Positions 1 through 59,811 of a DNA stretch of 59,811 nt are shown piece by piece. Numbering within the stretch: the stretch's first letter is position 1; the number at the start of each line of letters is the position of its first letter. Origin of the DNA: a virus. The stretch spans positions 1 through 59,811 of the IMG/VR virus record IMGVR_UViG_3300023199_000016. One strand, 5' to 3'. The notes under the pieces are model-generated. The model worked only from the letters and a program-made list of their open reading frames with translations, ran no database searches and was not told the DNA's origin. A program made the translations under genes and the position numbers.

Positions 1-17
1 GTATCGGTTTCGGTCAT
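1..17 (-). CDS. Start of a truncated gene at the left edge
   Basis: An ATG at 17 overlaps the TGA of the preceding gene (ATGA arrangement) and encodes Met-Thr-Glu-Thr-Asp before the window ends. Too little is visible for a function. If the genome is circular this could be the missing start of the portal gene that is open at the right edge; direct joining is one base out of frame. Confidence 0.5.
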
Positions 18-298
18 GTCATGACTTCTTCGTACACGGCACCAATGTCATGCGGGTCCGGCAAGCCTGCACGTTCACCAAGGTCAACGAGTGCCGATGC
101 AAGCTCAAGTCTTGCTTGGTTCGCATCAATGTCGATGCCTTGACGTTCAAGTCGCCGCACGTCGCGAAGCAAACTTGACATCTCTTCAGAACCTCGTGGT
201 GATGACTGCATAAAGCGAGGAACCTCGTTGGCTCGCTTACGCTCTTGCAGCTCTTTGAAGTCCTTACGTCGTTTGCTATGAACGTTTCGTTGTGTCAT
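14..298 (-). CDS. Hypothetical protein, 94 aa
   Basis: Not recognised. The start chosen is the ATG at 298, which overlaps the stop of the upstream gene (ATGA); the frame is open further upstream but that part only reads the neighbour out of frame. The product is charged and probably helical: a basic N-terminus (KRRKDFKELQERKR) followed by RDVRRLERQGIDIDANQARLE and an acidic end. It sits after the holin- and spanin-like genes in the late operon, next to a coiled-coil membrane protein. A small virion or lysis-associated role is possible, but nothing in the sequence shows it. Confidence 0.75.
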   Translation of the reverse strand: MTQRNVHSKRRKDFKELQERKRANEVPRFMQSSPRGSEEMSSLLRDVRRLERQGIDIDANQARLELASALVDLGERAGLPDPHDIGAVYEEVMT

Positions 299-657
299 CT
301 CTTTGGTCCAATTGTTATGATGTCCCAGGCTGCACGAATCACCAAGGCAAGAATCGCAAGACCACCACCCCACAAGATCTTGACGGCGCTTGATCTTGAC
401 TTCTCAAGGTCGCCTACACGATGAATCAAACCTTCGGGCTTATCCAGTGTACCGACCAGCTCGTCTTTGACTCGTTTCACTTTGGCATCCATGTAGTCCA
501 CTTTGGTAGATACAGCGTCCACTTTCTCGCTGATCTTTGTAAGTTGCTCGATGACGTAGTTAGTGGTCTCACCGTTCAAGCCGCCTCCCATCTCTTTGCT
601 TTCACTTGGTGGCGGTGCATCGCGCTTTACACCAGATGATTCGTCAGAGTCGGGCAT
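295..657 (-). CDS. Coiled-coil protein with C-terminal membrane segment, 120 aa
   Basis: An acidic, Pro/Ser-rich N-terminus (about 1-30) is followed by a heptad-rich helix (about 33-75, IEQLTKISEKVDAVSTKVDY) and one hydrophobic segment near the C-terminus (about 94-112, ILWGGGLAILALVIRAAW). This architecture resembles XhlA/hemolysin-type holin accessory proteins, which anchor in the inner membrane and support lysis; that role is inferred from layout only. GAGG lies six bases before the ATG. It follows the 200-aa gene closely and overlaps the next gene by four bases, so the two are translationally coupled. Confidence 0.8.
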   Translation of the reverse strand: MPDSDESSGVKRDAPPPSESKEMGGGLNGETTNYVIEQLTKISEKVDAVSTKVDYMDAKVKRVKDELVGTLDKPEGLIHRVGDLEKSRSSAVKILWGGGLAILALVIRAAWDIITIGPKR

Positions 658-669
658 GATACGCCTCGC

Positions 670-1272
670 TTACTTGACGCCCTCAAGCTGGTTCTCTCGT
701 ATCTCACCGATAAGCGTTGCGTACGCGGCACCCGCTGTGTCAAGGTGAAGGTACGGAACATAGCTTATGCGACCCATCTTGCCCGGCTGAATGACGCCCA
801 CGCCGATGCTCTTGATCGCTGAAAGCGTTTCACTGGCCACAATCGAATCGATGTTCTCGTTGTGACCACGAATCGTTCCGTCAGCAGTCGCATCCGTCAG
901 CGAAGCAACTTCGATTTCGGTCTCCGGACCGGCCACAAGCGCAACACTTACGATCTTGTGCAACGTATTATCGCCCGTGGAGCCTTCTTCAATGAAATGC
1001 GTCTGAGCATTCCAATACGCTTCATGATCACCATCAATCCGAAGCTTGTTGGAAGTCGTGTTCTTGTTGGTGATCGCATACGTTGTGCCATCAGCAAGCA
1101 AGACGCGAGCAATAGCAGTGCCGCCGTTTGGTCCCCACCCTTCGACGTAGTGAGCGATGAATCGGTCGTTTGAGCCGATCGAAACGACCGAACCTTCTTC
1201 ATCATACAACGTAAAGGGCAAGCACGGCGTTGCATCTGCTGTAACGATTGTTGAGTGTACTTGTTTCGACAT
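670..1272 (-). CDS. Hypothetical late protein, 200 aa, probable virion component
   Basis: Not recognised. The composition (Thr, Gly, Ala, Val, Ile with few Cys) and alternating hydrophobic pattern suggest a beta-rich protein, as in minor capsid or tail decoration proteins. It starts at the ATG at 1272 and lies in the late operon between another beta-rich protein (1288-1656) and a coiled-coil membrane protein. No signal peptide or membrane segment is visible. A structural role is inferred from neighbourhood and composition. Confidence 0.8.
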   Translation of the reverse strand: MSKQVHSTIVTADATPCLPFTLYDEEGSVVSIGSNDRFIAHYVEGWGPNGGTAIARVLLADGTTYAITNKNTTSNKLRIDGDHEAYWNAQTHFIEEGSTGDNTLHKIVSVALVAGPETEIEVASLTDATADGTIRGHNENIDSIVASETLSAIKSIGVGVIQPGKMGRISYVPYLHLDTAGAAYATLIGEIRENQLEGVK

Positions 1273-1287
1273 GATCGTGTCGTTCCT

Positions 1288-1656
1288 TTACGCTTGTCGT
1301 GCGCGGCCTGCTTCCGTCTGCCAAGCATCCATTGATTGTGGATGATTGAATGTATACGTTTGGGCCGTGAGATCAGAAGCACCGCCATCGACTGGAGTGA
1401 AGGAGACAAGAAACGCCAGCGAACCGGGGTGTGACGCACCCAGCACGGGAGTGATCGTGAACTTCCCGATGACTTGAACGTCCGCACCGACCGATTCATC
1501 CGCATCAGCAGAGAACTGTGCTTGAAGCGCACCCGTCGATCCAGTGAGATCGGCACCCAAAGACTCGCCTACTTCGGCGGCCTTGATTGTGAAGTTGATG
1601 TCAGTCGAGTTGACAGTGCTCGACTTGAGACGGTTATAAGCAAAGTCCTTAGGCAT
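1288..1656 (-). CDS. Hypothetical late protein, 122 aa, probable virion component
   Basis: Not recognised. It has an AAAGGAG site before the ATG. It is rich in Ala, Gly, Ser, Thr and Val, with beta-like stretches (VQVIGKFTITPVLGAS, GSLAFLVSFTPVDGG) and no transmembrane segment. It follows a terminator-like hairpin at 1694-1725 and precedes the 200-aa beta-rich gene, so the two may form a pair of small virion proteins. The assignment rests on composition and position only. Confidence 0.78.
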   Translation of the reverse strand: MPKDFAYNRLKSSTVNSTDINFTIKAAEVGESLGADLTGSTGALQAQFSADADESVGADVQVIGKFTITPVLGASHPGSLAFLVSFTPVDGGASDLTAQTYTFNHPQSMDAWQTEAGRARQA

Positions 1657-1690
1657 AACCGATCTCCTTTCGTTTGCTTCTCAATCGGTC

Positions 1691-1725
1691 AAAGCCCTGC
1701 CTACTGCGGTTACAGCAGACAGGGC
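1691..1725 (-). terminator. Terminator-like hairpin
   Basis: On the minus strand a 6-bp outer stem (GCCCTG/CAGGGC) and a 4-bp inner stem (CTGC/GCAG) are separated by small bulges and followed by TTT. It lies between the 67-aa gene and the 122-aa gene. It could be a weak terminator or an RNA-stabilising hairpin. Confidence 0.5.
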
Positions 1726-1739
1726 GGAGGGGAGAAAGA

Positions 1740-1943
1740 TCAGGACCCGTTGCCACCCGCCGCCAGTCGCGCTTTCGCTGCGGCGATTGCATCATCGTAC
1801 GTGTCGTGCTGTTGATTGACGCGTGCAAGAACTTTCGCCTTCTCTTCGTCGGTGAAGCGCTCGTCTTCACTGATTGCGACGATGATCATGTCGGCGAACG
1901 TTTCTGCTGCGTTGAGCATTGCGAGCAATTGTGCAGGATTCAT
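1740..1943 (-). CDS. Hypothetical protein, 67 aa, helical
   Basis: Not recognised. The ATG has a clear AAAGGAG site about seven bases upstream. The product is small and predicted all-helical (AQLLAMLNAAETFADMIIVA, then EEKAKVLARVNQQ and AIAAAKARLAAG), ending in a Gly/Asn/Ser tail. It sits in the late operon downstream of the spanin-like lipoprotein gene. No membrane segment is convincing. Confidence 0.75.
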   Translation of the reverse strand: MNPAQLLAMLNAAETFADMIIVAISEDERFTDEEKAKVLARVNQQHDTYDDAIAAAKARLAAGGNGS

Positions 1944-1980
1944 TCGTGTTCTCCTTTGCTTTACGAATCAAGTGAATCAA

Positions 1981-2036
1981 GAAACCCGAGCGGTCGAGCG
2001 TGTCGTAGGTGGTGGTGCGTGCGCAGCGACCGCCCG
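1981..2036 (-). terminator. Long-loop hairpin with T-containing tail
   Basis: A 10-bp stem on the minus strand (CGGGCGGTCG with CGACCGCTCG, one G-T pair) encloses a loop of about 30 bases and is followed by GGTTTC. It lies just after the lipoprotein gene. The long loop makes it a weak terminator candidate. Confidence 0.4.
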
Positions 2037-2050
2037 AGTGAAGGAGAGCG

Positions 2051-2410
2051 TCATTCAAGCTGCACAGGTTCTTGGTCGATCGTTTCGTAGTAGAACTCTC
2101 GAAGTCGTTTGAGCGTATTCTTGAAGCCTTCCATCAAAGCATCGAATCGTTCGATGTCGCCCTCATCAAGATGCTTCTTGGCACTGGCCAACGTATCACG
2201 AGCAGCGAGAGCGTACGGCTCAGTGGCAACGAACGTCTCGTCATCGAGCACTCCTGACCGATTGGCAATCGTGAGCAACTCTTCAGCGCCGCCCAGGTTC
2301 GAGTTCGCCTGAATCCAACGGTTCTCCGCCTGCTTCGCCGCGCACGATGCAAGGAATGTGACAGCGAGCAGGCAACACACAGTCGTGAATACCCTTGTCA
2401 TTGTTACCAT
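2051..2410 (-). CDS. Outer-membrane-type lipoprotein, spanin-like, 119 aa
   Basis: Start at the ATG at 2410, six bases after AAAGGAG; an in-frame codon at 2425 precedes the ribosome site and is rejected. The N-terminus is a signal peptide with a lipobox (VFTTVCCLLAVTFLASC), so the mature protein would begin at the lipid-modified Cys. The rest is mostly helical. A phage lipoprotein directly after a holin-like gene fits an o-spanin or Rz1-like lysis protein that fuses the membranes at the end of infection. It is longer than many Rz1 proteins and lacks a Pro-rich tract, so a different envelope role is possible. Confidence 0.8.
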   Translation of the reverse strand: MVTMTRVFTTVCCLLAVTFLASCAAKQAENRWIQANSNLGGAEELLTIANRSGVLDDETFVATEPYALAARDTLASAKKHLDEGDIERFDALMEGFKNTLKRLREFYYETIDQEPVQLE

Positions 2411-2421
2411 GAGGACTCCTT

Positions 2422-2649
2422 TCAAAGTCCGACGTCTTCGGACTTCTTATGCCCATCCTTTGCTACGACTCCAATGCCGAGCATCGCAAGGGCGATCTTG
2501 ACTTGATCCCAGTCGGGTACGGTCGCCTCATCATCGTCGAGTGCTGCTTGAATCTGTGGAAGCAGAAGCAAGAGTGCAGCGATGATGCCGAGCAACGTTG
2601 TTCGATACGAACGAACCGACGGTGCGAATGTCTCGATATACTTGATCAT
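2422..2649 (-). CDS. Holin-like small membrane protein, 75 aa
   Basis: Start at the ATG at 2649, just past the terminase stop and preceded by CAGGAGGA. After a polar N-terminus (about 1-16) comes a strong hydrophobic segment (about 19-36, TTLLGIIAALLLLLPQIQ), an acidic loop, and a weaker second hydrophobic segment ending VVAKDGHKKSED. The pattern, including the AKD-type ending, resembles small phage holins of Gram-negative hosts. Holins form inner-membrane holes that time lysis. The following gene is a lipoprotein, which supports a lysis cassette; no endolysin was recognised beside it. Confidence 0.7.
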   Translation of the reverse strand: MIKYIETFAPSVRSYRTTLLGIIAALLLLLPQIQAALDDDEATVPDWDQVKIALAMLGIGVVAKDGHKKSEDVGL

Positions 2650-4850
2650 TCGTTGTCCTCCTGAAAGTCTGCCATCGTCGCCGTATGTACTGCACCACCC
2701 GTGCGCACTTCGCGCATCGCGTATGCAATCGCCCACTTCATCACGCGATCATCGTGCGCACCCGGGTCCGCCTCGAACTTGCCGTTCTTCTGAAGTCGAA
2801 ACGTCTGCATCTCGTTCAGCCCATCACGATCGTGGAAGCGATGCGGGTTCTCTTCAACAAAGTCAGCCAATCGGTTGAGCATTGTCGGTCGTGTCTCGCT
2901 GTTCGTTGACCAACCTGCACGACCGTCTCTGAAGTGGAAGAGTTGACGTGTTCGCTTCCAGCCCAGCTCTTGCATTGCTTGAATAACGGCGTGCCCGTGG
3001 TTCTCTCGCTCAACTCCAACGAGCGCATTGTTATACATCTTCGCATACTGAACATTGAGCTTCGCTAAGTACTTCGGCTTGAAGACGCCGTGCACTGAGC
3101 AAACGGTTTCACCCGTCTCTTTGTCAAGAAAGCCCGTCCCATTTGGATCACACCCGGGTATGCCTTCTGACGTATCACATCCCGCCACGTACTTGCGACC
3201 GGACGCGGGCTTCTTCCAGATGAGAACGTAACCCGACCCACCACCTGCTTCACGAACGAGCTTCGGTTTCGGCTTGTCCTTAGGCAGCTCTCGTATGCGA
3301 TGCGCAATGATGTGCGGATTGAAGTAAGGCGTGCCTGCACTAAGGAAGCACGTTGCATCGTCCTCGGGATACTCCTGTGGGAACAGAATACGAAGACGTC
3401 GCTTCGCCGATCGACGCCACGCGAGTTGGTCGGGTGTCAAGTCGTGTTGTTCGACGAGTGCAGATTCCTCATCATCCAACGTATCAATGATCTGTGCAAT
3501 ACGATCCGGGTCGCCCTTCAGGTCAATGACGTTAGTCGGATCATCAAACCACCTCAAGAAGATCGGGTACCAATCGTTCTCTCGATTGCGTGCGCCGAAC
3601 CAAGTGGATGCAAACCAGTTCATTCCGTTGGGCGTGCTCTCAGCGATGAACTCACCGTGAGATGCTGCTTCAGTCAAACCGGACACGAGATCCTCTACAC
3701 GTTGCTGATCGTCATTGCACCATCGTGCAACTTCAGAGCCGTGCACGCGGTCAAGCGTCGAGCCTCGTGAAGGCGCATAGCCTCCCGCCGTTGCAATCGT
3801 AAAGATGCTATGCAGCTCTTGCGATTCGAGTGCACGCTGATTGCCGAGGCCTTTCAGTATTGGTGCTTGAGGGTCACGGCGATGAAACCGTTGTGCAATC
3901 TTGAAGATTGTAAGCGTGTCCTTATCCGTATGCGCGAGCGTCAGGCACTGCGCTTCCGGTTTCGTGGACCACAGCTTATACGATTCGCCCTGCTCAACGG
4001 TTGTGATCCCGACACGCCGACTCTTCAGCACGATGATCAATACACCGGGTTGACCGGCATCACGTGCACGCATATGCGCCAGTCGTTTGTGCGCACAGTA
4101 TCGCTGTTGCACGGGGTACAATTCAAACGGTACCACGTTGCCCTCGCGTGTACGCACGTATAAACGATCGCGCGCGTACGCGCGTAGGGATTGCGGTTTG
4201 ACGATACGCTTGGGCGGGTCGCTTGCATTGAAGCGATGCTCAAACTCTTCGTCTGTGCCGGTCCAGTCTGCACGCACTTCACGATGCTCGTTCTTGTACG
4301 TTCCGTTGAGCACGTGCTTCATACCGACACGATGCATCGACGCATTGAGATCGTTGATCCAATGCGACGTGTACTGCGGGATAGACACGACGTGCATCTG
4401 TCCGTGACGCCTACGAATGAGGCGCCGCAAGCGTTGCATATCACTGAGCTCTGCTTGTTCGGCATTGCACATGATGACATGATCAACCGCTTGCACTGGC
4501 AAAGACTGCACCCTCCCATATTCGGCAAAGTGCAGTTCACTTGATGTATGTAAGAATCGCAGATGCGTACGGGTCAAGGCGACCAACTCCTTGGGCGTCA
4601 CCTCGAGCCATATCTTCAACCAACGTCGCTGCACCGCTGTGTTGGGTGATGCCAATACAGCGAGACGATTCGACTGCTTGCTCAGTGCAACCATCTCGTG
4701 TGCAAGGAGCGACTTGTCTACGCCCGAGTCGAACCACTCGGGGTCGGACGTTAGACAAAGCACGGTGCTCTTATCGTCCTCGCGTGCTGCACGTCGTGCA
4801 GGAGGATCGTCAGGCAACGTGAATTGAAGTTGTACGTTCTTCGTCAACAT
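2646..4850 (-). CDS. terL: Large terminase subunit with extra N-terminal domain, 734 aa
   Basis: Packaging motor ATPase and nuclease. The ATPase core begins about residue 250; KSRRVGITT (about 276-284) matches the variant Walker A of terminases, followed by RGSTLDRVHGSEVARW. The nuclease domain shows GCDTSEGIPGCD, VERENHG and HDDRVMKWAIAYA, with acidic residues expected to bind metal. About 250 residues before the core are unusual: they contain DSGVDKSLLAHEM and VIMCNAEQAEL, which look like degenerate Walker A and B sites. The ATG at 4850 is used; GTG 4898 and TTG 4910 are also in frame but would overlap the preceding gene, and none has a good ribosome site. The small terminase candidate lies upstream and the holin-like gene downstream. 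Confidence 0.95.
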   Translation of the reverse strand: MLTKNVQLQFTLPDDPPARRAAREDDKSTVLCLTSDPEWFDSGVDKSLLAHEMVALSKQSNRLAVLASPNTAVQRRWLKIWLEVTPKELVALTRTHLRFLHTSSELHFAEYGRVQSLPVQAVDHVIMCNAEQAELSDMQRLRRLIRRRHGQMHVVSIPQYTSHWINDLNASMHRVGMKHVLNGTYKNEHREVRADWTGTDEEFEHRFNASDPPKRIVKPQSLRAYARDRLYVRTREGNVVPFELYPVQQRYCAHKRLAHMRARDAGQPGVLIIVLKSRRVGITTVEQGESYKLWSTKPEAQCLTLAHTDKDTLTIFKIAQRFHRRDPQAPILKGLGNQRALESQELHSIFTIATAGGYAPSRGSTLDRVHGSEVARWCNDDQQRVEDLVSGLTEAASHGEFIAESTPNGMNWFASTWFGARNRENDWYPIFLRWFDDPTNVIDLKGDPDRIAQIIDTLDDEESALVEQHDLTPDQLAWRRSAKRRLRILFPQEYPEDDATCFLSAGTPYFNPHIIAHRIRELPKDKPKPKLVREAGGGSGYVLIWKKPASGRKYVAGCDTSEGIPGCDPNGTGFLDKETGETVCSVHGVFKPKYLAKLNVQYAKMYNNALVGVERENHGHAVIQAMQELGWKRTRQLFHFRDGRAGWSTNSETRPTMLNRLADFVEENPHRFHDRDGLNEMQTFRLQKNGKFEADPGAHDDRVMKWAIAYAMREVRTGGAVHTATMADFQEDNE

Positions 4851-4869
4851 CTGCGATGAATCGAATCGT

Positions 4870-5175
4870 TCAATCAATGGGAGCGGTGAATGCAGCACCC
4901 GCGGCGGCAATACGCGCTTGTGCGTTCTGCATCAACCGTTCGTCTTCGTCACTTCCGGTTTGAGCGGCTTCACGATCGCTCCCGGCACTGGGCTTCGGTT
5001 GCCCGGCACTGTCGGCCTCGGCCTTACGTACTTCGGTTTCCCGTCGCGCTTGCTTGAGCTGTTCTTGTGTTCCGCTTGTGACTGGTTGCTCGAGCGGTTC
5101 GTTTGATGGGCGCTCTTTGGGCGGCCTCCAGTTTGCTCCGTTCCACGAGGATTGCCTTGTTCGTTTGTCGTGCAT
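4870..5175 (-). CDS. Hypothetical polar protein upstream of the terminase, 101 aa
   Basis: Not recognised. It is highly polar, low-complexity and probably partly disordered, with a charged helix (QEQLKQARRETEVRKAEADS) and an Ala-rich end. An AGGAG site lies ten bases before this ATG and five before another ATG at 5180 in a different frame, which would give a Pro/Asn-rich peptide ending at 4932; the present frame is preferred because its composition is more protein-like and it reaches close to terL. Function unknown. Confidence 0.55.
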   Translation of the reverse strand: MHDKRTRQSSWNGANWRPPKERPSNEPLEQPVTSGTQEQLKQARRETEVRKAEADSAGQPKPSAGSDREAAQTGSDEDERLMQNAQARIAAAGAAFTAPID

Positions 5176-5281
5176 GTCATGCTTACTCCTGTTCGTTTCG
5201 GTCGCCTAGGCGCCGGTTCCACAACCGATGCCTGAAGTATTTGCGTGCTTTGTGACGCTTGATTCGTTCAATCAGTCGCAA

Positions 5282-5311
5282 CACAAACGCCCGCACTGCT
5301 TCAAGCGGGCG
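5282..5311 (-). terminator. Intrinsic terminator
   Basis: On the minus strand a 7-bp GC stem (CGCCCGC/GCGGGCG) with a 10-base loop is followed by TTTGTGTT. It begins seven bases after the 131-aa gene and before the terL cluster, so it probably reduces transcription into terL rather than ending the operon. Confidence 0.7.
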
Positions 5312-5317
5312 CACGAA

Positions 5318-5713
5318 TCAGACACCTTCATCAGCGGTGCCGACCCAGCCATTGACTTGAATGCGCACATCGCCAGTGCTGCCGTCGGCTACACCTTCAA
5401 GTGCTGTGTTCGTTGTCGTCTTGAGAGGCGGGTCGAATGTGAACTCATTCTGGCCTGGGCCCGCGGCCTGCTCCCACTTCCAGAACTGAACCGGCGTGCC
5501 GGCATCGTCTTGCAACGTGATGACGGGCGTTTCGGTCGCGTGCGAGTTGAATGACGTGATCTTACTGATGTAGAAACACTTACCCGCACCGGGCGCCGCA
5601 CGGATCGTTTGTGCCGTCGTGCTTGTGATGTCCGTTGCGTTGTAGTCGTGGAAAGGCACTGCGTCTGACGGCAGCCCTTCTCGTTTGGAATACTCAAGTC
5701 CTTTGTTACCCAT
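5318..5713 (-). CDS. Hypothetical beta-rich protein, 131 aa, probable virion protein
   Basis: Not recognised with certainty. GGAGCAACTCACG precedes the ATG. The sequence is Thr-, Ala- and Gly-rich with strand-like segments (FYISKITSFNSHATETPVI, VRIQVNGWVG) typical of decoration or head-fibre proteins. It lies between the small terminase candidate and the terL cluster and is followed by a good terminator, which suggests a product needed in larger amounts than its neighbours. A structural role is inferred. Confidence 0.75.
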   Translation of the reverse strand: MGNKGLEYSKREGLPSDAVPFHDYNATDITSTTAQTIRAAPGAGKCFYISKITSFNSHATETPVITLQDDAGTPVQFWKWEQAAGPGQNEFTFDPPLKTTTNTALEGVADGSTGDVRIQVNGWVGTADEGV

Positions 5714-5733
5714 CGTGAGTTGCTCCTATTCGT

Positions 5734-6540
5734 TCAAAGGTCGTCATAACCGACCCGAACGTCAACACGCACTAACGGATCGGCCTTCGGGTCCTCGGGT
5801 AGGCGAAGCTCATCACGAAACGCGGTCTCTATCTTCTTCGCCTTATCGAGATGCTCGTCGCCCAGCACGTCGTGCATGAGCTTACACATCTGTGTCACCA
5901 GCAAATCAATCTGCTTGACCGATATGAACTCTCGCGAATTGAGCGAAAGCTTATGCGCACGTTCAACGATTCGACTCACGTGCTCGATTGCTTCACGTGC
6001 GTTGGAAATCGCCAAGCATTTGGTTTCTTCATCGATCTTGACACTGGATTGCTCGACGCCTTCGGGTGGGTCGTCGAACGCGACGCTCGCGAGTGCGAGT
6101 GCTTGAGAGCAAAGTGTACGGGCGACGCCTACCTCTTCCAATAGATCGAGGCGCTCTTCGGCGTCTTCGCATGCCTCGAGGAAACGTTCTTTCAACGTCG
6201 GCCCAAGGAACTTGCTGTAGAAGCGACGTGCCATACGACTCCACTTCGTTTGACGTTCAAGCCTTCCCACTCCCTTTACGTTCGAGCGGGTGTGCCCTCC
6301 GTGCGCCAAGCAATAGTCGCTGCCTACAAGAGCCCAGGCTTTGCATTGCTCGCCTGTGTTACGCGACTTTCCTTTGCACCTTCGTGGATGATCCAACGGC
6401 GGGCGACCGACGCACCCACGGTGTTCACGGTGCTCATCGTAGTCGGCGAACTTGATCGGGTCATCGATGTGGTCAAGATATCGCTCACCCTTGTTTCTTC
6501 GTCCGCCTTTGCCCCACCTCCCTGGCTCACTCTTGCCCAT
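5734..6540 (-). CDS. Probable small terminase subunit, 268 aa, zinc-binding N-terminus
   Basis: Start at the ATG at 6540; the open frame upstream is leader sequence after the promoter. A basic N-terminus (GRWGKGGRRNKGERY) is followed by a Cys/His cluster (RCKGKSRNTGEQCKAWALV, then DYCLAHGG) of the kind often seen at the N-terminus of phage small terminase or terminase-linked DNA-binding proteins. The remaining helical region (ERFLEACEDAEERLDLLEEV and on) would suit an oligomerisation domain. A strong promoter lies 130 bases upstream and terL follows after two small genes. The small terminase recognises phage DNA for packaging; the assignment combines motif and position. Confidence 0.7.
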   Translation of the reverse strand: MGKSEPGRWGKGGRRNKGERYLDHIDDPIKFADYDEHREHRGCVGRPPLDHPRRCKGKSRNTGEQCKAWALVGSDYCLAHGGHTRSNVKGVGRLERQTKWSRMARRFYSKFLGPTLKERFLEACEDAEERLDLLEEVGVARTLCSQALALASVAFDDPPEGVEQSSVKIDEETKCLAISNAREAIEHVSRIVERAHKLSLNSREFISVKQIDLLVTQMCKLMHDVLGDEHLDKAKKIETAFRDELRLPEDPKADPLVRVDVRVGYDDL

Positions 6541-6663
6541 CAAGAAGACCTCTAACACCTCTAACGATATTTGCACAAAGAAGCGGGTAGGTGCTTGCGT
6601 GGCGACCAACCCGCGACGTGCAGTGCTCGGATTCCAGTGAGAGGAGCTGTATCCTTCCGATAG

Positions 6664-6692
6664 ATTATAGAACCGAAAGTGTCTTCGGTCAA
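6664..6692 (-). promoter_or_regulatory. Sigma70-type promoter for the late packaging unit
   Basis: Minus-strand TTGACC, a 17-base spacer and TATAAT. It reads toward the small terminase candidate (start 6540), giving a leader of about 115 bases. It matches the early promoter at 37790-37818 in hexamers and spacing. Confidence 0.85.
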
Positions 6693-6705
6693 TAGGGAGT
6701 GCACG

Positions 6706-7113
6706 TCATTTATTTGAGAGTGCAACTCTCCCTCGCACCTCAGAACACTTATGCATGTAACACGTTCGACAAATTGCAGGGCACTCGAGCCGCAAGTCGA
6801 GAAGAGCAGTGAGAAGCAGTATGCACTCTTGCGAATGATGCTCCACATTCAACTCTCGTTGTATCAACGAACGATCGAGAATGACCCACTGTCGAGAGCG
6901 TGGACGTGTCTCGCCACACAAAGGGCATCGCCGATCGGGCACTGCATCATCAAGAGCAAGCCTTCGGTTGTTTCGATACCGTTCACGATGATACGAACGA
7001 ACATCATCGGGATCATCCCAATCAGCGACACGATTCTCGTCTAGTCGTTCACGACGCTCAGCTTTCTTCTTAGCCTCGAGTGTCTGCTTCGCCTCTTTGA
7101 ATACGTTTCCCAA
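6706..7113 (-). CDS. Zinc-binding, HNH-like hypothetical protein, 135 aa
   Basis: The start is a TTG at 7113 with AGAGGG about eight bases upstream. The N-terminal half is highly charged and helical (KEAKQTLEAKKKAERRERLD). The C-terminal half has CPLCGETRPR, then VEHHSQEC, then CPAICRTCYMHKC, a pattern of paired cysteines flanking histidines as in HNH endonuclease folds, although no complete catalytic HNH motif is evident. It could be a small nuclease or a zinc-finger DNA-binding protein. Its last codons include a 6-bp hairpin (GAGAGT/ACTCTC) before the stop, just ahead of the late promoter. Confidence 0.7.
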   Translation of the reverse strand: MGNVFKEAKQTLEAKKKAERRERLDENRVADWDDPDDVRSYHRERYRNNRRLALDDAVPDRRCPLCGETRPRSRQWVILDRSLIQRELNVEHHSQECILLLTALLDLRLECPAICRTCYMHKCSEVRGRVALSNK

Positions 7114-7308
7114 ATCTGCTGCCCTCTTCCTATAAGTCGATGTGCGTCGTCAACCGACCCCAAACCAAACGCATTGCACGGCATACCAACGAACCGGAAT
7201 ACCGTATAGAATAACTAACTAACTAACTTTGCCCAAATCTGCATTTACACTACTGTATTCAACGTTTCTGAGGGTCTGATTTCAGTGCTGTGCCTGTGCA
7301 GATTGTTT
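7114..7308 (-). other. 195-base intergenic region with TTAG repeats and weak promoter-like elements
   Basis: No gene seen. The minus strand contains four tandem TTAG units near 7212-7227 and a TTGGGC-17-TATTCT promoter-like pair overlapping them. The 11-mer GCAGATTTGGG occurs both here and across the TTG start at 7113, suggesting a small duplication. It may contain a promoter for the 135-aa gene; evidence is weak. Confidence 0.35.
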
Positions 7309-7863
7309 CTACCCGGTCCAGTCTGCACATCCTCTTATAAGAAGAGGGCGGTCAATTTCGTGCATCAAGCGTCGAGTCGCGACCGATAAGCACCAGTATA
7401 TGCTCCTCGCATTCATCCGAAGATCGTATTTCCCAAGCGGAATGAGCGACGACTCTCCAACCATTCGTGGTTTCACTCGAGGCGCCGCGATTTCAACAGG
7501 CCAAACCGAATCACGCCATCTCTTCGGGCCGTCATCGCCGTACGTTTCATGAGCGAACCACATGATGAAGCCGGGCACATCGTTTCGGATGACATTCTTG
7601 AGGAACTTCATCTGCCCACCTGTCGCCGTACCATTCCAACGTTTGAGCTCAACCCAGCCCGTGAAGCCGTATGCTAGTGATCCAGCGTAGAGCCCAGCCT
7701 CATTGGCGCACATACGAGAGACGCACGCACTCCCGATGTTGACCGACAAGTCCACGACGACTTTTGAGTATTGTGTGCCGGATGAATTCCAAACGTAAGC
7801 ACCCACTCTTTCAAGAGCGTCGATCAACTTGCTTTGAAAGTCCGCTTCAAGCACGCCGCTCAT
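7309..7863 (-). CDS. PDDEXK-type nuclease, resolvase or VRR-NUC like, 184 aa
   Basis: The N-terminal half carries the expected catalytic layout of PDDEXK nucleases: an early acidic residue in EADFQSKLIDALERVGAYVW, an Asp in VVVDLSV, and GWVELKRW, followed by GGQMKFL. Proteins of this kind in phages cut branched or Holliday-type DNA during recombination and packaging. The lysine of ELK and the Asp/Glu residues are all present, so it looks active. Its start overlaps the upstream stop (TAATG), and it belongs to the middle operon. The exact substrate cannot be read from the sequence. Confidence 0.75.
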   Translation of the reverse strand: MSGVLEADFQSKLIDALERVGAYVWNSSGTQYSKVVVDLSVNIGSACVSRMCANEAGLYAGSLAYGFTGWVELKRWNGTATGGQMKFLKNVIRNDVPGFIMWFAHETYGDDGPKRWRDSVWPVEIAAPRVKPRMVGESSLIPLGKYDLRMNARSIYWCLSVATRRLMHEIDRPLLIRGCADWTG

Positions 7864-8102
7864 TATTCACCTCCCTCGAAATACGTTTCGAAATACTTCG
7901 TGACTGCCTCACTCGCAACGCCGTTCGCCTCGAAGATCGCATTCGCCACGATCATCAAGAGCGTCCGGTTATTTGTTGCGAATGTACCGATCTCTTTACC
8001 CGCGATGTAGAAACGAAACACCATGCGCGTGTTCGCCCCGATCATCTTCGGGTTCTCGTTTGAATCGTCCGGCTTCATCTCGATGATAGGTGCATCAGTC
8101 AT
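7863..8102 (-). CDS. Hypothetical protein, 79 aa
   Basis: Not recognised. The ATG overlaps the end of the upstream deoxyribosyltransferase-like gene by eight bases, and the stop overlaps the next start. A hydrophilic N-terminus precedes RMVFRFYIAGKEIGTFATN and an alpha-helical region (TLLMIVANAIFEANG) ending in acidic residues. No membrane segment or metal motif. Coupling to the PDDEXK nuclease gene suggests they are made together. Confidence 0.72.
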   Translation of the reverse strand: MTDAPIIEMKPDDSNENPKMIGANTRMVFRFYIAGKEIGTFATNNRTLLMIVANAIFEANGVASEAVTKYFETYFEGGE

Positions 8103-8814
8103 GACGACTCATTCCTTCCTCGTCTTTGAATGGCAGCGGCGTCTCCGATTGGTCGCGTGCTTCTGCACTGACTTGCGACTCTAAGCGTAAGCATCGCGTG
8201 CATCGTGCATATTCCCGATTCATCTCCGACACGTATTCCATGTTGAGTGAGGTGCCGGGCACGCGAAGAAGCCGATTCTTGTACACCAGTTTGTGGCGAA
8301 CAATCGGGAACTCATGTCCGCACATCTCGCACTTGTGCTGCACCAACCAGTGCACTTGTTTACTCTGCTCAAGCGCGTACTGCCACTCACCGCGGGTGCT
8401 GTCTCCGATGTATCCGTTGACGTTCAGGATCATCACGTGATCAGCGAGGTCAATCTTGCGCTTGTGCAACTCGTCCAGTCGATCAGCGACATCCGATCCG
8501 ATCGCTTCCGCACCGTGATGATCTGCGTGCTTGCACACGCCGACACTCAATACGATGCAACCTTCGAGCGTCAACTGCCACCCGACTGAATGAAAGGTGT
8601 CCATGAATCGCGTGCTTCCGCACAGGCACCAAATCTCTGGGATGCCTCTGATTTGATGAGCCGCCTTTCGATACGCCTCCGCACAATCCGCGATGCAGTG
8701 ATAGCCCGATCCGTTCGCGGCGGTCTTACCCGCGTAGTCGAAACATCGTTGTGTGTGGCGGATGTCGAAGTCCATGAAACGACGAAGCAGACTCCTTGTG
8801 TAACTTGTATTCAT
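8095..8814 (-). CDS. Nucleoside 2-deoxyribosyltransferase-like protein with zinc-binding tail, 239 aa
   Basis: Start at the ATG at 8814, preceded by GAAAGGAAAGC and overlapping the CsrA-like gene. IWCLCGSTRFMDTFHSVGWQ, then a conserved LTLEGCIVLSVG strand and KRKIDLADHVMILNVNGYIG, match the nucleotide-binding fold of the deoxyribosyltransferase/DUF4406 group, which handles nucleosides or nucleotides. The C-terminus adds two CxxC pairs (CEMCG and CTRC), so a zinc ribbon is likely. Nucleotide salvage or breakdown is the family-based expectation. The residue preceding the STRF motif is intact, but catalysis was not tested. Confidence 0.75.
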   Translation of the reverse strand: MNTSYTRSLLRRFMDFDIRHTQRCFDYAGKTAANGSGYHCIADCAEAYRKAAHQIRGIPEIWCLCGSTRFMDTFHSVGWQLTLEGCIVLSVGVCKHADHHGAEAIGSDVADRLDELHKRKIDLADHVMILNVNGYIGDSTRGEWQYALEQSKQVHWLVQHKCEMCGHEFPIVRHKLVYKNRLLRVPGTSLNMEYVSEMNREYARCTRCLRLESQVSAEARDQSETPLPFKDEEGMSRHD

Positions 8815-9092
8815 GATTGCTTTCCTTTCGGTTTCTTGATCCAGCCCCGACCGTTGCACGTCACACAGTTTGTGCCAAGGCCTTCGCCTTCACAGTCGGG
8901 ACACTCTTCAGTAAGTCGGTTGAACGTCTCACGATCACGAAAGATCTCGACATCCTCCGGCGCGTCGATATGAAGCTTGAACGCATTTGGACGATTTGCT
9001 TGATCACCAATCATCACAGTGATCTCCGTGCCGTCAGGCAAGCAGAGATACGTCTTACGATGTTGGTACACCATCACGGTAAGCTTTGACAT
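8811..9092 (-). CDS. CsrA-like protein fused to a DnaJ-type zinc finger, 93 aa
   Basis: Residues about 1-60 resemble the CsrA/RsmA RNA-binding fold: LTVMVYQHRKTYLCLPDG, then EITVMIGD, then FKLHIDAPEDVEIFRDRE, where CsrA has IGIDAP-type and HRE/RDE-type signatures. Residues about 70-86 contain CPDCEGEGLG and CVTCNGRG, the CxxCxGxG repeats of DnaJ zinc fingers. CsrA binds GGA in mRNA leaders; many leaders here contain GGA, so a role in phage or host translation control is plausible. The start is the ATG at 9092. The fusion is unusual. Confidence 0.75.
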   Translation of the reverse strand: MSKLTVMVYQHRKTYLCLPDGTEITVMIGDQANRPNAFKLHIDAPEDVEIFRDRETFNRLTEECPDCEGEGLGTNCVTCNGRGWIKKPKGKQS

Positions 9093-9172
9093 AACACTTT
9101 CCTTTCTAAGCCCAGCACGCAACGTCAGTCACGCACTGGGTGGAGATGAAGAAGATGCGTTGCTACTTGTCG

Positions 9173-9637
9173 CTACTCTTTGCGTTTGGGCAGCACTTCC
9201 TGCACACGAATCTCGAACACCGGCTCCGATCGGTTACGATCTTCTGACCAAGAGCTGCTTTGGTCGAATGACACGATATATCGCCGATCGTTCTGCACTA
9301 CGGTCCACGTCCGACCGAAGTAGCCCGACATGCGATCGTCATAGTACATATCCCTTACTTTGAGGACCGTACGTGCGCCTTCCAGCACGAGGCTGTCCAG
9401 CGGCGACCAATCTACCGTCTTCGACTGGCCGACCTCATCTGGGTCATTCTGGAGCTCGATTGACCGGCCCTCAGAGGTCGTCGTCACGGCCCCGGTTCGT
9501 TCGGTCGTTTCGGTCGCTTCGTCGATCGGTTGCATCACGAGACCGGACCGAATCAGTGACGTGCCCGTCGCATTGCACCCGACGTTCAACATTGCACCGA
9601 TCAATCCGACCAACACCAGCATCACAATACGTTTCAC
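9173..9637 (-). CDS. Lipoprotein of unknown role, 154 aa
   Basis: The start is a GTG at 9637, placed correctly after AAAGGAAGG; the ATG 18 bases upstream contains that ribosome site and is rejected. The signal peptide carries a lipobox (VLVGLIGAMLNVGC). The mature part is Thr/Glu-rich, then beta-like with a segment TWTVVQNDRRYIVSFDQSS. It follows a strong terminator. A second lipoprotein in this phage is near the holin-like gene, so the two could differ in role: superinfection exclusion or envelope modification is possible here, but no family was recognised. Confidence 0.75.
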   Translation of the reverse strand: MKRIVMLVLVGLIGAMLNVGCNATGTSLIRSGLVMQPIDEATETTERTGAVTTTSEGRSIELQNDPDEVGQSKTVDWSPLDSLVLEGARTVLKVRDMYYDDRMSGYFGRTWTVVQNDRRYIVSFDQSSSWSEDRNRSEPVFEIRVQEVLPKRKE

Positions 9638-9680
9638 GTTGCGCCTTCCTTTCATTGAGGTTCATTCAATCGAAACGAAT

Positions 9681-9712
9681 AGAAACGACGAGCGAGGCCA
9701 GGAGCGCTCGCC
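9681..9712 (-). terminator. Intrinsic terminator
   Basis: An 8-bp stem on the minus strand (GGCGAGCG with CGCTCGTC, one G-T pair) and 10-base loop followed by GTTTCT. It lies between the dehydrogenase gene and the lipoprotein gene and probably separates their expression. Confidence 0.7.
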
Positions 9713-9749
9713 CGCCGTGCAAGAAGAGGCCAGAGACGGCCCCGAAAGA

Positions 9750-11069
9750 TCAATCGGTTGGGAACAACAAAATGCACCGCACGTTCATGTCCCGCGGGTC
9801 AATGATGTTGTCATGAATCGTCTTGACGATGTCGCTCTCTTCACCCACTGGCATATTGTAGATGATCGAACCCACGTCCTTCGTGCAAGCAGCGGACAAG
9901 TCGCCGTAGGCCGACTGCTCGAGCATCTCGAACACTTCGCCATCACCCTTTGCAATTTGTTCGGGTTTGCGCTTCTCGAAGATCGGGTCCCAGATGGCGA
10001 CCTTTCGACTGGGTCGCAATCGGTTCCACAACTCAAGGCACAATGAGTCTCGAAGTTCGTCGCTTCCCGGTCGCATCGCTGCACCAACAATGAGGACCGT
10101 TTCGTTCGCTTCGCATTCGAGAGCCTTGCGAACGATTTGCTCGATGTGCTCTTCACGTGAATCCCAACACGCTGCGATCAAATCCATGTCCTTGGCGAGA
10201 CGTCGTGCTGCACGTGCGTCCTTCGGCAAACACGCACCAGAATACGGTGGGCCCGGGTTCATGTGCGAGTGCGTAAGCAAGCGACCAAACGAGCCTTCAT
10301 CCATCGCGGTCGAAACGCATTCGCTTGGCGACACTCCTTCCCAATTACACAGCTCCGATTTGAGCAGGCTGTCCTCGATCACCTTCGCCCATTCGTTGAC
10401 GAAGCAAATCTTCGCGGTCATGAAAGAGTTGTGAATCATCTTCGCCCACTCGGCGACGACCCACGGTACGATATGCCGAGGAACCTTGCCACGATCGTTC
10501 AACACGACCGAATCAATTGTGCCCGACACCTCGAGCGTGTCCTCAATCGTCGCAGCACGTTGATGTCCAATGATGATCTTCGCTGGCATCATGGTGTCTT
10601 CGACGCCGAAGCCTGCACGCAGGAATACCGGATGATAGAACACGCGGCGGCTCAACCGACCCGCGTATCGTTCGAGGTACCCCGGGAAGAGCGTTGACAA
10701 GATCACAACCGGACAGTCGGGAGTGCTTCCGTCAAGAGCACCAACTTGAGTAAGCACTCGTTCAAGCACGTCATAGTTTGCTTCACCCGCGGCGGTCACG
10801 GGCGTCTGCACGCCGATGAAGATGCAGTCAGGAGCAATCGGATCGTTTGGGTCCGGTTCGGTACGTGCTTCAAACCGATTCGCCGCAAGCAATTGTTGAA
10901 GCATTGCATCGCCCGTTCGTTCAACGTGCGGTACGTGTCCTTCGTTCATCTGCTTGACCTTATATCGGTCAATGTCGATGCCCGTCACGCGGTGATGATT
11001 GGCAAGGGCCATCGCGAATGCGGCACCCATGTTGCCAAGTCCATAGACATGAATGTTCTTGAGACTCAT
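9750..11069 (-). CDS. UDP-glucose/GDP-mannose-type 6-dehydrogenase, 439 aa
   Basis: NAD-dependent oxidation of a nucleotide sugar to a uronic acid is the family reaction. The Rossmann start (VYGLGNMGAAFAMALANHH), IFIGVQTPV, VILSTLFPGYLE, the helix with EWAKMIHNSFMTAK and the catalytic Cys in GACLPKDARAAR are all visible, so it looks functional. Start at the ATG at 11069 after AAAGGAA; upstream codons only read the neighbouring gene. It lies with a STELLO-like glycosyltransferase, a GT-B-like gene and, further upstream, a GDP-mannose epimerase-like gene, suggesting a sugar-nucleotide pathway. The exact sugar cannot be told. Confidence 0.85.
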   Translation of the reverse strand: MSLKNIHVYGLGNMGAAFAMALANHHRVTGIDIDRYKVKQMNEGHVPHVERTGDAMLQQLLAANRFEARTEPDPNDPIAPDCIFIGVQTPVTAAGEANYDVLERVLTQVGALDGSTPDCPVVILSTLFPGYLERYAGRLSRRVFYHPVFLRAGFGVEDTMMPAKIIIGHQRAATIEDTLEVSGTIDSVVLNDRGKVPRHIVPWVVAEWAKMIHNSFMTAKICFVNEWAKVIEDSLLKSELCNWEGVSPSECVSTAMDEGSFGRLLTHSHMNPGPPYSGACLPKDARAARRLAKDMDLIAACWDSREEHIEQIVRKALECEANETVLIVGAAMRPGSDELRDSLCLELWNRLRPSRKVAIWDPIFEKRKPEQIAKGDGEVFEMLEQSAYGDLSAACTKDVGSIIYNMPVGEESDIVKTIHDNIIDPRDMNVRCILLFPTD

Positions 11070-11080
11070 TGAACGTTCCT

Positions 11081-11278
11081 TTACCTGTCTTTGGTTTGGT
11101 TTCGTCGGTCGCCTCTTACAAGTAAGACGACCGTAAAGATGACGGCGGCGCCTGTCCCATACGTGACTGCATTCGTTCGCCAGAACCAATCAAGCACCGT
11201 GCCGTCACCGGGCGCTTTGTTCAAGCAATACCAAACGAGACCTAAGAGTCCCAGCATAACGATTGCAGCCAGTCGCAT
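11081..11278 (-). CDS. Small two-span membrane protein, 65 aa
   Basis: Preceded by AAAGGAG and starting four bases after the upstream stop. Two hydrophobic segments are clear (about 3-19, LAAIVMLGLLGLVWYCL, and about 39-54, YGTGAAVIFTVVLLVR), separated by a polar loop and followed by a basic tail. Holin or other small membrane roles are possible, but its position among sugar-nucleotide and glycosyltransferase genes argues for an accessory role there. No family recognised. Confidence 0.75.
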   Translation of the reverse strand: MRLAAIVMLGLLGLVWYCLNKAPGDGTVLDWFWRTNAVTYGTGAAVIFTVVLLVRGDRRNQTKDR

Positions 11279-11281
11279 GAT

Positions 11282-12448
11282 TCACTCCTTTCCGATAATG
11301 ATCTCTTCCCACCACGCACGCAACGCGTCGAGCTCTTGATACATCTCACGCTCAGCGTACTCCGGTAGGTCAATGTTATCGTGCAACCGTTCGATAATGC
11401 GCATGTGGAGCTTCATGAGGTCGCACTTGCCACGTATCACGTCGGCCATTTCTTTGAGGTCGCGCATGATTGCATTCGCATGTGAATACAATCGAACCTC
11501 TTGCTTGAAGTCAGCCTTCAAGTCGTGCGGGTTCCGTTCTTGATGTACGATTGGCGTTGCGTATGCAATCGGACCGTTCATCATCGCCCGCACAACGTAC
11601 GATCGAAGAATGTCCGTTTCACGATGCGTACAACGGCACGGCATGTACATCAACGGGAAAGCATCATGATGCCACAACGTGCTTTGCGAGTTGAACGGTG
11701 CAAATTGATGCGGGCCCAACAAGAGTGGCGTGTTGAAGTATCGCCTGAACTCAAAGCCAGGCGGCATCATCAATCGTTGAAACGCATCGAGGTCCGGTTC
11801 GCCGTAGTGCAAGAACTGGAATATCAACACTCGTGCTTCATGCTGCTCAACACGCTCGTATGGCGGGCTGCATTCGTACAGCGGAACATTATGCGGGAAA
11901 CCGCGAGGCCAGTACTCAAGGCCGTGCTTCGCTGATGTCGCCCAGTATGTATTGGAATAGGCGTTTACCCAGCCCCTGTAGTCAGGGATGATGCGTGCAG
12001 AGCTGAATACATCAGCGGGTTGGTCTTCAATCGAATCACTGGGCGGCGGCGTCCAATAGCCTGGGCGTGTGTAACTTGAGATATTCGGAGGCCAGAATGA
12101 ATCGAACATCGGCTCATTGTCATCATCCGTTTCAAGAATCCAGTCTGCACGCTGTTGCATCGCGTACAGGTATGCGAAGTTCTTGCGACCGTAGTGACCG
12201 ACAGGTACACGTTCGTGCAACCTCGGCCACCGATTCTTCTGCTCAGCAAGTGAAAGATACTGAACGATCTTTCTTCCGGCTTCCGCGTTGTAGTGGTCCA
12301 TGAACGCATACCACTCATCATCGGGCGTTCGTTCATCGCCCGCAACGACAAGAGCGTAGTCATCGTCCCGAAACATTCCGATCTTCGCCCACTTGTGCAT
12401 TGCTTTCGTGGGCGCATTGATTGTTGTGACGCATACGATCAGTAGCAT
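11282..12448 (-). CDS. STELLO-like glycosyltransferase, 388 aa
   Basis: The opening LLIVCVTTINAPTKAM, followed by YALVVAGDERTP and GRKNFAYLYAMQQRAD, then WILETDDDNEP, are the signatures of the STELLO/DUF288 family: a GT-A-like fold with a DDD-type metal site. Start at the ATG at 12448, after CGGAGGA, overlapping the upstream stop; a start at 12478 would precede that site. A glycosyltransferase beside a nucleotide-sugar dehydrogenase could decorate virion proteins, phage DNA bases or the host surface. The acceptor is unknown. Confidence 0.8.
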   Translation of the reverse strand: MLLIVCVTTINAPTKAMHKWAKIGMFRDDDYALVVAGDERTPDDEWYAFMDHYNAEAGRKIVQYLSLAEQKNRWPRLHERVPVGHYGRKNFAYLYAMQQRADWILETDDDNEPMFDSFWPPNISSYTRPGYWTPPPSDSIEDQPADVFSSARIIPDYRGWVNAYSNTYWATSAKHGLEYWPRGFPHNVPLYECSPPYERVEQHEARVLIFQFLHYGEPDLDAFQRLMMPPGFEFRRYFNTPLLLGPHQFAPFNSQSTLWHHDAFPLMYMPCRCTHRETDILRSYVVRAMMNGPIAYATPIVHQERNPHDLKADFKQEVRLYSHANAIMRDLKEMADVIRGKCDLMKLHMRIIERLHDNIDLPEYAEREMYQELDALRAWWEEIIIGKE

Positions 12449-13683
12449 TTGACGTATCCTCCGAACTTCTGAACCCACGATAACGTATCGGGGTTTATGC
12501 CGGCATCCAATTCATGGATGCATTCGTGTAACAACGATAGGTTGGGTTCTGTCTTAGCGAGCACCTCCTCAATGAGTGTCAAGTAGTTTGCATTGGCGTA
12601 TTGAATCGCACGTGCCATATCGTTCTCGCACGTCGGATCAATTCGACACGGATGATTGAGCGGTAGCACCCGTTCGCGTGCGTCATACGTATGAATGTGG
12701 TTGGTATTGAACCGACCAAAGAAGAGCGGAACGTTCTTCGCAAGCGCGTGCAGTCGCACCTTCGTTGTATTGAATCCTTTCTTCTGCGGAATGCATGGAC
12801 CGGCGATGCCAGAACCAAGATGCTTCATGACGTCCTTGAAGTCCTTCAACACGCCAAGGAATACGTCAGGATACTCAACCCACAACGCGTGCTTATCCCA
12901 GCCCTTGCCACATATGCGTGTGTTGTCCGCTTCACCGGATTGAAGCCAAGGCAATAGAATATCGTCCCACGTCTCTGCACGATCACCTTTCAAGCGAGGC
13001 TCGCCGATGTGCGTGTTGGCTGCGAGTGTCACCGTGTACTTCTTCAACGTATCGGGCGCCTCCAGTCGTTGCATCCCGTACGTCGCCCAGTATTCGCAAC
13101 CGGCATATACGGCACGAATCTTGAAGCTCTTGCCTTGAATCCGTTTGGGAAAGATGTCGTCTTCCTGCGAGAGTACAGCAATCGGTCGAATGTTCGGCCA
13201 TATCGTTGCCATCTCCGAATCACGAACATACACCTTGGGATCAGTAACGATCAAGATACGTTTCAAGTCGAGCTTGTGCATTGCATATAAGCCCGGTGCG
13301 TTGTACCGAACACAGAAGTCACGTGTGCTTGCGAACGTTGGATTGTCGGGCCACGACCATGTAGGCGTAGCACCAGACACATTGACACAGCAGCAGGCGT
13401 CGAATTCACGTGCCGCTTCGACCATAGGCGACCAACGTTCTTCAAGTTCTGCACCGCTGATCTCTGCATCAACGTCCGTCAAGTCGGGCACGAACAATTC
13501 AACATCGTCACGTAAGTATTCACCTCCGATCGTATGCCCAAGATAGGCGATGTCATATTGACCGGAATCGGCCAATGCATTGATGATGCCCATCGTATCG
13601 AACTCAGCATTGGCACTCAAGCCTTTGCCTTCCGGTCGAAACGGCGAGCCCGTTCTTGCGACAATGATTCGTGGTTTGGACAT
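12439..13683 (-). CDS. Putative GT-B glycosyltransferase, 414 aa
   Basis: Recognition is weak. RIIVARTGSPFRPEGKG at the start, KRILIVTDPKVYV in the middle and TTKVRLHALAKNVPLFFGR near the C-terminus resemble the two Rossmann-like halves of GT-B glycosyltransferases, where the last region contacts the nucleotide sugar. The order, length and the adjacent STELLO-like and dehydrogenase genes support this. The ATG has AAGGTGAG just upstream. An alternative is a non-catalytic nucleotide-binding protein. Cysteines at CCCVNVSGATP are unusual. Confidence 0.6.
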   Translation of the reverse strand: MSKPRIIVARTGSPFRPEGKGLSANAEFDTMGIINALADSGQYDIAYLGHTIGGEYLRDDVELFVPDLTDVDAEISGAELEERWSPMVEAAREFDACCCVNVSGATPTWSWPDNPTFASTRDFCVRYNAPGLYAMHKLDLKRILIVTDPKVYVRDSEMATIWPNIRPIAVLSQEDDIFPKRIQGKSFKIRAVYAGCEYWATYGMQRLEAPDTLKKYTVTLAANTHIGEPRLKGDRAETWDDILLPWLQSGEADNTRICGKGWDKHALWVEYPDVFLGVLKDFKDVMKHLGSGIAGPCIPQKKGFNTTKVRLHALAKNVPLFFGRFNTNHIHTYDARERVLPLNHPCRIDPTCENDMARAIQYANANYLTLIEEVLAKTEPNLSLLHECIHELDAGINPDTLSWVQKFGGYVKCY

Positions 13684-13686
13684 GAC

Positions 13687-13869
13687 TCACCTTATCGTGC
13701 ATGAGATGATCGTGCCAAGAGCGCCCGCAAGCAGCACGATAATCGAAAGCCACACCGACACGGTCGCATAGTGCGTTTGACCGAAGCACCATGCGATGCC
13801 GGCAACCAGTAAGAACACCAGCATCATCAAGACGCTGGCAACAAAGGAGTGCCAATGATTCTCCTTCAC
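13687..13869 (-). CDS. Small two-span membrane protein, 60 aa
   Basis: The start is a GTG at 13869 that overlaps the stop of the upstream gene (GTGA) and sits seven bases after AGGAGG; the longer open frame is rejected. The product is almost entirely two hydrophobic segments (FVASVLMMLVFLLVAGIAW and VWLSIIVLLAGALGTIIS) joined by a short polar turn. Holin-like in size and layout, but placed outside the lysis genes. It could be a pinholin, an exclusion protein or another small membrane factor. Confidence 0.7.
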   Translation of the reverse strand: MKENHWHSFVASVLMMLVFLLVAGIAWCFGQTHYATVSVWLSIIVLLAGALGTIISCTIR

Positions 13870-14414
13870 GACGTTACCTCCTGTCCGTTGTAGTCGAGTT
13901 CGAGAATGCCGCCGTGCTCCGACACGCAATGTTGAACCGCCTGTGCGAACGTGTCGAGAATCGAGTTGCCTTTCTCGTCCAACGGTTCAAACCGATGATG
14001 TTCCCACTTCTGAAGAATCCACGCAGCCGGCACGCCGTGCTGAAGCAGGTAAGAGAACTGCATTGCAATCATGTCGATCAATGCTTGCATGATGCTGCCC
14101 TCTTTACTGATTTTTATAAAGACCTCGCCCGGCTGTGCGTTCTCATAGAAGCCGACCGTCACGTAGCCTTCGTAAGAGCCATGCACGATCTTGTGCGTCT
14201 TGCTCGATCGTGTCGCTTCCAGTCGAATGCGTGGGTTGCCTCGAGGCTGCACGAGCGGTCGAATGGCGGGCGGATCGACGGGCGTCACCCAACGCATCAC
14301 GATCGCCCGGGCATGTTGCTCTGTCATCTCTTCAGTCGCGGGATTGTCCTTGCTCATTCCGATCAAGTCGCTCACAGCTTTGTCGATGTCAATCGTCGTT
14401 GTGTTCTTTGCCAT
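13866..14414 (-). CDS. NrdJ C-terminal-domain-like protein, 182 aa
   Basis: The segment YVTVGFYENAQPGEVFIKIS, then GSIMQALIDMIAMQFSYLLQHGVP and HHRFEPLDEKGNS resemble the C-terminal domain of B12-dependent class II ribonucleotide reductase (NrdJb). The catalytic barrel with its active cysteines is absent, so it cannot be a reductase alone. Stand-alone copies occur in some phages and their role is not established; one idea is regulation or complementation of a host reductase. The ATG follows GGAAAGCAAG. Confidence 0.7.
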   Translation of the reverse strand: MAKNTTTIDIDKAVSDLIGMSKDNPATEEMTEQHARAIVMRWVTPVDPPAIRPLVQPRGNPRIRLEATRSSKTHKIVHGSYEGYVTVGFYENAQPGEVFIKISKEGSIMQALIDMIAMQFSYLLQHGVPAAWILQKWEHHRFEPLDEKGNSILDTFAQAVQHCVSEHGGILELDYNGQEVTS

Positions 14415-14871
14415 CTTGCTTTCCTTTGCTTGTTCGTTTGTCTAACAACTTCTGCATCTCATCATCGTGGTCGGTATACCGACACATAGGCACGTTGATG
14501 TTGGAACTCTCTAAGAACTTGATGTTCTGCTTATTGTCCTCCAGCATTGATGTGTAAGCAATAACTTCAACGTCCAAGCCTTCAACCAAGTCGATGAACA
14601 AACGGTATCGCTTGGCCCACGGCCTGAATCGTAACAGGTGGTGCGGAACACCAAAGCCCAGTCCACGTCCGGTTTCCCAAACGTCTGGGCTCTCGTGCAA
14701 GTTGAGCACGAAGTGAACGGGTTTCCTACGCCACAAAGAGATGTTGAATCGGTCGTCTTCCATCGAAATCATCTTCGGGTTTGGATCGATGCCCGTTGAT
14801 TCGACGATCACTCGACGAACGATCTCACGTGCGGTTTCGTAGGAAGCCCGGAATAGCAACATGTCAATCAC
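14389..14871 (-). CDS. Hypothetical protein, 160 aa
   Basis: Not recognised. The start is a GTG at 14871 overlapping the upstream stop; an ATG at 14862 is an equally possible start. The sequence RLFIDLVEGLDVEVIAYTSMLEDNKQNIKFL, with a preceding strand-like region, is reminiscent of HAD-type or nucleotide-binding folds, but key motifs are not complete. The tail is highly charged (KLLDKRTSKGKQDGKEHNDD). It lies between the beta-helix protein and the NrdJ-like gene. Confidence 0.7.
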   Translation of the reverse strand: MIDMLLFRASYETAREIVRRVIVESTGIDPNPKMISMEDDRFNISLWRRKPVHFVLNLHESPDVWETGRGLGFGVPHHLLRFRPWAKRYRLFIDLVEGLDVEVIAYTSMLEDNKQNIKFLESSNINVPMCRYTDHDDEMQKLLDKRTSKGKQDGKEHNDD

Positions 14872-16399
14872 CAGTCCCTTGTGCGTAGAACTTCAACGCA
14901 TCGAAGCCGTGACGTATCGAATACCGTGCGATGTTCTTACCACACAGTGCTGGGTTCCAATTGTGTCGATCTTGTTTCGACCACAATTCACTAAAGCCGT
15001 CAAGCGATGCGTATTCCGGTCCGCCTACAAGTTCGGCCACCTCTTGTAGGCGAACGGGCTTCCAGTCAGTTTGTAACTCCGAGTCGTACACGTTACGTTC
15101 AAACACAATCCCATCGCCGTTCATTGCACCATCACGATCACGAAACACCCCACGTTGTGCAACGAGCAGGTTCTTGATGATCTTCACATCACTGAACGTT
15201 TCGTGGATAAACATGATCGGCCAGTGCTCAGTGTCAGTCGCAACGATTGCATTGTGTACAGTGACAAGATCGTTCAAGCCAACCCAACCTTCTTGCTGGT
15301 GCCCGCCTTTACCGACGAAATGAATCCCTTCGCTGGCATAGAACAAGTTGCGTGCGACACGGCCTTCACGAACGTTACCAACCGATAAGCCCCACTCGCC
15401 GGCCTGTGACGGGTCCTCGATCTCGTCAGTATCAAAGAACACATTGCTGAAGACACGTCCAGTCACGCCGTCTTTCGTTGGCTTAGCGTCACCGAAGTAC
15501 ATGCCCCAATTGCATTGGGTTGCGTTTGCTTGAAAGACATTGAACGAAATGTCACCGCCGCACCTCGCTTGAAGTCCGGTTGAAGAACCGCGCATAAAGA
15601 TATTGCCTCGTGCAACCAGCCCAGTGCAATACGTTGTGATGTATCCGTTGTGGTTGAACTTCGTTCGGTCAGACTCTTCGTACCAACCGTTGTGATCGAA
15701 GCAGTTCTCTTCAAGCAATAGGCCGTCAACTTCGGTCACAAAGATGCCTTGTGCGTGCCCTCCTGTTGAGAAGTTACGATACACATAACATCGACGCACG
15801 GTGAGATTCGTAAAGCGTACCTCTCCTTCGTACTCGTGCCTGTACGGATCAACGACGATGTCACAATAGTCGAAGCGACATCCTTCGATTAAGAGATTCT
15901 CGCCCCACGATAAGCATCGCACTCCGTTGCCCTTCGATGTTTCGCTGATGAAGTGCAGATTGACAAGCGCGATGTTACTGGTGTTGTCCCCAGTGCTTGA
16001 CCAAATCTGCACGCCGTCATCATCGCCAATGTTGAAGATCGGTCGAGGGCCGTCACCATAACTGGTGAGAACGATCGGATGCTCGGGTAAACCCGACACG
16101 AGGTTGTATTGGTCGTTCTTGATTGCACCAAGCGGTTCATTCCAAACGTCGCCCGACTTGAATAGCACCCAGTCTCCAGCGTCATCACGAAGATCTAGCC
16201 TCGCCCGATCAAACGTCGCATACGGATTGTTGATTGAACCGTCATTTGAGTCGTTGCCTGTTGAAGAGCTGACGTAGATGAGTCGTGCGTCTTCGCTTGG
16301 CTTCAAATCGGTCCAACCATTGACGACTTCAAGTGCGTACACTGCTTGCACGGCAAGTGTAACCACAAGAAGTGCCGTCACCTTTCCAATTCGTTTCAT
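14864..16399 (-). CDS. Secreted parallel beta-helix protein, pectate-lyase-like, 511 aa
   Basis: The first 22 residues form a signal peptide (KVTALLVVTLAVQAVYA), which is very unusual for a phage enzyme. The next segment, IYVSSSTGNDSNDGS, is the typical opening of secreted beta-helix enzymes. Later coils repeat a pattern of a short strand with Asn/Gly turns (for example EENCFDHNG and VFSNVFFDT). Such proteins bind or cleave polysaccharides; a host-derived metabolic gene or a factor that remodels the cell envelope is plausible. No complete catalytic motif could be identified. It is preceded by AAAGGATTCAAG. Confidence 0.8.
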   Translation of the reverse strand: MKRIGKVTALLVVTLAVQAVYALEVVNGWTDLKPSEDARLIYVSSSTGNDSNDGSINNPYATFDRARLDLRDDAGDWVLFKSGDVWNEPLGAIKNDQYNLVSGLPEHPIVLTSYGDGPRPIFNIGDDDGVQIWSSTGDNTSNIALVNLHFISETSKGNGVRCLSWGENLLIEGCRFDYCDIVVDPYRHEYEGEVRFTNLTVRRCYVYRNFSTGGHAQGIFVTEVDGLLLEENCFDHNGWYEESDRTKFNHNGYITTYCTGLVARGNIFMRGSSTGLQARCGGDISFNVFQANATQCNWGMYFGDAKPTKDGVTGRVFSNVFFDTDEIEDPSQAGEWGLSVGNVREGRVARNLFYASEGIHFVGKGGHQQEGWVGLNDLVTVHNAIVATDTEHWPIMFIHETFSDVKIIKNLLVAQRGVFRDRDGAMNGDGIVFERNVYDSELQTDWKPVRLQEVAELVGGPEYASLDGFSELWSKQDRHNWNPALCGKNIARYSIRHGFDALKFYAQGTGD

Positions 16400-16446
16400 C
16401 TTGAATCCTTTCTTATTGCGTTCGTCCTGTGCGTTACGTCAATCAA

Positions 16447-17364
16447 TCAAACGCCGTTTACACGTCTCCTTTCAGCGTCGGTGAGTTGGTCAGTCGTGCA
16501 TTCTTTCGGTTCTTTCTCGTCGTCACGCCACCGACTGAAGCGAGGATGACGAAGTCGCCCGCCCGCACCGACGTATTGGTACTTCACTTCGCATACACGA
16601 CCAAGATCATCGTCTTCGTCAATCATATCACGCGTGTAGTCGTCCATCCCGCTGACGGATGCAATCTCAATTGCATCACCGTGGTCGTTGTATACGCCGA
16701 CAACGATTGCACCGGTATTGCCGAGGAACTTGCCCTCACCCGGCTTGAAGCCAAGCACAACACAGTCGATCGTTCGTGTAGGCTTCCACTTCCACCAGGT
16801 TCGCCAATTGTCGAACTTGAAGACTAAGCCCTCCGCTTTGTGTGCAAGCAACCACGACTCAATCGGATGCGGGTTCTGATTGAACTCGACAACGTGCTTG
16901 ATGTCGAATCGGTCGTGCTTGATTGTTGGTTGAATCAGGTTGATGGGGTTATCATCTGAAGTGCGTTCAAGTCCGCACTGTTCATACGCTTCCACAACGT
17001 CGTGCGCACGTAGGTCCTTATTCTTGAACATCGGCACAGCGAAGATCGTCCAACGAAGCTTATCCCATTGGTCGGGATCTTTCACGAACGTGATGACGTC
17101 CGACGCATCGTGATCGGGTACCCAAAGTTCGCCATCCAGTATTGTGCCCGGCTTCGCCCATTGGATCGCAGCTTGAACGTCCGGGTGTTCGTCAAGTCCG
17201 TACGATCGACACATCTCCAGGTGTGGCTCCAGTTTGCGTCCCCACAAACCAACGGAGCCGAGCGAATCGACTTCAAGCGTTGTGCGCCGTCCGTCGAACT
17301 TTGGTTGCATCCACATGAAGTGGTGCCCATCCCACTCCTTTGCTTTCGGTCGTTCGGTCAACAT
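16447..17364 (-). CDS. ATP-dependent DNA ligase, 305 aa
   Basis: Motif I with the nucleotidylated lysine is KFDGRR (about 22-27); ILDGELWVPDHD is motif III-like, EGLVFK motif IV and WKWKPT motif V. The size fits minimal phage ATP-dependent ligases with an adenylation domain and a small OB domain. It seals nicks in replication or repair. It lies next to the repair glycosylase-like and epimerase genes in the middle operon, starts at an ATG seven bases after the epimerase stop, and has AAAGGAG upstream. Confidence 0.9.
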   Translation of the reverse strand: MLTERPKAKEWDGHHFMWMQPKFDGRRTTLEVDSLGSVGLWGRKLEPHLEMCRSYGLDEHPDVQAAIQWAKPGTILDGELWVPDHDASDVITFVKDPDQWDKLRWTIFAVPMFKNKDLRAHDVVEAYEQCGLERTSDDNPINLIQPTIKHDRFDIKHVVEFNQNPHPIESWLLAHKAEGLVFKFDNWRTWWKWKPTRTIDCVVLGFKPGEGKFLGNTGAIVVGVYNDHGDAIEIASVSGMDDYTRDMIDEDDDLGRVCEVKYQYVGAGGRLRHPRFSRWRDDEKEPKECTTDQLTDAERRRVNGV

Positions 17365-17370
17365 AATAGA

Positions 17371-18399
17371 CTACGCTCCTTTCACCATTGCATTGATCCA
17401 CTCAAACGTTTCTTCAAGCCCTTCACGAAGCGACCAAGCGGGCTCCCATCCAAGCTTATCACGAATCAATGCGTTGTGACTGTTTCTGCTCTGTACGCCT
17501 TGTGGTTTGGTCGTGTCATACGCTCGCACAAGGTTCGGCTTGCCCGCGATGTCTTGAATGATATCACACATTTCGTTGATCGTCACACACTCTTCAGAGC
17601 CGATGTTGACCGGACCGTGGAACGTTCTTGATCCCATCAAGCGAAGTACAGCATCGAGGCAGTCTTCAATGTACAAGAACGATCGACGTTGTTCACCGTC
17701 GCCCCAGACTTCAATCTCGCTCTTTCCGTTGACGCCCGCCTTTGCAATCTTACGGCACAATGCGGCGGGCGCCTTCTCTCGTCCTCCTTCATACGTTCCG
17801 AACGGACCAAAGATATTGTGGAAGCGTGCGATCTTGATCGTATAACCGAAGTCACGTGCGAACGCTTGACACAAACGTTCGCCCGTAAGCTTCTCCCAAC
17901 CGTAGTCGCTGTCAGGATCGGCGGGATACACAATGTCCTCAGGCAAAGAGACAACATCGTGGTGCGACTGAACTTCAGTGGGATACACGCAGGCCGACGA
18001 AGAGAACAACATCTTTGGTGCGAACTCCCAGTGGGCGGCTTGATAGCGCATCCAGTGTAAGACCGACAACGTGATGCTCAAGTTGTTGTGAAGGATCTCT
18101 GCATCGTGCCCTTGATCTTGAATGAATCCGATACCGCCCATGTCAGCAGCGAAGTGAAAGATGTGATCGTACGGACCGCGTTGCATCAATGCGTTGATCG
18201 TTTGATCTCGATTGCGAAGATCAACCGACAAGTACTTATCGCATATCTCTCGCGCATCAAACCAGTCAGGCTTGGGTTTGATGTCGATGACATCGACTTG
18301 ACTGAGTTGCTGCAAGGCGTGCAGCCGTCTTGCAAGATGTGAACCGATGAAACCCGCACCGCCTGTGATAAGAATCCTCTTCTTGCTTACCTTACTCAT
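17371..18399 (-). CDS. GDP-mannose 3,5-epimerase-like SDR enzyme, 342 aa
   Basis: An extended short-chain dehydrogenase with the GAGFIGSHLARRL nucleotide-binding motif, HFAADMGGIGFIQ, a Ser-rich SSSACVYP and the catalytic Tyr-Lys in YGWEKLTGERL. RFHNIFGPFGTYEGGREKAPA matches GDP-mannose 3,5-epimerase, which makes GDP-L-galactose or GDP-L-gulose; related 4,6-dehydratases or epimerases remain possible. The ATG overlaps the upstream stop and follows GAGGAGTT. It probably feeds the nearby glycosyltransferases. Confidence 0.88.
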   Translation of the reverse strand: MSKVSKKRILITGGAGFIGSHLARRLHALQQLSQVDVIDIKPKPDWFDAREICDKYLSVDLRNRDQTINALMQRGPYDHIFHFAADMGGIGFIQDQGHDAEILHNNLSITLSVLHWMRYQAAHWEFAPKMLFSSSACVYPTEVQSHHDVVSLPEDIVYPADPDSDYGWEKLTGERLCQAFARDFGYTIKIARFHNIFGPFGTYEGGREKAPAALCRKIAKAGVNGKSEIEVWGDGEQRRSFLYIEDCLDAVLRLMGSRTFHGPVNIGSEECVTINEMCDIIQDIAGKPNLVRAYDTTKPQGVQSRNSHNALIRDKLGWEPAWSLREGLEETFEWINAMVKGA

Positions 18400-18823
18400 T
18401 ATGAACTCCTCGGCCTAACGGCCAAATGTAGTCTTCAAAGAGCAGCACGTTCCAATTGAAATCTTCATAGTGCAAGCTCTTAGTACAGAGATTGCTTTGA
18501 TGCGCACGATGAAAAGCGCGGCAACCCAACCAGTCTGGCTTTGGAGACTCGGGCAAGAACCGCTGCCACCATAAGAAGCACTCGAGCATTGTATCTTCGT
18601 AACCACGAGCACGCCACTCATTGCATATCGCAATTGCATATCGGACCAACCATGACTCGTGTCCTTTCCACATGCGTGTACACTTGTGATTGGCATAACC
18701 GTAGCTTGGCACAAGGCAACCGAATAATACTTGCAAGCATTCGCTTCGTTGCTTGCCTAGTCGCCGTTGGTCTAAGCACCGTGCGCTTCGTTCAAAGCTT
18801 GGATACGGTAGAAACGTTTGCAC
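18392..18823 (-). CDS. MSMEG_6728 / pyrimidine-dimer-glycosylase-like protein, 143 aa
   Basis: MQTFLPYPSFERSARCLDQR, RLGKQRSECLQVLFG, KCTRMWKGHESWLVRYA and WLGCRAFHRAHQSNL match the MSMEG_6728 family, related to T4 endonuclease V type glycosylases that start repair of UV-damaged DNA. Whether this copy is active cannot be told. The start is a GTG at 18823 after GAAAGGAAAG. It is the first gene after the middle promoter and leader, followed by an epimerase and a DNA ligase. Confidence 0.82.
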   Translation of the reverse strand: MQTFLPYPSFERSARCLDQRRLGKQRSECLQVLFGCLVPSYGYANHKCTRMWKGHESWLVRYAIAICNEWRARGYEDTMLECFLWWQRFLPESPKPDWLGCRAFHRAHQSNLCTKSLHYEDFNWNVLLFEDYIWPLGRGVHNE

Positions 18824-18835
18824 GTTACTTTCCTT

Positions 18836-18877
18836 TCAAGAAAAGAGCGACCGCCCAGTGGGATGAGCGGTCGCTCT
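18836..18877 (-). terminator. Terminator or attenuator in the middle-operon leader
   Basis: An 11-bp stem on the minus strand (AGAGCGACCGC/GCGGTCGCTCT) with a 12-base loop runs into TTTCTT. It lies between the promoter at 18950-18977 and the first gene at 18823, so it can only act as an attenuator on that transcript. Confidence 0.8.
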
Positions 18878-18891
18878 GCTGGTGGGAACGA

Positions 18892-18900
18892 TCAATTCAT
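18892..18900 (-). CDS. Two-codon minigene (Met-Asn-stop) with strong ribosome site
   Basis: AAGGAGG lies seven bases before ATG-AAT-TGA. The Shine-Dalgarno match is the best in the region yet the frame ends after two codons, between the promoter and the attenuator hairpin. Short minigenes like lambda barI (Met-Ile-stop) are known to trap peptidyl-tRNA; a leader function for the attenuator is another possibility. It could also be a decayed gene. Confidence 0.45.
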   Translation of the reverse strand: MN

Positions 18901-18949
18901 AGCACACCTCCTTACTTATGTATCATTGTGCAAATGCAAATGATCGTCT

Positions 18950-18977
18950 ATTATACGATCGGATAAACCCGTGTGAA
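18950..18977 (-). promoter_or_regulatory. Sigma70-type promoter for the middle unit
   Basis: Minus-strand TTCACA, a 16-base spacer and TATAAT. A 6+7+6 dyad (GATCGT and ACGATC arms) is centred on the -10 box and could be an operator. It lies directly after the terminator at 18976-19010 and reads toward the gene at 18823. Confidence 0.8.
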
Positions 18978-19010
18978 ATAGAAGGACCGGCCCGAACACC
19001 GGACCGGCCC
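18976..19010 (-). terminator. Intrinsic terminator at the end of the early unit
   Basis: An 11-bp GC-rich stem on the minus strand (GGGCCGGTCCG with CGGGCCGGTCC, two G-T pairs) with a 5-base loop and the tail TTCTATTT. It follows the DUF2786 gene and abuts the next promoter, marking a unit boundary. Confidence 0.82.
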
Positions 19011-19032
19011 ACCATGAAGGAAAGTAGCTTAT

Positions 19033-19779
19033 TCAACCGGGCAACGACTGTTGTGACTGCCCGGGGTTTGTTCGTCTTAGTCGGTTTGACGTTCCAATGT
19101 CGACGTTCTGCCCATCCGTTGAACCACGTAGGTACGCACGACTGTCAACCGTTGACCGACGGGACTTCGTGCTACGCACATGCATGTTCTCGCTCATATA
19201 CCGTTCGATGATCGCGTCTTTCGCGAGGATGATCGCACCAGCCTGACTTGCTTGCTGCTTCGATGCGTCTTGCATACGTCGTGCTTTGTCGATCAATGCC
19301 GAGACGAATCCTTCGGCGTACGATCGATGCATGGTGCCAAACCCGTTTCCGTATCGCCATCGGGCCATCGTGCGAATTGTAACGAGCAGCTCTTCATAGA
19401 GCTCGCAAGCAATCGCAACGTCACGAGGTAAACCGATGAACACTATTGACTTTCTTGTCTTGCGGCGACCGTCACGCCACTCGGGCACCGTGCGAATCAC
19501 GAATCGAACATCGCATATATAACAGCTTACCCACGCGAGATTCTGCTGCCACGGCGTGATCACGCCCGCAGAGCGTGCGTCCTGTTGGATGACTTCAACG
19601 GTTTCGGCGGCATCGTCTTCGAGGACCACTTGGTCTTCAGCGATGCCAGCCTTGTCCATCAAGTCACGTGCCATTCGCAATGCGTTCTCGACTTCACCTT
19701 CGCTTGCACCGTCGTCTTGTGCAAGACGCATCAGCTTTCGTATTCGTTCGAGGATCTTATCTTGTGCAGCGGTTGACAT
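19033..19779 (-). CDS. DUF2786-domain protein, 248 aa
   Basis: The N-terminal DKILERIRKLMRLAQDDGASEGEVENAL segment followed by RMARDLMDKAGI is the DUF2786 domain, common in phages and of unknown function. The middle (IVFIGLPRDVAIACELYEEL, then AEGFVSALIDKARR) matches the region usually following it. The tail is basic and Ser/Arg-rich. Start at the ATG at 19779 after GAAAGGAAAG; it overlaps the previous gene's ribosome region. Last gene of the early unit. Confidence 0.82.
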   Translation of the reverse strand: MSTAAQDKILERIRKLMRLAQDDGASEGEVENALRMARDLMDKAGIAEDQVVLEDDAAETVEVIQQDARSAGVITPWQQNLAWVSCYICDVRFVIRTVPEWRDGRRKTRKSIVFIGLPRDVAIACELYEELLVTIRTMARWRYGNGFGTMHRSYAEGFVSALIDKARRMQDASKQQASQAGAIILAKDAIIERYMSENMHVRSTKSRRSTVDSRAYLRGSTDGQNVDIGTSNRLRRTNPGQSQQSLPG

Positions 19780-19780
19780 T

Positions 19781-20173
19781 CTACTTTCCTTTCTCTTCGT
19801 CGTCGTTCTGAAGTTCGTCGAGCTTTCGTTGAAGATCAAGCACTTGGTTCGCAGCGCGTGTCAGTCGCTTGATGAGTGGGGAATTCGTCAACAAGCTTAG
19901 GCGTTCTTCGATCGTTTCGATATGCGCTTGAATGCGAGGTATCTTCCGCTCTGCCTCTGCTTGTTTCTGACGCATGTCCTCTTGCTTCCGACGAAGCTCG
20001 GCAATCTGACGTTCCCACGCTTTGATACGTTGGTCACCATGATCACGATTGGACACATGAGCGTTCAACGCTTGACGGTTATAATCGAGTGCTTCACGTA
20101 AGCTTTCGATCTCGGCCATCAATTCGCTTTGGGACTTTGGTATCTTGCGCTTAGTCCTTGCCTTCTTGGTCAT
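19781..20173 (-). CDS. Coiled-coil protein, 130 aa
   Basis: Not recognised. A lysine-rich N-terminus (TKKARTKRKIPKSQ) is followed by near-continuous heptad-like helix (RIKAWERQIAELRRKQEDMR and on) and a charged tail. The ATG is preceded by GAAAGGAAAG. It could oligomerise or bind nucleic acid through the basic end. Neighbours are a second coiled-coil protein and the DUF2786 gene. Confidence 0.8.
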   Translation of the reverse strand: MTKKARTKRKIPKSQSELMAEIESLREALDYNRQALNAHVSNRDHGDQRIKAWERQIAELRRKQEDMRQKQAEAERKIPRIQAHIETIEERLSLLTNSPLIKRLTRAANQVLDLQRKLDELQNDDEEKGK

Positions 20174-20209
20174 GCTACTTTCCTTTCATTCTTTCTACGA
20201 ATCAAACGA

Positions 20210-20235
20210 CTGCACCGGCCTTTCGACCGGTGCAG
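20210..20235 (-). terminator. Hairpin with GAAA tetraloop between early genes
   Basis: An 11-bp stem (CTGCACCGGTC with GGCCGGTGCAG, one T-G pair) capped by GAAA. No T-run follows, so it is more likely an RNA-stabilising or processing hairpin than a terminator. The apex GGTC-GAAA-GGCC is the same as in the hairpin at 54156-54177. Confidence 0.65.
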
Positions 20236-20284
20236 TGCGACTTCATACGAAGCGTTGGGTTTCGGTTGAAACGAACGAAGTGCT

Positions 20285-20812
20285 TCAGTCTTCGTTCTCT
20301 TCTTCCTCCTCGTCGCCTTCCATTTCGGCGAGGGCACCGAGGAGACCTTGTGCGGCATCTTCGTCGATGCCTTGCGCCTTGAGGACTGCGGCAACATCCA
20401 CGTCCTGCTTCTTGAGGCGACCGACCAACTCGAGCATGGTCTTCTGAACCTTCTTGAGTCGGTTCGCTGCCTGGCGGGTTTCCTTGTCGCCGAGGGTGCG
20501 TGCTTCTTCGGCTTTCGCTCTGAACTCTTCGGCTTTCGTTTCGTATTCAGCAGCCTTCATATCGAAGTACGTCGCCTCACTGGCGAAGTCCTTCTTCTTG
20601 AGAGGCTTGTGCTTCGACGAATCGAAGTCGTCCGGGATTTCCTTGAAGGGATAGACATCGGGATCGTCCGAGTCGACAAGCGGGTGTACCACTTTCTTCG
20701 GCTTGGCCGCCGACTCGTCCTTCGAGCCCGGGCGTGAACCGCCGGTATTCGTCTTGACGTTTGCCTTCTTACGAGCGGTTGCACTCTGACGATTTGCGGA
20801 TCGCTTAGCCAT
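20285..20812 (-). CDS. Coiled-coil protein with acidic tail, 175 aa
   Basis: Not recognised. A basic, Lys/Arg/Ala/Ser-rich N-terminus (about 1-40) is followed by a coil (FDMKAAEYETKAEEFRAKAE, then TRQAANRLKKVQKTMLELV) and a very acidic C-terminus (EGDEEEEENED). Acidic tails are typical of proteins that contact other replication factors, so an accessory replication or recombination role is possible. The ATG follows an AAAGGA site. Confidence 0.8.
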   Translation of the reverse strand: MAKRSANRQSATARKKANVKTNTGGSRPGSKDESAAKPKKVVHPLVDSDDPDVYPFKEIPDDFDSSKHKPLKKKDFASEATYFDMKAAEYETKAEEFRAKAEEARTLGDKETRQAANRLKKVQKTMLELVGRLKKQDVDVAAVLKAQGIDEDAAQGLLGALAEMEGDEEEEENED

Positions 20813-20834
20813 TTCATTGTCCTTTCTTTGACTT

Positions 20835-20862
20835 GGCTTGGTGCCTCACATGAGGCGTGACC
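20835..20862 (-). other. Small hairpin between early genes
   Basis: A 6-bp stem (GCCTCA/TGAGGC) lies in the spacer between the 135-aa and 175-aa genes. No T-run or other motif follows; unlike the three preceding spacers, no hammerhead is present here. Confidence 0.4.
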
Positions 20863-20883
20863 CAGAACGAACATACACGATGG

Positions 20884-21291
20884 TCAATTCTGCTTTGCGT
20901 TTCGACGCATTGCTTCATTGGCCATCACACGTTTGAGAGTTTGATCTTCGTGCTGTTGGGTAGCATACGCTTCGGGGAAGATCGCATCCTTCAACTTCTT
21001 TGGCATCGATTGCATATTCGTTGCTTTGAGGCCAGCAAGTTGAAGTTTGATCTTTGCGAGTTGGCACGCTGATTGGTACAACTCTTCTGCACAATCACAA
21101 CGGCGAGTACGAACACGCACGTCGAGTGCAATTGCTCGTGCAAGCTGGTGAGCAAGAAAGTTCCGAACGTAGATGGGCGAGCCCTCGATACCAACGTCGG
21201 GGTGCCCATCAACGAACACTTGAAGAGCGTACGTGTCAGATGACGTACAACACAACACGAATAAGAGATCGGTTTCCTGTTCGTCAGTCAT
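20884..21291 (-). CDS. Hypothetical protein, 135 aa
   Basis: Not recognised. Cysteines are at CCTSSD and RRCDC; the latter lies in RVRTRRCDCAEELYQSACQL. The central part is mixed helix and strand, and the C-terminus is helical and basic. The ATG is preceded by GAAAGGAAAGTAGA, part of a repeated leader after the first of the three hammerhead spacers. Presumably an early protein. Confidence 0.75.
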   Translation of the reverse strand: MTDEQETDLLFVLCCTSSDTYALQVFVDGHPDVGIEGSPIYVRNFLAHQLARAIALDVRVRTRRCDCAEELYQSACQLAKIKLQLAGLKATNMQSMPKKLKDAIFPEAYATQQHEDQTLKRVMANEAMRRNAKQN

Positions 21292-21314
21292 TCTACTTTC
21301 CTTTCGCTTTGGGC

Positions 21315-21379
21315 AGTCTCATCAGACTGGCTTGCCCAAGGTCCAGTGACGTCCGATCAAATGATCGGGCGTTTCGACT
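21315..21379 (-). ncRNA. Type II hammerhead ribozyme, copy A
   Basis: Reading the minus strand from 21379: AGUC (stem II), GAAA (21375-21372), stem III (about 9 bp with one C-A mismatch and a 4-base loop), UC, stem I (ACUGG at 21347-21343 with CCAGU at 21330-21326), CUGAUGA (21325-21319), then GACU closing stem II. All invariant core bases are present. Cleavage is expected after C 21348. It lies three bases after a stop codon. Confidence 0.92.
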
Positions 21380-21381
21380 TG

Positions 21382-21642
21382 TCAGATATGATGCGTGAAG
21401 ATGCGACCGGGAATCTTATCCCACTCTTCAACGTCTTCAAGTTCGATTCCTGCATAGCCGTGTTCAATCGCAAAGCGTGCCACACGCACCGCTTCAGAAC
21501 GATCGGCCGCCGCAATGTCGATTTCATCGCCGGGCAAACCGTGTTCATCACGCGTGAATGCTGTCCAGCGTTTCAGATGATCACCGTTGTTGTGCTGATC
21601 GCCGTCGAAGACATCGGCAAACTTGTTCTCTTGCAGTCTCAT
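21382..21642 (-). CDS. Hypothetical protein, 86 aa
   Basis: Not recognised. Start at the ATG at 21642, after GAAAGGAAAGTAGA; the longer frame upstream is leader sequence. The product has RWTAFTRDEHGLPG, then EIDIAAADRSEAVRVARFA and an acidic C-terminus. It is flanked on both sides by hammerhead ribozymes, so its mRNA would be trimmed at both ends by self-cleavage. Confidence 0.75.
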   Translation of the reverse strand: MRLQENKFADVFDGDQHNNGDHLKRWTAFTRDEHGLPGDEIDIAAADRSEAVRVARFAIEHGYAGIELEDVEEWDKIPGRIFTHHI

Positions 21643-21676
21643 TCTACTTTCCTTTCGTTTCGTTCGTTTCGCGGGC

Positions 21677-21744
21677 AGTCTCATCAGACTGGCTTGCCCA
21701 AGGTCCAGTGACGCCCGGTCGATTGATGACCGGACGTTTCGACT
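21677..21744 (-). ncRNA. Type II hammerhead ribozyme, copy B
   Basis: Same core as copy A. AGUC (21744-21741) overlaps the stop codon; GAAA at 21740-21737; stem III is 9 bp with a G-U pair and a 7-base loop and differs in sequence from copies A and C; stem I ACUGG/CCAGU; CUGAUGA at 21687-21681; GACU at 21680-21677. Cleavage is expected between 21710 and 21709. Confidence 0.93.
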
Positions 21745-22256
21745 TACTCTTCAACGAAGTAGTCGGCGTAGTGTGCGATGCGATTGTTGTGATGCGTCTC
21801 TGCATCGGCCTTTTCTTGGCAGTAGTGCCCGTGGTGCAGGCCGCCGCATTCACGGTTCCACACGTGAGAGGTCCAACGAGCATTTGATGTCCAGCCTTCA
21901 CCGCGATCAATCAGAACCGAAACGCAACACCCGTTGGGTTCGGCAACGTGATCGAGGACGACTGCATCAGAACCGAATGCTCGTTGTGTATCCAACTCCA
22001 AGCGACTAAGTTCTTCGCCCGTCAACGGATTCTTAGAAGCAACGAAGCAAGTCGGACAATACATGTTGAGGCCGACTTCTTTGAACACATCAGCGTCACC
22101 CCATCGTCCACATCGTTCGCAGGCAACGAGATTCTCGTCTTCGATTGCATTCTCGACTGCATCACGCACTTCGTCGTGCGACCGTACGGTGGTTGTGTCC
22201 GGAATGTCCCATTCACAGATCATCGAGCCGTCATCTTCAGTCATGTAAACCTTCAT
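21744..22256 (-). CDS. Zinc-binding hypothetical protein, 170 aa
   Basis: Start at the ATG at 22256 after GAAAGGAAAGTA. Cysteine pairs CERCGRWG and YCPTCF suggest a zinc ribbon in the first half; a second Cys/His-rich part (ECGGLHHGHYCQ, AETHHNNR) follows. The N-terminus looks like a small domain with an acidic helix (DEVRDAVENAIEDEN). No family recognised. It sits between two hammerhead ribozymes, with its stop codon at the start of copy B. Confidence 0.75.
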   Translation of the reverse strand: MKVYMTEDDGSMICEWDIPDTTTVRSHDEVRDAVENAIEDENLVACERCGRWGDADVFKEVGLNMYCPTCFVASKNPLTGEELSRLELDTQRAFGSDAVVLDHVAEPNGCCVSVLIDRGEGWTSNARWTSHVWNRECGGLHHGHYCQEKADAETHHNNRIAHYADYFVEE

Positions 22257-22293
22257 ACTACTTTCCTTTCGTTTCGTTCGTTTCGCTTCGGGC

Positions 22294-22355
22294 AGTCTCA
22301 TCAGACTGGCTTGCCCAAGGTCCAGTGACCGGAGCATTGTGCTCCGGTTTCGACT
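22294..22355 (-). ncRNA. Type II hammerhead ribozyme, copy C
   Basis: AGUC (22355-22352) begins at the stop codon of the acidic-repeat gene; GAAA at 22351-22348; stem III is 8 bp (CCGGAGCA/UGCUCCGG); UC; stem I ACUGG (22326-22322) with CCAGU (22309-22305); CUGAUGA at 22304-22298; GACU at 22297-22294. Cleavage is expected between 22327 and 22326. The stem I loop contains GGGC, complementary to GCCC just after the ribozyme. Confidence 0.93.
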
Positions 22356-22726
22356 TAGTCGGTGTTGAGGTCGTCATCCCAATCAGCAACGCCGTCCTCA
22401 TCATAGTCGTCATTCTCTTCGTCGAATTCATCCCACTCGTCGATGTCGTCGTCGTCGAATTCATCCCACTCGTCGATGTCGTCGTCGTCTGCTTCGTTGT
22501 CGGGATTCGACAAGTCCTTCAAGAGATCGCCGAGGTCAGCGTATCCGTCAGCATACGCATCGTCGGTGAAGCCTTCGTCATAGACGTCTTGTGCAATCGA
22601 AACGACGTCCCACTTCCCGTCGGACACCAAATAGATTGCAGTGCAAAGCAATTCGGAAGTCGATCCATCAAAGATCGACACCTCGCCGTTGGCATGCACA
22701 TCAACGATCATTCGTGTTCGTGACAT
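22355..22726 (-). CDS. Acidic-repeat hypothetical protein, 123 aa
   Basis: Not recognised. An ordered-looking N-terminus (about 1-75, with EVSIFDGSTSELLC and WDVVSIAQDVYDEGF) precedes a very acidic C-terminus with two copies of DDDIDEWDEFD. The DNA behind the repeats is a direct repeat of about 33 bp. Such acidic tails can mimic DNA, as in anti-restriction proteins, but this is only a suggestion. It is the first gene after the large non-coding region and is followed by hammerhead copy C. Confidence 0.78.
   Translation of the reverse strand: MSRTRMIVDVHANGEVSIFDGSTSELLCTAIYLVSDGKWDVVSIAQDVYDEGFTDDAYADGYADLGDLLKDLSNPDNEADDDDIDEWDEFDDDDIDEWDEFDEENDDYDEDGVADWDDDLNTD
22410..22490 (-). repeat. Direct repeat coding for an acidic motif
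   Basis: Two copies of about 33 bases, each encoding DDDIDEWDEFD, lie back to back inside the acidic-repeat gene. They probably arose by recent duplication, since the DNA copies are nearly identical. Confidence 0.8.
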
Positions 22727-22772
22727 TCTACTTTCCTTTCACTTTCATTGGTTTGACGTTCAAACGTAAACA

Positions 22773-22813
22773 CAAATAGAAAGACCGGCTCGCGATTGTT
22801 TCACGCAAGCCGG
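22773..22813 (-). terminator. Terminator-like hairpin before the early small-gene operon
   Basis: A 10-bp stem on the minus strand (CCGGCTTGCG with CGCGAGCCGG, one G-U pair), a 9-base loop and the tail GTCTTTCTATTT. The tail resembles that of the terminator at 18976-19010. It lies upstream of the gene starting at 22726, so it may stop transcripts from the non-coding region or act as an attenuator. Confidence 0.65.
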
Positions 22814-23125
22814 ACGATTGCGAAAGGAACGAAAGGATTTGTATTCGGCTTAGAACTTACTAACGGTTGGGCTCAGGATTCGGTCGCTTGTCGCAAGCTC
22901 CTCACTTGCCGTAGACTATTCCGCGTCACGAAACGCTTCAAACGAAACGCACCGTGCCGGTCCGTCACCGTGTTCACTTCTTCGCACTGTGTTGTCAAAG
23001 AGCCGGGCCAAGCTTTCCGTTTCGCACTGGGCGTCGAGCAACCAACCTCATCGGACTACGGACGTGCTTGCAACGTGTTGCTCTTCCGATCGTTTCACGG
23101 CAGTTTGAAATGACAGGAGCGGTGC

Positions 23126-23168
23126 GGCCGATCGGATTGCCTTGACCTGTCGTTCAATCGTATCGGCC
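23126..23168. repeat. 43-bp imperfect palindrome
   Basis: A 7-bp outer stem (GGCCGAT/ATCGGCC), a 2x2 internal mismatch, a 5-bp inner stem (GATTG/CAATC) and a 15-base loop holding GAC/GTC. The layout (long stem, 2x2 internal loop, short stem) matches the two repeats at 23218-23319 although the sequence differs. Confidence 0.65.
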
Positions 23169-23217
23169 TGATCCGGTCCAGTCGATCAATTGAACCGATA
23201 TTTGTGAAAGAAAGTAT

Positions 23218-23254
23218 CGTGCGTAACCCGTTACCGGACAACGACTTACGCACG
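23218..23254. repeat. 37-bp imperfect palindrome, unit 1
   Basis: Arms CGTGCGTAA/TTACGCACG, a 2x2 internal mismatch, then CGTT/AACG and a 7-base loop. Both arms are identical to those of unit 2 (23283-23319), while the loops differ. Confidence 0.85.
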
Positions 23255-23282
23255 GTCTTTCGGTTCATTTCCAAAGAATTCC

Positions 23283-23319
23283 CGTGCGTAACCCGTTGTC
23301 CAGAAACGACTTACGCACG
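23283..23319. repeat. 37-bp imperfect palindrome, unit 2
   Basis: Same arms and inner stem as unit 1 with a different 7-base loop. As minus-strand RNA the loops read GUCCGGU (unit 1) and UCUGGAC (unit 2), which can pair over six positions with one G-U pair, so a kissing interaction is possible. Confidence 0.85.
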
Positions 23320-23508
23320 CCCGTAGAGGGCATTTGACGGGTCCCCGGTCCGCCGTACCCGATACTACCGGACCGGACCGGAAAGCGGGCCAGTCGTGAC
23401 GGACCGGACCCGGTTTGGGTCGTCCGCACCAGCCCGTATCGAATCGACGAACCGGGCGCCCTGATTGCACGATTCGGTTCGTAGTCGATCGACCGATCAC
23501 GCGACGAA

Positions 23509-25506
23509 TCAAGCCGCACGCGGGAGGTGGAACACAGCATCATCGGACGATGCTTCACGCCACGTTGACGTTGCATACCCGCCTTCCACAGTGATCGGCA
23601 CTCTAAACCGATTCTCTTCACCGTGCAATTCAAGTGTGTCACGAATGTATTGACGTACTTCATTGCTCTCTCCTACATCGCGTGAACAGGCGAATAAGAA
23701 TTCATCGTGCACGCACGCCGCGACACGAATGCCAAGATCACGAATCATCGAGTTATATCGCGGTGCGATCTGAACAAGCTTTGCTTTCATCACATCAGCA
23801 GCACAAGATTGAATGATCGAATTGAATGCGCGATAAGCAAACATTATTGGGAGATGGCGTCGGCGACCGTACGCATTCTTGACCCAACCTCGTCCTTCGG
23901 CCAAAGCCACAGCACGATCACTCGTCGCTTTGATTCCTGGGAACGTTCTGTGATAGGTGTTGTACACCTTGCGTGCTCGACGTTCGCACAGTGATTGGAA
24001 GCGACGCGCTTTCTGGCTTGGTCGAATCTTTCCTGCTGCAATCTCTTCATCGACGACGTGCGAAAGGTCCTTCACCAAAGCAGGCTCGCCCGCGAGCATC
24101 GTAAGAACCTTATGCCGACCGCCACCATAGGCGATTGCAAAGTTGACGTTCTTAGCGGGCTTACGTGGTATGCCACACAAGTCAGCGACGAATTGATGAA
24201 AGTCCGTATCGGGATTCTCTGCATACGCCCTGATCGCTTTCTCATCGCGTATGTAGTGACAGATAAGTCGAAACTCGATTTGTGAGTAGTCGAATCGCAA
24301 GAAGCATTCTGAATCAACCGGATGAACCAGCTCTTTCGCCTCGGGCGATAACTGCTGTGCATTCGGGTTCTTACTTGACATTCGACCGGTGCGCACAGAT
24401 TGGTTGTACGTGGGATGCAAGATACCGTCGATGTTGAGCTCTTGATACGGACGAACAAAGAAACCAAGCAGAGTGTTGAGCTTACGCCACGAAAGCAACT
24501 TATCGAAGAACTCATACATCGAATCGTCGGACATCACCTCGGGCAATCGTTGATATGCGGCGAGAGCGTCCTTGTTGAACGACGGGTTGAGCAACGAATC
24601 ATCGCCCTCTTCCTCTGCCTTCTCGATTGAACCCTTCGTGTATTCAACGGCGGGCAGCCCGAAGTGGTTCATGATCACATCAGCGATGCTATCTGGTGTA
24701 CCCGGCGAGAACATTCGACCGACATGATTGTGCATCCATTCTTCAAGTTGCACCATACGTTGCAGTGTGGTGATCTCTTTGGCGACGAGTTCGGTTTCAT
24801 CAACTCTTAGGCCTTCGTTCTCGATGTCGTACAATACAGGCGTAAGAAGTATCTCGTTGTCCCACACCTCCTTGACTTCGCTTGGCCTTCGCTTGCACAT
24901 GTACTTCCACAGAAGCCGGTTCATCTGAACGTCCATGCATGCATAACGCCCAAGCAAGTCCGGTGGCGTATCGCCAAAGTCTTTGGTCTTCGCAGCCTCG
25001 AGCCAAGCGTGTAAGAGTTGCTCTTCACGAAGGTCCATGTCGAGCCAGTCTTCGCTCAAGTCTTTCAGCCCGTAGCCCTTGCCACCATATCCTCGGTCGC
25101 TGTCGATCAACTTTGCGAGAGTCATTGTGTCAACAAGACGCCCACCAAACTCTGCACCTTCATTCGTACAGAAGTGCGCATCAAACTTGACGTTGTGATT
25201 CACCCAATCATTATTGGCACCGACGGTCTCTTTCAACCAGCGATGCACCTGTTCAATCGGTAAGCATCGATGTTCGTAGTCCCAGTGGCGTATCGGTATG
25301 TAGTACGCATCCGGGTTATCATCGTGCGTTACTGCGATGCCGGCAATCTCATCGCCGTGCCATGGCGATATTGCCTTGAGCTTAGGGTCGCCGCTCGTCG
25401 TTTCAACGTCGAGGTATAGCTCGCGTGCACCACGCAAGTCCGGTAGTGGGTCGCCCGGCTCGAGCATCTTACATCGTTGACCGCTTTGTACTCGTAAGTC
25501 GATCAT
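23509..25506 (-). CDS. polA: Family A DNA polymerase with 3'-5' exonuclease, 665 aa
   Basis: The N-terminal exonuclease domain has YLDVETTSGDPKLKA (metal-binding Asp and Glu), NHNVKFDAHF and a later YACMDVQM. The polymerase domain has motif A FDYSQIEFRL, motif B RKPAKNVNFAIAYGGG and motif C CVHDEF. Compared with bacterial PolI it lacks the 5'-3' nuclease, like T7-type replicative polymerases. It replicates the phage genome, fits the nearby primase-helicase, and may need to use modified nucleotides. Start at the ATG at 25506, immediately after the deaminase stop. Confidence 0.95.
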   Translation of the reverse strand: MIDLRVQSGQRCKMLEPGDPLPDLRGARELYLDVETTSGDPKLKAISPWHGDEIAGIAVTHDDNPDAYYIPIRHWDYEHRCLPIEQVHRWLKETVGANNDWVNHNVKFDAHFCTNEGAEFGGRLVDTMTLAKLIDSDRGYGGKGYGLKDLSEDWLDMDLREEQLLHAWLEAAKTKDFGDTPPDLLGRYACMDVQMNRLLWKYMCKRRPSEVKEVWDNEILLTPVLYDIENEGLRVDETELVAKEITTLQRMVQLEEWMHNHVGRMFSPGTPDSIADVIMNHFGLPAVEYTKGSIEKAEEEGDDSLLNPSFNKDALAAYQRLPEVMSDDSMYEFFDKLLSWRKLNTLLGFFVRPYQELNIDGILHPTYNQSVRTGRMSSKNPNAQQLSPEAKELVHPVDSECFLRFDYSQIEFRLICHYIRDEKAIRAYAENPDTDFHQFVADLCGIPRKPAKNVNFAIAYGGGRHKVLTMLAGEPALVKDLSHVVDEEIAAGKIRPSQKARRFQSLCERRARKVYNTYHRTFPGIKATSDRAVALAEGRGWVKNAYGRRRHLPIMFAYRAFNSIIQSCAADVMKAKLVQIAPRYNSMIRDLGIRVAACVHDEFLFACSRDVGESNEVRQYIRDTLELHGEENRFRVPITVEGGYATSTWREASSDDAVFHLPRAA

Positions 25507-25508
25507 GT

Positions 25509-26015
25509 TTACTTGCTTGCTTTGCTTTCGTTGATAAGACCACCGGGCTGGAAGACCAGCCCTTTCTTTGATTCATACGCTTCAACATACGATTCATCGC
25601 CGATCACAAGACGCCAATGTGTCACACCCGCAAGCTCAAGAATCTGCAAGCCCCGATCGTCACTGTAGAAGTTTGACCAATACACTAAGTCGATTGCACC
25701 GCTGTTGACGATTGCAGTGGCGCATCTCCAGCACGGTGCGGTCGTGCAGTATAATGTTGCGTCTTTGATCGCTTGTGAATCGAGCTTGTTGATTGCGTTC
25801 TGCTCAGCGTGTGCACAACCACAGTCTTGCTTGATACCGGAGCAGAACGAGTGAGGCAGCTTTCGTGCCGGTCCGTTGTATCCGATTGAATGCACGGCGC
25901 TGAAGTCCTTGGGAAATACGATTGCACCACATGCTAGTCGCTTACATACTGAAAGCGCGGCAAGCTCATGGGCGAATCGAGCCATCACGATAAGCTTACG
26001 CATTGATCGTTGCAC
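25509..26015 (-). CDS. dCMP deaminase family protein, 168 aa
   Basis: The zinc site is complete: CAHAEQNAIN and TAPCWRCATAI. The fold converts dCMP to dUMP, feeding thymidylate synthesis. The start is the GTG at 26015, five bases after AAAGGAAAG; longer forms overlap the kinase by over 100 bases and are rejected. It lies between polA and the kinase in the nucleotide operon. A deoxycytidylate-type role is the default, although related enzymes act on other cytosine nucleotides. Confidence 0.9.
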   Translation of the reverse strand: MQRSMRKLIVMARFAHELAALSVCKRLACGAIVFPKDFSAVHSIGYNGPARKLPHSFCSGIKQDCGCAHAEQNAINKLDSQAIKDATLYCTTAPCWRCATAIVNSGAIDLVYWSNFYSDDRGLQILELAGVTHWRLVIGDESYVEAYESKKGLVFQPGGLINESKASK

Positions 26016-26595
26016 GGTGCTTTCCTTTCGTATTGAAGACAAGTCCAGTGCGCTCTTGTTCATGTCTTCGATCAAGATACTGATCGACGATGTCATTGGC
26101 AAACTGGCTTGGCCACCGTTCACCATTGGAAACTATCGGGTAGTCGACCTTGCAAACACCGGAGTCACTAAGTCGAATGAACTCATTGTTCACTTGCACG
26201 ATCTCAGTAAAGCGATACATCTCTTTACTTTGATCGCACTTGGCCCATTGATCCGCGAGGAAACGATTATGATTATCCCCTCCTCGCTCAGCGATACAAA
26301 GCACGACGAATCCGCAGTGCAGAGTTGTCCAAGCGTCGAGAGTTTGTAAGCCCGCGGCGCTAAGCGTCTCTTGATTCTGAAGTGCTTGACCGTATGCCTG
26401 ACGACTCAAGTAGAACCGATCCCACACGACGTTCGGATTCATCAACGGAATGTAGTCGGTATACTTATCAAACGACTCGGGTAACTTACTAAGAGGCAAC
26501 GGTATGTGCGACTCGCCCAGCTCGTTCAATCGTTTGACGAGTGCACGAACAAGAGTCGTCTTGCCAACAAGATCGGTTCCTTCAACGATAATCAT
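25996..26595 (-). CDS. Deoxynucleoside monophosphate kinase, 199 aa
   Basis: A P-loop kinase: VEGTDLVGKTTLVRAL is Walker A, WDRFYLSRQAYGQAL contains a DR-type substrate motif as in thymidylate and T4-type dNMP kinases. It phosphorylates a dNMP to the diphosphate. In a phage with modified bases such a kinase is needed to accept the modified monophosphate, which would fit the neighbouring dCMP-hydroxymethylase-like gene. The 3' end overlaps the deaminase start. Confidence 0.85.
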   Translation of the reverse strand: MIIVEGTDLVGKTTLVRALVKRLNELGESHIPLPLSKLPESFDKYTDYIPLMNPNVVWDRFYLSRQAYGQALQNQETLSAAGLQTLDAWTTLHCGFVVLCIAERGGDNHNRFLADQWAKCDQSKEMYRFTEIVQVNNEFIRLSDSGVCKVDYPIVSNGERWPSQFANDIVDQYLDRRHEQERTGLVFNTKGKHRATINA

Positions 26596-26598
26596 GAC

Positions 26599-27639
26599 TT
26601 AGTCCTTTGCAATCTGAATGTCGTGAGCCGCTTTCAATGCGGGTGAGAACGGATTGAACGGTTCATTAGGGAACCAACGCGTGCGTACGCATCGAACAAG
26701 ATCGGACATCAACGAACCGTGACCGCACATCGCATCGATCATATCATCGGATACACGATCTCGATTCTCTCGCATACGCTCCTCGAGCTCCATTGCATTG
26801 TTGATCGCTTGAGAGATCGGTCGCCCGTGCCACTTCCAGTCTGTGATCAGGTGATCTTGAGTGGCTGGGTCAAAGATGTCAAGGTCGTCAGGCTTGAGAT
26901 TCCGATCGTACAAGTGCATGCTTCCAACGTTGTGCGTATACGTTCCGGGCATACACTTGATCGCCTCGGCAATCAATCGTTGTAAGCAGGTGAAAGCAAA
27001 GACGTCATATGGGAACCCCAACCAAATATCGTTGCTTCGCATGTAGGTGATCGCATGAAGTCGGTCGTTGCGTCGAATGAACTGCACACCAAGGGTGCAA
27101 GGTATGTCGCCTTTCGACCCAGTGATTGAATGTAGTAAGTCACCCGCATTCCACATGGTGATCACGCACTGTCTTGTATTAGGTTGACGTTGAAGCAACG
27201 TGATTGCGGCGCTGATCTGCGTGTTGAGCGGCAGGTCCCCAACCATCTGACCGTATTCTCTGTCACGCAAGTACGAACCAAGCGTACGAAGAAACACAGG
27301 ATCATTCGTCCATCGCCAACCGTATGCACCGTGTGCCACACCGAACTCAGCGAAGCGATCGTATTGTGGCGCATATTGATGTATCATCTCGATGTCACGG
27401 TCGCCTCGACAATACCAAAGGAACTCCGCCGCAGCATAGGCGACGCTCAACTTGCGCTTTGGGTGTAAGACGAAGGTTTGGGTCAGGTCACGCAGTTTGA
27501 ATACATGCCCAATCAATTCGCGGCACCCACCGTCGCGACTCTTCAGTCGATTGCCGTTGTGTGCGAGGTCGTTGTAAAGAACTGGCCACGTGAGTGAGAT
27601 CGAATTGCTTACAAGATCATGCGGTGTTTGGGGTGACAT
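26599..27639 (-). CDS. Thymidylate-synthase-family enzyme, predicted dCMP hydroxymethylase, 346 aa
   Basis: The fold is ThyA: the catalytic Cys lies in GDIPCTLGVQF, followed by YMRSNDIWLGFPYD and MHLYD. Where true thymidylate synthases have Asn (the FN of PFNIA) this protein has Asp, the change that switches specificity from dUMP to dCMP in hydroxymethylases; the residue after PC is Thr rather than His. As the phage also has ThyX for dTMP, a dCMP-specific role is likely. Cytosine-specific methylation or hydroxymethylation is inferred, not shown. It overlaps the C5-methyltransferase-like gene by 23 bases. Confidence 0.8.
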   Translation of the reverse strand: MSPQTPHDLVSNSISLTWPVLYNDLAHNGNRLKSRDGGCRELIGHVFKLRDLTQTFVLHPKRKLSVAYAAAEFLWYCRGDRDIEMIHQYAPQYDRFAEFGVAHGAYGWRWTNDPVFLRTLGSYLRDREYGQMVGDLPLNTQISAAITLLQRQPNTRQCVITMWNAGDLLHSITGSKGDIPCTLGVQFIRRNDRLHAITYMRSNDIWLGFPYDVFAFTCLQRLIAEAIKCMPGTYTHNVGSMHLYDRNLKPDDLDIFDPATQDHLITDWKWHGRPISQAINNAMELEERMRENRDRVSDDMIDAMCGHGSLMSDLVRCVRTRWFPNEPFNPFSPALKAAHDIQIAKD

Positions 27640-28852
27640 GGTCTCTGTCTTTCTTTCGTGGAATACGCTGCGGTGCGTATTGCGTTATGTTGAATACTTT
27701 CTCATCAGGAGTTTCGTCAAACCACTGCCCTTGCCATTCTCCGTGCGTATCGGAGTAAGACGACTCAAAGTTCTCGCCGCCCCACTGATCATCAAGATAG
27801 AGCAAGGCCTGCTTCGCCAACCACTCGCCGGCACAAGGGCAAACGCCTTTGGCGATTTGACCGACAGGGTTCCAGCCTTTGGGCAAGACATCCTTATCCC
27901 AACCCATAAGTAATGCAAGTTCACGAACCGTCAACGGTCGATCAAGCTCGGGATGTAAGAAACGTCCGGCACTTCCGTGAATTGTTGGACAAGCACGATC
28001 CCACTCAACACGACGAATACAATGCGCACTGAACGGCATCTTAGATTGTGCGAGTGCAGAGATGTCCGCAAACCCGTCGGCACCTCGAGCCTCAAAGACG
28101 TCTGGTCGGTAGTTATGCAGGACGTTCAAGCATTCGCCCTGCCTCAACTCCGGCACCATCGCCCATTCATCCGTTGTCAAACGTTGGTATGAGTTCCCGT
28201 TGTACTTGCACTCCTTCGCACCAAGTGGCCGTTCATCAGAATGCTTTGGCTTTGATTGCTTGAATCGACCGATGATATCACGCACAGTCGCGTGCTCTGT
28301 GACAAGGTTGTCGGGTGGTTCAATGTTGAACGGTCGATCACGCTTGTAAGCGGCGAAGAAGTATCGCTTACGATGTTGTGCGTTACCAAACGTCGCAGCA
28401 TTGATGAACAGGTGCGCGATTGCATAACCGTTTGGCACGAATACGTTGTCACGCAAATAGTCAAGCAACGGTCGGCCCGTCGTGTAAGCTTGTTGAACCG
28501 ACTCCCAGATGCCAAGTTCAAACTGGCCTTTCACAGTGAACCAAGCGAAGTCATGAATGTCACACGTCGCCTTTGCCCAAGGACCGTGTCGGCCATCATC
28601 ATAGCCTCCGGTCAACGTAGAGAAGGCAGTACACCGCGGGTTGCCAAAGACAAACACAGCATTCTTGTAGAGTGATAGGGCTTCGTGCCAAGCTTCGCGA
28701 TTTGGTGTATTCACGAAGTCAATACCCATCCCTTCAACGGTATCTTTGCCAAGACCGTGAAGTTCAAACTGTGCGGGTACGTTGAACACTTTACGAACGC
28801 CTTGTGTAAAGCCACCCGCGAACACATGACAACCTACAGCGGTGTACGTCAT
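27617..28852 (-). CDS. C5-cytosine methyltransferase-like protein, 411 aa
   Basis: Motif I VFAGGFTQGV, motif IV GNPRCTAFSTLTGG, a motif VI position reading WESVQQA and motif VIII AQHRKRYFF are visible. Canonical enzymes have Pro-Cys at the catalytic site; here the order is Pro-Arg-Cys, and motif VI has Glu-Ser instead of Glu-Asn, so it is a divergent branch. It probably modifies cytosine in DNA; whether the group is methyl or larger is open. AGGAGTAACC precedes the ATG. It lies between MazG-like and the ThyA-family gene. Confidence 0.8.
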   Translation of the reverse strand: MTYTAVGCHVFAGGFTQGVRKVFNVPAQFELHGLGKDTVEGMGIDFVNTPNREAWHEALSLYKNAVFVFGNPRCTAFSTLTGGYDDGRHGPWAKATCDIHDFAWFTVKGQFELGIWESVQQAYTTGRPLLDYLRDNVFVPNGYAIAHLFINAATFGNAQHRKRYFFAAYKRDRPFNIEPPDNLVTEHATVRDIIGRFKQSKPKHSDERPLGAKECKYNGNSYQRLTTDEWAMVPELRQGECLNVLHNYRPDVFEARGADGFADISALAQSKMPFSAHCIRRVEWDRACPTIHGSAGRFLHPELDRPLTVRELALLMGWDKDVLPKGWNPVGQIAKGVCPCAGEWLAKQALLYLDDQWGGENFESSYSDTHGEWQGQWFDETPDEKVFNITQYAPQRIPRKKDRDHVTPNTA

Positions 28853-28855
28853 TGG

Positions 28856-29341
28856 TTACTCCTGAACGTTTCGACGATGCTCCTCAATGATACGAAGCAA
28901 GTCGGGCGGTTCGTATGTATTGCCCTTATGACGAAGACGCTCCGATCCATCAGCTTCTTTCGTCATGTTGCTTCGTTGAACCTCGAGGAAGCCAGCATCG
29001 AAAGGCAACCCAAAGGCGACAGCAGTGCCGACCAACACGTACACGGCGTCACAGAGTCCGTCAAGCGTCTGCACTTCGTTGCACTGTGACATCGCAACGA
29101 GAAGCTCACCGACCTCTTCGACGATAAGATGAGCGCGAATCAAACGCAAGTCATAGTCACCGGGACGATCCATGTCCGGATGAAGTGTACCATTCTCCCA
29201 CGCTTTCGATAGTTCGATAAGCATGATGCCAATGCGGTTCAACTCTGAACTCGCACCAAGTGTTTGACGTTCGAGTGGTTCGTTGATTGCGAACCCGTGC
29301 TTGCTGTGAAACTCTTTCAGCATTTGTTCATACGATCTCAT
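28856..29341 (-). CDS. MazG-like nucleotide pyrophosphohydrolase, 161 aa
   Basis: LIVEEVGELLVAM and the downstream CDAVYVLVGTAVAFGLP match the all-alpha NTP pyrophosphatase fold, with an EExxE-type metal site and a later Asp. Such enzymes hydrolyse (d)NTPs to monophosphates, and in phages they may remove unwanted nucleotides such as dCTP or alarmones. It is placed between ThyX and the C5-methyltransferase-like gene, consistent with control of the nucleotide pool. The ATG has GAAAGCATC upstream. Confidence 0.85.
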   Translation of the reverse strand: MRSYEQMLKEFHSKHGFAINEPLERQTLGASSELNRIGIMLIELSKAWENGTLHPDMDRPGDYDLRLIRAHLIVEEVGELLVAMSQCNEVQTLDGLCDAVYVLVGTAVAFGLPFDAGFLEVQRSNMTKEADGSERLRHKGNTYEPPDLLRIIEEHRRNVQE

Positions 29342-29357
29342 GATGCTTTCCTTTGCT

Positions 29358-30575
29358 TTATTGAATCACGTATCCCATTCCATCCGCAGCATCGACCATG
29401 CGGTCACGTAGATGCTGCGTCATATTGAACAACACTTCGTCCTCGCCCATCGCTGTGAAGAACTCATTCATGATGCAACGAATCTCTGCATCCGCATGAT
29501 CCGACATACGCATCTCAAAGATGTGATTCCACTGACGTAGACTTGCGCTGAAGATGAGTTGCGTTTCAAGTGCGTTACCGAGTAGACCGCGTGCTGCGCC
29601 GCGAGCTTGCTTACGCGCTTGTGCAACCGACGTCTTCTGATTTGTCTTGATCCATGCAGCAAGCAAATCGTGTTGTGCAATATAAGCAGCGATCGCCGCG
29701 CCTTGCGTTTCAAGGTAACGCGCGTAAGTTGCCTTCTTCAACTCTTCGGTCTCAGTCTTGTTCTTACCTTTCAATTCGTCCACGTACTTGAACCACAGAG
29801 GGTGCGGCCACCACGGTGTATTCGCTTCGTTACAGAAGCGTGTGCTTCGCTGGCTTATCGCCGTGAAGTCACCGTGACGAACAAGTTCGTGACTGAATCC
29901 TCGACTTCCTTTGAAGAATCCAGTCACCCACGTTGAGTCGGGCGTGATAGGTCCGCGTTGGTGCTTATCAAAGTACACCCCGACCAACCCGCCCACTCGC
30001 GTCTCAAGATCCTTGGGCAACGATAGATCAACGATCTTATTCGCACGAAGCTCGCGACGAAGGTTCTCGATGATCTGTGTTGCAAGATGCGCACTATACG
30101 GGTTGACGTCTTCGAGTCGAAGCAGTGACGACCACGAATCCCACTCGAGAACCGTGTGCATATTCATCGTGATGTTCACATGCGGAAGGTTGACCGATTC
30201 AAGCTCCTCCTCTTCATCGTACGTTGCGACCAATGGGAAAGAGTCGATCCAAACGCCCGGACGATTCAAGAATACGGTGGCGGTGTCAACGTTCCACGGG
30301 TACAACTTGAAGGTAAAGTTGCAATGTTCGTAGACCGATAGATGCCCGACGTCACGTACGTGTTGGTGCCACTCTTCGCTTGAGCGGCCAGAGCCGAACG
30401 AGTCGTAGCATACACGGCCCGCGACCTCCGCCAATTGATCGAGAGCGGTGCCTTGAAGTTGGTCGTCTTTCGGTTCGCCCATTGCTTCGGGCAGTCGCAC
30501 CTCACCGTCGGTTGTTGAATAAACAAGGTGGGCGCGTTCATCGTCAAGAGTTGCGAGTTGTATTCCAAAGGGCAT
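29358..30575 (-). CDS. thyX: Flavin-dependent thymidylate synthase, divergent, 405 aa
   Basis: The ThyX signature RHRxxS appears as ELVRHGDFTAISQRSTRF, with Gly where the second Arg is usual but the following Ser/Arg/Thr/Arg pattern retained. GHLSVYEHCNFTF and the C-terminal region LRQWNHIFEMR, with HADAEIR, match FAD- and dUMP-binding parts. The protein is longer than most ThyX (about 220-250 aa), as in several phage versions. It would make dTMP, leaving the ThyA-family enzyme free for another substrate. The start follows GGAGCCCGTC. Confidence 0.88.
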   Translation of the reverse strand: MPFGIQLATLDDERAHLVYSTTDGEVRLPEAMGEPKDDQLQGTALDQLAEVAGRVCYDSFGSGRSSEEWHQHVRDVGHLSVYEHCNFTFKLYPWNVDTATVFLNRPGVWIDSFPLVATYDEEEELESVNLPHVNITMNMHTVLEWDSWSSLLRLEDVNPYSAHLATQIIENLRRELRANKIVDLSLPKDLETRVGGLVGVYFDKHQRGPITPDSTWVTGFFKGSRGFSHELVRHGDFTAISQRSTRFCNEANTPWWPHPLWFKYVDELKGKNKTETEELKKATYARYLETQGAAIAAYIAQHDLLAAWIKTNQKTSVAQARKQARGAARGLLGNALETQLIFSASLRQWNHIFEMRMSDHADAEIRCIMNEFFTAMGEDEVLFNMTQHLRDRMVDAADGMGYVIQ

Positions 30576-30584
30576 GACGGGCTC

Positions 30585-30800
30585 CTATTCATCGTCATCA
30601 TCGAAGACATATTCATTGTGCACTAACGCTAGTGCAACTTCAAGTGCTGGAAAGTTCTTGACATGATCGCATTGCGTCACCAACCACGTCAGGTATTCGG
30701 GGTCATCTTCAGCGATGTTACCTAGGCGACGCCCGCGATACTTTCCGAAAGGCATGATCATCGCGATTGCAGAGTCTACGCTAAGCTCATCGGGGTGCAT
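30585..30800 (-). CDS. DUF3820-type small protein, 71 aa
   Basis: The start is the ATG at 30800, eight bases after GAGGAG and just past the primase stop; a longer frame antiparallel to the primase gene is rejected. IMPFGKYRGRRLGNIA, then DDPEYLTWLV matches DUF3820, a small domain often fused to or near exonucleases and replication proteins. The C-terminus is acidic. Its role is not known. Confidence 0.78.
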   Translation of the reverse strand: MHPDELSVDSAIAMIMPFGKYRGRRLGNIAEDDPEYLTWLVTQCDHVKNFPALEVALALVHNEYVFDDDDE

Positions 30801-30801
30801 A

Positions 30802-33705
30802 TTAGAACTCCTCTTCCTCTTCATCAACAAAGTCCGGTCGGTCGGCCTTCGCCGCGTCGCCGGAATCACGCAACGTACGAAGCATGTCAATGAAGCCCGG
30901 TGTCTTTCGATACGTTCGGTCACAGCGTGTAAGCGCGTTCTTACGAACAAGCAATGATAGAAGCTTGGTTGCTCGCTCACGCGTCCACCCGCACCAATCG
31001 CATATGTCAGCAAATGCGATGTTGTCCGTTGCCAACATCTTCAAGACGAAGTCCGACGGGAAGGGCACATCAGTGAGAATACGATCGCGCACTCGTCGTG
31101 AATCATCTGGTGTCATACTGGTTGCGGCGAGCATTGCAGAAGAGAACTCTTTATATCCGCAAGCGTTATCAGAATACAACCTATCGAGAGTTTCTGCGAT
31201 GAACTCGACGTGACACCGTCGAATCACCAGCACGTTACGGTCGTCATCATCGTGACTGAACGTTCGCGCCGCTAAGCCCGCTGATAATCGTGCTAACTTG
31301 AATCGCATTGAGCCTCGATCAACGATCGGCATTGATTCACTGTACATTCCGCACAACCACACTGCTTTATCAAGGATCGCTTCTTCTGCTGCATTGGTGA
31401 ATCGTACTTGTGGCACGCCGCGGGTCCACGCCCAAAGAATGTTTCGTCTGCATAATTCCGATGTGTACTGATGCGGCACCTTTGGTCGCTTGCGCATCAA
31501 CTTGTTTATCTCGTTGACCGGCACTTGTCCCTCGGCGACGATAAGCACGGCATCAAATCGACGAATATCTTCAAGCGAGCCGATCAACTCTTTCACTGCC
31601 TCCACACCAAAGTTGTACGCAGCAAGCGGTCGATCACTGCGTGGATTGCTTACCATCACAAGCCGCGTTCGTGCATGTGATCGTCGCTTCTCGATCTTTG
31701 GTATTTCAGCGATGCCAGTCGATCGCATATCGGTCAACTTACCAAGCACCTCGGTGCTGGTCCCTTTGATCTCTTCAAGAATCACCAGTCTCTTGTCGTG
31801 CGTTGGGATCACGCCCCACGTAACGAACCACCGATTATTGCCTAACTGCTGTAAGCCACCAAGCAGGCCAGCAACCGTTGCATTCTTACATTCAATTCGT
31901 TCACCCAAACCGTAGTGACGCATCATACGAAGCGTGCTTTCAGATTTGCCCTGTGCAGTATCACCAACGATCAAGAGCTCGCCCCAACCTTTCTCCAACC
32001 TGCTGTCAAACTCGAACAAGAGTGGCGTGTGATAGATAACGTCAACCATCAAGTGCATATCACGACGATGAAAGATGCGTGTCACATTTGCTTCAAGATC
32101 TTCATACACTTGATTCAATCGTGCGTGCAACGATTCAACGGTCCACTCTTTCGGCTTGAAGATCGCGAGCTCATCAAGCTCATCCTCTTTCGGTTTGAAT
32201 TGGTTTAGGCTGTCTTCGGATAGTGCAAGATCGTTGGCGAGCAAGATTGCTTGCTGCGTCTTTGGATGCGGCCACGATCGACCAATCAACCGATAGGCGA
32301 CATTCGACTCCACCTCTTTCGATACAATGTATGCCGGTCGTGTAACGTGTTGGTCATCGCGTCGGCCTATTTCAAGTTGGGGCGTTAGTCTAACATCGTG
32401 TACGTTGTAGAACGTTCGCGGTGTGAACTCTACAACGTCGCACGGCGGCATGCACAACGCATCCAGTATCCACTTGCGATGTTTATCCGTTGACGTTTCA
32501 ACCATACCGATAAGTGCGGGCGATTGTGCAGAGATCGTTAGGTCAACAAATCCGTGTTCATCTGGTTTCTTGTGAAAGACTGGACATTCAATACAGAACT
32601 CTTTGTTTCGGGTGCACGAGCATCGCACATCCTTTGGCAACAAGTACGGCGCCGTATCAATCGCCGACACAACGGCGGTCAATCGTACACGCTTCCCGGT
32701 TCGTTCTGCATCGGCGGCTTGATGAAGATCGATGTCCTCCGGTTCGTTACGATCAAGTGGTTCCTTTACTTGAAGCGCAGGTGGTTCCCAAAGCGGCGCA
32801 CGCTTTATCAAACCGATAAGATCGGCGCTCGTCGCATCTTCACGGCCAAACCAATCATTCACATCGCCGTGTGGATACTTCGATTCATCAAGCGGCAATT
32901 CAGCCACTCGAACTTTCTTAGCGTATGCGCTTAGCATCGCCGCTACTCGATCAGTCGCTTTCTTACCTTCTGTATCAATGTCGAATAGGATGACAACGTC
33001 TTTGCCTTCAAGCAAGTGCGACAGTGATGGGTCCCAATTGCTCTCGCCGCCCGTTGCACTTACGGCGCCAATCTTCGACGGGTTCAAGTAGTGCTTACAC
33101 AGAACCGCTTTGAGTTCGCCGCCACAGATGACTATCGTATTGAATCGGTCAACTTGTTCTTCTTGATACAAGCGAAGCTTTCCGTAGCCCCGCGTGTTAC
33201 GCATCTTCTGATCACCAGGCGCACCGGGCATGTATCGACGAATGTTGACGATGAACCCGTCTTTGTCTTGCACGGGTATCGTGATGCGGCCTTTGTTTAT
33301 GCCAAGCTTTGCGTCACGAATCATCTCATCAGTTATGCCGCGCTTACGAAGTTCGCGAAGAGAAGGATTCGCTTCCCAGATTGCGTTGTGATATTGTTCG
33401 ACGAGCTTGGGGTTGAGAACTTTCTCTTGACGCAGACCGGCGTAACGCGAGCACAAGTCTTCATAGACCGCGACACGCGTTGTGTTCAATGCATTCGCTA
33501 AGAATGATAGGATGTCGCCACTGGCCTCGCACCCGGCGGTGTAACATCGCCACTGGTTCTTCTCAACGTTGATCGATGCGGAAGGGTTCTTATCGTCGTG
33601 ACACGGACAGGCCACACGAGCTTCATCCCCTTGAAGATCGTACTTCCAGCCTATGCGCTCCAACTCAGCAAGCGCGTTTATCTTTGTCAAGTCGATGTTC
33701 GCCAC
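30802..33705 (-). CDS. Primase fused to an MCM-like helicase, 967 aa
   Basis: In order: a CHC2 zinc finger (CPCHDDKNPSASINV, then RCYTAGC, about 32-63), a TOPRIM primase core (IVICGGELKAVL, VVILFDIDTEGKKATD), an OB-like region with a second zinc site (CSCTRNKEFCIECP, about 363-374), and an AAA+ motor with Walker A GDTAQGKS (about 581) and Walker B LVILEEIKG (about 640). A zinc-bearing OB domain before an AAA+ of this type resembles MCM helicases rather than DnaB. The start is the GTG at 33705 after TTGAGGCG; a terminator lies between this and the upstream gene, so a longer version is excluded. Confidence 0.85.
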   Translation of the reverse strand: MANIDLTKINALAELERIGWKYDLQGDEARVACPCHDDKNPSASINVEKNQWRCYTAGCEASGDILSFLANALNTTRVAVYEDLCSRYAGLRQEKVLNPKLVEQYHNAIWEANPSLRELRKRGITDEMIRDAKLGINKGRITIPVQDKDGFIVNIRRYMPGAPGDQKMRNTRGYGKLRLYQEEQVDRFNTIVICGGELKAVLCKHYLNPSKIGAVSATGGESNWDPSLSHLLEGKDVVILFDIDTEGKKATDRVAAMLSAYAKKVRVAELPLDESKYPHGDVNDWFGREDATSADLIGLIKRAPLWEPPALQVKEPLDRNEPEDIDLHQAADAERTGKRVRLTAVVSAIDTAPYLLPKDVRCSCTRNKEFCIECPVFHKKPDEHGFVDLTISAQSPALIGMVETSTDKHRKWILDALCMPPCDVVEFTPRTFYNVHDVRLTPQLEIGRRDDQHVTRPAYIVSKEVESNVAYRLIGRSWPHPKTQQAILLANDLALSEDSLNQFKPKEDELDELAIFKPKEWTVESLHARLNQVYEDLEANVTRIFHRRDMHLMVDVIYHTPLLFEFDSRLEKGWGELLIVGDTAQGKSESTLRMMRHYGLGERIECKNATVAGLLGGLQQLGNNRWFVTWGVIPTHDKRLVILEEIKGTSTEVLGKLTDMRSTGIAEIPKIEKRRSHARTRLVMVSNPRSDRPLAAYNFGVEAVKELIGSLEDIRRFDAVLIVAEGQVPVNEINKLMRKRPKVPHQYTSELCRRNILWAWTRGVPQVRFTNAAEEAILDKAVWLCGMYSESMPIVDRGSMRFKLARLSAGLAARTFSHDDDDRNVLVIRRCHVEFIAETLDRLYSDNACGYKEFSSAMLAATSMTPDDSRRVRDRILTDVPFPSDFVLKMLATDNIAFADICDWCGWTRERATKLLSLLVRKNALTRCDRTYRKTPGFIDMLRTLRDSGDAAKADRPDFVDEEEEEF

Positions 33706-33730
33706 TACACGCCTCAACTTCAAGCACAAG

Positions 33731-33762
33731 AAAAGTTGCACGACCAATAAAGGCCGTGCAAC
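33731..33762 (-). terminator. Intrinsic terminator
   Basis: An 8-bp perfect stem (GTTGCACG/CGTGCAAC) extended by three inner pairs (GCC with GGT, one G-T) and a 6-base loop, followed by TTTTCTTG on the minus strand. It follows the SSB-like gene by 21 bases and should make that gene more abundant than the primase gene. Confidence 0.85.
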
Positions 33763-33782
33763 CGTATCTCCCACCCGGATAC

Positions 33783-34649
33783 TTACATCTCGGTTTCTTC
33801 TTCGTCGCCGCCACTAAGGCCGTCCTCAGTCGCGGGAGTTGCCTCGAGGTCGGTTTCATCGAGGTCCTCGCTTGGCACGAGCTTGGATCGTTCGTGCAGG
33901 TCTTTCAATTCGAGATGCTGTTCCTTGAGGTATGCAAACTGTTCGGCATCCTGAACCCAGCCCGCAGACTGAAAGTCCAGTCCCCACCAGTCGCCGCCGT
34001 TACGCGGCGGACGAAGTCGAGGAGTGAACCGAATACGTTGCCCGTAGACGGGCGCCTTGCGTGAAGTGAGCAAGCCGCAAAGATTGCGACCGGTGATGTG
34101 CTCTGCACGAGCGAATCCAATGAGAACAATCTGCTCGTGCATCGGATGACCGGGCATATCAACAATGCAAACGAAGTTGAGAACCTCCGTATGCATGATC
34201 TTGAATTGCGGGTTGTCCGGGTCCTTCTCTTCGCGAAGCTCAGGGTTGCGAGCTTTCTGAACAATCGGATCCTTCTTGTCGGTCGTGCGATACCGGATCA
34301 TACCGGCAGCTTGATTCTTGATGTCGTTGCATGTCATCCATTCGGGGAAGAAGAACAGCGGGATCACCTCAAACGGCTCGCCCTCTTCGTCGTTGTCATC
34401 GCTTGGAAGCGAAAGCACCTCTTGCGTTGAAGCAACGATGCACGTGCCAACGTCGAAGCGTTCCTTGAGAACACGTTGTGAAGAGTCCTGCACGATCTTC
34501 AGTCGAGGAACAACACGGTACTCTTCCATGACCTCCGTGCCGGTCTCCTCTTCTTGTGCGATGAACTCTGGCATCGTCTCTTCTTCAGGACGAGTGGCGA
34601 GCGCCTTGGCGTCATCACCATTGCGCTTGGTTGTCTTTTTCTTCGCCAT
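33783..34649 (-). CDS. SSB-like replication protein, 288 aa
   Basis: Not recognised as a known SSB, but the layout fits: a basic N-terminus, a central beta-rich part (RLKIVQDSSQRVL, FEVIPLFFFPEW, LNFVCIVDMPG, QIVLIGFARAEH) and a strongly acidic C-terminal tail (SGGDEEETEM), like phage single-strand DNA-binding proteins whose tail recruits partners. It is followed by a strong terminator and lies between helicase and primase genes. The function is inferred. An AAGGAAC site precedes the ATG. Confidence 0.7.
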   Translation of the reverse strand: MAKKKTTKRNGDDAKALATRPEEETMPEFIAQEEETGTEVMEEYRVVPRLKIVQDSSQRVLKERFDVGTCIVASTQEVLSLPSDDNDEEGEPFEVIPLFFFPEWMTCNDIKNQAAGMIRYRTTDKKDPIVQKARNPELREEKDPDNPQFKIMHTEVLNFVCIVDMPGHPMHEQIVLIGFARAEHITGRNLCGLLTSRKAPVYGQRIRFTPRLRPPRNGGDWWGLDFQSAGWVQDAEQFAYLKEQHLELKDLHERSKLVPSEDLDETDLEATPATEDGLSGGDEEETEM

Positions 34650-34660
34650 GTCTTTGTTCC

Positions 34661-34695
34661 TTGAAGTATTGAAGTGTTGAAGTGTTGAAGTATTG
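34661..34695. repeat. Four tandem 8-bp repeats upstream of the SSB-like gene
   Basis: Four copies of TGAAGTRT lie just upstream of the SSB-like gene's ribosome site. They may bind a regulator or simply be replication slippage. Confidence 0.6.
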
Positions 34696-34701
34696 GTACT
34701 T

Positions 34702-35295
34702 TCAGAGATTTGCTTTCGGATTCTTTCTCAAAGTCAACTTATAGATGGGGTAGGTCTTTGACGGATCGATGCCAGGTATGTTGACCGTACCATCACGCAT
34801 CATCGCAGTCACGAATGAAACGAGCGTAGGCCAGTGTGGCATGAACGCCTTGTGCTGCACCATGCTGCTGGGCAAACCAAGAGCGACGCATAAGTCCATG
34901 AACTCTTGCGTGTCGCGCTTTGGCATGTTCACACCATACTTCACATCAATTGATCCGGTCGCAAATCGACCACGCACCTTGTCGGTTGCTTTGGACTCGT
35001 CCTCGAGCCCTTCTTGCGACACGCGTAAGCATGTCACATTCGTGATCATATCAAGTAGACGGTTCGTCTCCTTTCGTATGTCGTCATGAAGCTTACTCAA
35101 TTCACGCAAGACGTAAGCAAGATCAACGGTGTCAACGTTGCTTATGCTTCCAGTTTGGACCGCCTTACGGAACTCCACCAAACGTTTGTATGTCCGTTGA
35201 TGCAACTCCTCACAGTGGTGCAACATCGTAACGGCGGTGTCAACCCTTTCATCAGGGTGTGCTTTATCAGACTGCTTTTCTTTCTTCTTCGCCAT
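34702..35295 (-). CDS. Hypothetical early protein, 197 aa
   Basis: Not recognised. A lysine-rich N-terminus (MAKKKEKQSDK) is followed by helical regions (LHHCEELHQRTYKRLVEFRK, RELSKLHDDIRKETNRLLDM) and a C-terminal part with CVALGLPSSM and an alternating hydrophobic pattern. It overlaps the preceding gene by 29 bases and precedes the SSB-like gene. Replication accessory role suggested by neighbours only. Confidence 0.78.
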   Translation of the reverse strand: MAKKKEKQSDKAHPDERVDTAVTMLHHCEELHQRTYKRLVEFRKAVQTGSISNVDTVDLAYVLRELSKLHDDIRKETNRLLDMITNVTCLRVSQEGLEDESKATDKVRGRFATGSIDVKYGVNMPKRDTQEFMDLCVALGLPSSMVQHKAFMPHWPTLVSFVTAMMRDGTVNIPGIDPSKTYPIYKLTLRKNPKANL

Positions 35296-35659
35296 GAGCG
35301 GCTCCTGTCATAAGATCGTCTACACTAAGTGATCGTTCTTCGTAGTCGCCAGAGACAGCGTTGAATGCAAGCAAGCGTATCGTTCCGTATCGTTGGAAAG
35401 CGACCGCCACGGCGATGCTCACCGCCATCATCTGACCCGTCAAGCAAATGTAGTCTTTCTTGGGGTCATACCGATAACTCTCGAGAGTGCGAATCGTCAA
35501 CGGTGCAAACTCATGAACCAAGAAGGGCACAACTTTGTTATCCATGAGAGTCACAATGTCGCCAAAGTCCGCAGCACCAGACACATCAAGATTCGGCTTA
35601 GGCGACTGTATGAAGAACACCCGCGGAGTGGGGTCAACAAGTTCGTGTTCGGTCGTCAT
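35267..35659 (-). CDS. Hypothetical protein, 130 aa, paralogue of the gene at 37833
   Basis: Not recognised, but it aligns along its length with the protein at 37833-38165: a strand-turn start, LDVSGAADFGDIV (there LDVQAANQFGKVC), then KKDYICLTGQMMA with a hydrophobic helix, and IRLLAFNAVSGDYEER near the end (there MRLLVYDRLKKEYVPR). The conserved DDY/KDY, G and RLL features suggest one ordered fold. The two paralogues flank the helicase gene. Confidence 0.75.
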   Translation of the reverse strand: MTTEHELVDPTPRVFFIQSPKPNLDVSGAADFGDIVTLMDNKVVPFLVHEFAPLTIRTLESYRYDPKKDYICLTGQMMAVSIAVAVAFQRYGTIRLLAFNAVSGDYEERSLSVDDLMTGAAHGEEERKAV

Positions 35660-37693
35660 TCAAACGTCTCCTTTCTCAGGAGCGGTTTCGAGGATACGCT
35701 TCATGACATCGCGAATGTCCGCGAACTCCATGGCGTCGATCTTCTTCTGTGTCACGCGTGCTCGAATCTCTTCATCAATTGTACCCGGCACAACGTAGTC
35801 TCGATAGGTGACGTGCACGCGTGTTCCGATACGATGTGATCGCTTCTCGCTTTGTGAACGATTGCCAAGCGACCAATTCTGTGAGAAGTAACCAACGAGT
35901 GTCACGTTGGTGCCGGTGTCTTCAGGCTTACCATCTGAGCCGGGTGGGTACCCAATCAAGTTCAAACCAGTGCCACCCGCCGCTGCATTAGCAATGAACA
36001 CCTTTACACTTGGGTCGTGGTTGAAGTCGTAGACTGCTTTCTCTCGGTCCGCTTCAGATGTTGAACCGTAGAACGCACGACACTCGACGCCCGCTTCAGT
36101 AAGCGCCTTGATCGTTGCCTTGATGTCGGGAATCCAACACGCCCATATGATCATCTTATCGTTGGGCTTCAATGACTTGGCGTCTTCAACGATCGCATCG
36201 AGTTTCGGATTGCCTCCGGGTATCTGCTGTGCTTCACCGCGAATTGGATTGCCTTCATCGTCAACGTCATCCCACTTGATATGACCTGACGTGATCTGCG
36301 CTAGTCGCAGCAACTTCGTAAGAATGTGCTCGACCGTTGACTCTTTCATCTGTCCGCCTACGCTGATCTCAGCTTGAAGCTTCTTCTGCATGTCAGTGTA
36401 GAGCTTATGCTGCGTCGGCGTCATTGAGATTTCACGAATGTCGTACACCTGTTCGGGGAGATCAAGGTTGGCTTCATTCGTATCAATGACAAACGCAAGT
36501 CGTGCGAGACGCTCCTGAAGAAGTGGAACGTTACGATAGCCGATGAGTTTCTGAAAGCCCCGCTGTGTTGATTCAAACCGACCGTGAAACCCGCGAAAGT
36601 TCTTCCACGAATTGAAACCGGACAGGCCCTCACCTAAGAACTCAAACTGCGGGAAGATGTCGAGCAACGTGTTCAACACTGGCGTGCCAGTCAAACACAT
36701 ACGCTTCTTCGCGCATTCACGTAACTCCATCATCTTCTTGAATCGTTTGGTTTGGGTTGACTTGATGTAGTGCGATTCATCCAGCACCACGAGGTCCCAG
36801 TCACAAAGACGAATTGCTTTCCACGTTCGCTCGACCGCTTCATACGAAGCAACGATGACGGTGTACTTGAAGCCGTCTTCTTGATCCATTGCTTCAACGA
36901 GAAGCTTCGTTCGTTTCAACTCACCGCCACGAAGCACTGTCACACGACCGGATTCGACCGCAAACTTCTCAAACTCGTAGGCCCAGTTCATACGAACGTT
37001 CTTGGGCGCCACGACCAACACACGCATCATGCGTTGCTCTTCGCGATGAATCTTGGCGGCTTCGTAACACACGCGTGCAATGACGACTGGCGTCTTGCCC
37101 GTGCCTTGCTCCATGAACAGAGCAAAGCCTTCCTGTTCGATTGCGCTCGCGAATGCAGTGAGTTGGTATGGTGACAACGGATATTCGTGGTGCTGCACGA
37201 AGTCGTCGGGAATGGGCGGGAGTTGCTTCTTCAGTTTGAATAACGCTCGATGATGCGCACCTTTGGTTGCCTCGAGGAATCGAAGCAAGTTGAGCTGATG
37301 GATCATCTTTGCATCCGGTTCCCAATACACTTGATCGACCGGCCACATCGCATTGATGATAATCGAAGTGAAGTCAGTCGCCGCGAGAACCCAACGACCG
37401 TAGCCCAACTCTTTCCGCTCGGGCACGCGTCGAAACCAGTTATTCATTGCGTTGTGTGAACCGCTGATGCGTCGAGGCGCTTCACCCTCGGGCAAACCCC
37501 AAGTAGTTTCGGCGAATGCTTGGCACTCAAATGATCGACCGTCTTGCGTCATCTTGACATGCAAGCGATCGTTCGTATTCATATGAAGTTCAGTGAGAAG
37601 CTTCTTGGTGCCTTCGCTTAGCGGTTCAACCAATGTGCGTGAAGCACCACGTGCAAGCTCTTGAAGCGCTTGCTCAGGAGAGTTACTTTCCAT
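35660..37693 (-). CDS. SNF2/DEAD-type superfamily 2 helicase, 677 aa
   Basis: Helicase motifs are clear: MEQGTGKTPVVIA (Walker A), VLVVAPKNVRMNW (Ia), VVLDESHYIK (Walker B, DESH), CLTGTPVLN (III), and in the C-terminal domain KMIIWACWIPDI, FIANAAAGGTGLNLI and a late QSEKRSHRIG (VI). This pattern is typical of SNF2-like ATPases in phage replication modules, which move or remodel DNA. The start is the ATG at 37693 five bases after GAAAGGAAA; a GTG at 37708 lies before that site. First gene after the early promoter. Confidence 0.92.
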   Translation of the reverse strand: MESNSPEQALQELARGASRTLVEPLSEGTKKLLTELHMNTNDRLHVKMTQDGRSFECQAFAETTWGLPEGEAPRRISGSHNAMNNWFRRVPERKELGYGRWVLAATDFTSIIINAMWPVDQVYWEPDAKMIHQLNLLRFLEATKGAHHRALFKLKKQLPPIPDDFVQHHEYPLSPYQLTAFASAIEQEGFALFMEQGTGKTPVVIARVCYEAAKIHREEQRMMRVLVVAPKNVRMNWAYEFEKFAVESGRVTVLRGGELKRTKLLVEAMDQEDGFKYTVIVASYEAVERTWKAIRLCDWDLVVLDESHYIKSTQTKRFKKMMELRECAKKRMCLTGTPVLNTLLDIFPQFEFLGEGLSGFNSWKNFRGFHGRFESTQRGFQKLIGYRNVPLLQERLARLAFVIDTNEANLDLPEQVYDIREISMTPTQHKLYTDMQKKLQAEISVGGQMKESTVEHILTKLLRLAQITSGHIKWDDVDDEGNPIRGEAQQIPGGNPKLDAIVEDAKSLKPNDKMIIWACWIPDIKATIKALTEAGVECRAFYGSTSEADREKAVYDFNHDPSVKVFIANAAAGGTGLNLIGYPPGSDGKPEDTGTNVTLVGYFSQNWSLGNRSQSEKRSHRIGTRVHVTYRDYVVPGTIDEEIRARVTQKKIDAMEFADIRDVMKRILETAPEKGDV

Positions 37694-37741
37694 GACGTTT
37701 CCTTTCACAATACTTTCGTTTCGATACTTTCAACGAACAAA

Positions 37742-37766
37742 CGCCAACGCTTGTTAGGCGTCGGCG
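37742..37766 (-). terminator. Leader hairpin with T-rich tail, possible attenuator
   Basis: A 9-bp stem on the minus strand (CGCCGACGC with GCGTTGGCG, one G-T pair) and a 7-base loop followed by TTTGTTCG. It lies between the early promoter and the helicase gene, so it would act as an attenuator or 5' stabiliser. Confidence 0.65.
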
Positions 37767-37789
37767 CTTCTCGTCCCAGGTCACGTTGG

Positions 37790-37818
37790 ATTATAGACTT
37801 CCCAACGTTTGTAGTCAA
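37790..37818 (-). promoter_or_regulatory. Sigma70-type early promoter
   Basis: Minus-strand TTGACT, a 17-base spacer and TATAAT. It starts 15 bases after the last structural-region gene and reads toward the helicase, primase and nucleotide genes. Confidence 0.88.
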
Positions 37819-37832
37819 TAGTTAGGCACAAG

Positions 37833-38165
37833 TTATTTGCGTGCAGGAGGAAGCGCAATGCGAGGCACGTACTCCTTCTTCAGTCGATCGTAAACCAAGA
37901 GACGCATCGAGTCGAAGTGCCGTACCCATGCAGCAGTAAACACGGTAAGCATCGTGCGTGGACCGACCACTAAGAGATAATCATCGTCCGTTGCGACCGG
38001 AAGCACGTCCTCTTCAATGATTGTGACTTGCTTGCGTATATCGTACGGACCGACTGTCTTTGGAAAGATTGGGCACACCTTTCCAAACTGGTTTGCTGCT
38101 TGCACGTCAAGCGGACGCCGCGTGCGATGATCAATAGGTATTCTTGTAGCCCAGACTACAGGCAT
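37833..38165 (-). CDS. Hypothetical protein, 110 aa, paralogue of the gene at 35267
   Basis: Not recognised. Its similarity to the 130-aa early protein spans most of the length (see that entry), with PLDVQAANQFGKVC, DDDYLLVVGPRTMLTVF and RLLVYDRLKKEYVPR as the best matching parts. The ATG is five bases after GAGG. It closes the late transcription unit just before the early promoter. Confidence 0.78.
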   Translation of the reverse strand: MPVVWATRIPIDHRTRRPLDVQAANQFGKVCPIFPKTVGPYDIRKQVTIIEEDVLPVATDDDYLLVVGPRTMLTVFTAAWVRHFDSMRLLVYDRLKKEYVPRIALPPARK

Positions 38166-38181
38166 CTTAGCCTCGTCTTTC

Positions 38182-38469
38182 TTACACGTTCAAGGTGTCA
38201 ACGTAAAGAGTCCACTCGAACTCTCGGTTCCGCTTCTCCGGTCCATCTACTTCAGTGCGATGCCATCGTTCCCGCCCGCGTGATTCAAACTCAAGCAACG
38301 TAAACCCATCTCCTCGAGGGCCTTCATAAACGTCTACACGACGATCACGACCGTCGAGTGGCGGATCAAAGTCTCGCTTGATGTCGTCATCGGTCATCTG
38401 CTGACGACGTTCGCCACGATTCTTTCGATCATCTTGATGCTGCTTGAGTCGGTTGAATAGTTCACTCAT
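38182..38469 (-). CDS. Hypothetical protein, 95 aa
   Basis: Not recognised. A polar, highly charged N-terminus (FNRLKQHQDDRKNRGERRQQ) leads to a beta-like C-terminal part (GFTLLEFESRGRERWHR, then REFEWTLYVD). The ATG overlaps the stop of the lectin-domain gene (ATGA). It could be a chaperone or accessory factor for the receptor-binding candidate, judged by position only. Confidence 0.75.
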   Translation of the reverse strand: MSELFNRLKQHQDDRKNRGERRQQMTDDDIKRDFDPPLDGRDRRVDVYEGPRGDGFTLLEFESRGRERWHRTEVDGPEKRNREFEWTLYVDTLNV

Positions 38470-40118
38470 CGCGTCTTCTCGTATGCGAGTCCATTGCCGC
38501 CATTGTAAAGCACGTCACGTGCGTTCTGCGAGAGCGTGCTACGAAAGACCGCCACCTCGTCGATCAATCCATCAAAGTGGCCGGAGCCTGTACCGAATGC
38601 GCCAAGCATAAAGGCTGCGGTGTTATCAAAGCACCCGCCCGAATACGACTTCCCATTCTCAGTGCCGTTGTTCACTTGAATCGAGATCGTGTTGTTGACC
38701 GAGTCATGTTCAACGACGATGAAGTACCACGTGCCGGTTGATGGGGAACCCAACGCATTTGCTGCTTGTGTTGTTTCGGCGGACCCGTCACTACTTATTT
38801 GAAAGACGAACCGATCAAGTCCGCTGGAGTACCCAATCAAGTAAGCTTTCTGATTGCCACTCACTACCCACTTGCCAACCATGATCATGTCGCTTGCTTT
38901 GGACTCAAGCTTGACCCAACAGCAAATCGAGAAGTCTTCGTTACCAAACGATAAGCTCGCATTGTCCGCGATACTCAGGTACTCATTATTCGACTTCTCA
39001 AAGTCAGCGCAGTTCCCAACCTTTCCGGCTCCCTGTCCCACTGTGTTATTGTCGGTCAGGTCGTTCGAGCCGTGCGCGTCAACACGAGTGCCGCTTGCCT
39101 CTTCAAGCGACCACCATGCTTCCATATTTGTGCGAAGATCAACGAGAGGATCAGTGTTGTCTTTGTATCGAAGCCAATCGGTCCCATCACTAATAAGCAG
39201 TACTTCGTCAGCGAGGTAGTCGCCCCACGCACCAGATGAAACTCCCTCAGCATCGGTAACGACGCACATGCAGTACTTCCACTTCTCTGGGTTCGCAGCG
39301 TACGACCCGTTGAAGAATTGAACTTGCGTGAACATCGGTAAAGGGAATGGATCAGTGAAGTAACTTTCCCACGCAGCGAACTTATCATCAAGTTGTTGAC
39401 CCCACGTCCCTCCGGAGAACATAACTGGAGTGATGCTTGTCAATTGAGATGACGGTGTCGGTCGCGTGCCGGTTCCCGCGGGTGTACCTTCAACGTCTTC
39501 AGCAGACCCGTCGATTGAAAGCCAGCGGGTACCGTTTGACAGTCTGACACGTTCGCTGTACGTCCCCGCCCCAGACACCGGCTCAGGGTCCAGAACGTAC
39601 GCTAGACATCCTTCCCAATCCGCCGCGGGCGGTAGGGCGTCTCCGTCGGCGAACGATGGTAGACGCCACGGACGGGTCATTGAGAAACCGACCAATTGGA
39701 AGCAGCCCGTTATAACGGTTTCCCAATCGACGTTGCCCGCCGTAACGATTGCGCCCGATCCTTGATCGGGAAACTCAATCGGTTTGGTTTCGACACGTGA
39801 GACGCCCGACGCTTGTATGGCATTGTCCGAATCATCTAAGCGAATCCACGCTGTCTCTGTGCCAAGAAAGAACTTATCGCCAATGTGATTCGTTGTGCCA
39901 CTGGGATTGTCAACAAAGCAGAAGCACCCTTCCCACCTCGCCGAATCGGGCATGCGTGTAACAAAGTCCGTGTACCATTTGAATGGCACGGGCTTGACCA
40001 TTGCATCGAGCATCAGCTCAAGGTTGTGATTGATAAGCTCGTGTGCTTCAGCCGCACCATCGTGAATGTCGGCCATGTTCAAATCATTACGAGCATCGCT
40101 TGCTAGTGCTCTTGCCAT
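38466..40118 (-). CDS. Receptor-binding candidate with LamG-like C-terminus, 550 aa
   Basis: The C-terminal about 200 residues (from EAWWSLEEASGTRVDAHGSN through FDGLIDEVAVFRS) match the LamG/concanavalin-like jelly roll, common in tail fibres and glycan-binding proteins. The N-terminal 320 residues contain three related modules (RWEGCFCFVDNPSG, DWEGCLAYVLDPE, KWKYCMCVVTDAEG, each followed by a W-L/I-R-type strand). A short N-terminal helix may attach to the tail. It follows the tip protein and a glycosyltransferase-like gene and probably binds a host glycan. Confidence 0.8.
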   Translation of the reverse strand: MARALASDARNDLNMADIHDGAAEAHELINHNLELMLDAMVKPVPFKWYTDFVTRMPDSARWEGCFCFVDNPSGTTNHIGDKFFLGTETAWIRLDDSDNAIQASGVSRVETKPIEFPDQGSGAIVTAGNVDWETVITGCFQLVGFSMTRPWRLPSFADGDALPPAADWEGCLAYVLDPEPVSGAGTYSERVRLSNGTRWLSIDGSAEDVEGTPAGTGTRPTPSSQLTSITPVMFSGGTWGQQLDDKFAAWESYFTDPFPLPMFTQVQFFNGSYAANPEKWKYCMCVVTDAEGVSSGAWGDYLADEVLLISDGTDWLRYKDNTDPLVDLRTNMEAWWSLEEASGTRVDAHGSNDLTDNNTVGQGAGKVGNCADFEKSNNEYLSIADNASLSFGNEDFSICCWVKLESKASDMIMVGKWVVSGNQKAYLIGYSSGLDRFVFQISSDGSAETTQAANALGSPSTGTWYFIVVEHDSVNNTISIQVNNGTENGKSYSGGCFDNTAAFMLGAFGTGSGHFDGLIDEVAVFRSTLSQNARDVLYNGGNGLAYEKTR

Positions 40119-40765
40119 CGGAAGTACCTTTCACTCTCGCCCCAAGGATGCAACGTGTCGTGCAAGTCCGATTCACTCTCCGGCTCACGGTCGCCCGTAA
40201 AGTTCGATCCCCATCGAATGTCAACGACCGGCTGCTTTGATTCGACGTGCTCAACGTTCAACGTATCTTCACTCGTCAGCTCGCATAGGCGAAGCTTTCG
40301 TCGAATTGACTCGATGAGCTTCTTGCGTACACCAGGCAAGATCGCGTCTCGATGTCCAGCCATACAACTCAATGCGCGTCGGTACTTACTCTTGAAATAA
40401 CCTCGACGACTAAGCAGCCACCGATTCATGTTGTACACAACGCTATTCGGACAAGCATCGAGCTGTCGCTTACATAATGCGAAGTGCTCGCCCGGATACA
40501 GAACGTCGTGCTCAACCGTGAAGATCGTATCAAATACTGCGTGCTCAATGCCCATGATCATTTGACCGAATAACGATTCATAACATCGAACGTGCTTCGG
40601 CCAGATGATGTTGTCGGACCGATCTTCAGCAAATGGCGTCCACGTCACAGTTACGATCTGTGCGCTTGGTACGTTGCGCATCACTGCACGATGCAATTGC
40701 CCAAAGCAAATCTCTTCAAGTTCAGCGGGCATTGAACGATCCGAATAGTACACGATACTTATCAT
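40103..40765 (-). CDS. Glycosyltransferase-like protein, 220 aa
   Basis: FDTIFTVEHDVLYPGEHF carries an EHD motif similar to the metal-binding site of GT-A-type transferases, preceded by a Rossmann-like start (SIVYYSDRSMPAE) and a middle CYESLFGQMIMGIE. No complete glycosyltransferase domain was recognised. It overlaps the tip gene's end by four bases and the lectin gene's start. It may glycosylate tail proteins. Confidence 0.6.
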   Translation of the reverse strand: MISIVYYSDRSMPAELEEICFGQLHRAVMRNVPSAQIVTVTWTPFAEDRSDNIIWPKHVRCYESLFGQMIMGIEHAVFDTIFTVEHDVLYPGEHFALCKRQLDACPNSVVYNMNRWLLSRRGYFKSKYRRALSCMAGHRDAILPGVRKKLIESIRRKLRLCELTSEDTLNVEHVESKQPVVDIRWGSNFTGDREPESESDLHDTLHPWGESERYFRWQEH

Positions 40766-43293
40766 GTGACTTTCTCAATCTGTATCTCAAAGGGTAAGCT
40801 CTCTTCGGTTGAAACGACTGACCGACCACGGATGACGAATGACGCGGGTTCACTCGACGAGAAAGCAGCTTGCAACGTTGCATTGCTTATCGTAACGGTT
40901 CGAGCATCGGCGGATGCTGTAACATCACTTCCTTTCTGAGAACCCGGAGGATCTTCATACATACGGAATACAAACGTCCCCTCACTACCGGGAGCATCGT
41001 CCGACCACGCATCATCATAACCTTGTTCACCAGCCGCCTTACCCGAACCACTTGCATTTCGATAATCCCAATCAAGTACGATGTCGTCGCCCGACCGATA
41101 CTTATTGATACGATCAAGCGTTCTTCCGTTATCGTGAACGGTTGAACCTGCACCATCGTCGCCCGTTGCTTCAAGATTGTCAATCGGTCGAGGTCGATCT
41201 TTACGCTCAGTGATGTCAAGTTGCGAGGCAGTCACATCAGCGATGTCGATCGTATCGGGTACAACCTTCCAATGCGAAGTGAATTCGTCAACAAGCAACG
41301 TATGTGTGAAGCGCGTCATGTCCGGTTGATTGAACAAAAACACATACGAACCTTCGTTGTGATACTCAGGAAGTGTATCGTAGAAGCCTCGAAGCATTCC
41401 ACGAATCTGCCATTGGTTGTTTCCTAGCGCTTGCACATATCGGAACAGAATAAGCTCACCGTTGATCACAGCAACACGATGACCGGACAACCACAGAGTC
41501 TCACTGATCGTGCCCGCATAATTCAACGTGTCATCTTGATCAGCGGGTGCTTGAAACTTCGGTCCGTATTCAACGTACCCACCGCTATCTCGCGGGAAGT
41601 CTTCAAGCAACGAACCGCCGCCGCACGGCACTGCTTGTGAACCAAGCGACACGTATGACGTAGGTGGATCATCGTCACCAAGGTTGACCTCTCCGCCTAT
41701 CGTTGCATCGTTGGCTCGAATGCGCGGCACAATAACCTCGACCTGGCTGCCCAACGTTATATCGGGTGGAAGTTCAACAGGCCAGAATGCAACATCTGCT
41801 GCGGGCTCTTCCTCATCAGGCGGAGGAGCCGGAGGATCGGGCAAGTAGTCGACTTCGTCAAGCGAGTAAAGATCAAGCGTCGCCTTCAACGTTGAAGAGC
41901 CGCTCATAGGATACGTTCGTTCGGCGAGCCGATATTGTACTCCTCCGTATGTAAAGAGTTGACCGGGGAACAAGTACTTCGCATCACGAAGAACCTTCAA
42001 CGATATTGTGCGCACGGGTATCGTGTCAGCGATGTAAAGCCTTCGGCCTACAACGTCAGCAGGATACTTACTTGTGACAAGGAATAGCTTTCGACGCTTG
42101 GGCTTCGGACGATTGCCATCACGTAGGCCAGACTCTGAGTCGATTTGCACCTCACCCCTTCTGAACTTCCACTCAATATCGTCGAATTCATACGTCACGC
42201 GGTCCGCTCGTCGAAGATCAACGCTTTTCTCTTCGCGTGGCGCTGCACCTGCCACAACGTCATCGGTCAAATCAGGAACACCGACCGTTGTCTTGCGAAC
42301 AGGAATGAGCACAACACGATCACCAACTTGTGTCAGAACGTAACCCATCTCTTGCAAGAATTGTGCAGTCAGTTGGGTCGCTGATATACCGTCCTTGGCG
42401 AAGATGTTGAAATGTAAGCCTTCGTTATAAAGTCGAAGACCGGCATTCTCGAAAGAGTCAACATCCAATCGTGCAGCGTCGATGTCAAGCCCGTGCGGAT
42501 ACGGACGACGTAGCAAAGACCAGAGTGCGTGCGCTGGATTGACACCTTCGTGCAACGGATCACCACCTGCTCCTGCACTTGCGAACCACCACGGTGAACC
42601 AGTAAGCCGCCACGCTGCGGGTATCGGTATGGTGATGTCATAGTCAACAATCGGCCACACGGGTGATGTTGACATTCGCTTACCGTCTGAAGACGGTTCG
42701 CCCCACACAACATAGAACATGTGCGGCCATCGACTCGATATACCTAGGCGTTCACTATCACCAAGGAATGTGTTGATCGCTTGGTTCTGCTCACCCCAAT
42801 AGATGGTGAACGAGCCTTCCTTCTTGTTGAGCGTTATGGTGTCGCCCGTCGAAACGCCGCCACCATAATTGATGTTCTGAATTGCATCAGCAGCATCAGC
42901 GATTGTTCGACCATCACGATAGATGTTGTTGATGTACGAGCCCGGACCAACTGCAAGAACGTGCCAGCCCTTCTCATAATAGATATACTTCTTTGACGAA
43001 CCGCCACCACCTCCGCCTTTGCCTCCACCACCTCCGCCTTCGGACTTCGTCTTTCTTTCGCCCGCCCAAGCAAAGACCGGACCGATCCGTCTTCGACCTA
43101 TAACGATCGGGACGTACGACTCACCCTTCAATGAAAGCGTAGTCGGCTTGTTATCCTTGATCGGTTGGTTCTCATCCGTCTTTGGTGCGAAGATACGACT
43201 CGCCAACAACGCACCGCCCGCGATGGCAAGCAAGATGAGTTCGGTGCCGCCCGCTTGATACACTTCTGGTTGTATGACGTCAGGTTGTATCAT
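40762..43293 (-). CDS. Tail-tip/host-specificity protein, GTA gp15-like, 843 aa
   Basis: Start at the ATG at 43293, eight bases after AAGGAG; a GTG at 43299 is too close to that site. The N-terminus has a hydrophobic segment (ELILLAIAGGALLASRIF), then VPIVIGRRRIGPVFAW and a Gly-rich linker, as in the large tip proteins at the end of siphovirus tails. The middle includes SGLRDGNRPKPKRRKLFLVTS, and a fibronectin-like C-terminus follows. It should form the central tip that meets the cell surface. Positioned after the hub and NlpC/P60 genes, as in gene transfer agents. Confidence 0.85.
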   Translation of the reverse strand: MIQPDVIQPEVYQAGGTELILLAIAGGALLASRIFAPKTDENQPIKDNKPTTLSLKGESYVPIVIGRRRIGPVFAWAGERKTKSEGGGGGGKGGGGGGSSKKYIYYEKGWHVLAVGPGSYINNIYRDGRTIADAADAIQNINYGGGVSTGDTITLNKKEGSFTIYWGEQNQAINTFLGDSERLGISSRWPHMFYVVWGEPSSDGKRMSTSPVWPIVDYDITIPIPAAWRLTGSPWWFASAGAGGDPLHEGVNPAHALWSLLRRPYPHGLDIDAARLDVDSFENAGLRLYNEGLHFNIFAKDGISATQLTAQFLQEMGYVLTQVGDRVVLIPVRKTTVGVPDLTDDVVAGAAPREEKSVDLRRADRVTYEFDDIEWKFRRGEVQIDSESGLRDGNRPKPKRRKLFLVTSKYPADVVGRRLYIADTIPVRTISLKVLRDAKYLFPGQLFTYGGVQYRLAERTYPMSGSSTLKATLDLYSLDEVDYLPDPPAPPPDEEEPAADVAFWPVELPPDITLGSQVEVIVPRIRANDATIGGEVNLGDDDPPTSYVSLGSQAVPCGGGSLLEDFPRDSGGYVEYGPKFQAPADQDDTLNYAGTISETLWLSGHRVAVINGELILFRYVQALGNNQWQIRGMLRGFYDTLPEYHNEGSYVFLFNQPDMTRFTHTLLVDEFTSHWKVVPDTIDIADVTASQLDITERKDRPRPIDNLEATGDDGAGSTVHDNGRTLDRINKYRSGDDIVLDWDYRNASGSGKAAGEQGYDDAWSDDAPGSEGTFVFRMYEDPPGSQKGSDVTASADARTVTISNATLQAAFSSSEPASFVIRGRSVVSTEESLPFEIQIEKVT

Positions 43294-43754
43294 GCCCACG
43301 ACTCCTTGTCATTCGGTCGCCACATTCGCATCAAGTTCCAATGATGCGAGAAGTGAGTAGGCGTTACGCCCGACTCTTGTATCGCGTGCCACGGCTTATT
43401 GTTCGGGCCTATGATAAACACGTGACCTTCATTCTCTCGGTTGCCCCACGCAGCGACTACGATGTCTCCCGATTCGAGGTGATCAAGAAAGGGCGGCTTG
43501 AACTCAGTATTGGGAAAGCGTCTGGCAATAAGCAGACCGATACGCATCACTGCCTTTGCGGAGTGCGCCGATGTGTCGGGTGGCAGCAATGGCAGAGGCT
43601 TGAGCTTCCAACCGTAAAGCTCTTGCAGGACTGCATCGACGAACCTCACGCAATCGACGCCGACGCCTTTGAGACACTGCCCATCTATGTACCGCGTTGG
43701 TGGCACTCGCCATGATCGTAAGATCCTTTCTAATTGTTCATCCCAAGGATTCAT
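43290..43754 (-). CDS. NlpC/P60-type tail peptidase, GTA gp14-like, 154 aa
   Basis: The catalytic Cys lies in GVDCVRFVDAV and the His in EGHVFIIG, the layout of NlpC/P60 cell-wall peptidases. In tails these cleave peptidoglycan to help DNA entry. The start is the ATG at 43754, overlapping the hub gene stop (TGATG); the preceding TTG is less likely. The genes before and after it are a hub and a tip protein, the same order as in gene transfer agents and many siphoviruses. Confidence 0.88.
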   Translation of the reverse strand: MNPWDEQLERILRSWRVPPTRYIDGQCLKGVGVDCVRFVDAVLQELYGWKLKPLPLLPPDTSAHSAKAVMRIGLLIARRFPNTEFKPPFLDHLESGDIVVAAWGNRENEGHVFIIGPNNKPWHAIQESGVTPTHFSHHWNLMRMWRPNDKESWA

Positions 43755-44650
43755 CAATCACCTTCTTCGTATTGCGGATGATGCGATGGCATCCGTATAC
43801 CAACACCAAGGAAGTGCTCTACGTTGTTACGCTCCGTGCACGCACTACTTGTCTTGATACAACCAGCCACGACCGTTACAGTTTGCCCCGCCCACGATGC
43901 CGGTGGTGCTTCATCGAGTATCAACGTTTCATCCGCTGATCCGCCAAGATCATCACCTGTATAGTCTCGCACGTCTATTTCGGTGTCATCCGGTCCGACC
44001 AATACGCCACGAAAGAAAAGCTTTGAATTGAACTCCAGACCCGTGCCCTTCAAATCTGCATTCGGCGTCAAGCCTGCCACGCGAACGGTTGATCCTTGAA
44101 CGATCGTAAGCGAACCAGTTTGAATCATACCACTTCGCGATGCTAATGAGTATTGACAATTGTCATCGCCGAAACGCCATGAGCATTCTTCATTGCACTG
44201 CACACCCAGAGGAATTGCAGTGATGTCTTCACCGCCACCGATGTCTGACTTGATCCCACGTACGGTTATCTTGACGGTGCCGGGCACTTCTTCTGGTGCT
44301 TCAACGATATGCGCAAATCGACCGTAGAATAAGGTGCGTCGAGAGGATGCATCACCGAACTTATATTGCTCGATCGTTATGGTGATGGGTGGATACGGTC
44401 GATCAATCGCATCATCGAATGGCGTCTTAGCTTCCATTGTTACGATTGCCGGCACATCACGAGAGCCGCCGTGTTGCGATTGAAGGTCGACCTCCATGCT
44501 TGGCACGCCGGTGAATGTGTCTGCACCAACCGTCAACGTAGGTTCATCCCACGACGCATACCGAACAGTCGTAGGTGACGTGGTCCCGTACGTTGCAGTA
44601 AGCAGCCATATCGTTTGATTGGCGGGATCGGTATCAATCGGATTGCTCAT
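43754..44650 (-). CDS. Tail hub protein with probable Fe-S site, GTA gp13-like, 298 aa
   Basis: The cysteine-bearing C-terminal part (QCNEECSWRFGDDNC, then GCIKTSSACTERNN and FLGVGIRMP) matches the DUF2163/GTA gp13 family, whose structures include a 4Fe-4S cluster; related lambda gpL also binds one. The N-terminal half is a beta-rich hub domain (TVRYASWDEPTLTV, PITITIEQYKFG). It connects the distal tail to the tip protein. The start overlaps the glycosyltransferase gene by 17 bases. Confidence 0.85.
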   Translation of the reverse strand: MSNPIDTDPANQTIWLLTATYGTTSPTTVRYASWDEPTLTVGADTFTGVPSMEVDLQSQHGGSRDVPAIVTMEAKTPFDDAIDRPYPPITITIEQYKFGDASSRRTLFYGRFAHIVEAPEEVPGTVKITVRGIKSDIGGGEDITAIPLGVQCNEECSWRFGDDNCQYSLASRSGMIQTGSLTIVQGSTVRVAGLTPNADLKGTGLEFNSKLFFRGVLVGPDDTEIDVRDYTGDDLGGSADETLILDEAPPASWAGQTVTVVAGCIKTSSACTERNNVEHFLGVGIRMPSHHPQYEEGD

Positions 44651-45656
44651 CGCTTTGCTCCGCTAGCTTTCGCTCTCGCGCTTCACGTTCTTTCGCACGT
44701 TTCTCGCGCTGCATACGATCGAGCACCGTTCTTTGTTGGTCGGGTGTTGGAATACGATAACCCGTAAGCGCCTCAACCTCTCGATCGGAATACATCCGGT
44801 TTCGTTGCACCTCTTCGCGAAATGCCATGATGTTCTCACGCTCTCGATTGAATCGTTTCACTGCACGTTCATCAGCGATGATCGTCAAGAACGGCTCGAA
44901 CGACTCTTCAAACACCCCGTCTTCAAAGACAGTCGCGCATAAGACCATCATGTTGAATGCTGGTTGCCACGTGTTCAAGAATGATCCGGTCAGCCCTCGA
45001 CCAAATCGATGAGCCACCACAAGCTTATTGATTCGTCGCACTTCAAATCCGTATGACCAAGCACGCAACGAAAGGTCCTCTTCTGATCGACCCCACCCGT
45101 AGTAGTTTGGGTTGATGCCGTTGAGAGCGCTCCACACTGTGCGAGGAATAATGTAGCACGCACCCAATACCAACGGACAACGATCAACGATATGCGAGTG
45201 ACCGCGAGTAAGCCAACGTCGATCGGGCCCAATCTTGTTACGTGCAAACTCAGCACCACACCCAACGAACTTTCCTGGTGCGTAGTCATACCCTTGACAG
45301 CACGTGCAGAAGATTGCAGTCGGGTAGTCAAGATGCGCGTCAATCACCGCGTTGAGCCAGCCGTACGGCATACGCATATGCGAGTCAAGAATGACAATCA
45401 AGTCGCCCGTCGATTCTTTGACTGCTAAGCGACGCGCACCCGCAATGCCAAGCTGCGAATCGGGACGTATGATCTTTACGTCGGGAAACGAATCAAGCCG
45501 ACCCTGCACAGGTTCGTCAGAACAATCGTCGAGCACAATGATCTCGTGTGGCTTTGGATCGGCGTCCCAACAATCGGCGACTGTACCGATAAGATTCGAC
45601 TCTTCATTCTTTGCAGTGATGATAACACTAACATGCACTTGTTCAAACTCACTCAT
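44634..45656 (-). CDS. Family 2 glycosyltransferase inside the tail operon, 340 aa
   Basis: GT-A fold: VSVIITAKNEESNLIGTV, IIVLDDCSDEPV, LIVILDSHMRMPYGWLNAVI (DxH metal site) and WGRSEEDLSLRAW are typical of GT2/polypeptide-GalNAc-transferase-like enzymes. The start is the ATG at 45656, eight bases after GGAAGG; a GTG upstream is weaker. It sits between the distal tail and hub genes, so it may glycosylate tail proteins such as the Thr-rich tail of its neighbour. Confidence 0.88.
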   Translation of the reverse strand: MSEFEQVHVSVIITAKNEESNLIGTVADCWDADPKPHEIIVLDDCSDEPVQGRLDSFPDVKIIRPDSQLGIAGARRLAVKESTGDLIVILDSHMRMPYGWLNAVIDAHLDYPTAIFCTCCQGYDYAPGKFVGCGAEFARNKIGPDRRWLTRGHSHIVDRCPLVLGACYIIPRTVWSALNGINPNYYGWGRSEEDLSLRAWSYGFEVRRINKLVVAHRFGRGLTGSFLNTWQPAFNMMVLCATVFEDGVFEESFEPFLTIIADERAVKRFNRERENIMAFREEVQRNRMYSDREVEALTGYRIPTPDQQRTVLDRMQREKRAKEREARERKLAEQSDEQSD

Positions 45657-45657
45657 A

Positions 45658-47232
45658 CTATAGACCTTCCATTCCTTCTCCACCTATACCCTCTTCACCG
45701 TATTGTGAATAATCTACGGGACTGCCCACGCATACGGTTCCCTTTGTGAAACCTCCGGTCGTTGTTCCAGCGGTTGTTGTGCCAGGTGCGGTCGTCGTGC
45801 CGGGTGCAGTTGTTGTAGCAGGTGTTGTGAATGATGTGTAACCCGTTCCACCGGGCGTCGAGATCGTACTCGAAACCGACTTCTCTTCAAGAACTTCGAT
45901 AACTGGAAGCCGACATTCAAAGTATTCATCAGTAAGCCATAGCATCTCTAGCTCGTCAGTGTCATAACGAACCTTGTGCGCCCACGTCACCTGCGTAGGA
46001 TCTTTCGTCGAAAGATCACTAATCGGTTGACCGGCATCCCAAGAGATTGTCAATTGACCGCCACCACTATCGACGACCGACGTAACCTCTCGAACGTACG
46101 GTGCAGTGTCCGACTGCCGAAACCAAATCGAGATGTACGTGCGTAAGAGGTTGACGCTTTCAGGTATGATGTCTGCATCAACAACGATGCTTGTGGTTGA
46201 AGGTGCCGAAACGAATTGCATATCGCTTGACGGGTTCGAGATATGAAACGGATAAAGCTTGCCCGCACGTGAATGAAAGAACCGTCGAAGCAGTATTCCT
46301 ACTTCACGATCGAGTGAACGAAACGTCTGCACACCAAAGAATCGAGGCCGAGCGTCGGTCGCCCAGAAGTACCGATCTGTACGAAGCGTCTTCGTTCTGC
46401 CTTTCGACCGAATGTAACCGAGCTTGATGTCTTCCCAATCAGAACGAAGATGAAAGATCGGATTGACATCACCACTGTTATTGTACTCACTAAAGCCAGT
46501 AGGCGTAGTGTCAGCGGTCTCAAGCGCGGGTATCGTTACACCAACCGGATTCGTGCATTCTTCAAACGTCAACTCTGCTGTAGCGATCTCATCCGTCAAG
46601 ACATCGTAAGACGTATCGAACAGCGGCAGACCCTCGACGATTGGGAAGCACTTATCGCCAGACTGCTCACCCGTTACGTTGGGAGTTGTGTTGAACCCAT
46701 AGAAGATACCACCGTGCGTGACAATACTATCGATGACGAAGTATTGAAACACATTCGCCAAAGCCTTGCCCCAACGTGCGAGCATGATTCGTTGACCGAC
46801 TTCAAACTGTCTAGTGTTGAAGCGCTCTTCAGTCATGTATCCTGGAATGCCAGTCTTAGGGTCACGCTCGCCAAGGTACACTTCGGGTGGAGATGGTGGC
46901 GGAGAAGAGGGAGCATCTAAGACTGTCAATTGATCGGGCCAAACCGGCACGGGCGTACGTGCGTAACCATATCGTGATACTTGACTTGAGAACCGACCAA
47001 TGTCGGTATCTTCGAGCGGCATATTGGTGTATCGAATAACACGACGAGGACGACTTACTCGACCACGACGTTCTTCGGCGACCGACTGTGCTGAAGAAAT
47101 GATCGTGTCGAAACGATCCGACAGCGTAACGCCCTGCTTCCAGTCTGCACGAAAGACTGATTCAGGCGTCCACAATTGATCGACGCTCGGAGTGCTTGAT
47201 GCTGCGACCAAAGTCGAAGGGTTGATGGTCAT
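45658..47232 (-). CDS. Distal tail or baseplate protein, 524 aa, Thr-rich C-terminus
   Basis: The N-terminal pattern (LWTPESVFRADWKQGVTLSD with EERRGRVSRPRRVIRY) and its position right after the tape measure resemble GTA gp12/DUF2460-like distal tail proteins, which join the tube to the hub. Recognition is moderate. The C-terminus has a tandem Thr/Pro/Gly repeat (TTTAPGTTTAPGTTTAG) that is a natural target for O-glycosylation, and the next gene is a glycosyltransferase. The ATG overlaps the tape-measure stop, with GGAG upstream. Confidence 0.75.
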   Translation of the reverse strand: MTINPSTLVAASSTPSVDQLWTPESVFRADWKQGVTLSDRFDTIISSAQSVAEERRGRVSRPRRVIRYTNMPLEDTDIGRFSSQVSRYGYARTPVPVWPDQLTVLDAPSSPPPSPPEVYLGERDPKTGIPGYMTEERFNTRQFEVGQRIMLARWGKALANVFQYFVIDSIVTHGGIFYGFNTTPNVTGEQSGDKCFPIVEGLPLFDTSYDVLTDEIATAELTFEECTNPVGVTIPALETADTTPTGFSEYNNSGDVNPIFHLRSDWEDIKLGYIRSKGRTKTLRTDRYFWATDARPRFFGVQTFRSLDREVGILLRRFFHSRAGKLYPFHISNPSSDMQFVSAPSTTSIVVDADIIPESVNLLRTYISIWFRQSDTAPYVREVTSVVDSGGGQLTISWDAGQPISDLSTKDPTQVTWAHKVRYDTDELEMLWLTDEYFECRLPVIEVLEEKSVSSTISTPGGTGYTSFTTPATTTAPGTTTAPGTTTAGTTTGGFTKGTVCVGSPVDYSQYGEEGIGGEGMEGL

Positions 47233-50200
47233 GATGAGGCCGCTCCAATCGCACTCCTGAACGTGTCTGCATTGTCACGCAAGAATTGAGTAAAGGCGGA
47301 CCGACCACCACGCAAGAATTCACCAACCGAATCGTCACTCGCGTGTACCACTGCAAGAGCGGGCGACGCTTGTGTTCGACCTGCTTGAACCGATCCGCCC
47401 GATTGGAAGTTGCTCTTCGGTCGCATGTGCCGAAGATCAGCGGCGAAAGACCGTAACGAATCGACTGGGATAAGCATTCGGTTGATTGCTTCCATGAAAC
47501 CAACACCATACCGATTGACCGCCTCTTCACGCACAACGTATTCGCCGGGTGTAAGCCCAGCGTGAATGACGTCTTTGTGTACACGCGGCCCGGGCACTGG
47601 TCCAGTAAAGCCGCCCTCTGCAAACTTACGAACCGGACCGCCGGTATTGAAGCCAGGGATCGGTATGCCCGCGGCTTGGATTGCTTTCAAGATCAGCATC
47701 TTGATGATCAGCTCTGCGATCATCTGCAATGTTTGACGCGCGAAGTCCGCAAAGGCTTGCTTCATTGACTTCGTTCCGTCAATCACTGCACTTATCGCCG
47801 ACGAAAGGTTGTTCCCAATGGTCAAGCCAATCTCTTGAAGAAGATCGCCCATCGTACGAAGATTGCCAAGTCCTTGTGCGAGGCCGGCACCGAACCGTTC
47901 GCCCAGCGATAAATCCTCTACTTTCTTCCTTGACGTTTCAAGTCCAGCGTTCAACCGACGCGCTGCTTCGATGCGTTCCTGAATCATTCCCATCAACTCA
48001 GGGTGAGCCTCTTGCATCGCTTGCAATTCAAGAATGATTGCTTCAATTCGTTGACGTGCAAGTCGCAAAGCCTCTTCATCGAGTTGATTTGCTTGAACAC
48101 GATTGATGTTGCCGGACTCCAACGCATCGGCGTGCAAGTTCAACGCATCAGTGAACTCTTGATTGATGTCCTTGAGCTGGCCTTCCACAACCGTGAGCTG
48201 TTGATCGACAATCAAGCGATCACGTTCCGCTTGTTGAACCCGGAGCAGTGTGGGCTCAATTGCTCGATACGCTTCGCCCAATTGACGTTGAAGCGCTACA
48301 CGTTCGCGTGTCTGCTGAATCGACAAAGCTTGAAGCTCTGCGTTCGGGTCACCAGTCGCACGAAGCAATCGAACGTTCAAGTCCTGCACAATCGTTTGAA
48401 GTTGCTTATACGCTTCTATGCCTTGCGTGCCAATGTCAATCAGCGAAGTCTTGACTCGATTCAATGCCTCCGCAAGATCGAGCATACGTTGCTTCGTTGC
48501 TTCCTGATCTTCAGCGTCGGGCGATTCTTCTTCAACCAATTGGAGAGCGTTGACGAGTTCATCAACTTGTCTTCGCATCTCCTTGATCGCCAAGCCCAAC
48601 TCGTTGGTAGGATCATCGAGATCGGTCAATTGAGATGCTTGCTCAGCGATGGCGTCGTTTGCTGCACGAAGAGATTCTTCAAAGTCACGTTGACGTTCTG
48701 CACGTACAGCAGCGACCGCGCCTTCAAGTTGCTTGACTCGGTTGAGCTTGTCCTCAGCACCACGTGCAAGCTCAGCGGCCTCTTCTTCTAATTCGCGTGC
48801 ACGTTGACGAAGAGCACGTTGTCTTGCTTCAAAGAGTCGTTCCGTATCATCGTCACTGATGATCGTAGCACCAGCACGTTGCGCTTCATTCTGCTCCGCC
48901 TCTTGTAACAATTGACGAGACTCTCGTTTCAATTCACGCACGCGGTTCCACAAATCATCTAGGCTTTCGCGTGCATCATCGAATTGTCCCGCCACAGACT
49001 TATCAACGCCGGGCAAAGCACTAGCGAAGATGTCTTGAAGCATGTCACCGATTTGCGGACTGATCGCTTGAAACGCTACACGAACTCCTTCGATCAACGC
49101 AACACCAATGAATGAGCCCAGCTCTTTGATGAATGTGATGATAACATCAAAGATCGAGCTGAACGCTTCGCGGAATTGGGCACGTGACGGACCTTGCACT
49201 CCACGAAGAAGAACGTCAGTCGCAGATACCGTATGATCAGCGAAGCTCTTTGAGAGTTCGGTCAACGTTGGGAGAACTTGATTCGCAAGCTCAACCACAA
49301 GATCGGCGAGTGCCAATCGCAACCGACGAACTTGGAAGAGGAACGAGTTGGAAAGCAACTCAAATGCGCGTTGTGTCGCACCCGCTCGCGTTTCCATTCG
49401 TTGAAGGTTTGCAACCAACGAATCAAAGCCGGAACCCGCAAGCACCTGTACTGCAAGCCCGCCCTCAACCGAGCTGAATAGATCGCTAATCGCTTTGTTC
49501 GTTTGGTCGGCGCGGCGTCGAATCAAGTCCATCGCTTCGGAAAGATCGCCACCGTTCTCAATGAACTCTCTGAACCCAACACCAGCGATAGCACGAAACT
49601 CTTTGTTGGCGGTCGTGCCTGCCTTTCCTAATTCGATAAGCGCCGCTCGCAAGTTGGTAGCAGCAACACGGGTGGGCGTGCCGGCTGCGGTCAACGTCGC
49701 AAGTGCGGCACCTACTTGCTCTATGCCGACGTTTGCAGCGGCGGCGGCTGGTGCGACTTGAAAGATCGAGCTGGCGAGTTCGCCAATCGTAGTCTTACCA
49801 CCTTCAACCGTCTTGAAGAGAACGTCCGAAACGTCCTGTGCATCTTCTGCACCTCGGTTGTAGGCGTTGAGAATTGATGTCAACAAGTCGACCGATTCAG
49901 ATACGGTCGTCACGCCACCAACGGCAAGTTGGTTAGCAGTGCGTAGAAAGTCTAAGAGTCGCCGTGGAGCAACACCCGCTGATATGGCGTCATAGGCTGC
50001 CTTGAACTCATCTTGAAATGCTTGCCCACCTTGGACCGCAGCCCTTCGTATATCTTGAGATAAACGGTTGAGTGTATCACGCGATACATCGCCAAGCAAT
50101 GTACCGATCTCCAATACCTTCTCTTCAACCTCGCCCGCAGCACGAAGAATACGTTGAACCGTTACACCAGCGATGACCGTTACAATCACGCCGTGCAATG

Positions 50201-50348
50201 AGAACATTGAACGTACAAGACCAGTGATAACACGTGTAACTGAGAAAGCAGCCGCGCGCACTGCCTTGAATGCGCCAACCAGCCCTCTCATCGGACCGGA
50301 CAAGCGGTCGCGCATAATCGCGAGGATTTCAACTTTCTCAGTCGGCAT
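47229..50348 (-). CDS. Tail tape measure protein, 1039 aa
   Basis: Determines tail length and helps DNA entry. The TP901-type core (about 60-290, for example DVLFKTVEGGKTTIGELASS and AALATLTAAGTPTRVAATN) is followed by long coiled-coil (about 450-880, LRELKREESRQ-like heptads) and a hydrophobic region (ELIIKMLILKAIQAAGIPI, near 930). A short C-terminal region ends the protein. At about 1.5 angstroms per residue this would imply a tail near 150 nm, an estimate only. The start overlaps the chaperone gene. Confidence 0.94.
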   Translation of the reverse strand: MPTEKVEILAIMRDRLSGPMRGLVGAFKAVRAAAFSVTRVITGLVRSMFSLHGVIVTVIAGVTVQRILRAAGEVEEKVLEIGTLLGDVSRDTLNRLSQDIRRAAVQGGQAFQDEFKAAYDAISAGVAPRRLLDFLRTANQLAVGGVTTVSESVDLLTSILNAYNRGAEDAQDVSDVLFKTVEGGKTTIGELASSIFQVAPAAAAANVGIEQVGAALATLTAAGTPTRVAATNLRAALIELGKAGTTANKEFRAIAGVGFREFIENGGDLSEAMDLIRRRADQTNKAISDLFSSVEGGLAVQVLAGSGFDSLVANLQRMETRAGATQRAFELLSNSFLFQVRRLRLALADLVVELANQVLPTLTELSKSFADHTVSATDVLLRGVQGPSRAQFREAFSSIFDVIITFIKELGSFIGVALIEGVRVAFQAISPQIGDMLQDIFASALPGVDKSVAGQFDDARESLDDLWNRVRELKRESRQLLQEAEQNEAQRAGATIISDDDTERLFEARQRALRQRARELEEEAAELARGAEDKLNRVKQLEGAVAAVRAERQRDFEESLRAANDAIAEQASQLTDLDDPTNELGLAIKEMRRQVDELVNALQLVEEESPDAEDQEATKQRMLDLAEALNRVKTSLIDIGTQGIEAYKQLQTIVQDLNVRLLRATGDPNAELQALSIQQTRERVALQRQLGEAYRAIEPTLLRVQQAERDRLIVDQQLTVVEGQLKDINQEFTDALNLHADALESGNINRVQANQLDEEALRLARQRIEAIILELQAMQEAHPELMGMIQERIEAARRLNAGLETSRKKVEDLSLGERFGAGLAQGLGNLRTMGDLLQEIGLTIGNNLSSAISAVIDGTKSMKQAFADFARQTLQMIAELIIKMLILKAIQAAGIPIPGFNTGGPVRKFAEGGFTGPVPGPRVHKDVIHAGLTPGEYVVREEAVNRYGVGFMEAINRMLIPVDSLRSFAADLRHMRPKSNFQSGGSVQAGRTQASPALAVVHASDDSVGEFLRGGRSAFTQFLRDNADTFRSAIGAASS

Positions 50349-51041
50349 TCATCTGTTCCCGTCGTGCTTTCTCAAACATCGCACTGCCATCCTTAGAGAA
50401 GACAGTCGCGATGGCCATACGAAACATATCAGCTTCAGCGAACATCAGAAGCTTACGCCTACGACCTATCGCTTTCGCGAAGAGGAACGCTTGCGGGAGC
50501 GTGTACTTCTTGATTGACTCGAAGGAGTGCCCTCCTTCAATAAGGAGTTGGATAGCGTCTGCCAAAGATGCATATCCTTCCCTGTGATTCTCTTCACCAT
50601 CACCTCGAGAGCGTCGATCCACGGCTTGACTTTTGGGACTGAACCGAATGACTCCATGATCCAGCATTCGGCGATTGGAGGAAGTGCCCACTGTGGCAGC
50701 TCAGAAACACTCACGCCATCAACGCAATCTTCTAGGAGATCAAGAAGGTCATCGATGGCAAGCATTGCAATCGCAGCCACAGCGTTCTGAATCTTCTTCT
50801 TACCCTCGGGCGAAGTATCGTTGAAGTCCGGTACATCGCCAATCACAGATAGCACTGAAGGGAGGCGACGCTCCATTGCGTGAATGAATCGACGTAAGTG
50901 CTCAACACGCAACGGATAAACGATCGCCTCCACATCAGTGCCTTCAATCGGTACGGGTGTACCGGGAAAGAGTATGTCCAATTCGTTAGAGATGCGCTCT
51001 GCATCTTTCTCTTCACGAACGTTGTTAGGCGTAGTCTCCAT
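50338..51041 (-). CDS. Tail assembly chaperone, frameshift fusion (G-T), 234 aa
   Basis: Produced by a -1 slip at CCCAAAA (50637-50631): zero-frame codons CCA-AAA re-pair as CCC-AAA, then reading continues AGT-CAA in the second frame to 50338. The fusion joins the N-terminal 137 residues to 97 more that include LADAIQLLIEGGHSFESIKK, then YTLPQAFLFAKAIGRRRKL, a typical T-domain. The normal ratio of short and long chaperone guides tail tube assembly on the tape measure. The site and frames agree exactly. Neighbours (tail tube upstream, tape measure downstream) are as expected. Confidence 0.9.
50466..51041 (-). CDS. Tail assembly chaperone, unshifted product (G), 191 aa
   Basis: The zero-frame product. 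Its body (VEAIVYPLRVEHLRRFIHAM, IAMLAIDDLLDLLEDCVDGVSV) resembles siphovirus G proteins. Beyond the slip site it continues for 54 residues, ending in a Ser/Arg-rich stretch. AGGAGCAGTC precedes the ATG. Confidence 0.9.
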   Translation of the reverse strand: METTPNNVREEKDAERISNELDILFPGTPVPIEGTDVEAIVYPLRVEHLRRFIHAMERRLPSVLSVIGDVPDFNDTSPEGKKKIQNAVAAIAMLAIDDLLDLLEDCVDGVSVSELPQWALPPIAECWIMESFGSVPKVKPWIDALEVMVKRITGKDMHLWQTLSNSLLKEGTPSSQSRSTRSRKRSSSRKR

Positions 51042-51081
51042 GACTGCTCCTTTGTGTACAGGTTGAACGAATCACGCTGCT

Positions 51082-51900
51082 TTACGAAAGGCTGGGCAAG
51101 TCGCCAACCCACGTAAGCAGTCGACCCGCGGGCGACGTGGTATCGGTCGTGTCGGCCAGAACCTTGAGCCGAAGAGTCCAGTTTGAGAACTCGCTGTTCT
51201 GAAAGCTGGAGCCCGATGGCGAAAGAGCGACGCGCATCTCACGCATCGTTTGTTCTTCGTTGTCTTCACGACCCCAGAAGAGATACGCTGTTCCCTCAAC
51301 TGTACCACGGTGTGTCTGCGGATACACAAGCCGACGTTCAGCGGTGATCGCACGACGTGTAAAGTCGATTTCGATGTTTGCAGCGGAAGCAAACGAACCG
51401 CCCGCAATCATTCGGATGATACCACGTTCGAGCGACACCGTTTCCCAGTCGGTTCCTTCAGTGTACGTTGGTGTCCCGCCCGAACCCGTTACTGCATCAA
51501 CCGAGGCGAGACCGACCTCAGCATCCACACCATTGTCCGACGTTGGGATCTTGACCAAACGACCGGGGTGTGCGTACACAACACGAGTCGTAACGGGTGT
51601 CGCTGATTGCGTGTAATCGCTCGGTTCATCTGCAGAGAAGAGCAACGCAAGGTTGTCTTGATTGAGGTTCGAGCAGGTGATTTCATACATCTCTTCCAGA
51701 GAGATCATCTCCTCAGCCACAACGACATTGCTGCCGCCGTCAGAGTCGACGAGCTGCGCAGTTTGCGTTTCGGTTGTCGGTCCAACCGGCTCAATGACAC
51801 CAAGATCGATGAGCGGCTGATCGACGCTGTTGATGGGATCTCGCTGGAAGTAGAGTCGTGCCCCTGTCAACCAGAATTGTTGATGTCCTACGTTAGGCAT
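51082..51900 (-). CDS. Major tail tube protein, 272 aa
   Basis: Beta-rich with the typical tail tube ending: THRGTVEGTAYLFWGR, EMRVALSPSGSSF and NWTLRLKVLADTTD. The beginning FWLTGARLYFQRDPINSVDQ is also typical of tube subunits. It stacks in hexameric rings around the tape measure. AGGAGTATAGCCG precedes the ATG. Position between the tail terminator and chaperone genes is standard. Confidence 0.9.
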   Translation of the reverse strand: MPNVGHQQFWLTGARLYFQRDPINSVDQPLIDLGVIEPVGPTTETQTAQLVDSDGGSNVVVAEEMISLEEMYEITCSNLNQDNLALLFSADEPSDYTQSATPVTTRVVYAHPGRLVKIPTSDNGVDAEVGLASVDAVTGSGGTPTYTEGTDWETVSLERGIIRMIAGGSFASAANIEIDFTRRAITAERRLVYPQTHRGTVEGTAYLFWGREDNEEQTMREMRVALSPSGSSFQNSEFSNWTLRLKVLADTTDTTSPAGRLLTWVGDLPSLS

Positions 51901-51911
51901 CGGCTATACTC

Positions 51912-52340
51912 CTAGTACTTGACTTCCAAATTGACAAGCAAGCCCATAGGGGCATGCTCTGTAGCGGGGAATGCCGCTTCGACTATGTTGATGATTTCGA
52001 CTGACAAGAAGACATTGTCTCCCTGTGAATCCGTTACGGTTCGCATGTCTTTGATCAATGCGGCCGCGTCATCGTGCAAGCAATCTAAGACATCATCGTT
52101 GACTCCTTCCTCACTAGCAAGTTCGCTGCTGAATAAATCGACCGTGATGACTGCTTCCACGGTGCCTTGGTTTCGATTGATTCGAGTGTCAGGTACAAAG
52201 ATCGATGCAGCGAACTTGTGCGCATTGAAGTCAAAGCTCGTCCAGTCGATCGCACCTCGATACACGAGCGAGTAACGGCCTTGTGTCAGCTCTTGCACCA
52301 GCCGCTTCAACGTCTTCATGGCGGTCTTACGATACCCCAC
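51912..52340 (-). CDS. Tail terminator protein, 142 aa
   Basis: Starts at a GTG at 52340 overlapping the upstream stop and preceded by GGGAG; an internal ATG at 52319 would remove seven residues. The pattern (ALIKDMRTVTDSQGDNVFLS and GLLVNLEVKY at the end) and the position before the tail tube fit tail terminator proteins that cap the tube and join it to the neck. Family identity was not fully recognised. Confidence 0.75.
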   Translation of the reverse strand: MGYRKTAMKTLKRLVQELTQGRYSLVYRGAIDWTSFDFNAHKFAASIFVPDTRINRNQGTVEAVITVDLFSSELASEEGVNDDVLDCLHDDAAALIKDMRTVTDSQGDNVFLSVEIINIVEAAFPATEHAPMGLLVNLEVKY

Positions 52341-52986
52341 TGAATACTCCCGTCACTGTTCGTGTGATTGCTTTTGAGATGCGAGGTATTGAATCTTCCA
52401 TGCCTTTGCGTAGGTAGTGCTTGGGTTCAATATCAACACTTCGCATCAGTATGTACACTGCGTTGATTTGACGTAGGTCCTCATATGCTTCAAGATCTCG
52501 TTCACGTACAAGCAAGCCAACCACTTTGCCTTTGTGAATCGGAATGTACGCAAGACGTTCAGGAAACGACCGGGGACCACGGTAACGAGGCAAGCCCGCA
52601 GGTGTCAACGCTCCACCTTCTTGTGTAGGCACTGCCAACGACTTCGCCTTCTTTGGTCGAATCGTTGGATAGGTGCCACCTTTCCCAACCGTACCATGTT
52701 CTTGCACGCCCGCGTATGCAAGTGCCGGTCCACGAAAGATACCTACTCTTACTGCGGGCTGTCGATCGACCATCGCAGCGGTTCCCACAATGCTTTGCGA
52801 TAGCGCTCCTGACCGTGTGCGCATCAACTTCTTTGAGTAGAATACCGCTCTTGCTTCAGCGAACTTCGATTCTTTCTGAAACGCATCTTGTAACTCGCGC
52901 ATCAGAACACGACGATCACCAAAGCGCTCAATCCGATCAAAGAGCTGCTTGGTTCGTTTCGACATTCTGATCGAGAGCTGTGTCAT
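52327..52986 (-). CDS. HK97 gp10-like / virion morphogenesis protein, 219 aa
   Basis: The segment ALAYAGVQEHGTVG, then TYPTIRPKKAKSLAVP is typical of the HK97 gp10/Mu virion morphogenesis family, involved in tail completion and head-tail joining. The N-terminal helix (RRVLMRELQDAFQKE) and a beta-rich middle are usual. The start overlaps the previous stop (ATGA). Confidence 0.85.
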   Translation of the reverse strand: MTQLSIRMSKRTKQLFDRIERFGDRRVLMRELQDAFQKESKFAEARAVFYSKKLMRTRSGALSQSIVGTAAMVDRQPAVRVGIFRGPALAYAGVQEHGTVGKGGTYPTIRPKKAKSLAVPTQEGGALTPAGLPRYRGPRSFPERLAYIPIHKGKVVGLLVRERDLEAYEDLRQINAVYILMRSVDIEPKHYLRKGMEDSIPRISKAITRTVTGVFSGVS

Positions 52987-53561
52987 GCGGTTCGTGCCAA
53001 TCGTCGGTATCTCTTGATCACTGATTTGAATGCTGGGTGCAACTCATCGGTCATGTACGAAGACGTCCCGCCTTGCGGTACGCTTTGCGACTTCTGTGCA
53101 ATACGTTGCGGGCTATTGCGAACAAGCGAGTATTGCATCTGCTGAATCACTGCTTCTACAACGTCGCCCGGGAATTGACCCTCATCATGCCCGCCCGTTA
53201 TCGTTGCTTTGACAAACGTAGGCCAGTACCCGCCGTCAATTCGCTCAATGCGTCCACGTTCTGCATATACCCGATAATCATCAGTGTCGAACGTGTCTGC
53301 ATCATCTTCGTCTTCACCAAGATACCACGTCACCAACGTGATCTCTTCAATAGGGTACAGCGGTGACCACAGATTCGTTGCACGATCTCCATGATCACGC
53401 CATACGTGTTCGTAGTCTGAACGTCGAAGCCACAATCGCCCCGTGCGAGCTTCAAGCGTTTCAATCGTCCGGTCCATCAAGCGAATAAGACGAGGGTCCG
53501 ATATGGTACCCGCGCTTGCAAGTTCTTCACGAAGCTGTGCGACCGGAATCATACGTGTCAT
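52983..53561 (-). CDS. Head-tail connector (adaptor) protein, HK97 gp6-like, 192 aa
   Basis: Residues 1-60 (REELASAGTISDPRLIRLM, RTIETLEARTGRLW) and the later region VVEAVIQQMQYSLVRNSP match gp6/Ad1 connector proteins that form a ring under the portal. An Asp/Glu-rich loop lies in the middle. It overlaps neighbours at both ends, in the standard connector position. Confidence 0.85.
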   Translation of the reverse strand: MTRMIPVAQLREELASAGTISDPRLIRLMDRTIETLEARTGRLWLRRSDYEHVWRDHGDRATNLWSPLYPIEEITLVTWYLGEDEDDADTFDTDDYRVYAERGRIERIDGGYWPTFVKATITGGHDEGQFPGDVVEAVIQQMQYSLVRNSPQRIAQKSQSVPQGGTSSYMTDELHPAFKSVIKRYRRLARTA

Positions 53562-53884
53562 AGCGTCAAGCTCCTTATGAGTTCGACATGAAAGATCTCA
53601 GTCGCAAAGTTCTTACTGTCCTTAGTGAACCGAAGCTCGCCGATGTATACGCCCGGTGCAAGATCGGATGTATCCGACGCATCAAGCGAGACGGTCGCAA
53701 CGTTTGAAGCAAACGAAATACCCGACGTCTTATGAATCAAGTTCTCACCAGCTTCTTCGGATCGAAGTACAAACACACCAGCACTCGCACCCGATAGATC
53801 AACCGATGAATCATCTTGATCATAAAGCTCGACATCAAAGCCAGCGGTCGAGCCTATCTGATATGTCAACCGTTGGAAGGACAT
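53558..53884 (-). CDS. Ig-like/BppU-N-like protein in the head-tail module, 108 aa
   Basis: The pattern TAGFDVELYDQDDSSVDLSG, then GVFVLRS, with TVSLDASDTSDLAPGVYIGE matches the beta-sandwich of BppU-N-like domains. Here it occurs among connector genes rather than baseplate genes, so a capsid decoration or neck role is equally possible. The ATG follows GGAGAAGCC. Confidence 0.75.
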   Translation of the reverse strand: MSFQRLTYQIGSTAGFDVELYDQDDSSVDLSGASAGVFVLRSEEAGENLIHKTSGISFASNVATVSLDASDTSDLAPGVYIGELRFTKDSKNFATEIFHVELIRSLTL

Positions 53885-53917
53885 GGCTTCTCCATTGGCT
53901 TCAAGTGTGTCCGAACC

Positions 53918-54148
53918 TTAGGTCGAAGTAGAACCTTTGCTCGCACGGCTGGCTTTGCGGAAGGCGTCGAATTGGTCGTCGAGGAGGCTTCGCTCCGGGG
54001 TTGGCGGATCGTATGATCTCCCATCTTCGTCCTCCAATGCAAAGAGAGTCGAGAACTTTCGTCCGGTTCGTTTGTCTATGAACACATAGTCGCCTTGCTT
54101 TCGTTGAACTTCAACATATGGCGGAATATGTTCAGGCAGCGTACTCAT
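53918..54148 (-). CDS. Hypothetical protein, 76 aa
   Basis: Not recognised. The start is the ATG at 54148; the longer open frame reads into the preceding gene and the hairpin and is rejected. It is mostly charged, with a beta-like centre (GDYVFIDKRTGRKFSTLF) and a basic, Ser-rich end. It follows the 160-aa gene after a stable hairpin and precedes the Ig-like gene. Confidence 0.7.
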   Translation of the reverse strand: MSTLPEHIPPYVEVQRKQGDYVFIDKRTGRKFSTLFALEDEDGRSYDPPTPERSLLDDQFDAFRKASRASKGSTST

Positions 54149-54155
54149 AAGCAGT

Positions 54156-54177
54156 GCCTTGGCCTTTCGACCAAGGC
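54156..54177 (-). terminator. Hairpin with GAAA tetraloop between head genes
   Basis: A 9-bp stem on the minus strand (GCCTTGGTC with GGCCAAGGC, one G-U pair) capped by GAAA. No T-run follows, so it may stabilise the upstream mRNA. It has the same apex as the hairpin at 20210-20235. Confidence 0.65.
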
Positions 54178-54206
54178 GCTGTGTAAAGGTTGAAGGTTGA
54201 CGAAAC

Positions 54207-54689
54207 TTACAGGGCGCCGACACCGGAGCCGTGCATCTTGTAGTACAAGTCATCAGTCGTGACGGACGGGAACGACCGCAGATGACTGATTATGTACGTG
54301 ATGCCCAAGCCGATTGACGTACCCGTGAGCGTTTCAATCGACAAACGGAAATGCTTGTACGGAAGTCGCGTGACATCGACCGATCCGATGACCACGGTAT
54401 TCGCAACGAGCATCGACGCTTGAGTGAACTGAAGATCATTCGAGTCAACGTCCTGAACGTCCGCCCAGGTGGGTGAACCACTCAAGTCGTCATTCGTACC
54501 CTGAAGCTTGATCTTCAACGCTGACATTGAACTCACCGCACCGATCTGCGCAACGAACGTCAGGATGCGCCCGTGCTTAGCGGGATGCTCAATGTTTGAA
54601 CCGTCGGCCGTGGAGTTGTAGACCTGAAGGTTGAGTGCAACCCCGGTCTTGATTCCCTCGGCGAACGGTTTGGATGCGTGACCCAACAT
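54207..54689 (-). CDS. Possible capsid decoration protein, 160 aa
   Basis: Not recognised with certainty. Directly after the capsid gene; beta-rich (GRILTFVAQIGAVSSMSALK, IKLQGTNDD, HFRLSIETLTGTSIGLG). Position and composition suit a head decoration or cement protein. A stable hairpin follows, typical of an abundant transcript end. AGGAGTAACAC precedes the ATG. Confidence 0.75.
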   Translation of the reverse strand: MLGHASKPFAEGIKTGVALNLQVYNSTADGSNIEHPAKHGRILTFVAQIGAVSSMSALKIKLQGTNDDLSGSPTWADVQDVDSNDLQFTQASMLVANTVVIGSVDVTRLPYKHFRLSIETLTGTSIGLGITYIISHLRSFPSVTTDDLYYKMHGSGVGAL

Positions 54690-54769
54690 GTGTTACTCCT
54701 TTACTTTCAAGTAGGTGTCACAACACAATACGAAACGAACAAGGCGAAGCAAACGGTCAAGCCGCTCGC

Positions 54770-56170
54770 TTAGTCGCGCATGCGTGCGTCCGCCGCGTAC
54801 ACGAGGGCTCGCTCTTCACGCGTGCCAACGTCGGCATACATGCGAAGCTTGACGTTGATGATGTCCTTCTTGAAGTCAGGACCTTTGCCTTCGTCATCAA
54901 CGATCTCGACGCCCGACCATCGACCAAGCAGCACCTGACTAAGATCACCACCGAACACGTCACCAAACTTCGCAAGCGAATTGATGGTCGCGTTGGAAGT
55001 GATCTGAGTCGAACCACCGAAGTCGCCAATGAGATCGCGAAGTCGTTGCTTGGAGATCATCGGCGCACCAAGCAAGTAGGACATCCGATCGGTTTGACCG
55101 GAGAACTGTGCGATCTTCAATTGACGAAGTCGACGCCACAGACGATGATGCGAGATCCACGACCACGGCTCAGTGTCAAGATCAAGATCTTCAACGACGC
55201 CCATCATGTTCATGAAGTCATCAAAGTCCATCTCACCGCCAACGGGTGAACCCGGAGCCGAAGCACCCGGACCGCCCTCACCGGTTTCGACGTAGTAGTG
55301 GTTGATGCCTGGCTTGTTATCGCCACTTGACGGGAACGTCTCCGCTCCGTGTCGTAGCATGTTCACAAGACCAAGCGGCATCGCATCAGTGCCCGTGCCA
55401 TACGGGATCGTCCAGTCGAGTTTCTTGGCGAGAGCCTTGACTGCATCGCCCCGCATCATCGTATCGAATGCAGGTGTTGCGAATCGTCGCATCTCGTCAG
55501 TGATCGACATCATCACGCCGAGTTTCTTCGGCGAAAGCGTTTCCAAACCGGTGCGAAGTTTGGACTCGATGTAGTCCTCTTCTTCGTCGATCCAGTATGC
55601 AACCGCTCCGCCGTAGGAACGAGGAATCTTGACCGGCATCCCGAAGAGCCCGTCCAGAACCGTCACCCGTGTGGTGCCTTCTGCACCATCAAGCGCCGCC
55701 CACACTGAAGAAGTGTAGATAGCAGGGATCAAGTCATCGAGCGCCTGATCAGGAATGAACGTGCCAGAGGACGAATCAACGCCGACGACATGGCCCGCGG
55801 CTTTCGACTCGGCCGCCTTGCGTGATTCTTCAATCACTTCCTTCTCGTATGGGGCGTACTCATCCCACTTACGAGTGATGTGACCGAGGCACGCACGCAG
55901 CAAGCTGAATTTCTTGCCGACGTCTTCGATGCCCGGGAACCACATGGCGTCTTTGGTCGTTCGGATGCGCTTGCGCACTTCCTCGAAGCCAGCCTTGAGC
56001 CGGTCGAATTCTTCAAGAGCCTTCTTGATGTCGAGCGACTCGAGGCCGTCGACTTTCGTTGAGATCTCTTTGAGTTTCTCCGTGAGAGTGGTGATGCCGG
56101 CGCTCAACGTTTCAACATTCTTGAGCAGTTGTGCGGCAGCAGTCTGTTCCGGAGTCTTTGAACCTGGCAT
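54770..56170 (-). CDS. Major capsid protein, HK97 fold, 466 aa
   Basis: Residues about 1-110 form the N-terminal helical delta domain that acts as internal scaffold (KLKEISTKVDGLESLDIKKAL). The mature part begins near the protease cleavage site and continues with DSSSGTFIPDQALDDLIPAI, then VKIPRSYGGAVAYWID, and the spine helix and axial domain. The prohead protease removes the delta domain. AAAGGAG precedes the ATG, eleven bases upstream. Confidence 0.93.
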   Translation of the reverse strand: MPGSKTPEQTAAAQLLKNVETLSAGITTLTEKLKEISTKVDGLESLDIKKALEEFDRLKAGFEEVRKRIRTTKDAMWFPGIEDVGKKFSLLRACLGHITRKWDEYAPYEKEVIEESRKAAESKAAGHVVGVDSSSGTFIPDQALDDLIPAIYTSSVWAALDGAEGTTRVTVLDGLFGMPVKIPRSYGGAVAYWIDEEEDYIESKLRTGLETLSPKKLGVMMSITDEMRRFATPAFDTMMRGDAVKALAKKLDWTIPYGTGTDAMPLGLVNMLRHGAETFPSSGDNKPGINHYYVETGEGGPGASAPGSPVGGEMDFDDFMNMMGVVEDLDLDTEPWSWISHHRLWRRLRQLKIAQFSGQTDRMSYLLGAPMISKQRLRDLIGDFGGSTQITSNATINSLAKFGDVFGGDLSQVLLGRWSGVEIVDDEGKGPDFKKDIINVKLRMYADVGTREERALVYAADARMRD

Positions 56171-56239
56171 AGTATAGATGCTCCTTTACTTGAATGAGTA
56201 TGCCAATGGTTAGTGGTTGACCTACGTCACTAAGAACGG

Positions 56240-57505
56240 TCAAACACTTTCGATTGCCGCACAGGCTTTCGAGGATGCGTTGAGCGCTGAAGAGATTGCG
56301 TCTCCTGTGTCGCCCTTCGCGTCATCATCATCCGGATCGGTATCATCCGGATCACCGGCGGGTTCATCACTTGATTCGGACACGCTTTCCTTGATGGCGT
56401 CAAGAGTCGCACCCAGGTTGGTCACAGACTCTTGCACTGCTGACATCTCGTCGCTGAGCGACGAAACCGCATCACCGAGCTCGGCGATCTTATCATCAAG
56501 TTTGTCTAACGCCTCCTTGACTTCCTTATCCATTTCGTCTGTCTCCTGCTTGGGTCGCGATCTTACGACCTCGTCGTGGATAGCGTCTAAGAGCAATGGA
56601 ACGTCCAGCTCTTTATGTTTCGGTAGTGATGCACAATGACCCAACGCTTTCCAGAATGTCAAGAGCCGTGCATCAGCCTCGGCCCACTGAGATGAATCTC
56701 CTTTCTCTTTCTTGATTCCACGTCGAGTCATTTCGCGAAGAACCTGTACATCGGCGGGATGCAGCTCTCCAGCTTGAGCCGCCTTTCGCAATGATCGACT
56801 AATTCGAGCACCCGGGTTCGCCGGGATAGTCACTGAAGAAACTTCAAGCAACTTGTTCTTACGAAGGATCGCACCGTATTCGGGCAATCCAATTTCTTCT
56901 CGCTCTTCGGGGTCCGTTATACGAACCACCTCACCCGGTCGAAAGCCAACCGACACCGATGGCATAATCCCGTGTTTCATCAGTCGAAAGATCGACATTG
57001 ACCAAGACCACTCTTCCAATCTTGGAAAGAGCAGGAGTTGGTGAAGTGACTTGCCTGTGTATCCATCGATGTCGGCCGTGTTTCGTCGCATCACTTTGGA
57101 ACGAATTGCATTCCCGACCGGAGGCATTCTCCAGTCGTGCTGAAACAACACAACCGCATTCAAAGCGTATTCGTCCAAGTCCCACGTTTGTTCGACGATG
57201 TCACCGTGTCGATCCACACGCTCATCAGATGACCAAACTGGAATGACATTCGGTTGCCCTTCGGTTGAGTAGACCTCCTCATCCCACTCAAGTCCGATTG
57301 CTTCAGCAAGTCGTTGCGCTTCTTCCAAGGTGATCGGCTTTGTTGGATCAGCGGCACGCACCATTGGTCGTTCAACGTAAAGCGTACCATCCTCTTCGCG
57401 TTCGTGAACAAGGCCGTCCTCTTCACGCATTTCAAGGTACTCTTCGACCGTAAGCGACTCGACGCTTTCCATCTTACGAAGAGCAAGGCTCAGTATCTTT
57501 GCCAT
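56240..57505 (-). CDS. Prohead protease fused to a scaffold-like tail, 421 aa
   Basis: The protease domain (about 70-260) shows RVDRHGDIVEQTWDL, the region around FQHDWRMPPVGNAI and SVSVGFRPGEV, with LLEVSSVTIPANPGA at the end, as in HK97-type (U35) proteases; His and Ser are candidates for the catalytic dyad. The C-terminus is a coiled-coil (DKEVKEALDKLDDKIAELG) and an acidic Asp/Pro-rich part. It cleaves the capsid scaffold. GGAAAGAACG precedes the ATG. A TTTGACC/GGTCAA-type inverted repeat lies just after the stop. Confidence 0.92.
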   Translation of the reverse strand: MAKILSLALRKMESVESLTVEEYLEMREEDGLVHEREEDGTLYVERPMVRAADPTKPITLEEAQRLAEAIGLEWDEEVYSTEGQPNVIPVWSSDERVDRHGDIVEQTWDLDEYALNAVVLFQHDWRMPPVGNAIRSKVMRRNTADIDGYTGKSLHQLLLFPRLEEWSWSMSIFRLMKHGIMPSVSVGFRPGEVVRITDPEEREEIGLPEYGAILRKNKLLEVSSVTIPANPGARISRSLRKAAQAGELHPADVQVLREMTRRGIKKEKGDSSQWAEADARLLTFWKALGHCASLPKHKELDVPLLLDAIHDEVVRSRPKQETDEMDKEVKEALDKLDDKIAELGDAVSSLSDEMSAVQESVTNLGATLDAIKESVSESSDEPAGDPDDTDPDDDDAKGDTGDAISSALNASSKACAAIESV

Positions 57506-57519
57506 CGTTCTTTCCTATC

Positions 57520-59811
57520 TTAGTCTGCTGCAACACGCAAGCATCGACAATTGATCGTTTGATTGGGTGGTGCGGAAGGATCACCTGGATAGTGAAGCAC
57601 TCCTGATTGACCAACGAGTGACATGTAGTTGAAGCCCGCTTCAACTTTCTTTGTTCGTCCGAACTTGACGTGATCACTACGAACGTGTTCATCGCCCGCC
57701 GTGATCCAGATGTACTTCTCTACACCGCTCGCCTCGAGCATCAACTCTCGTGCGCCGTTCAAGAATCGTGTTGATTCGGTTCGTGCAATCTGCAATGTCT
57801 TCGCGGGTGAAGCGACTGCACCATACACATCGCGTATTCGTTTGCGAAGCTGTGCGACCGTTTCACCATTCGTGATTCCTTCAGTGAGCGACACTTCGAG
57901 ATTCTTTCGCAACGTACGCGGTGCATGATCGCCGATTCGTTTCTTCGCCTCTTCAAGATAACCTCGAAGCAACGGGTCATCAAGCTCAAAGACCAGCACA
58001 CCGCCCATCTCTGATTCAACGTAGTCATACGTTGAAAGAAGCGATTGTTCGTAGACCGGACCGTACTCTCCACGTATGCGTGACTGCATATCGACTACAT
58101 CTTGAAGCACTGCATCAACACTGGGCAGTTCTTTGACGTCTTTGTAAGCTCGGCTGTCTCGCACCGCTTGATTGAATAGTTGGGTTGTGATACGTCGCTC
58201 TTGGCTTGTCCACTTCGTCCAACGTTCTTTCATCAATCGTTCAGTGGGTGTATGCAGCCCACGTTGGTACGCACGCCACAGTCGGGCTCGTCTTCGACGT
58301 TCGCGGGCCGACTGCTTCGCACGTATCGTTCGATTGGCCTTGTCATCGTCACCCGATGTATCGTCATCGTCTGGGTCCGTCTCGGGCTCGTCATCGGGTT
58401 CGTCCGGTTCGTCTACTGGATTGGTCGCGTCCGTAGCGGGGATCAATAGAGGAGGAACCAGAGACACGTCATCGCCATCGTATTCGGGAACGTCCAACCC
58501 AACGACTTCCAACGAGAGACGGGGTGGTACGTGCAACGCTTGGCTTGACATGTCGCTTGCAATCTTCACCTTACTTTCAAGTCCAGCACGTAACGCCTCA
58601 ACGCCCGACACATCGAACATCGCCGTGATGTTGTCCGGTTCGTTCCAAAGCAACGTGCCATCAAGCACGTCCTCAATCAATCGAATGTTGGCGAATACGG
58701 TGTTATCCCAGAGATCTTTCTTCTGCACCAAAGCAGTCGCATAATTCTGCTGCTTCTCGCCAAGAGCACCGGGCGGTACACCTTCTGCTGCAAGCACCTC
58801 TTCTTTCGTAAGCTGTCGAGCTTTGATGAACTCCATGTCCTTCGGCTTCAGCATTGTTGGGACCCATTCCCAACCTCCGGTCAACGTCGTGACTCGCCCA
58901 ACGTTCTGAGTGCCGCCGTGACGTTGAAGCCACTCTTTCTCCATCTCCCGAACTTCGTCCGACTCAATGTCTTCCTTGTGAACAAGAACGCCTCCGGGTT
59001 CAGCGCCTTGCACAAGCACCGATCGGTTATGCTCGGCGGTTAGCATGTCAATGCTTATGCCCATCGCCACAGCGGAGATTGGTGACAATCCACGAAGCGG
59101 GTTCACTGGGTTGTAGTACTTGAATTGAATAAGCTCATCCGGTTCAAGTATCTTCTGCCCTTGCTGCCCGATGCCTGACTTCTGATTGATCGAGACACGC
59201 CACCCGCGAAACATTCCGCCCTGCACCAGTTCCTCGACACAAGTTGGTGCAAGGATATGCAACGAGTCGATGCTTGATGTATTGAAGTACGATGCAGGGT
59301 TCCCGCTTACGTCGAGCGGAAGCCAGAACGCTTCACCGTGTGTTTGCAGCCACAAGATCGTTGCAGCGACTAACGCACGACCGGACATCATCTCGTTTGG
59401 TCGCAGAAGCAGCGGTGTCATCGGGTGGTCATCATATGGTTCAATGCCCTTGACGCGAAGACCGTACTTTCGTTGCTCCTGTTGCAAGTACATCGATATG
59501 CATCGCCGATTCGACCCGAAGTTCGTCGCCTTACGATGTCCCAGTCGTTTGGCCATTGCTTCACGTTGTCTTGAGCGGTCCTCCGTTTCTGCAAAGATTC
59601 GTAGCGGCGCTTGATGCGTTGCCTTTGCAACCAGTTGTGCTGCGGCGTACACCCATACATGATTCGACAAAGGATCACGCGACCGCACTTGTGGCGGTGA
59701 TGTGACACGTGCCAACGATTGCAGGTAAGAACTGTACGCCTTCACCGCTACACGAAGATGCCCGTTGTCCGAAATGCCCCGACGAATCGGCTTGTCATCC
59801 GGACCGTAGAG
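57520..59811 (-). CDS. Portal protein fused to Mu F-like minor head protein, 5'-truncated
   Basis: Partial: the frame is open to the window edge (it reads LYGPDDKPIRRGISDNG before the first in-frame GTG at 59745), so the real start lies outside. 763 residues are visible. The first about 420 residues resemble HK97/SPP1-type portals, the ring through which DNA is packed. An Asp/Pro-rich linker (DEPDEPDDEPE) follows. The last about 230 residues resemble the Mu F/SPP1 gp7 domain, with LQIARTESTRFLNGAR, WITAGDEHVRSDH and a final NCRC. Such fusions are less common than separate genes. The protease gene follows immediately. Confidence 0.92.
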   Translation of the reverse strand, partial: LYGPDDKPIRRGISDNGHLRVAVKAYSSYLQSLARVTSPPQVRSRDPLSNHVWVYAAAQLVAKATHQAPLRIFAETEDRSRQREAMAKRLGHRKATNFGSNRRCISMYLQQEQRKYGLRVKGIEPYDDHPMTPLLLRPNEMMSGRALVAATILWLQTHGEAFWLPLDVSGNPASYFNTSSIDSLHILAPTCVEELVQGGMFRGWRVSINQKSGIGQQGQKILEPDELIQFKYYNPVNPLRGLSPISAVAMGISIDMLTAEHNRSVLVQGAEPGGVLVHKEDIESDEVREMEKEWLQRHGGTQNVGRVTTLTGGWEWVPTMLKPKDMEFIKARQLTKEEVLAAEGVPPGALGEKQQNYATALVQKKDLWDNTVFANIRLIEDVLDGTLLWNEPDNITAMFDVSGVEALRAGLESKVKIASDMSSQALHVPPRLSLEVVGLDVPEYDGDDVSLVPPLLIPATDATNPVDEPDEPDDEPETDPDDDDTSGDDDKANRTIRAKQSARERRRRARLWRAYQRGLHTPTERLMKERWTKWTSQERRITTQLFNQAVRDSRAYKDVKELPSVDAVLQDVVDMQSRIRGEYGPVYEQSLLSTYDYVESEMGGVLVFELDDPLLRGYLEEAKKRIGDHAPRTLRKNLEVSLTEGITNGETVAQLRKRIRDVYGAVASPAKTLQIARTESTRFLNGARELMLEASGVEKYIWITAGDEHVRSDHVKFGRTKKVEAGFNYMSLVGQSGVLHYPGDPSAPPNQTINCRCLRVAAD

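Follow-up and report, generated by a model that had tools for sequence, protein, structure and literature searches.

Putative type II hammerhead ribozymes in three consecutive gene spacers of an uncultured tailed phage, and their probable role in mRNA processing

Why should three successive spacers between small phage genes each hold what looks like a complete hammerhead ribozyme, and what might these do to the message that carries them? The question arises in a 59.8-kb IMG/VR virus record of an uncultured tailed phage, taken here over its whole length of 59,811 nt and called the window. It encodes portal, head maturation protease, major head and tape-measure proteins together with polymerase A and a primase, and nearly all of the genes are on the minus strand. 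On that strand a non-coding stretch of ~780 nt follows polymerase A, and after it come four small genes running from 22726 to 20884. The features of the region are as follows.

25506-23509, minus strand: DNA polymerase A
22355..22726, minus strand: open reading frame of 123 aa, acidic, upstream of copy 1
22290..22355, minus strand: putative hammerhead copy 1 (from sequence, coordinates, pattern match and our own structural scan)
21744..22256, minus strand: open reading frame of 170 aa with two CxxC pairs, between copies 1 and 2; its stop abuts copy 2
21673..21744, minus strand: putative hammerhead copy 2 (from sequence, coordinates and pattern match)
21382..21642, minus strand: open reading frame of 86 aa, between copies 2 and 3; its stop lies 3 nt before the GUC arm of copy 3
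21311..21379, minus strand: putative hammerhead copy 3 (from sequence, coordinates, pattern match and RF02276 match)
20884..21291, minus strand: open reading frame of 135 aa, downstream of copy 3
20285..20812, minus strand: lysine-rich protein (from tblastn and synteny)
20209..20236, minus strand: terminator-like hairpin, 12 bp with a T-rich tail (consensus scan only; such matches are as frequent in shuffles)

No Pfam, PHROG or PADLOC family was matched by the 123-, 86- or 135-aa genes. The 170-aa gene matched neither a Pfam nor a PADLOC family, and PHROG only marginally (E 0.0085), and a search of IMG/VR gave no relative of it. The first-pass annotation called these early genes, a label that is presumptive; they do flank the spacers and are small ORFans downstream of DNA polymerase A. 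The lysine-rich protein is kept downstream of polymerase A in relatives, and adjoins hammerheads in four of them (L008, L013, L017 and L020). No promoter for the array was recognised by consensus scan.

The three spacers have a common layout, (A)GUC-GAAAC-stem III-GUC^A-stem I-CUGAUGA-GAC-UGCCC, with the predicted cleavage at the caret. Judged by this sequence, the element in each spacer is a circularly permuted hammerhead in which stem II is open, i.e. type II. Stem I comprises 5 bp, the open stem II 4 bp (A-U, G-C, U-A and C-G) and stem III 9-10 positions, stems I and III being closed by loops. The core requirement of CUGANGA, GAAA and a UH cleavage triplet is matched exactly in all three copies, as CUGAUGA, GAAA and GUC. 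In copy 1 the TAA stop of the 123-aa gene ends at 22355, where stem II begins. The 5′ arm of stem II, (A)GUC, occupies 22355-22352 and is followed by GAAA and a 9-bp stem III hairpin; C17 of the GUC lies at 22327, so that cleavage is predicted before 22326. The 5-bp stem I leads to CUGAUGA at 22304-22298, the 3′ arm of stem II (GAC) at 22297-22295 and a UGCCC tail at 22294-22290. Copy 2 has a stem III of 10 bp including one U.G, C17 at 21710 with cleavage predicted before 21709, CUGAUGA at 21687-21681, GAC to 21678 and the tail at 21677-21673. Copy 3 has ten stem III positions (one a C x A mismatch), C17 at 21348 with cleavage predicted before 21347, CUGAUGA at 21325-21319, GAC to 21316 and the tail at 21315-21311. 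The cleavage phosphates placed in this way (22327/22326, 21710/21709 and 21348/21347) agree with the 5′ ends of 22326, 21709 and 21347 that had been predicted earlier.

In all three copies loop I (UUGGGCA) is complementary to the tail that follows stem II, forming a GGGCA/UGCCC pseudoknot of 5, 5 and 7 bp. This pseudoknot was absent from the first-pass annotation, which had otherwise correctly placed a complete type II hammerhead in each spacer of the minus strand. The pattern GTCGAAAC-N8-30-GTCACTGG gives three matches in the window and none in 100 dinucleotide shuffles. Our type II structural scanner finds these three elements and no others over the whole 59.8 kb, and a structural scan of the same DNA found no type I or type III hammerhead. 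All three lie within 1.05 kb on one strand, with a single gene between neighbours. The stop codon directly adjoins stem II in copies 1 and 2 and falls 3 nt before the GUC arm in copy 3, as had been noted, and the distance from the GAC arm to the next AUG is 38, 35 and 24 nt in copies 1, 2 and 3. We considered a start codon within CUGAUGA itself (ATGA), and rejected it; it is in frame with the gene that follows copy 1 and with that following copy 2, but after copy 3 a TAG interrupts the frame, so that such a start is not conserved.

The three copies do not differ in stem I, loop I, core or pseudoknot tail, and the identical core that they share extends over ~40 nt. Only stem III can therefore give independent evidence inside the window. 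The copies are related duplicates rather than three independent witnesses, and independent evidence has to come from elsewhere. Stem III had been described as differing between copies while remaining paired by compensating changes, and this is partly so. Copies 2 and 3 differ at pair 8 by a true compensating change (G-C to A-U), and the stem III of copy 1 is unrelated to the other two and fully paired; however, the fourth pair is U.G in copy 2 and is broken as C x A in copy 3.

Unconstrained folding favours a UUGGGCA/UGCCCAA hairpin that traps CUGAUGA, at -28.6 to -33.1 kcal/mol, compared with -18.3 to -24.0 kcal/mol for the hammerhead when its pseudoknot is left out, a helix worth roughly -7.5 to -10 kcal/mol. 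Since the non-pseudoknotted competitor is more stable than the pseudoknot-free hammerhead, activity cannot be assumed, and these calculations suggest that misfolding into the competitor hairpin may limit cutting.

A search with the Rfam Hammerhead_II model, proposed earlier as a check, gave a mixed answer. Copy 3 was matched by RF02276 at 28.3 bits (E 0.0041), under the gathering score of 37, and no match was reported for copies 1 and 2. The gathering score is a database threshold and not a structural definition, so membership of the class rests on the core, the stems and the pseudoknot. The window elements resemble RF02276 in having an open stem II of 3-4 bp, closed stems I and III, the CUGAUGA, GAAA and GUC elements, and the pseudoknot between loop I and the 3′ tail; they differ in the shorter stem I (5 bp) with a loop of 12 nt, the long stem III and the sub-threshold score. 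The majority of type II hammerheads are described as having loop I paired with the tail that follows stem II, in a pseudoknot of 4 bp or more (text of PMC3088659). Contigs of the same polymerase lineage (G001, G005, G006 and G008) have RF02276 matches above the cut-off, up to 60.8 bits. Assignment of the window elements to type II is thus supported by core, stems and pseudoknot, and by related clusters in syntenic positions.

These clusters are found in contigs that encode a polymerase A sharing about 40-48% identity with that of the window, where type II hammerheads lie downstream of the polymerase on the coding strand and nearly all just past a stop codon. Their number ranges from one to six: six in L013, five in L020, three in L010, two each in L008 and L017, and one in L016. 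The feature is patchy in the lineage, because the polymerase relatives L009, L015, L021 and L022 have no hammerheads.

Two sequence-only patterns, each comprising the core and a 3-bp stem II, were scanned over IMG/VR, and the figures that follow refer to the matches listed. Pairing was tested with such matches and with shuffles because a MAFFT alignment of the distant copies was too poor for pair counting. Stems I and III both form in 86% of 287 listed core matches, compared with 0.37% after shuffling the inner letters. Pairing of loop I with the tail over at least 4 bp is found in 53% of the matches listed, against 13% when the tails are dealt among the ribozymes, and in arrays of three or more a loop pairs with its own tail in 59% and with that of a neighbour in 20%. 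In L118 the eight copies all have different loop I and tail sequences, and each matches its own partner; this is copy-by-copy covariation within one genome.

Among the matches listed, 309 copies have enough flanking sequence for their position to be assessed, and 258 of these have a same-strand stop upstream and a same-strand start downstream. The stop lies within -6 to +3 nt of the ribozyme start in 74% of the 309, compared with 4% at random same-strand places and about 5% antisense. A start at the stop codon had been counted as part of a striking arrangement; it is the rule among viral type II hammerheads rather than a peculiarity of this phage, and may simply reflect the compactness of phage genomes. 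Larger arrays occur. At the locus L217 (contig IMGVR_UViG_3300038412_000035) nine hammerheads separate small genes, with 11 Rfam matches in the contig; almost all of these hammerheads lack the loop I pseudoknot, and their stem I covaries. Four type II hammerheads lie in L402, a contig in a Lokiarchaeota MAG; this may represent an archaeal virus, or else a phage that was binned wrongly.

We think it probable that the three hammerheads cut in cis during transcription and convert a polycistronic mRNA into single-gene messages with structured, protected ends. From the sequences, conserved structures, positions and orientation described above we infer cleavage, end protection and independent expression in the following manner. 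The small-gene operon would be transcribed as one RNA, from at least 22726 down to about 20209, where the hairpin at 20209..20236 would terminate it. In each spacer stem II would be open, stems I and III would form hairpins and loop I would pair with the tail as a pseudoknot, and the RNA would be cut after GUC. The stem III hairpin, with a 2′,3′-cyclic phosphate, would then form the end of the upstream mRNA about 30 nt beyond the stop codon, and the downstream mRNA would start with a 5′-OH and a fold of stem I and the pseudoknot, 56-70 nt upstream of its AUG. Because the cut would leave a stem III hairpin at the 3′ end, and a folded 5′ end with the ribosome-binding site intact, we favour processing into stable single-gene mRNAs. 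Such RNase-resistant ends would allow the message level to be set separately for each small gene. Stem II and GAAA would be hidden beneath a ribosome that has reached the stop codon, so the cut is probably held back until the upstream gene has been translated, i.e. it would be gated by translation. Tandem triple hammerheads are reported to self-cleave in vitro and in E. coli (text of PMC3088659).

A different, though tentative, account accepts that the hammerheads are functional and places their main evolutionary role in providing shared borders, at which genes are swapped, gained or lost by homologous recombination while each newcomer keeps its start site and 3′ end. Related array contigs were compared by blastn, and the evidence comes mostly from a Mu-like phage family, present largely in Gastranaerophilales assemblies. 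MuA, a MuB-like AAA protein and GemA lie upstream, followed by hammerhead 1, a variable gene of about 90 aa, hammerhead 2 and a Mor-like activator. The Rfam search missed the hammerheads of this family; core, stems and compensating changes identify them. L344 and L409 share near-identical sequence as far as the start codon, and their match becomes exact at the first base of hammerhead 2; the genes in between differ. L363, which has one hammerhead, follows the left flank of L412 up to GGTCGAAAC and then continues as L412 hammerhead 2, the join falling within GGTCGAAAC. The family contains both one hammerhead with different genes and one gene with different hammerheads. We note that the bordered gene is swapped, or deleted with one hammerhead, at base resolution in L339, L340, L344, L357 and L360, and likewise in L363, L398, L408, L409 and L412.

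A gene with a hammerhead on either side is left unaligned in 69% of comparisons (98/142), compared with 3.6% of other genes (31/864) and 8.3% of other small genes, but nearly all the replaced genes stem from one phage family and the comparisons are not independent. In three other families (L225/L307, L114/L127 and L116/L305) the bordered gene is kept. No further families were found among relatives of the array neighbours of L118 and L119, and in relatives of the L172 array neighbour the array is absent. In the lineage of the window, L013 and L020 differ at the protein level in the gene between families 1 and 0, two conserved hammerhead-bordered genes. The ~40-nt identical core would suit exchange in the window too, but no close relative of the window was found and its bordered 170-aa gene has no findable relative; cassette exchange may apply here, as a lead rather than a result. 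Recombination at hammerheads could moreover be a by-product of conserved sequence. Generalised, and with the same reserve, type II hammerhead spacers might be standardised borders of exchangeable cassettes in phage early operons, each cassette being a gene and the hammerhead after it. Recombination in the shared ribozyme core would insert, delete or swap genes, and the ribozyme would deliver an autonomous single-gene mRNA regardless of the neighbours. The likeness is to the gene cassettes of integrons, with homologous recombination in place of integrase and the ribozyme in place of attC. If true, one catalytic RNA would serve both mRNA processing and modular genome evolution in phages.

It is improbable that the spacers are inactive relics, or mere 3′-end hairpins that act as terminators or exonuclease barriers without catalysis. 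The strong stem III hairpin directly past each stop codon and the window scores below the Rfam cut-off could be read in this way, but the catalytic elements are intact in all three copies, and stems I and III and the pseudoknot are kept paired in relatives and within arrays. A terminator role for stem III was rejected, there being no T-run after it.

Successive hammerheads could also free a gene-length RNA whose ends are the two halves of one ribozyme and are re-joined to give a circular mRNA. The stem II sequences of neighbouring copies in the window are compatible (all GUC/GAC), and cross-pairing of 3 bp or more is found for 74% of neighbours against 55% with other phages; however, stem II pairs within its own ribozyme in 95%, so cross-compatibility is not strictly kept, and circles were sought and not found in the tested bacterial tandem hammerheads, according to the text of PMC3088659. 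We regard this as very unlikely. Chance resemblance in a duplicated spacer would fit the identical 3′ halves, which make the copies less than three independent observations, but is effectively excluded by the empty shuffles, by at least 367 real hits of our scanner against one in a 3.4-Mb Markov control, and by the presence of the element at the same genomic position in distant relatives.

Processing of the mRNA is thus the reading we prefer, and its elements have precedents. The literature already contains type II hammerheads, their pseudoknot, the clustering around small phage genes and the idea of mRNA processing (texts of PMC3088659 and PMC6155905). Three hammerheads in consecutive spacers had struck the first-pass annotation as a remarkable arrangement; it stands, but is less unusual than supposed, for prophage multiples flanking single genes, triples included, were reported in 2011 along with the idea of cutting (text of PMC3088659). 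These clusters, of Perreault et al., are in Clostridium scindens, Azorhizobium caulinodans and Agrobacterium tumefaciens, the last a triple array around ardA. Their defining arrangement, in which single genes or short blocks are flanked by several hammerheads of one strand, recurs in the window, and in both cases cutting of a phage-derived operon into single-gene mRNAs is proposed. In that text the tested arrays cleave, whereas cleavage in the window is predicted from sequence; the window also differs in belonging to an uncultured phage lineage, in its place downstream of DNA polymerase A, in its near-identical copies and in a ribozyme start that is set by the stop codon.

The hammerhead of haloviruses HF1 and HF2 likewise lies in a viral early region, with a mapped transcript 5′ end near the cleavage site; unlike those of the window it is single, has a variant core and precedes the start codon of an early helicase gene by 13 nt (text of PMC3088659). 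As it stands before the helicase gene and outside any array, not all phage hammerheads are spacers. The theta (HDV-like) ribozymes of gut phages are also self-cleaving RNAs in phage genomes, but are of another class and linked to tRNA-based recoding (PMC10879173), and no tRNA or tmRNA gene was found within the window. The stop-codon register, array size, copy-by-copy covariation of pseudoknots and cassette exchange do not appear in the open-access passages and literature search results covered, figures apart, and we do not claim them as unpublished. Comparison with relatives adds that, on the sequence alignments of the Mu-like family, genes between hammerheads can be swapped like cassettes. 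The processing idea becomes concretely testable through the fixed post-stop register, the arrays, which reach about ten hammerheads per phage, the covariation of pseudoknots from copy to copy in one genome, and the exact exchange of genes between ribozymes.

Some other features of the window may be recorded. The ~780-nt non-coding stretch separating polymerase A from the array contains two near-identical 37-nt hairpins (CGTGCGTAAGTCGTT...AACGGGTTACGCACG) on the minus strand, at 23319-23283 and 23254-23218, with folding energies of -19 to -20 kcal/mol; the pair is perhaps an origin or a regulatory site. The 123-aa gene contains a tandem acidic repeat (DDDDIDEWDEF, twice) at about 22485-22415 on the minus strand. 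The only DNA match in a named, cultured phage is to Gordonia phage Suzy; it covers just 5%, falls over this acidic coding stretch and not over a hammerhead, and looks spurious. On the minus strand at 25509-29341 there follow in a row genes for a dCMP deaminase, a thymidylate-synthase-like protein, a C5-methylase-like protein and a MazG-like pyrophosphohydrolase, and at the corresponding position the relative L088 is annotated 'pyrimidine hmase'; together these suggest modified bases in the phage DNA. Two minus-strand genes are of the sugar-nucleotide kind: a UDP-glucose dehydrogenase (PHROG) is encoded at 9750-11189, and the start of the protein encoded at 17371-18399 (ILITGGAGFIGSHL) resembles an NAD-dependent sugar epimerase.
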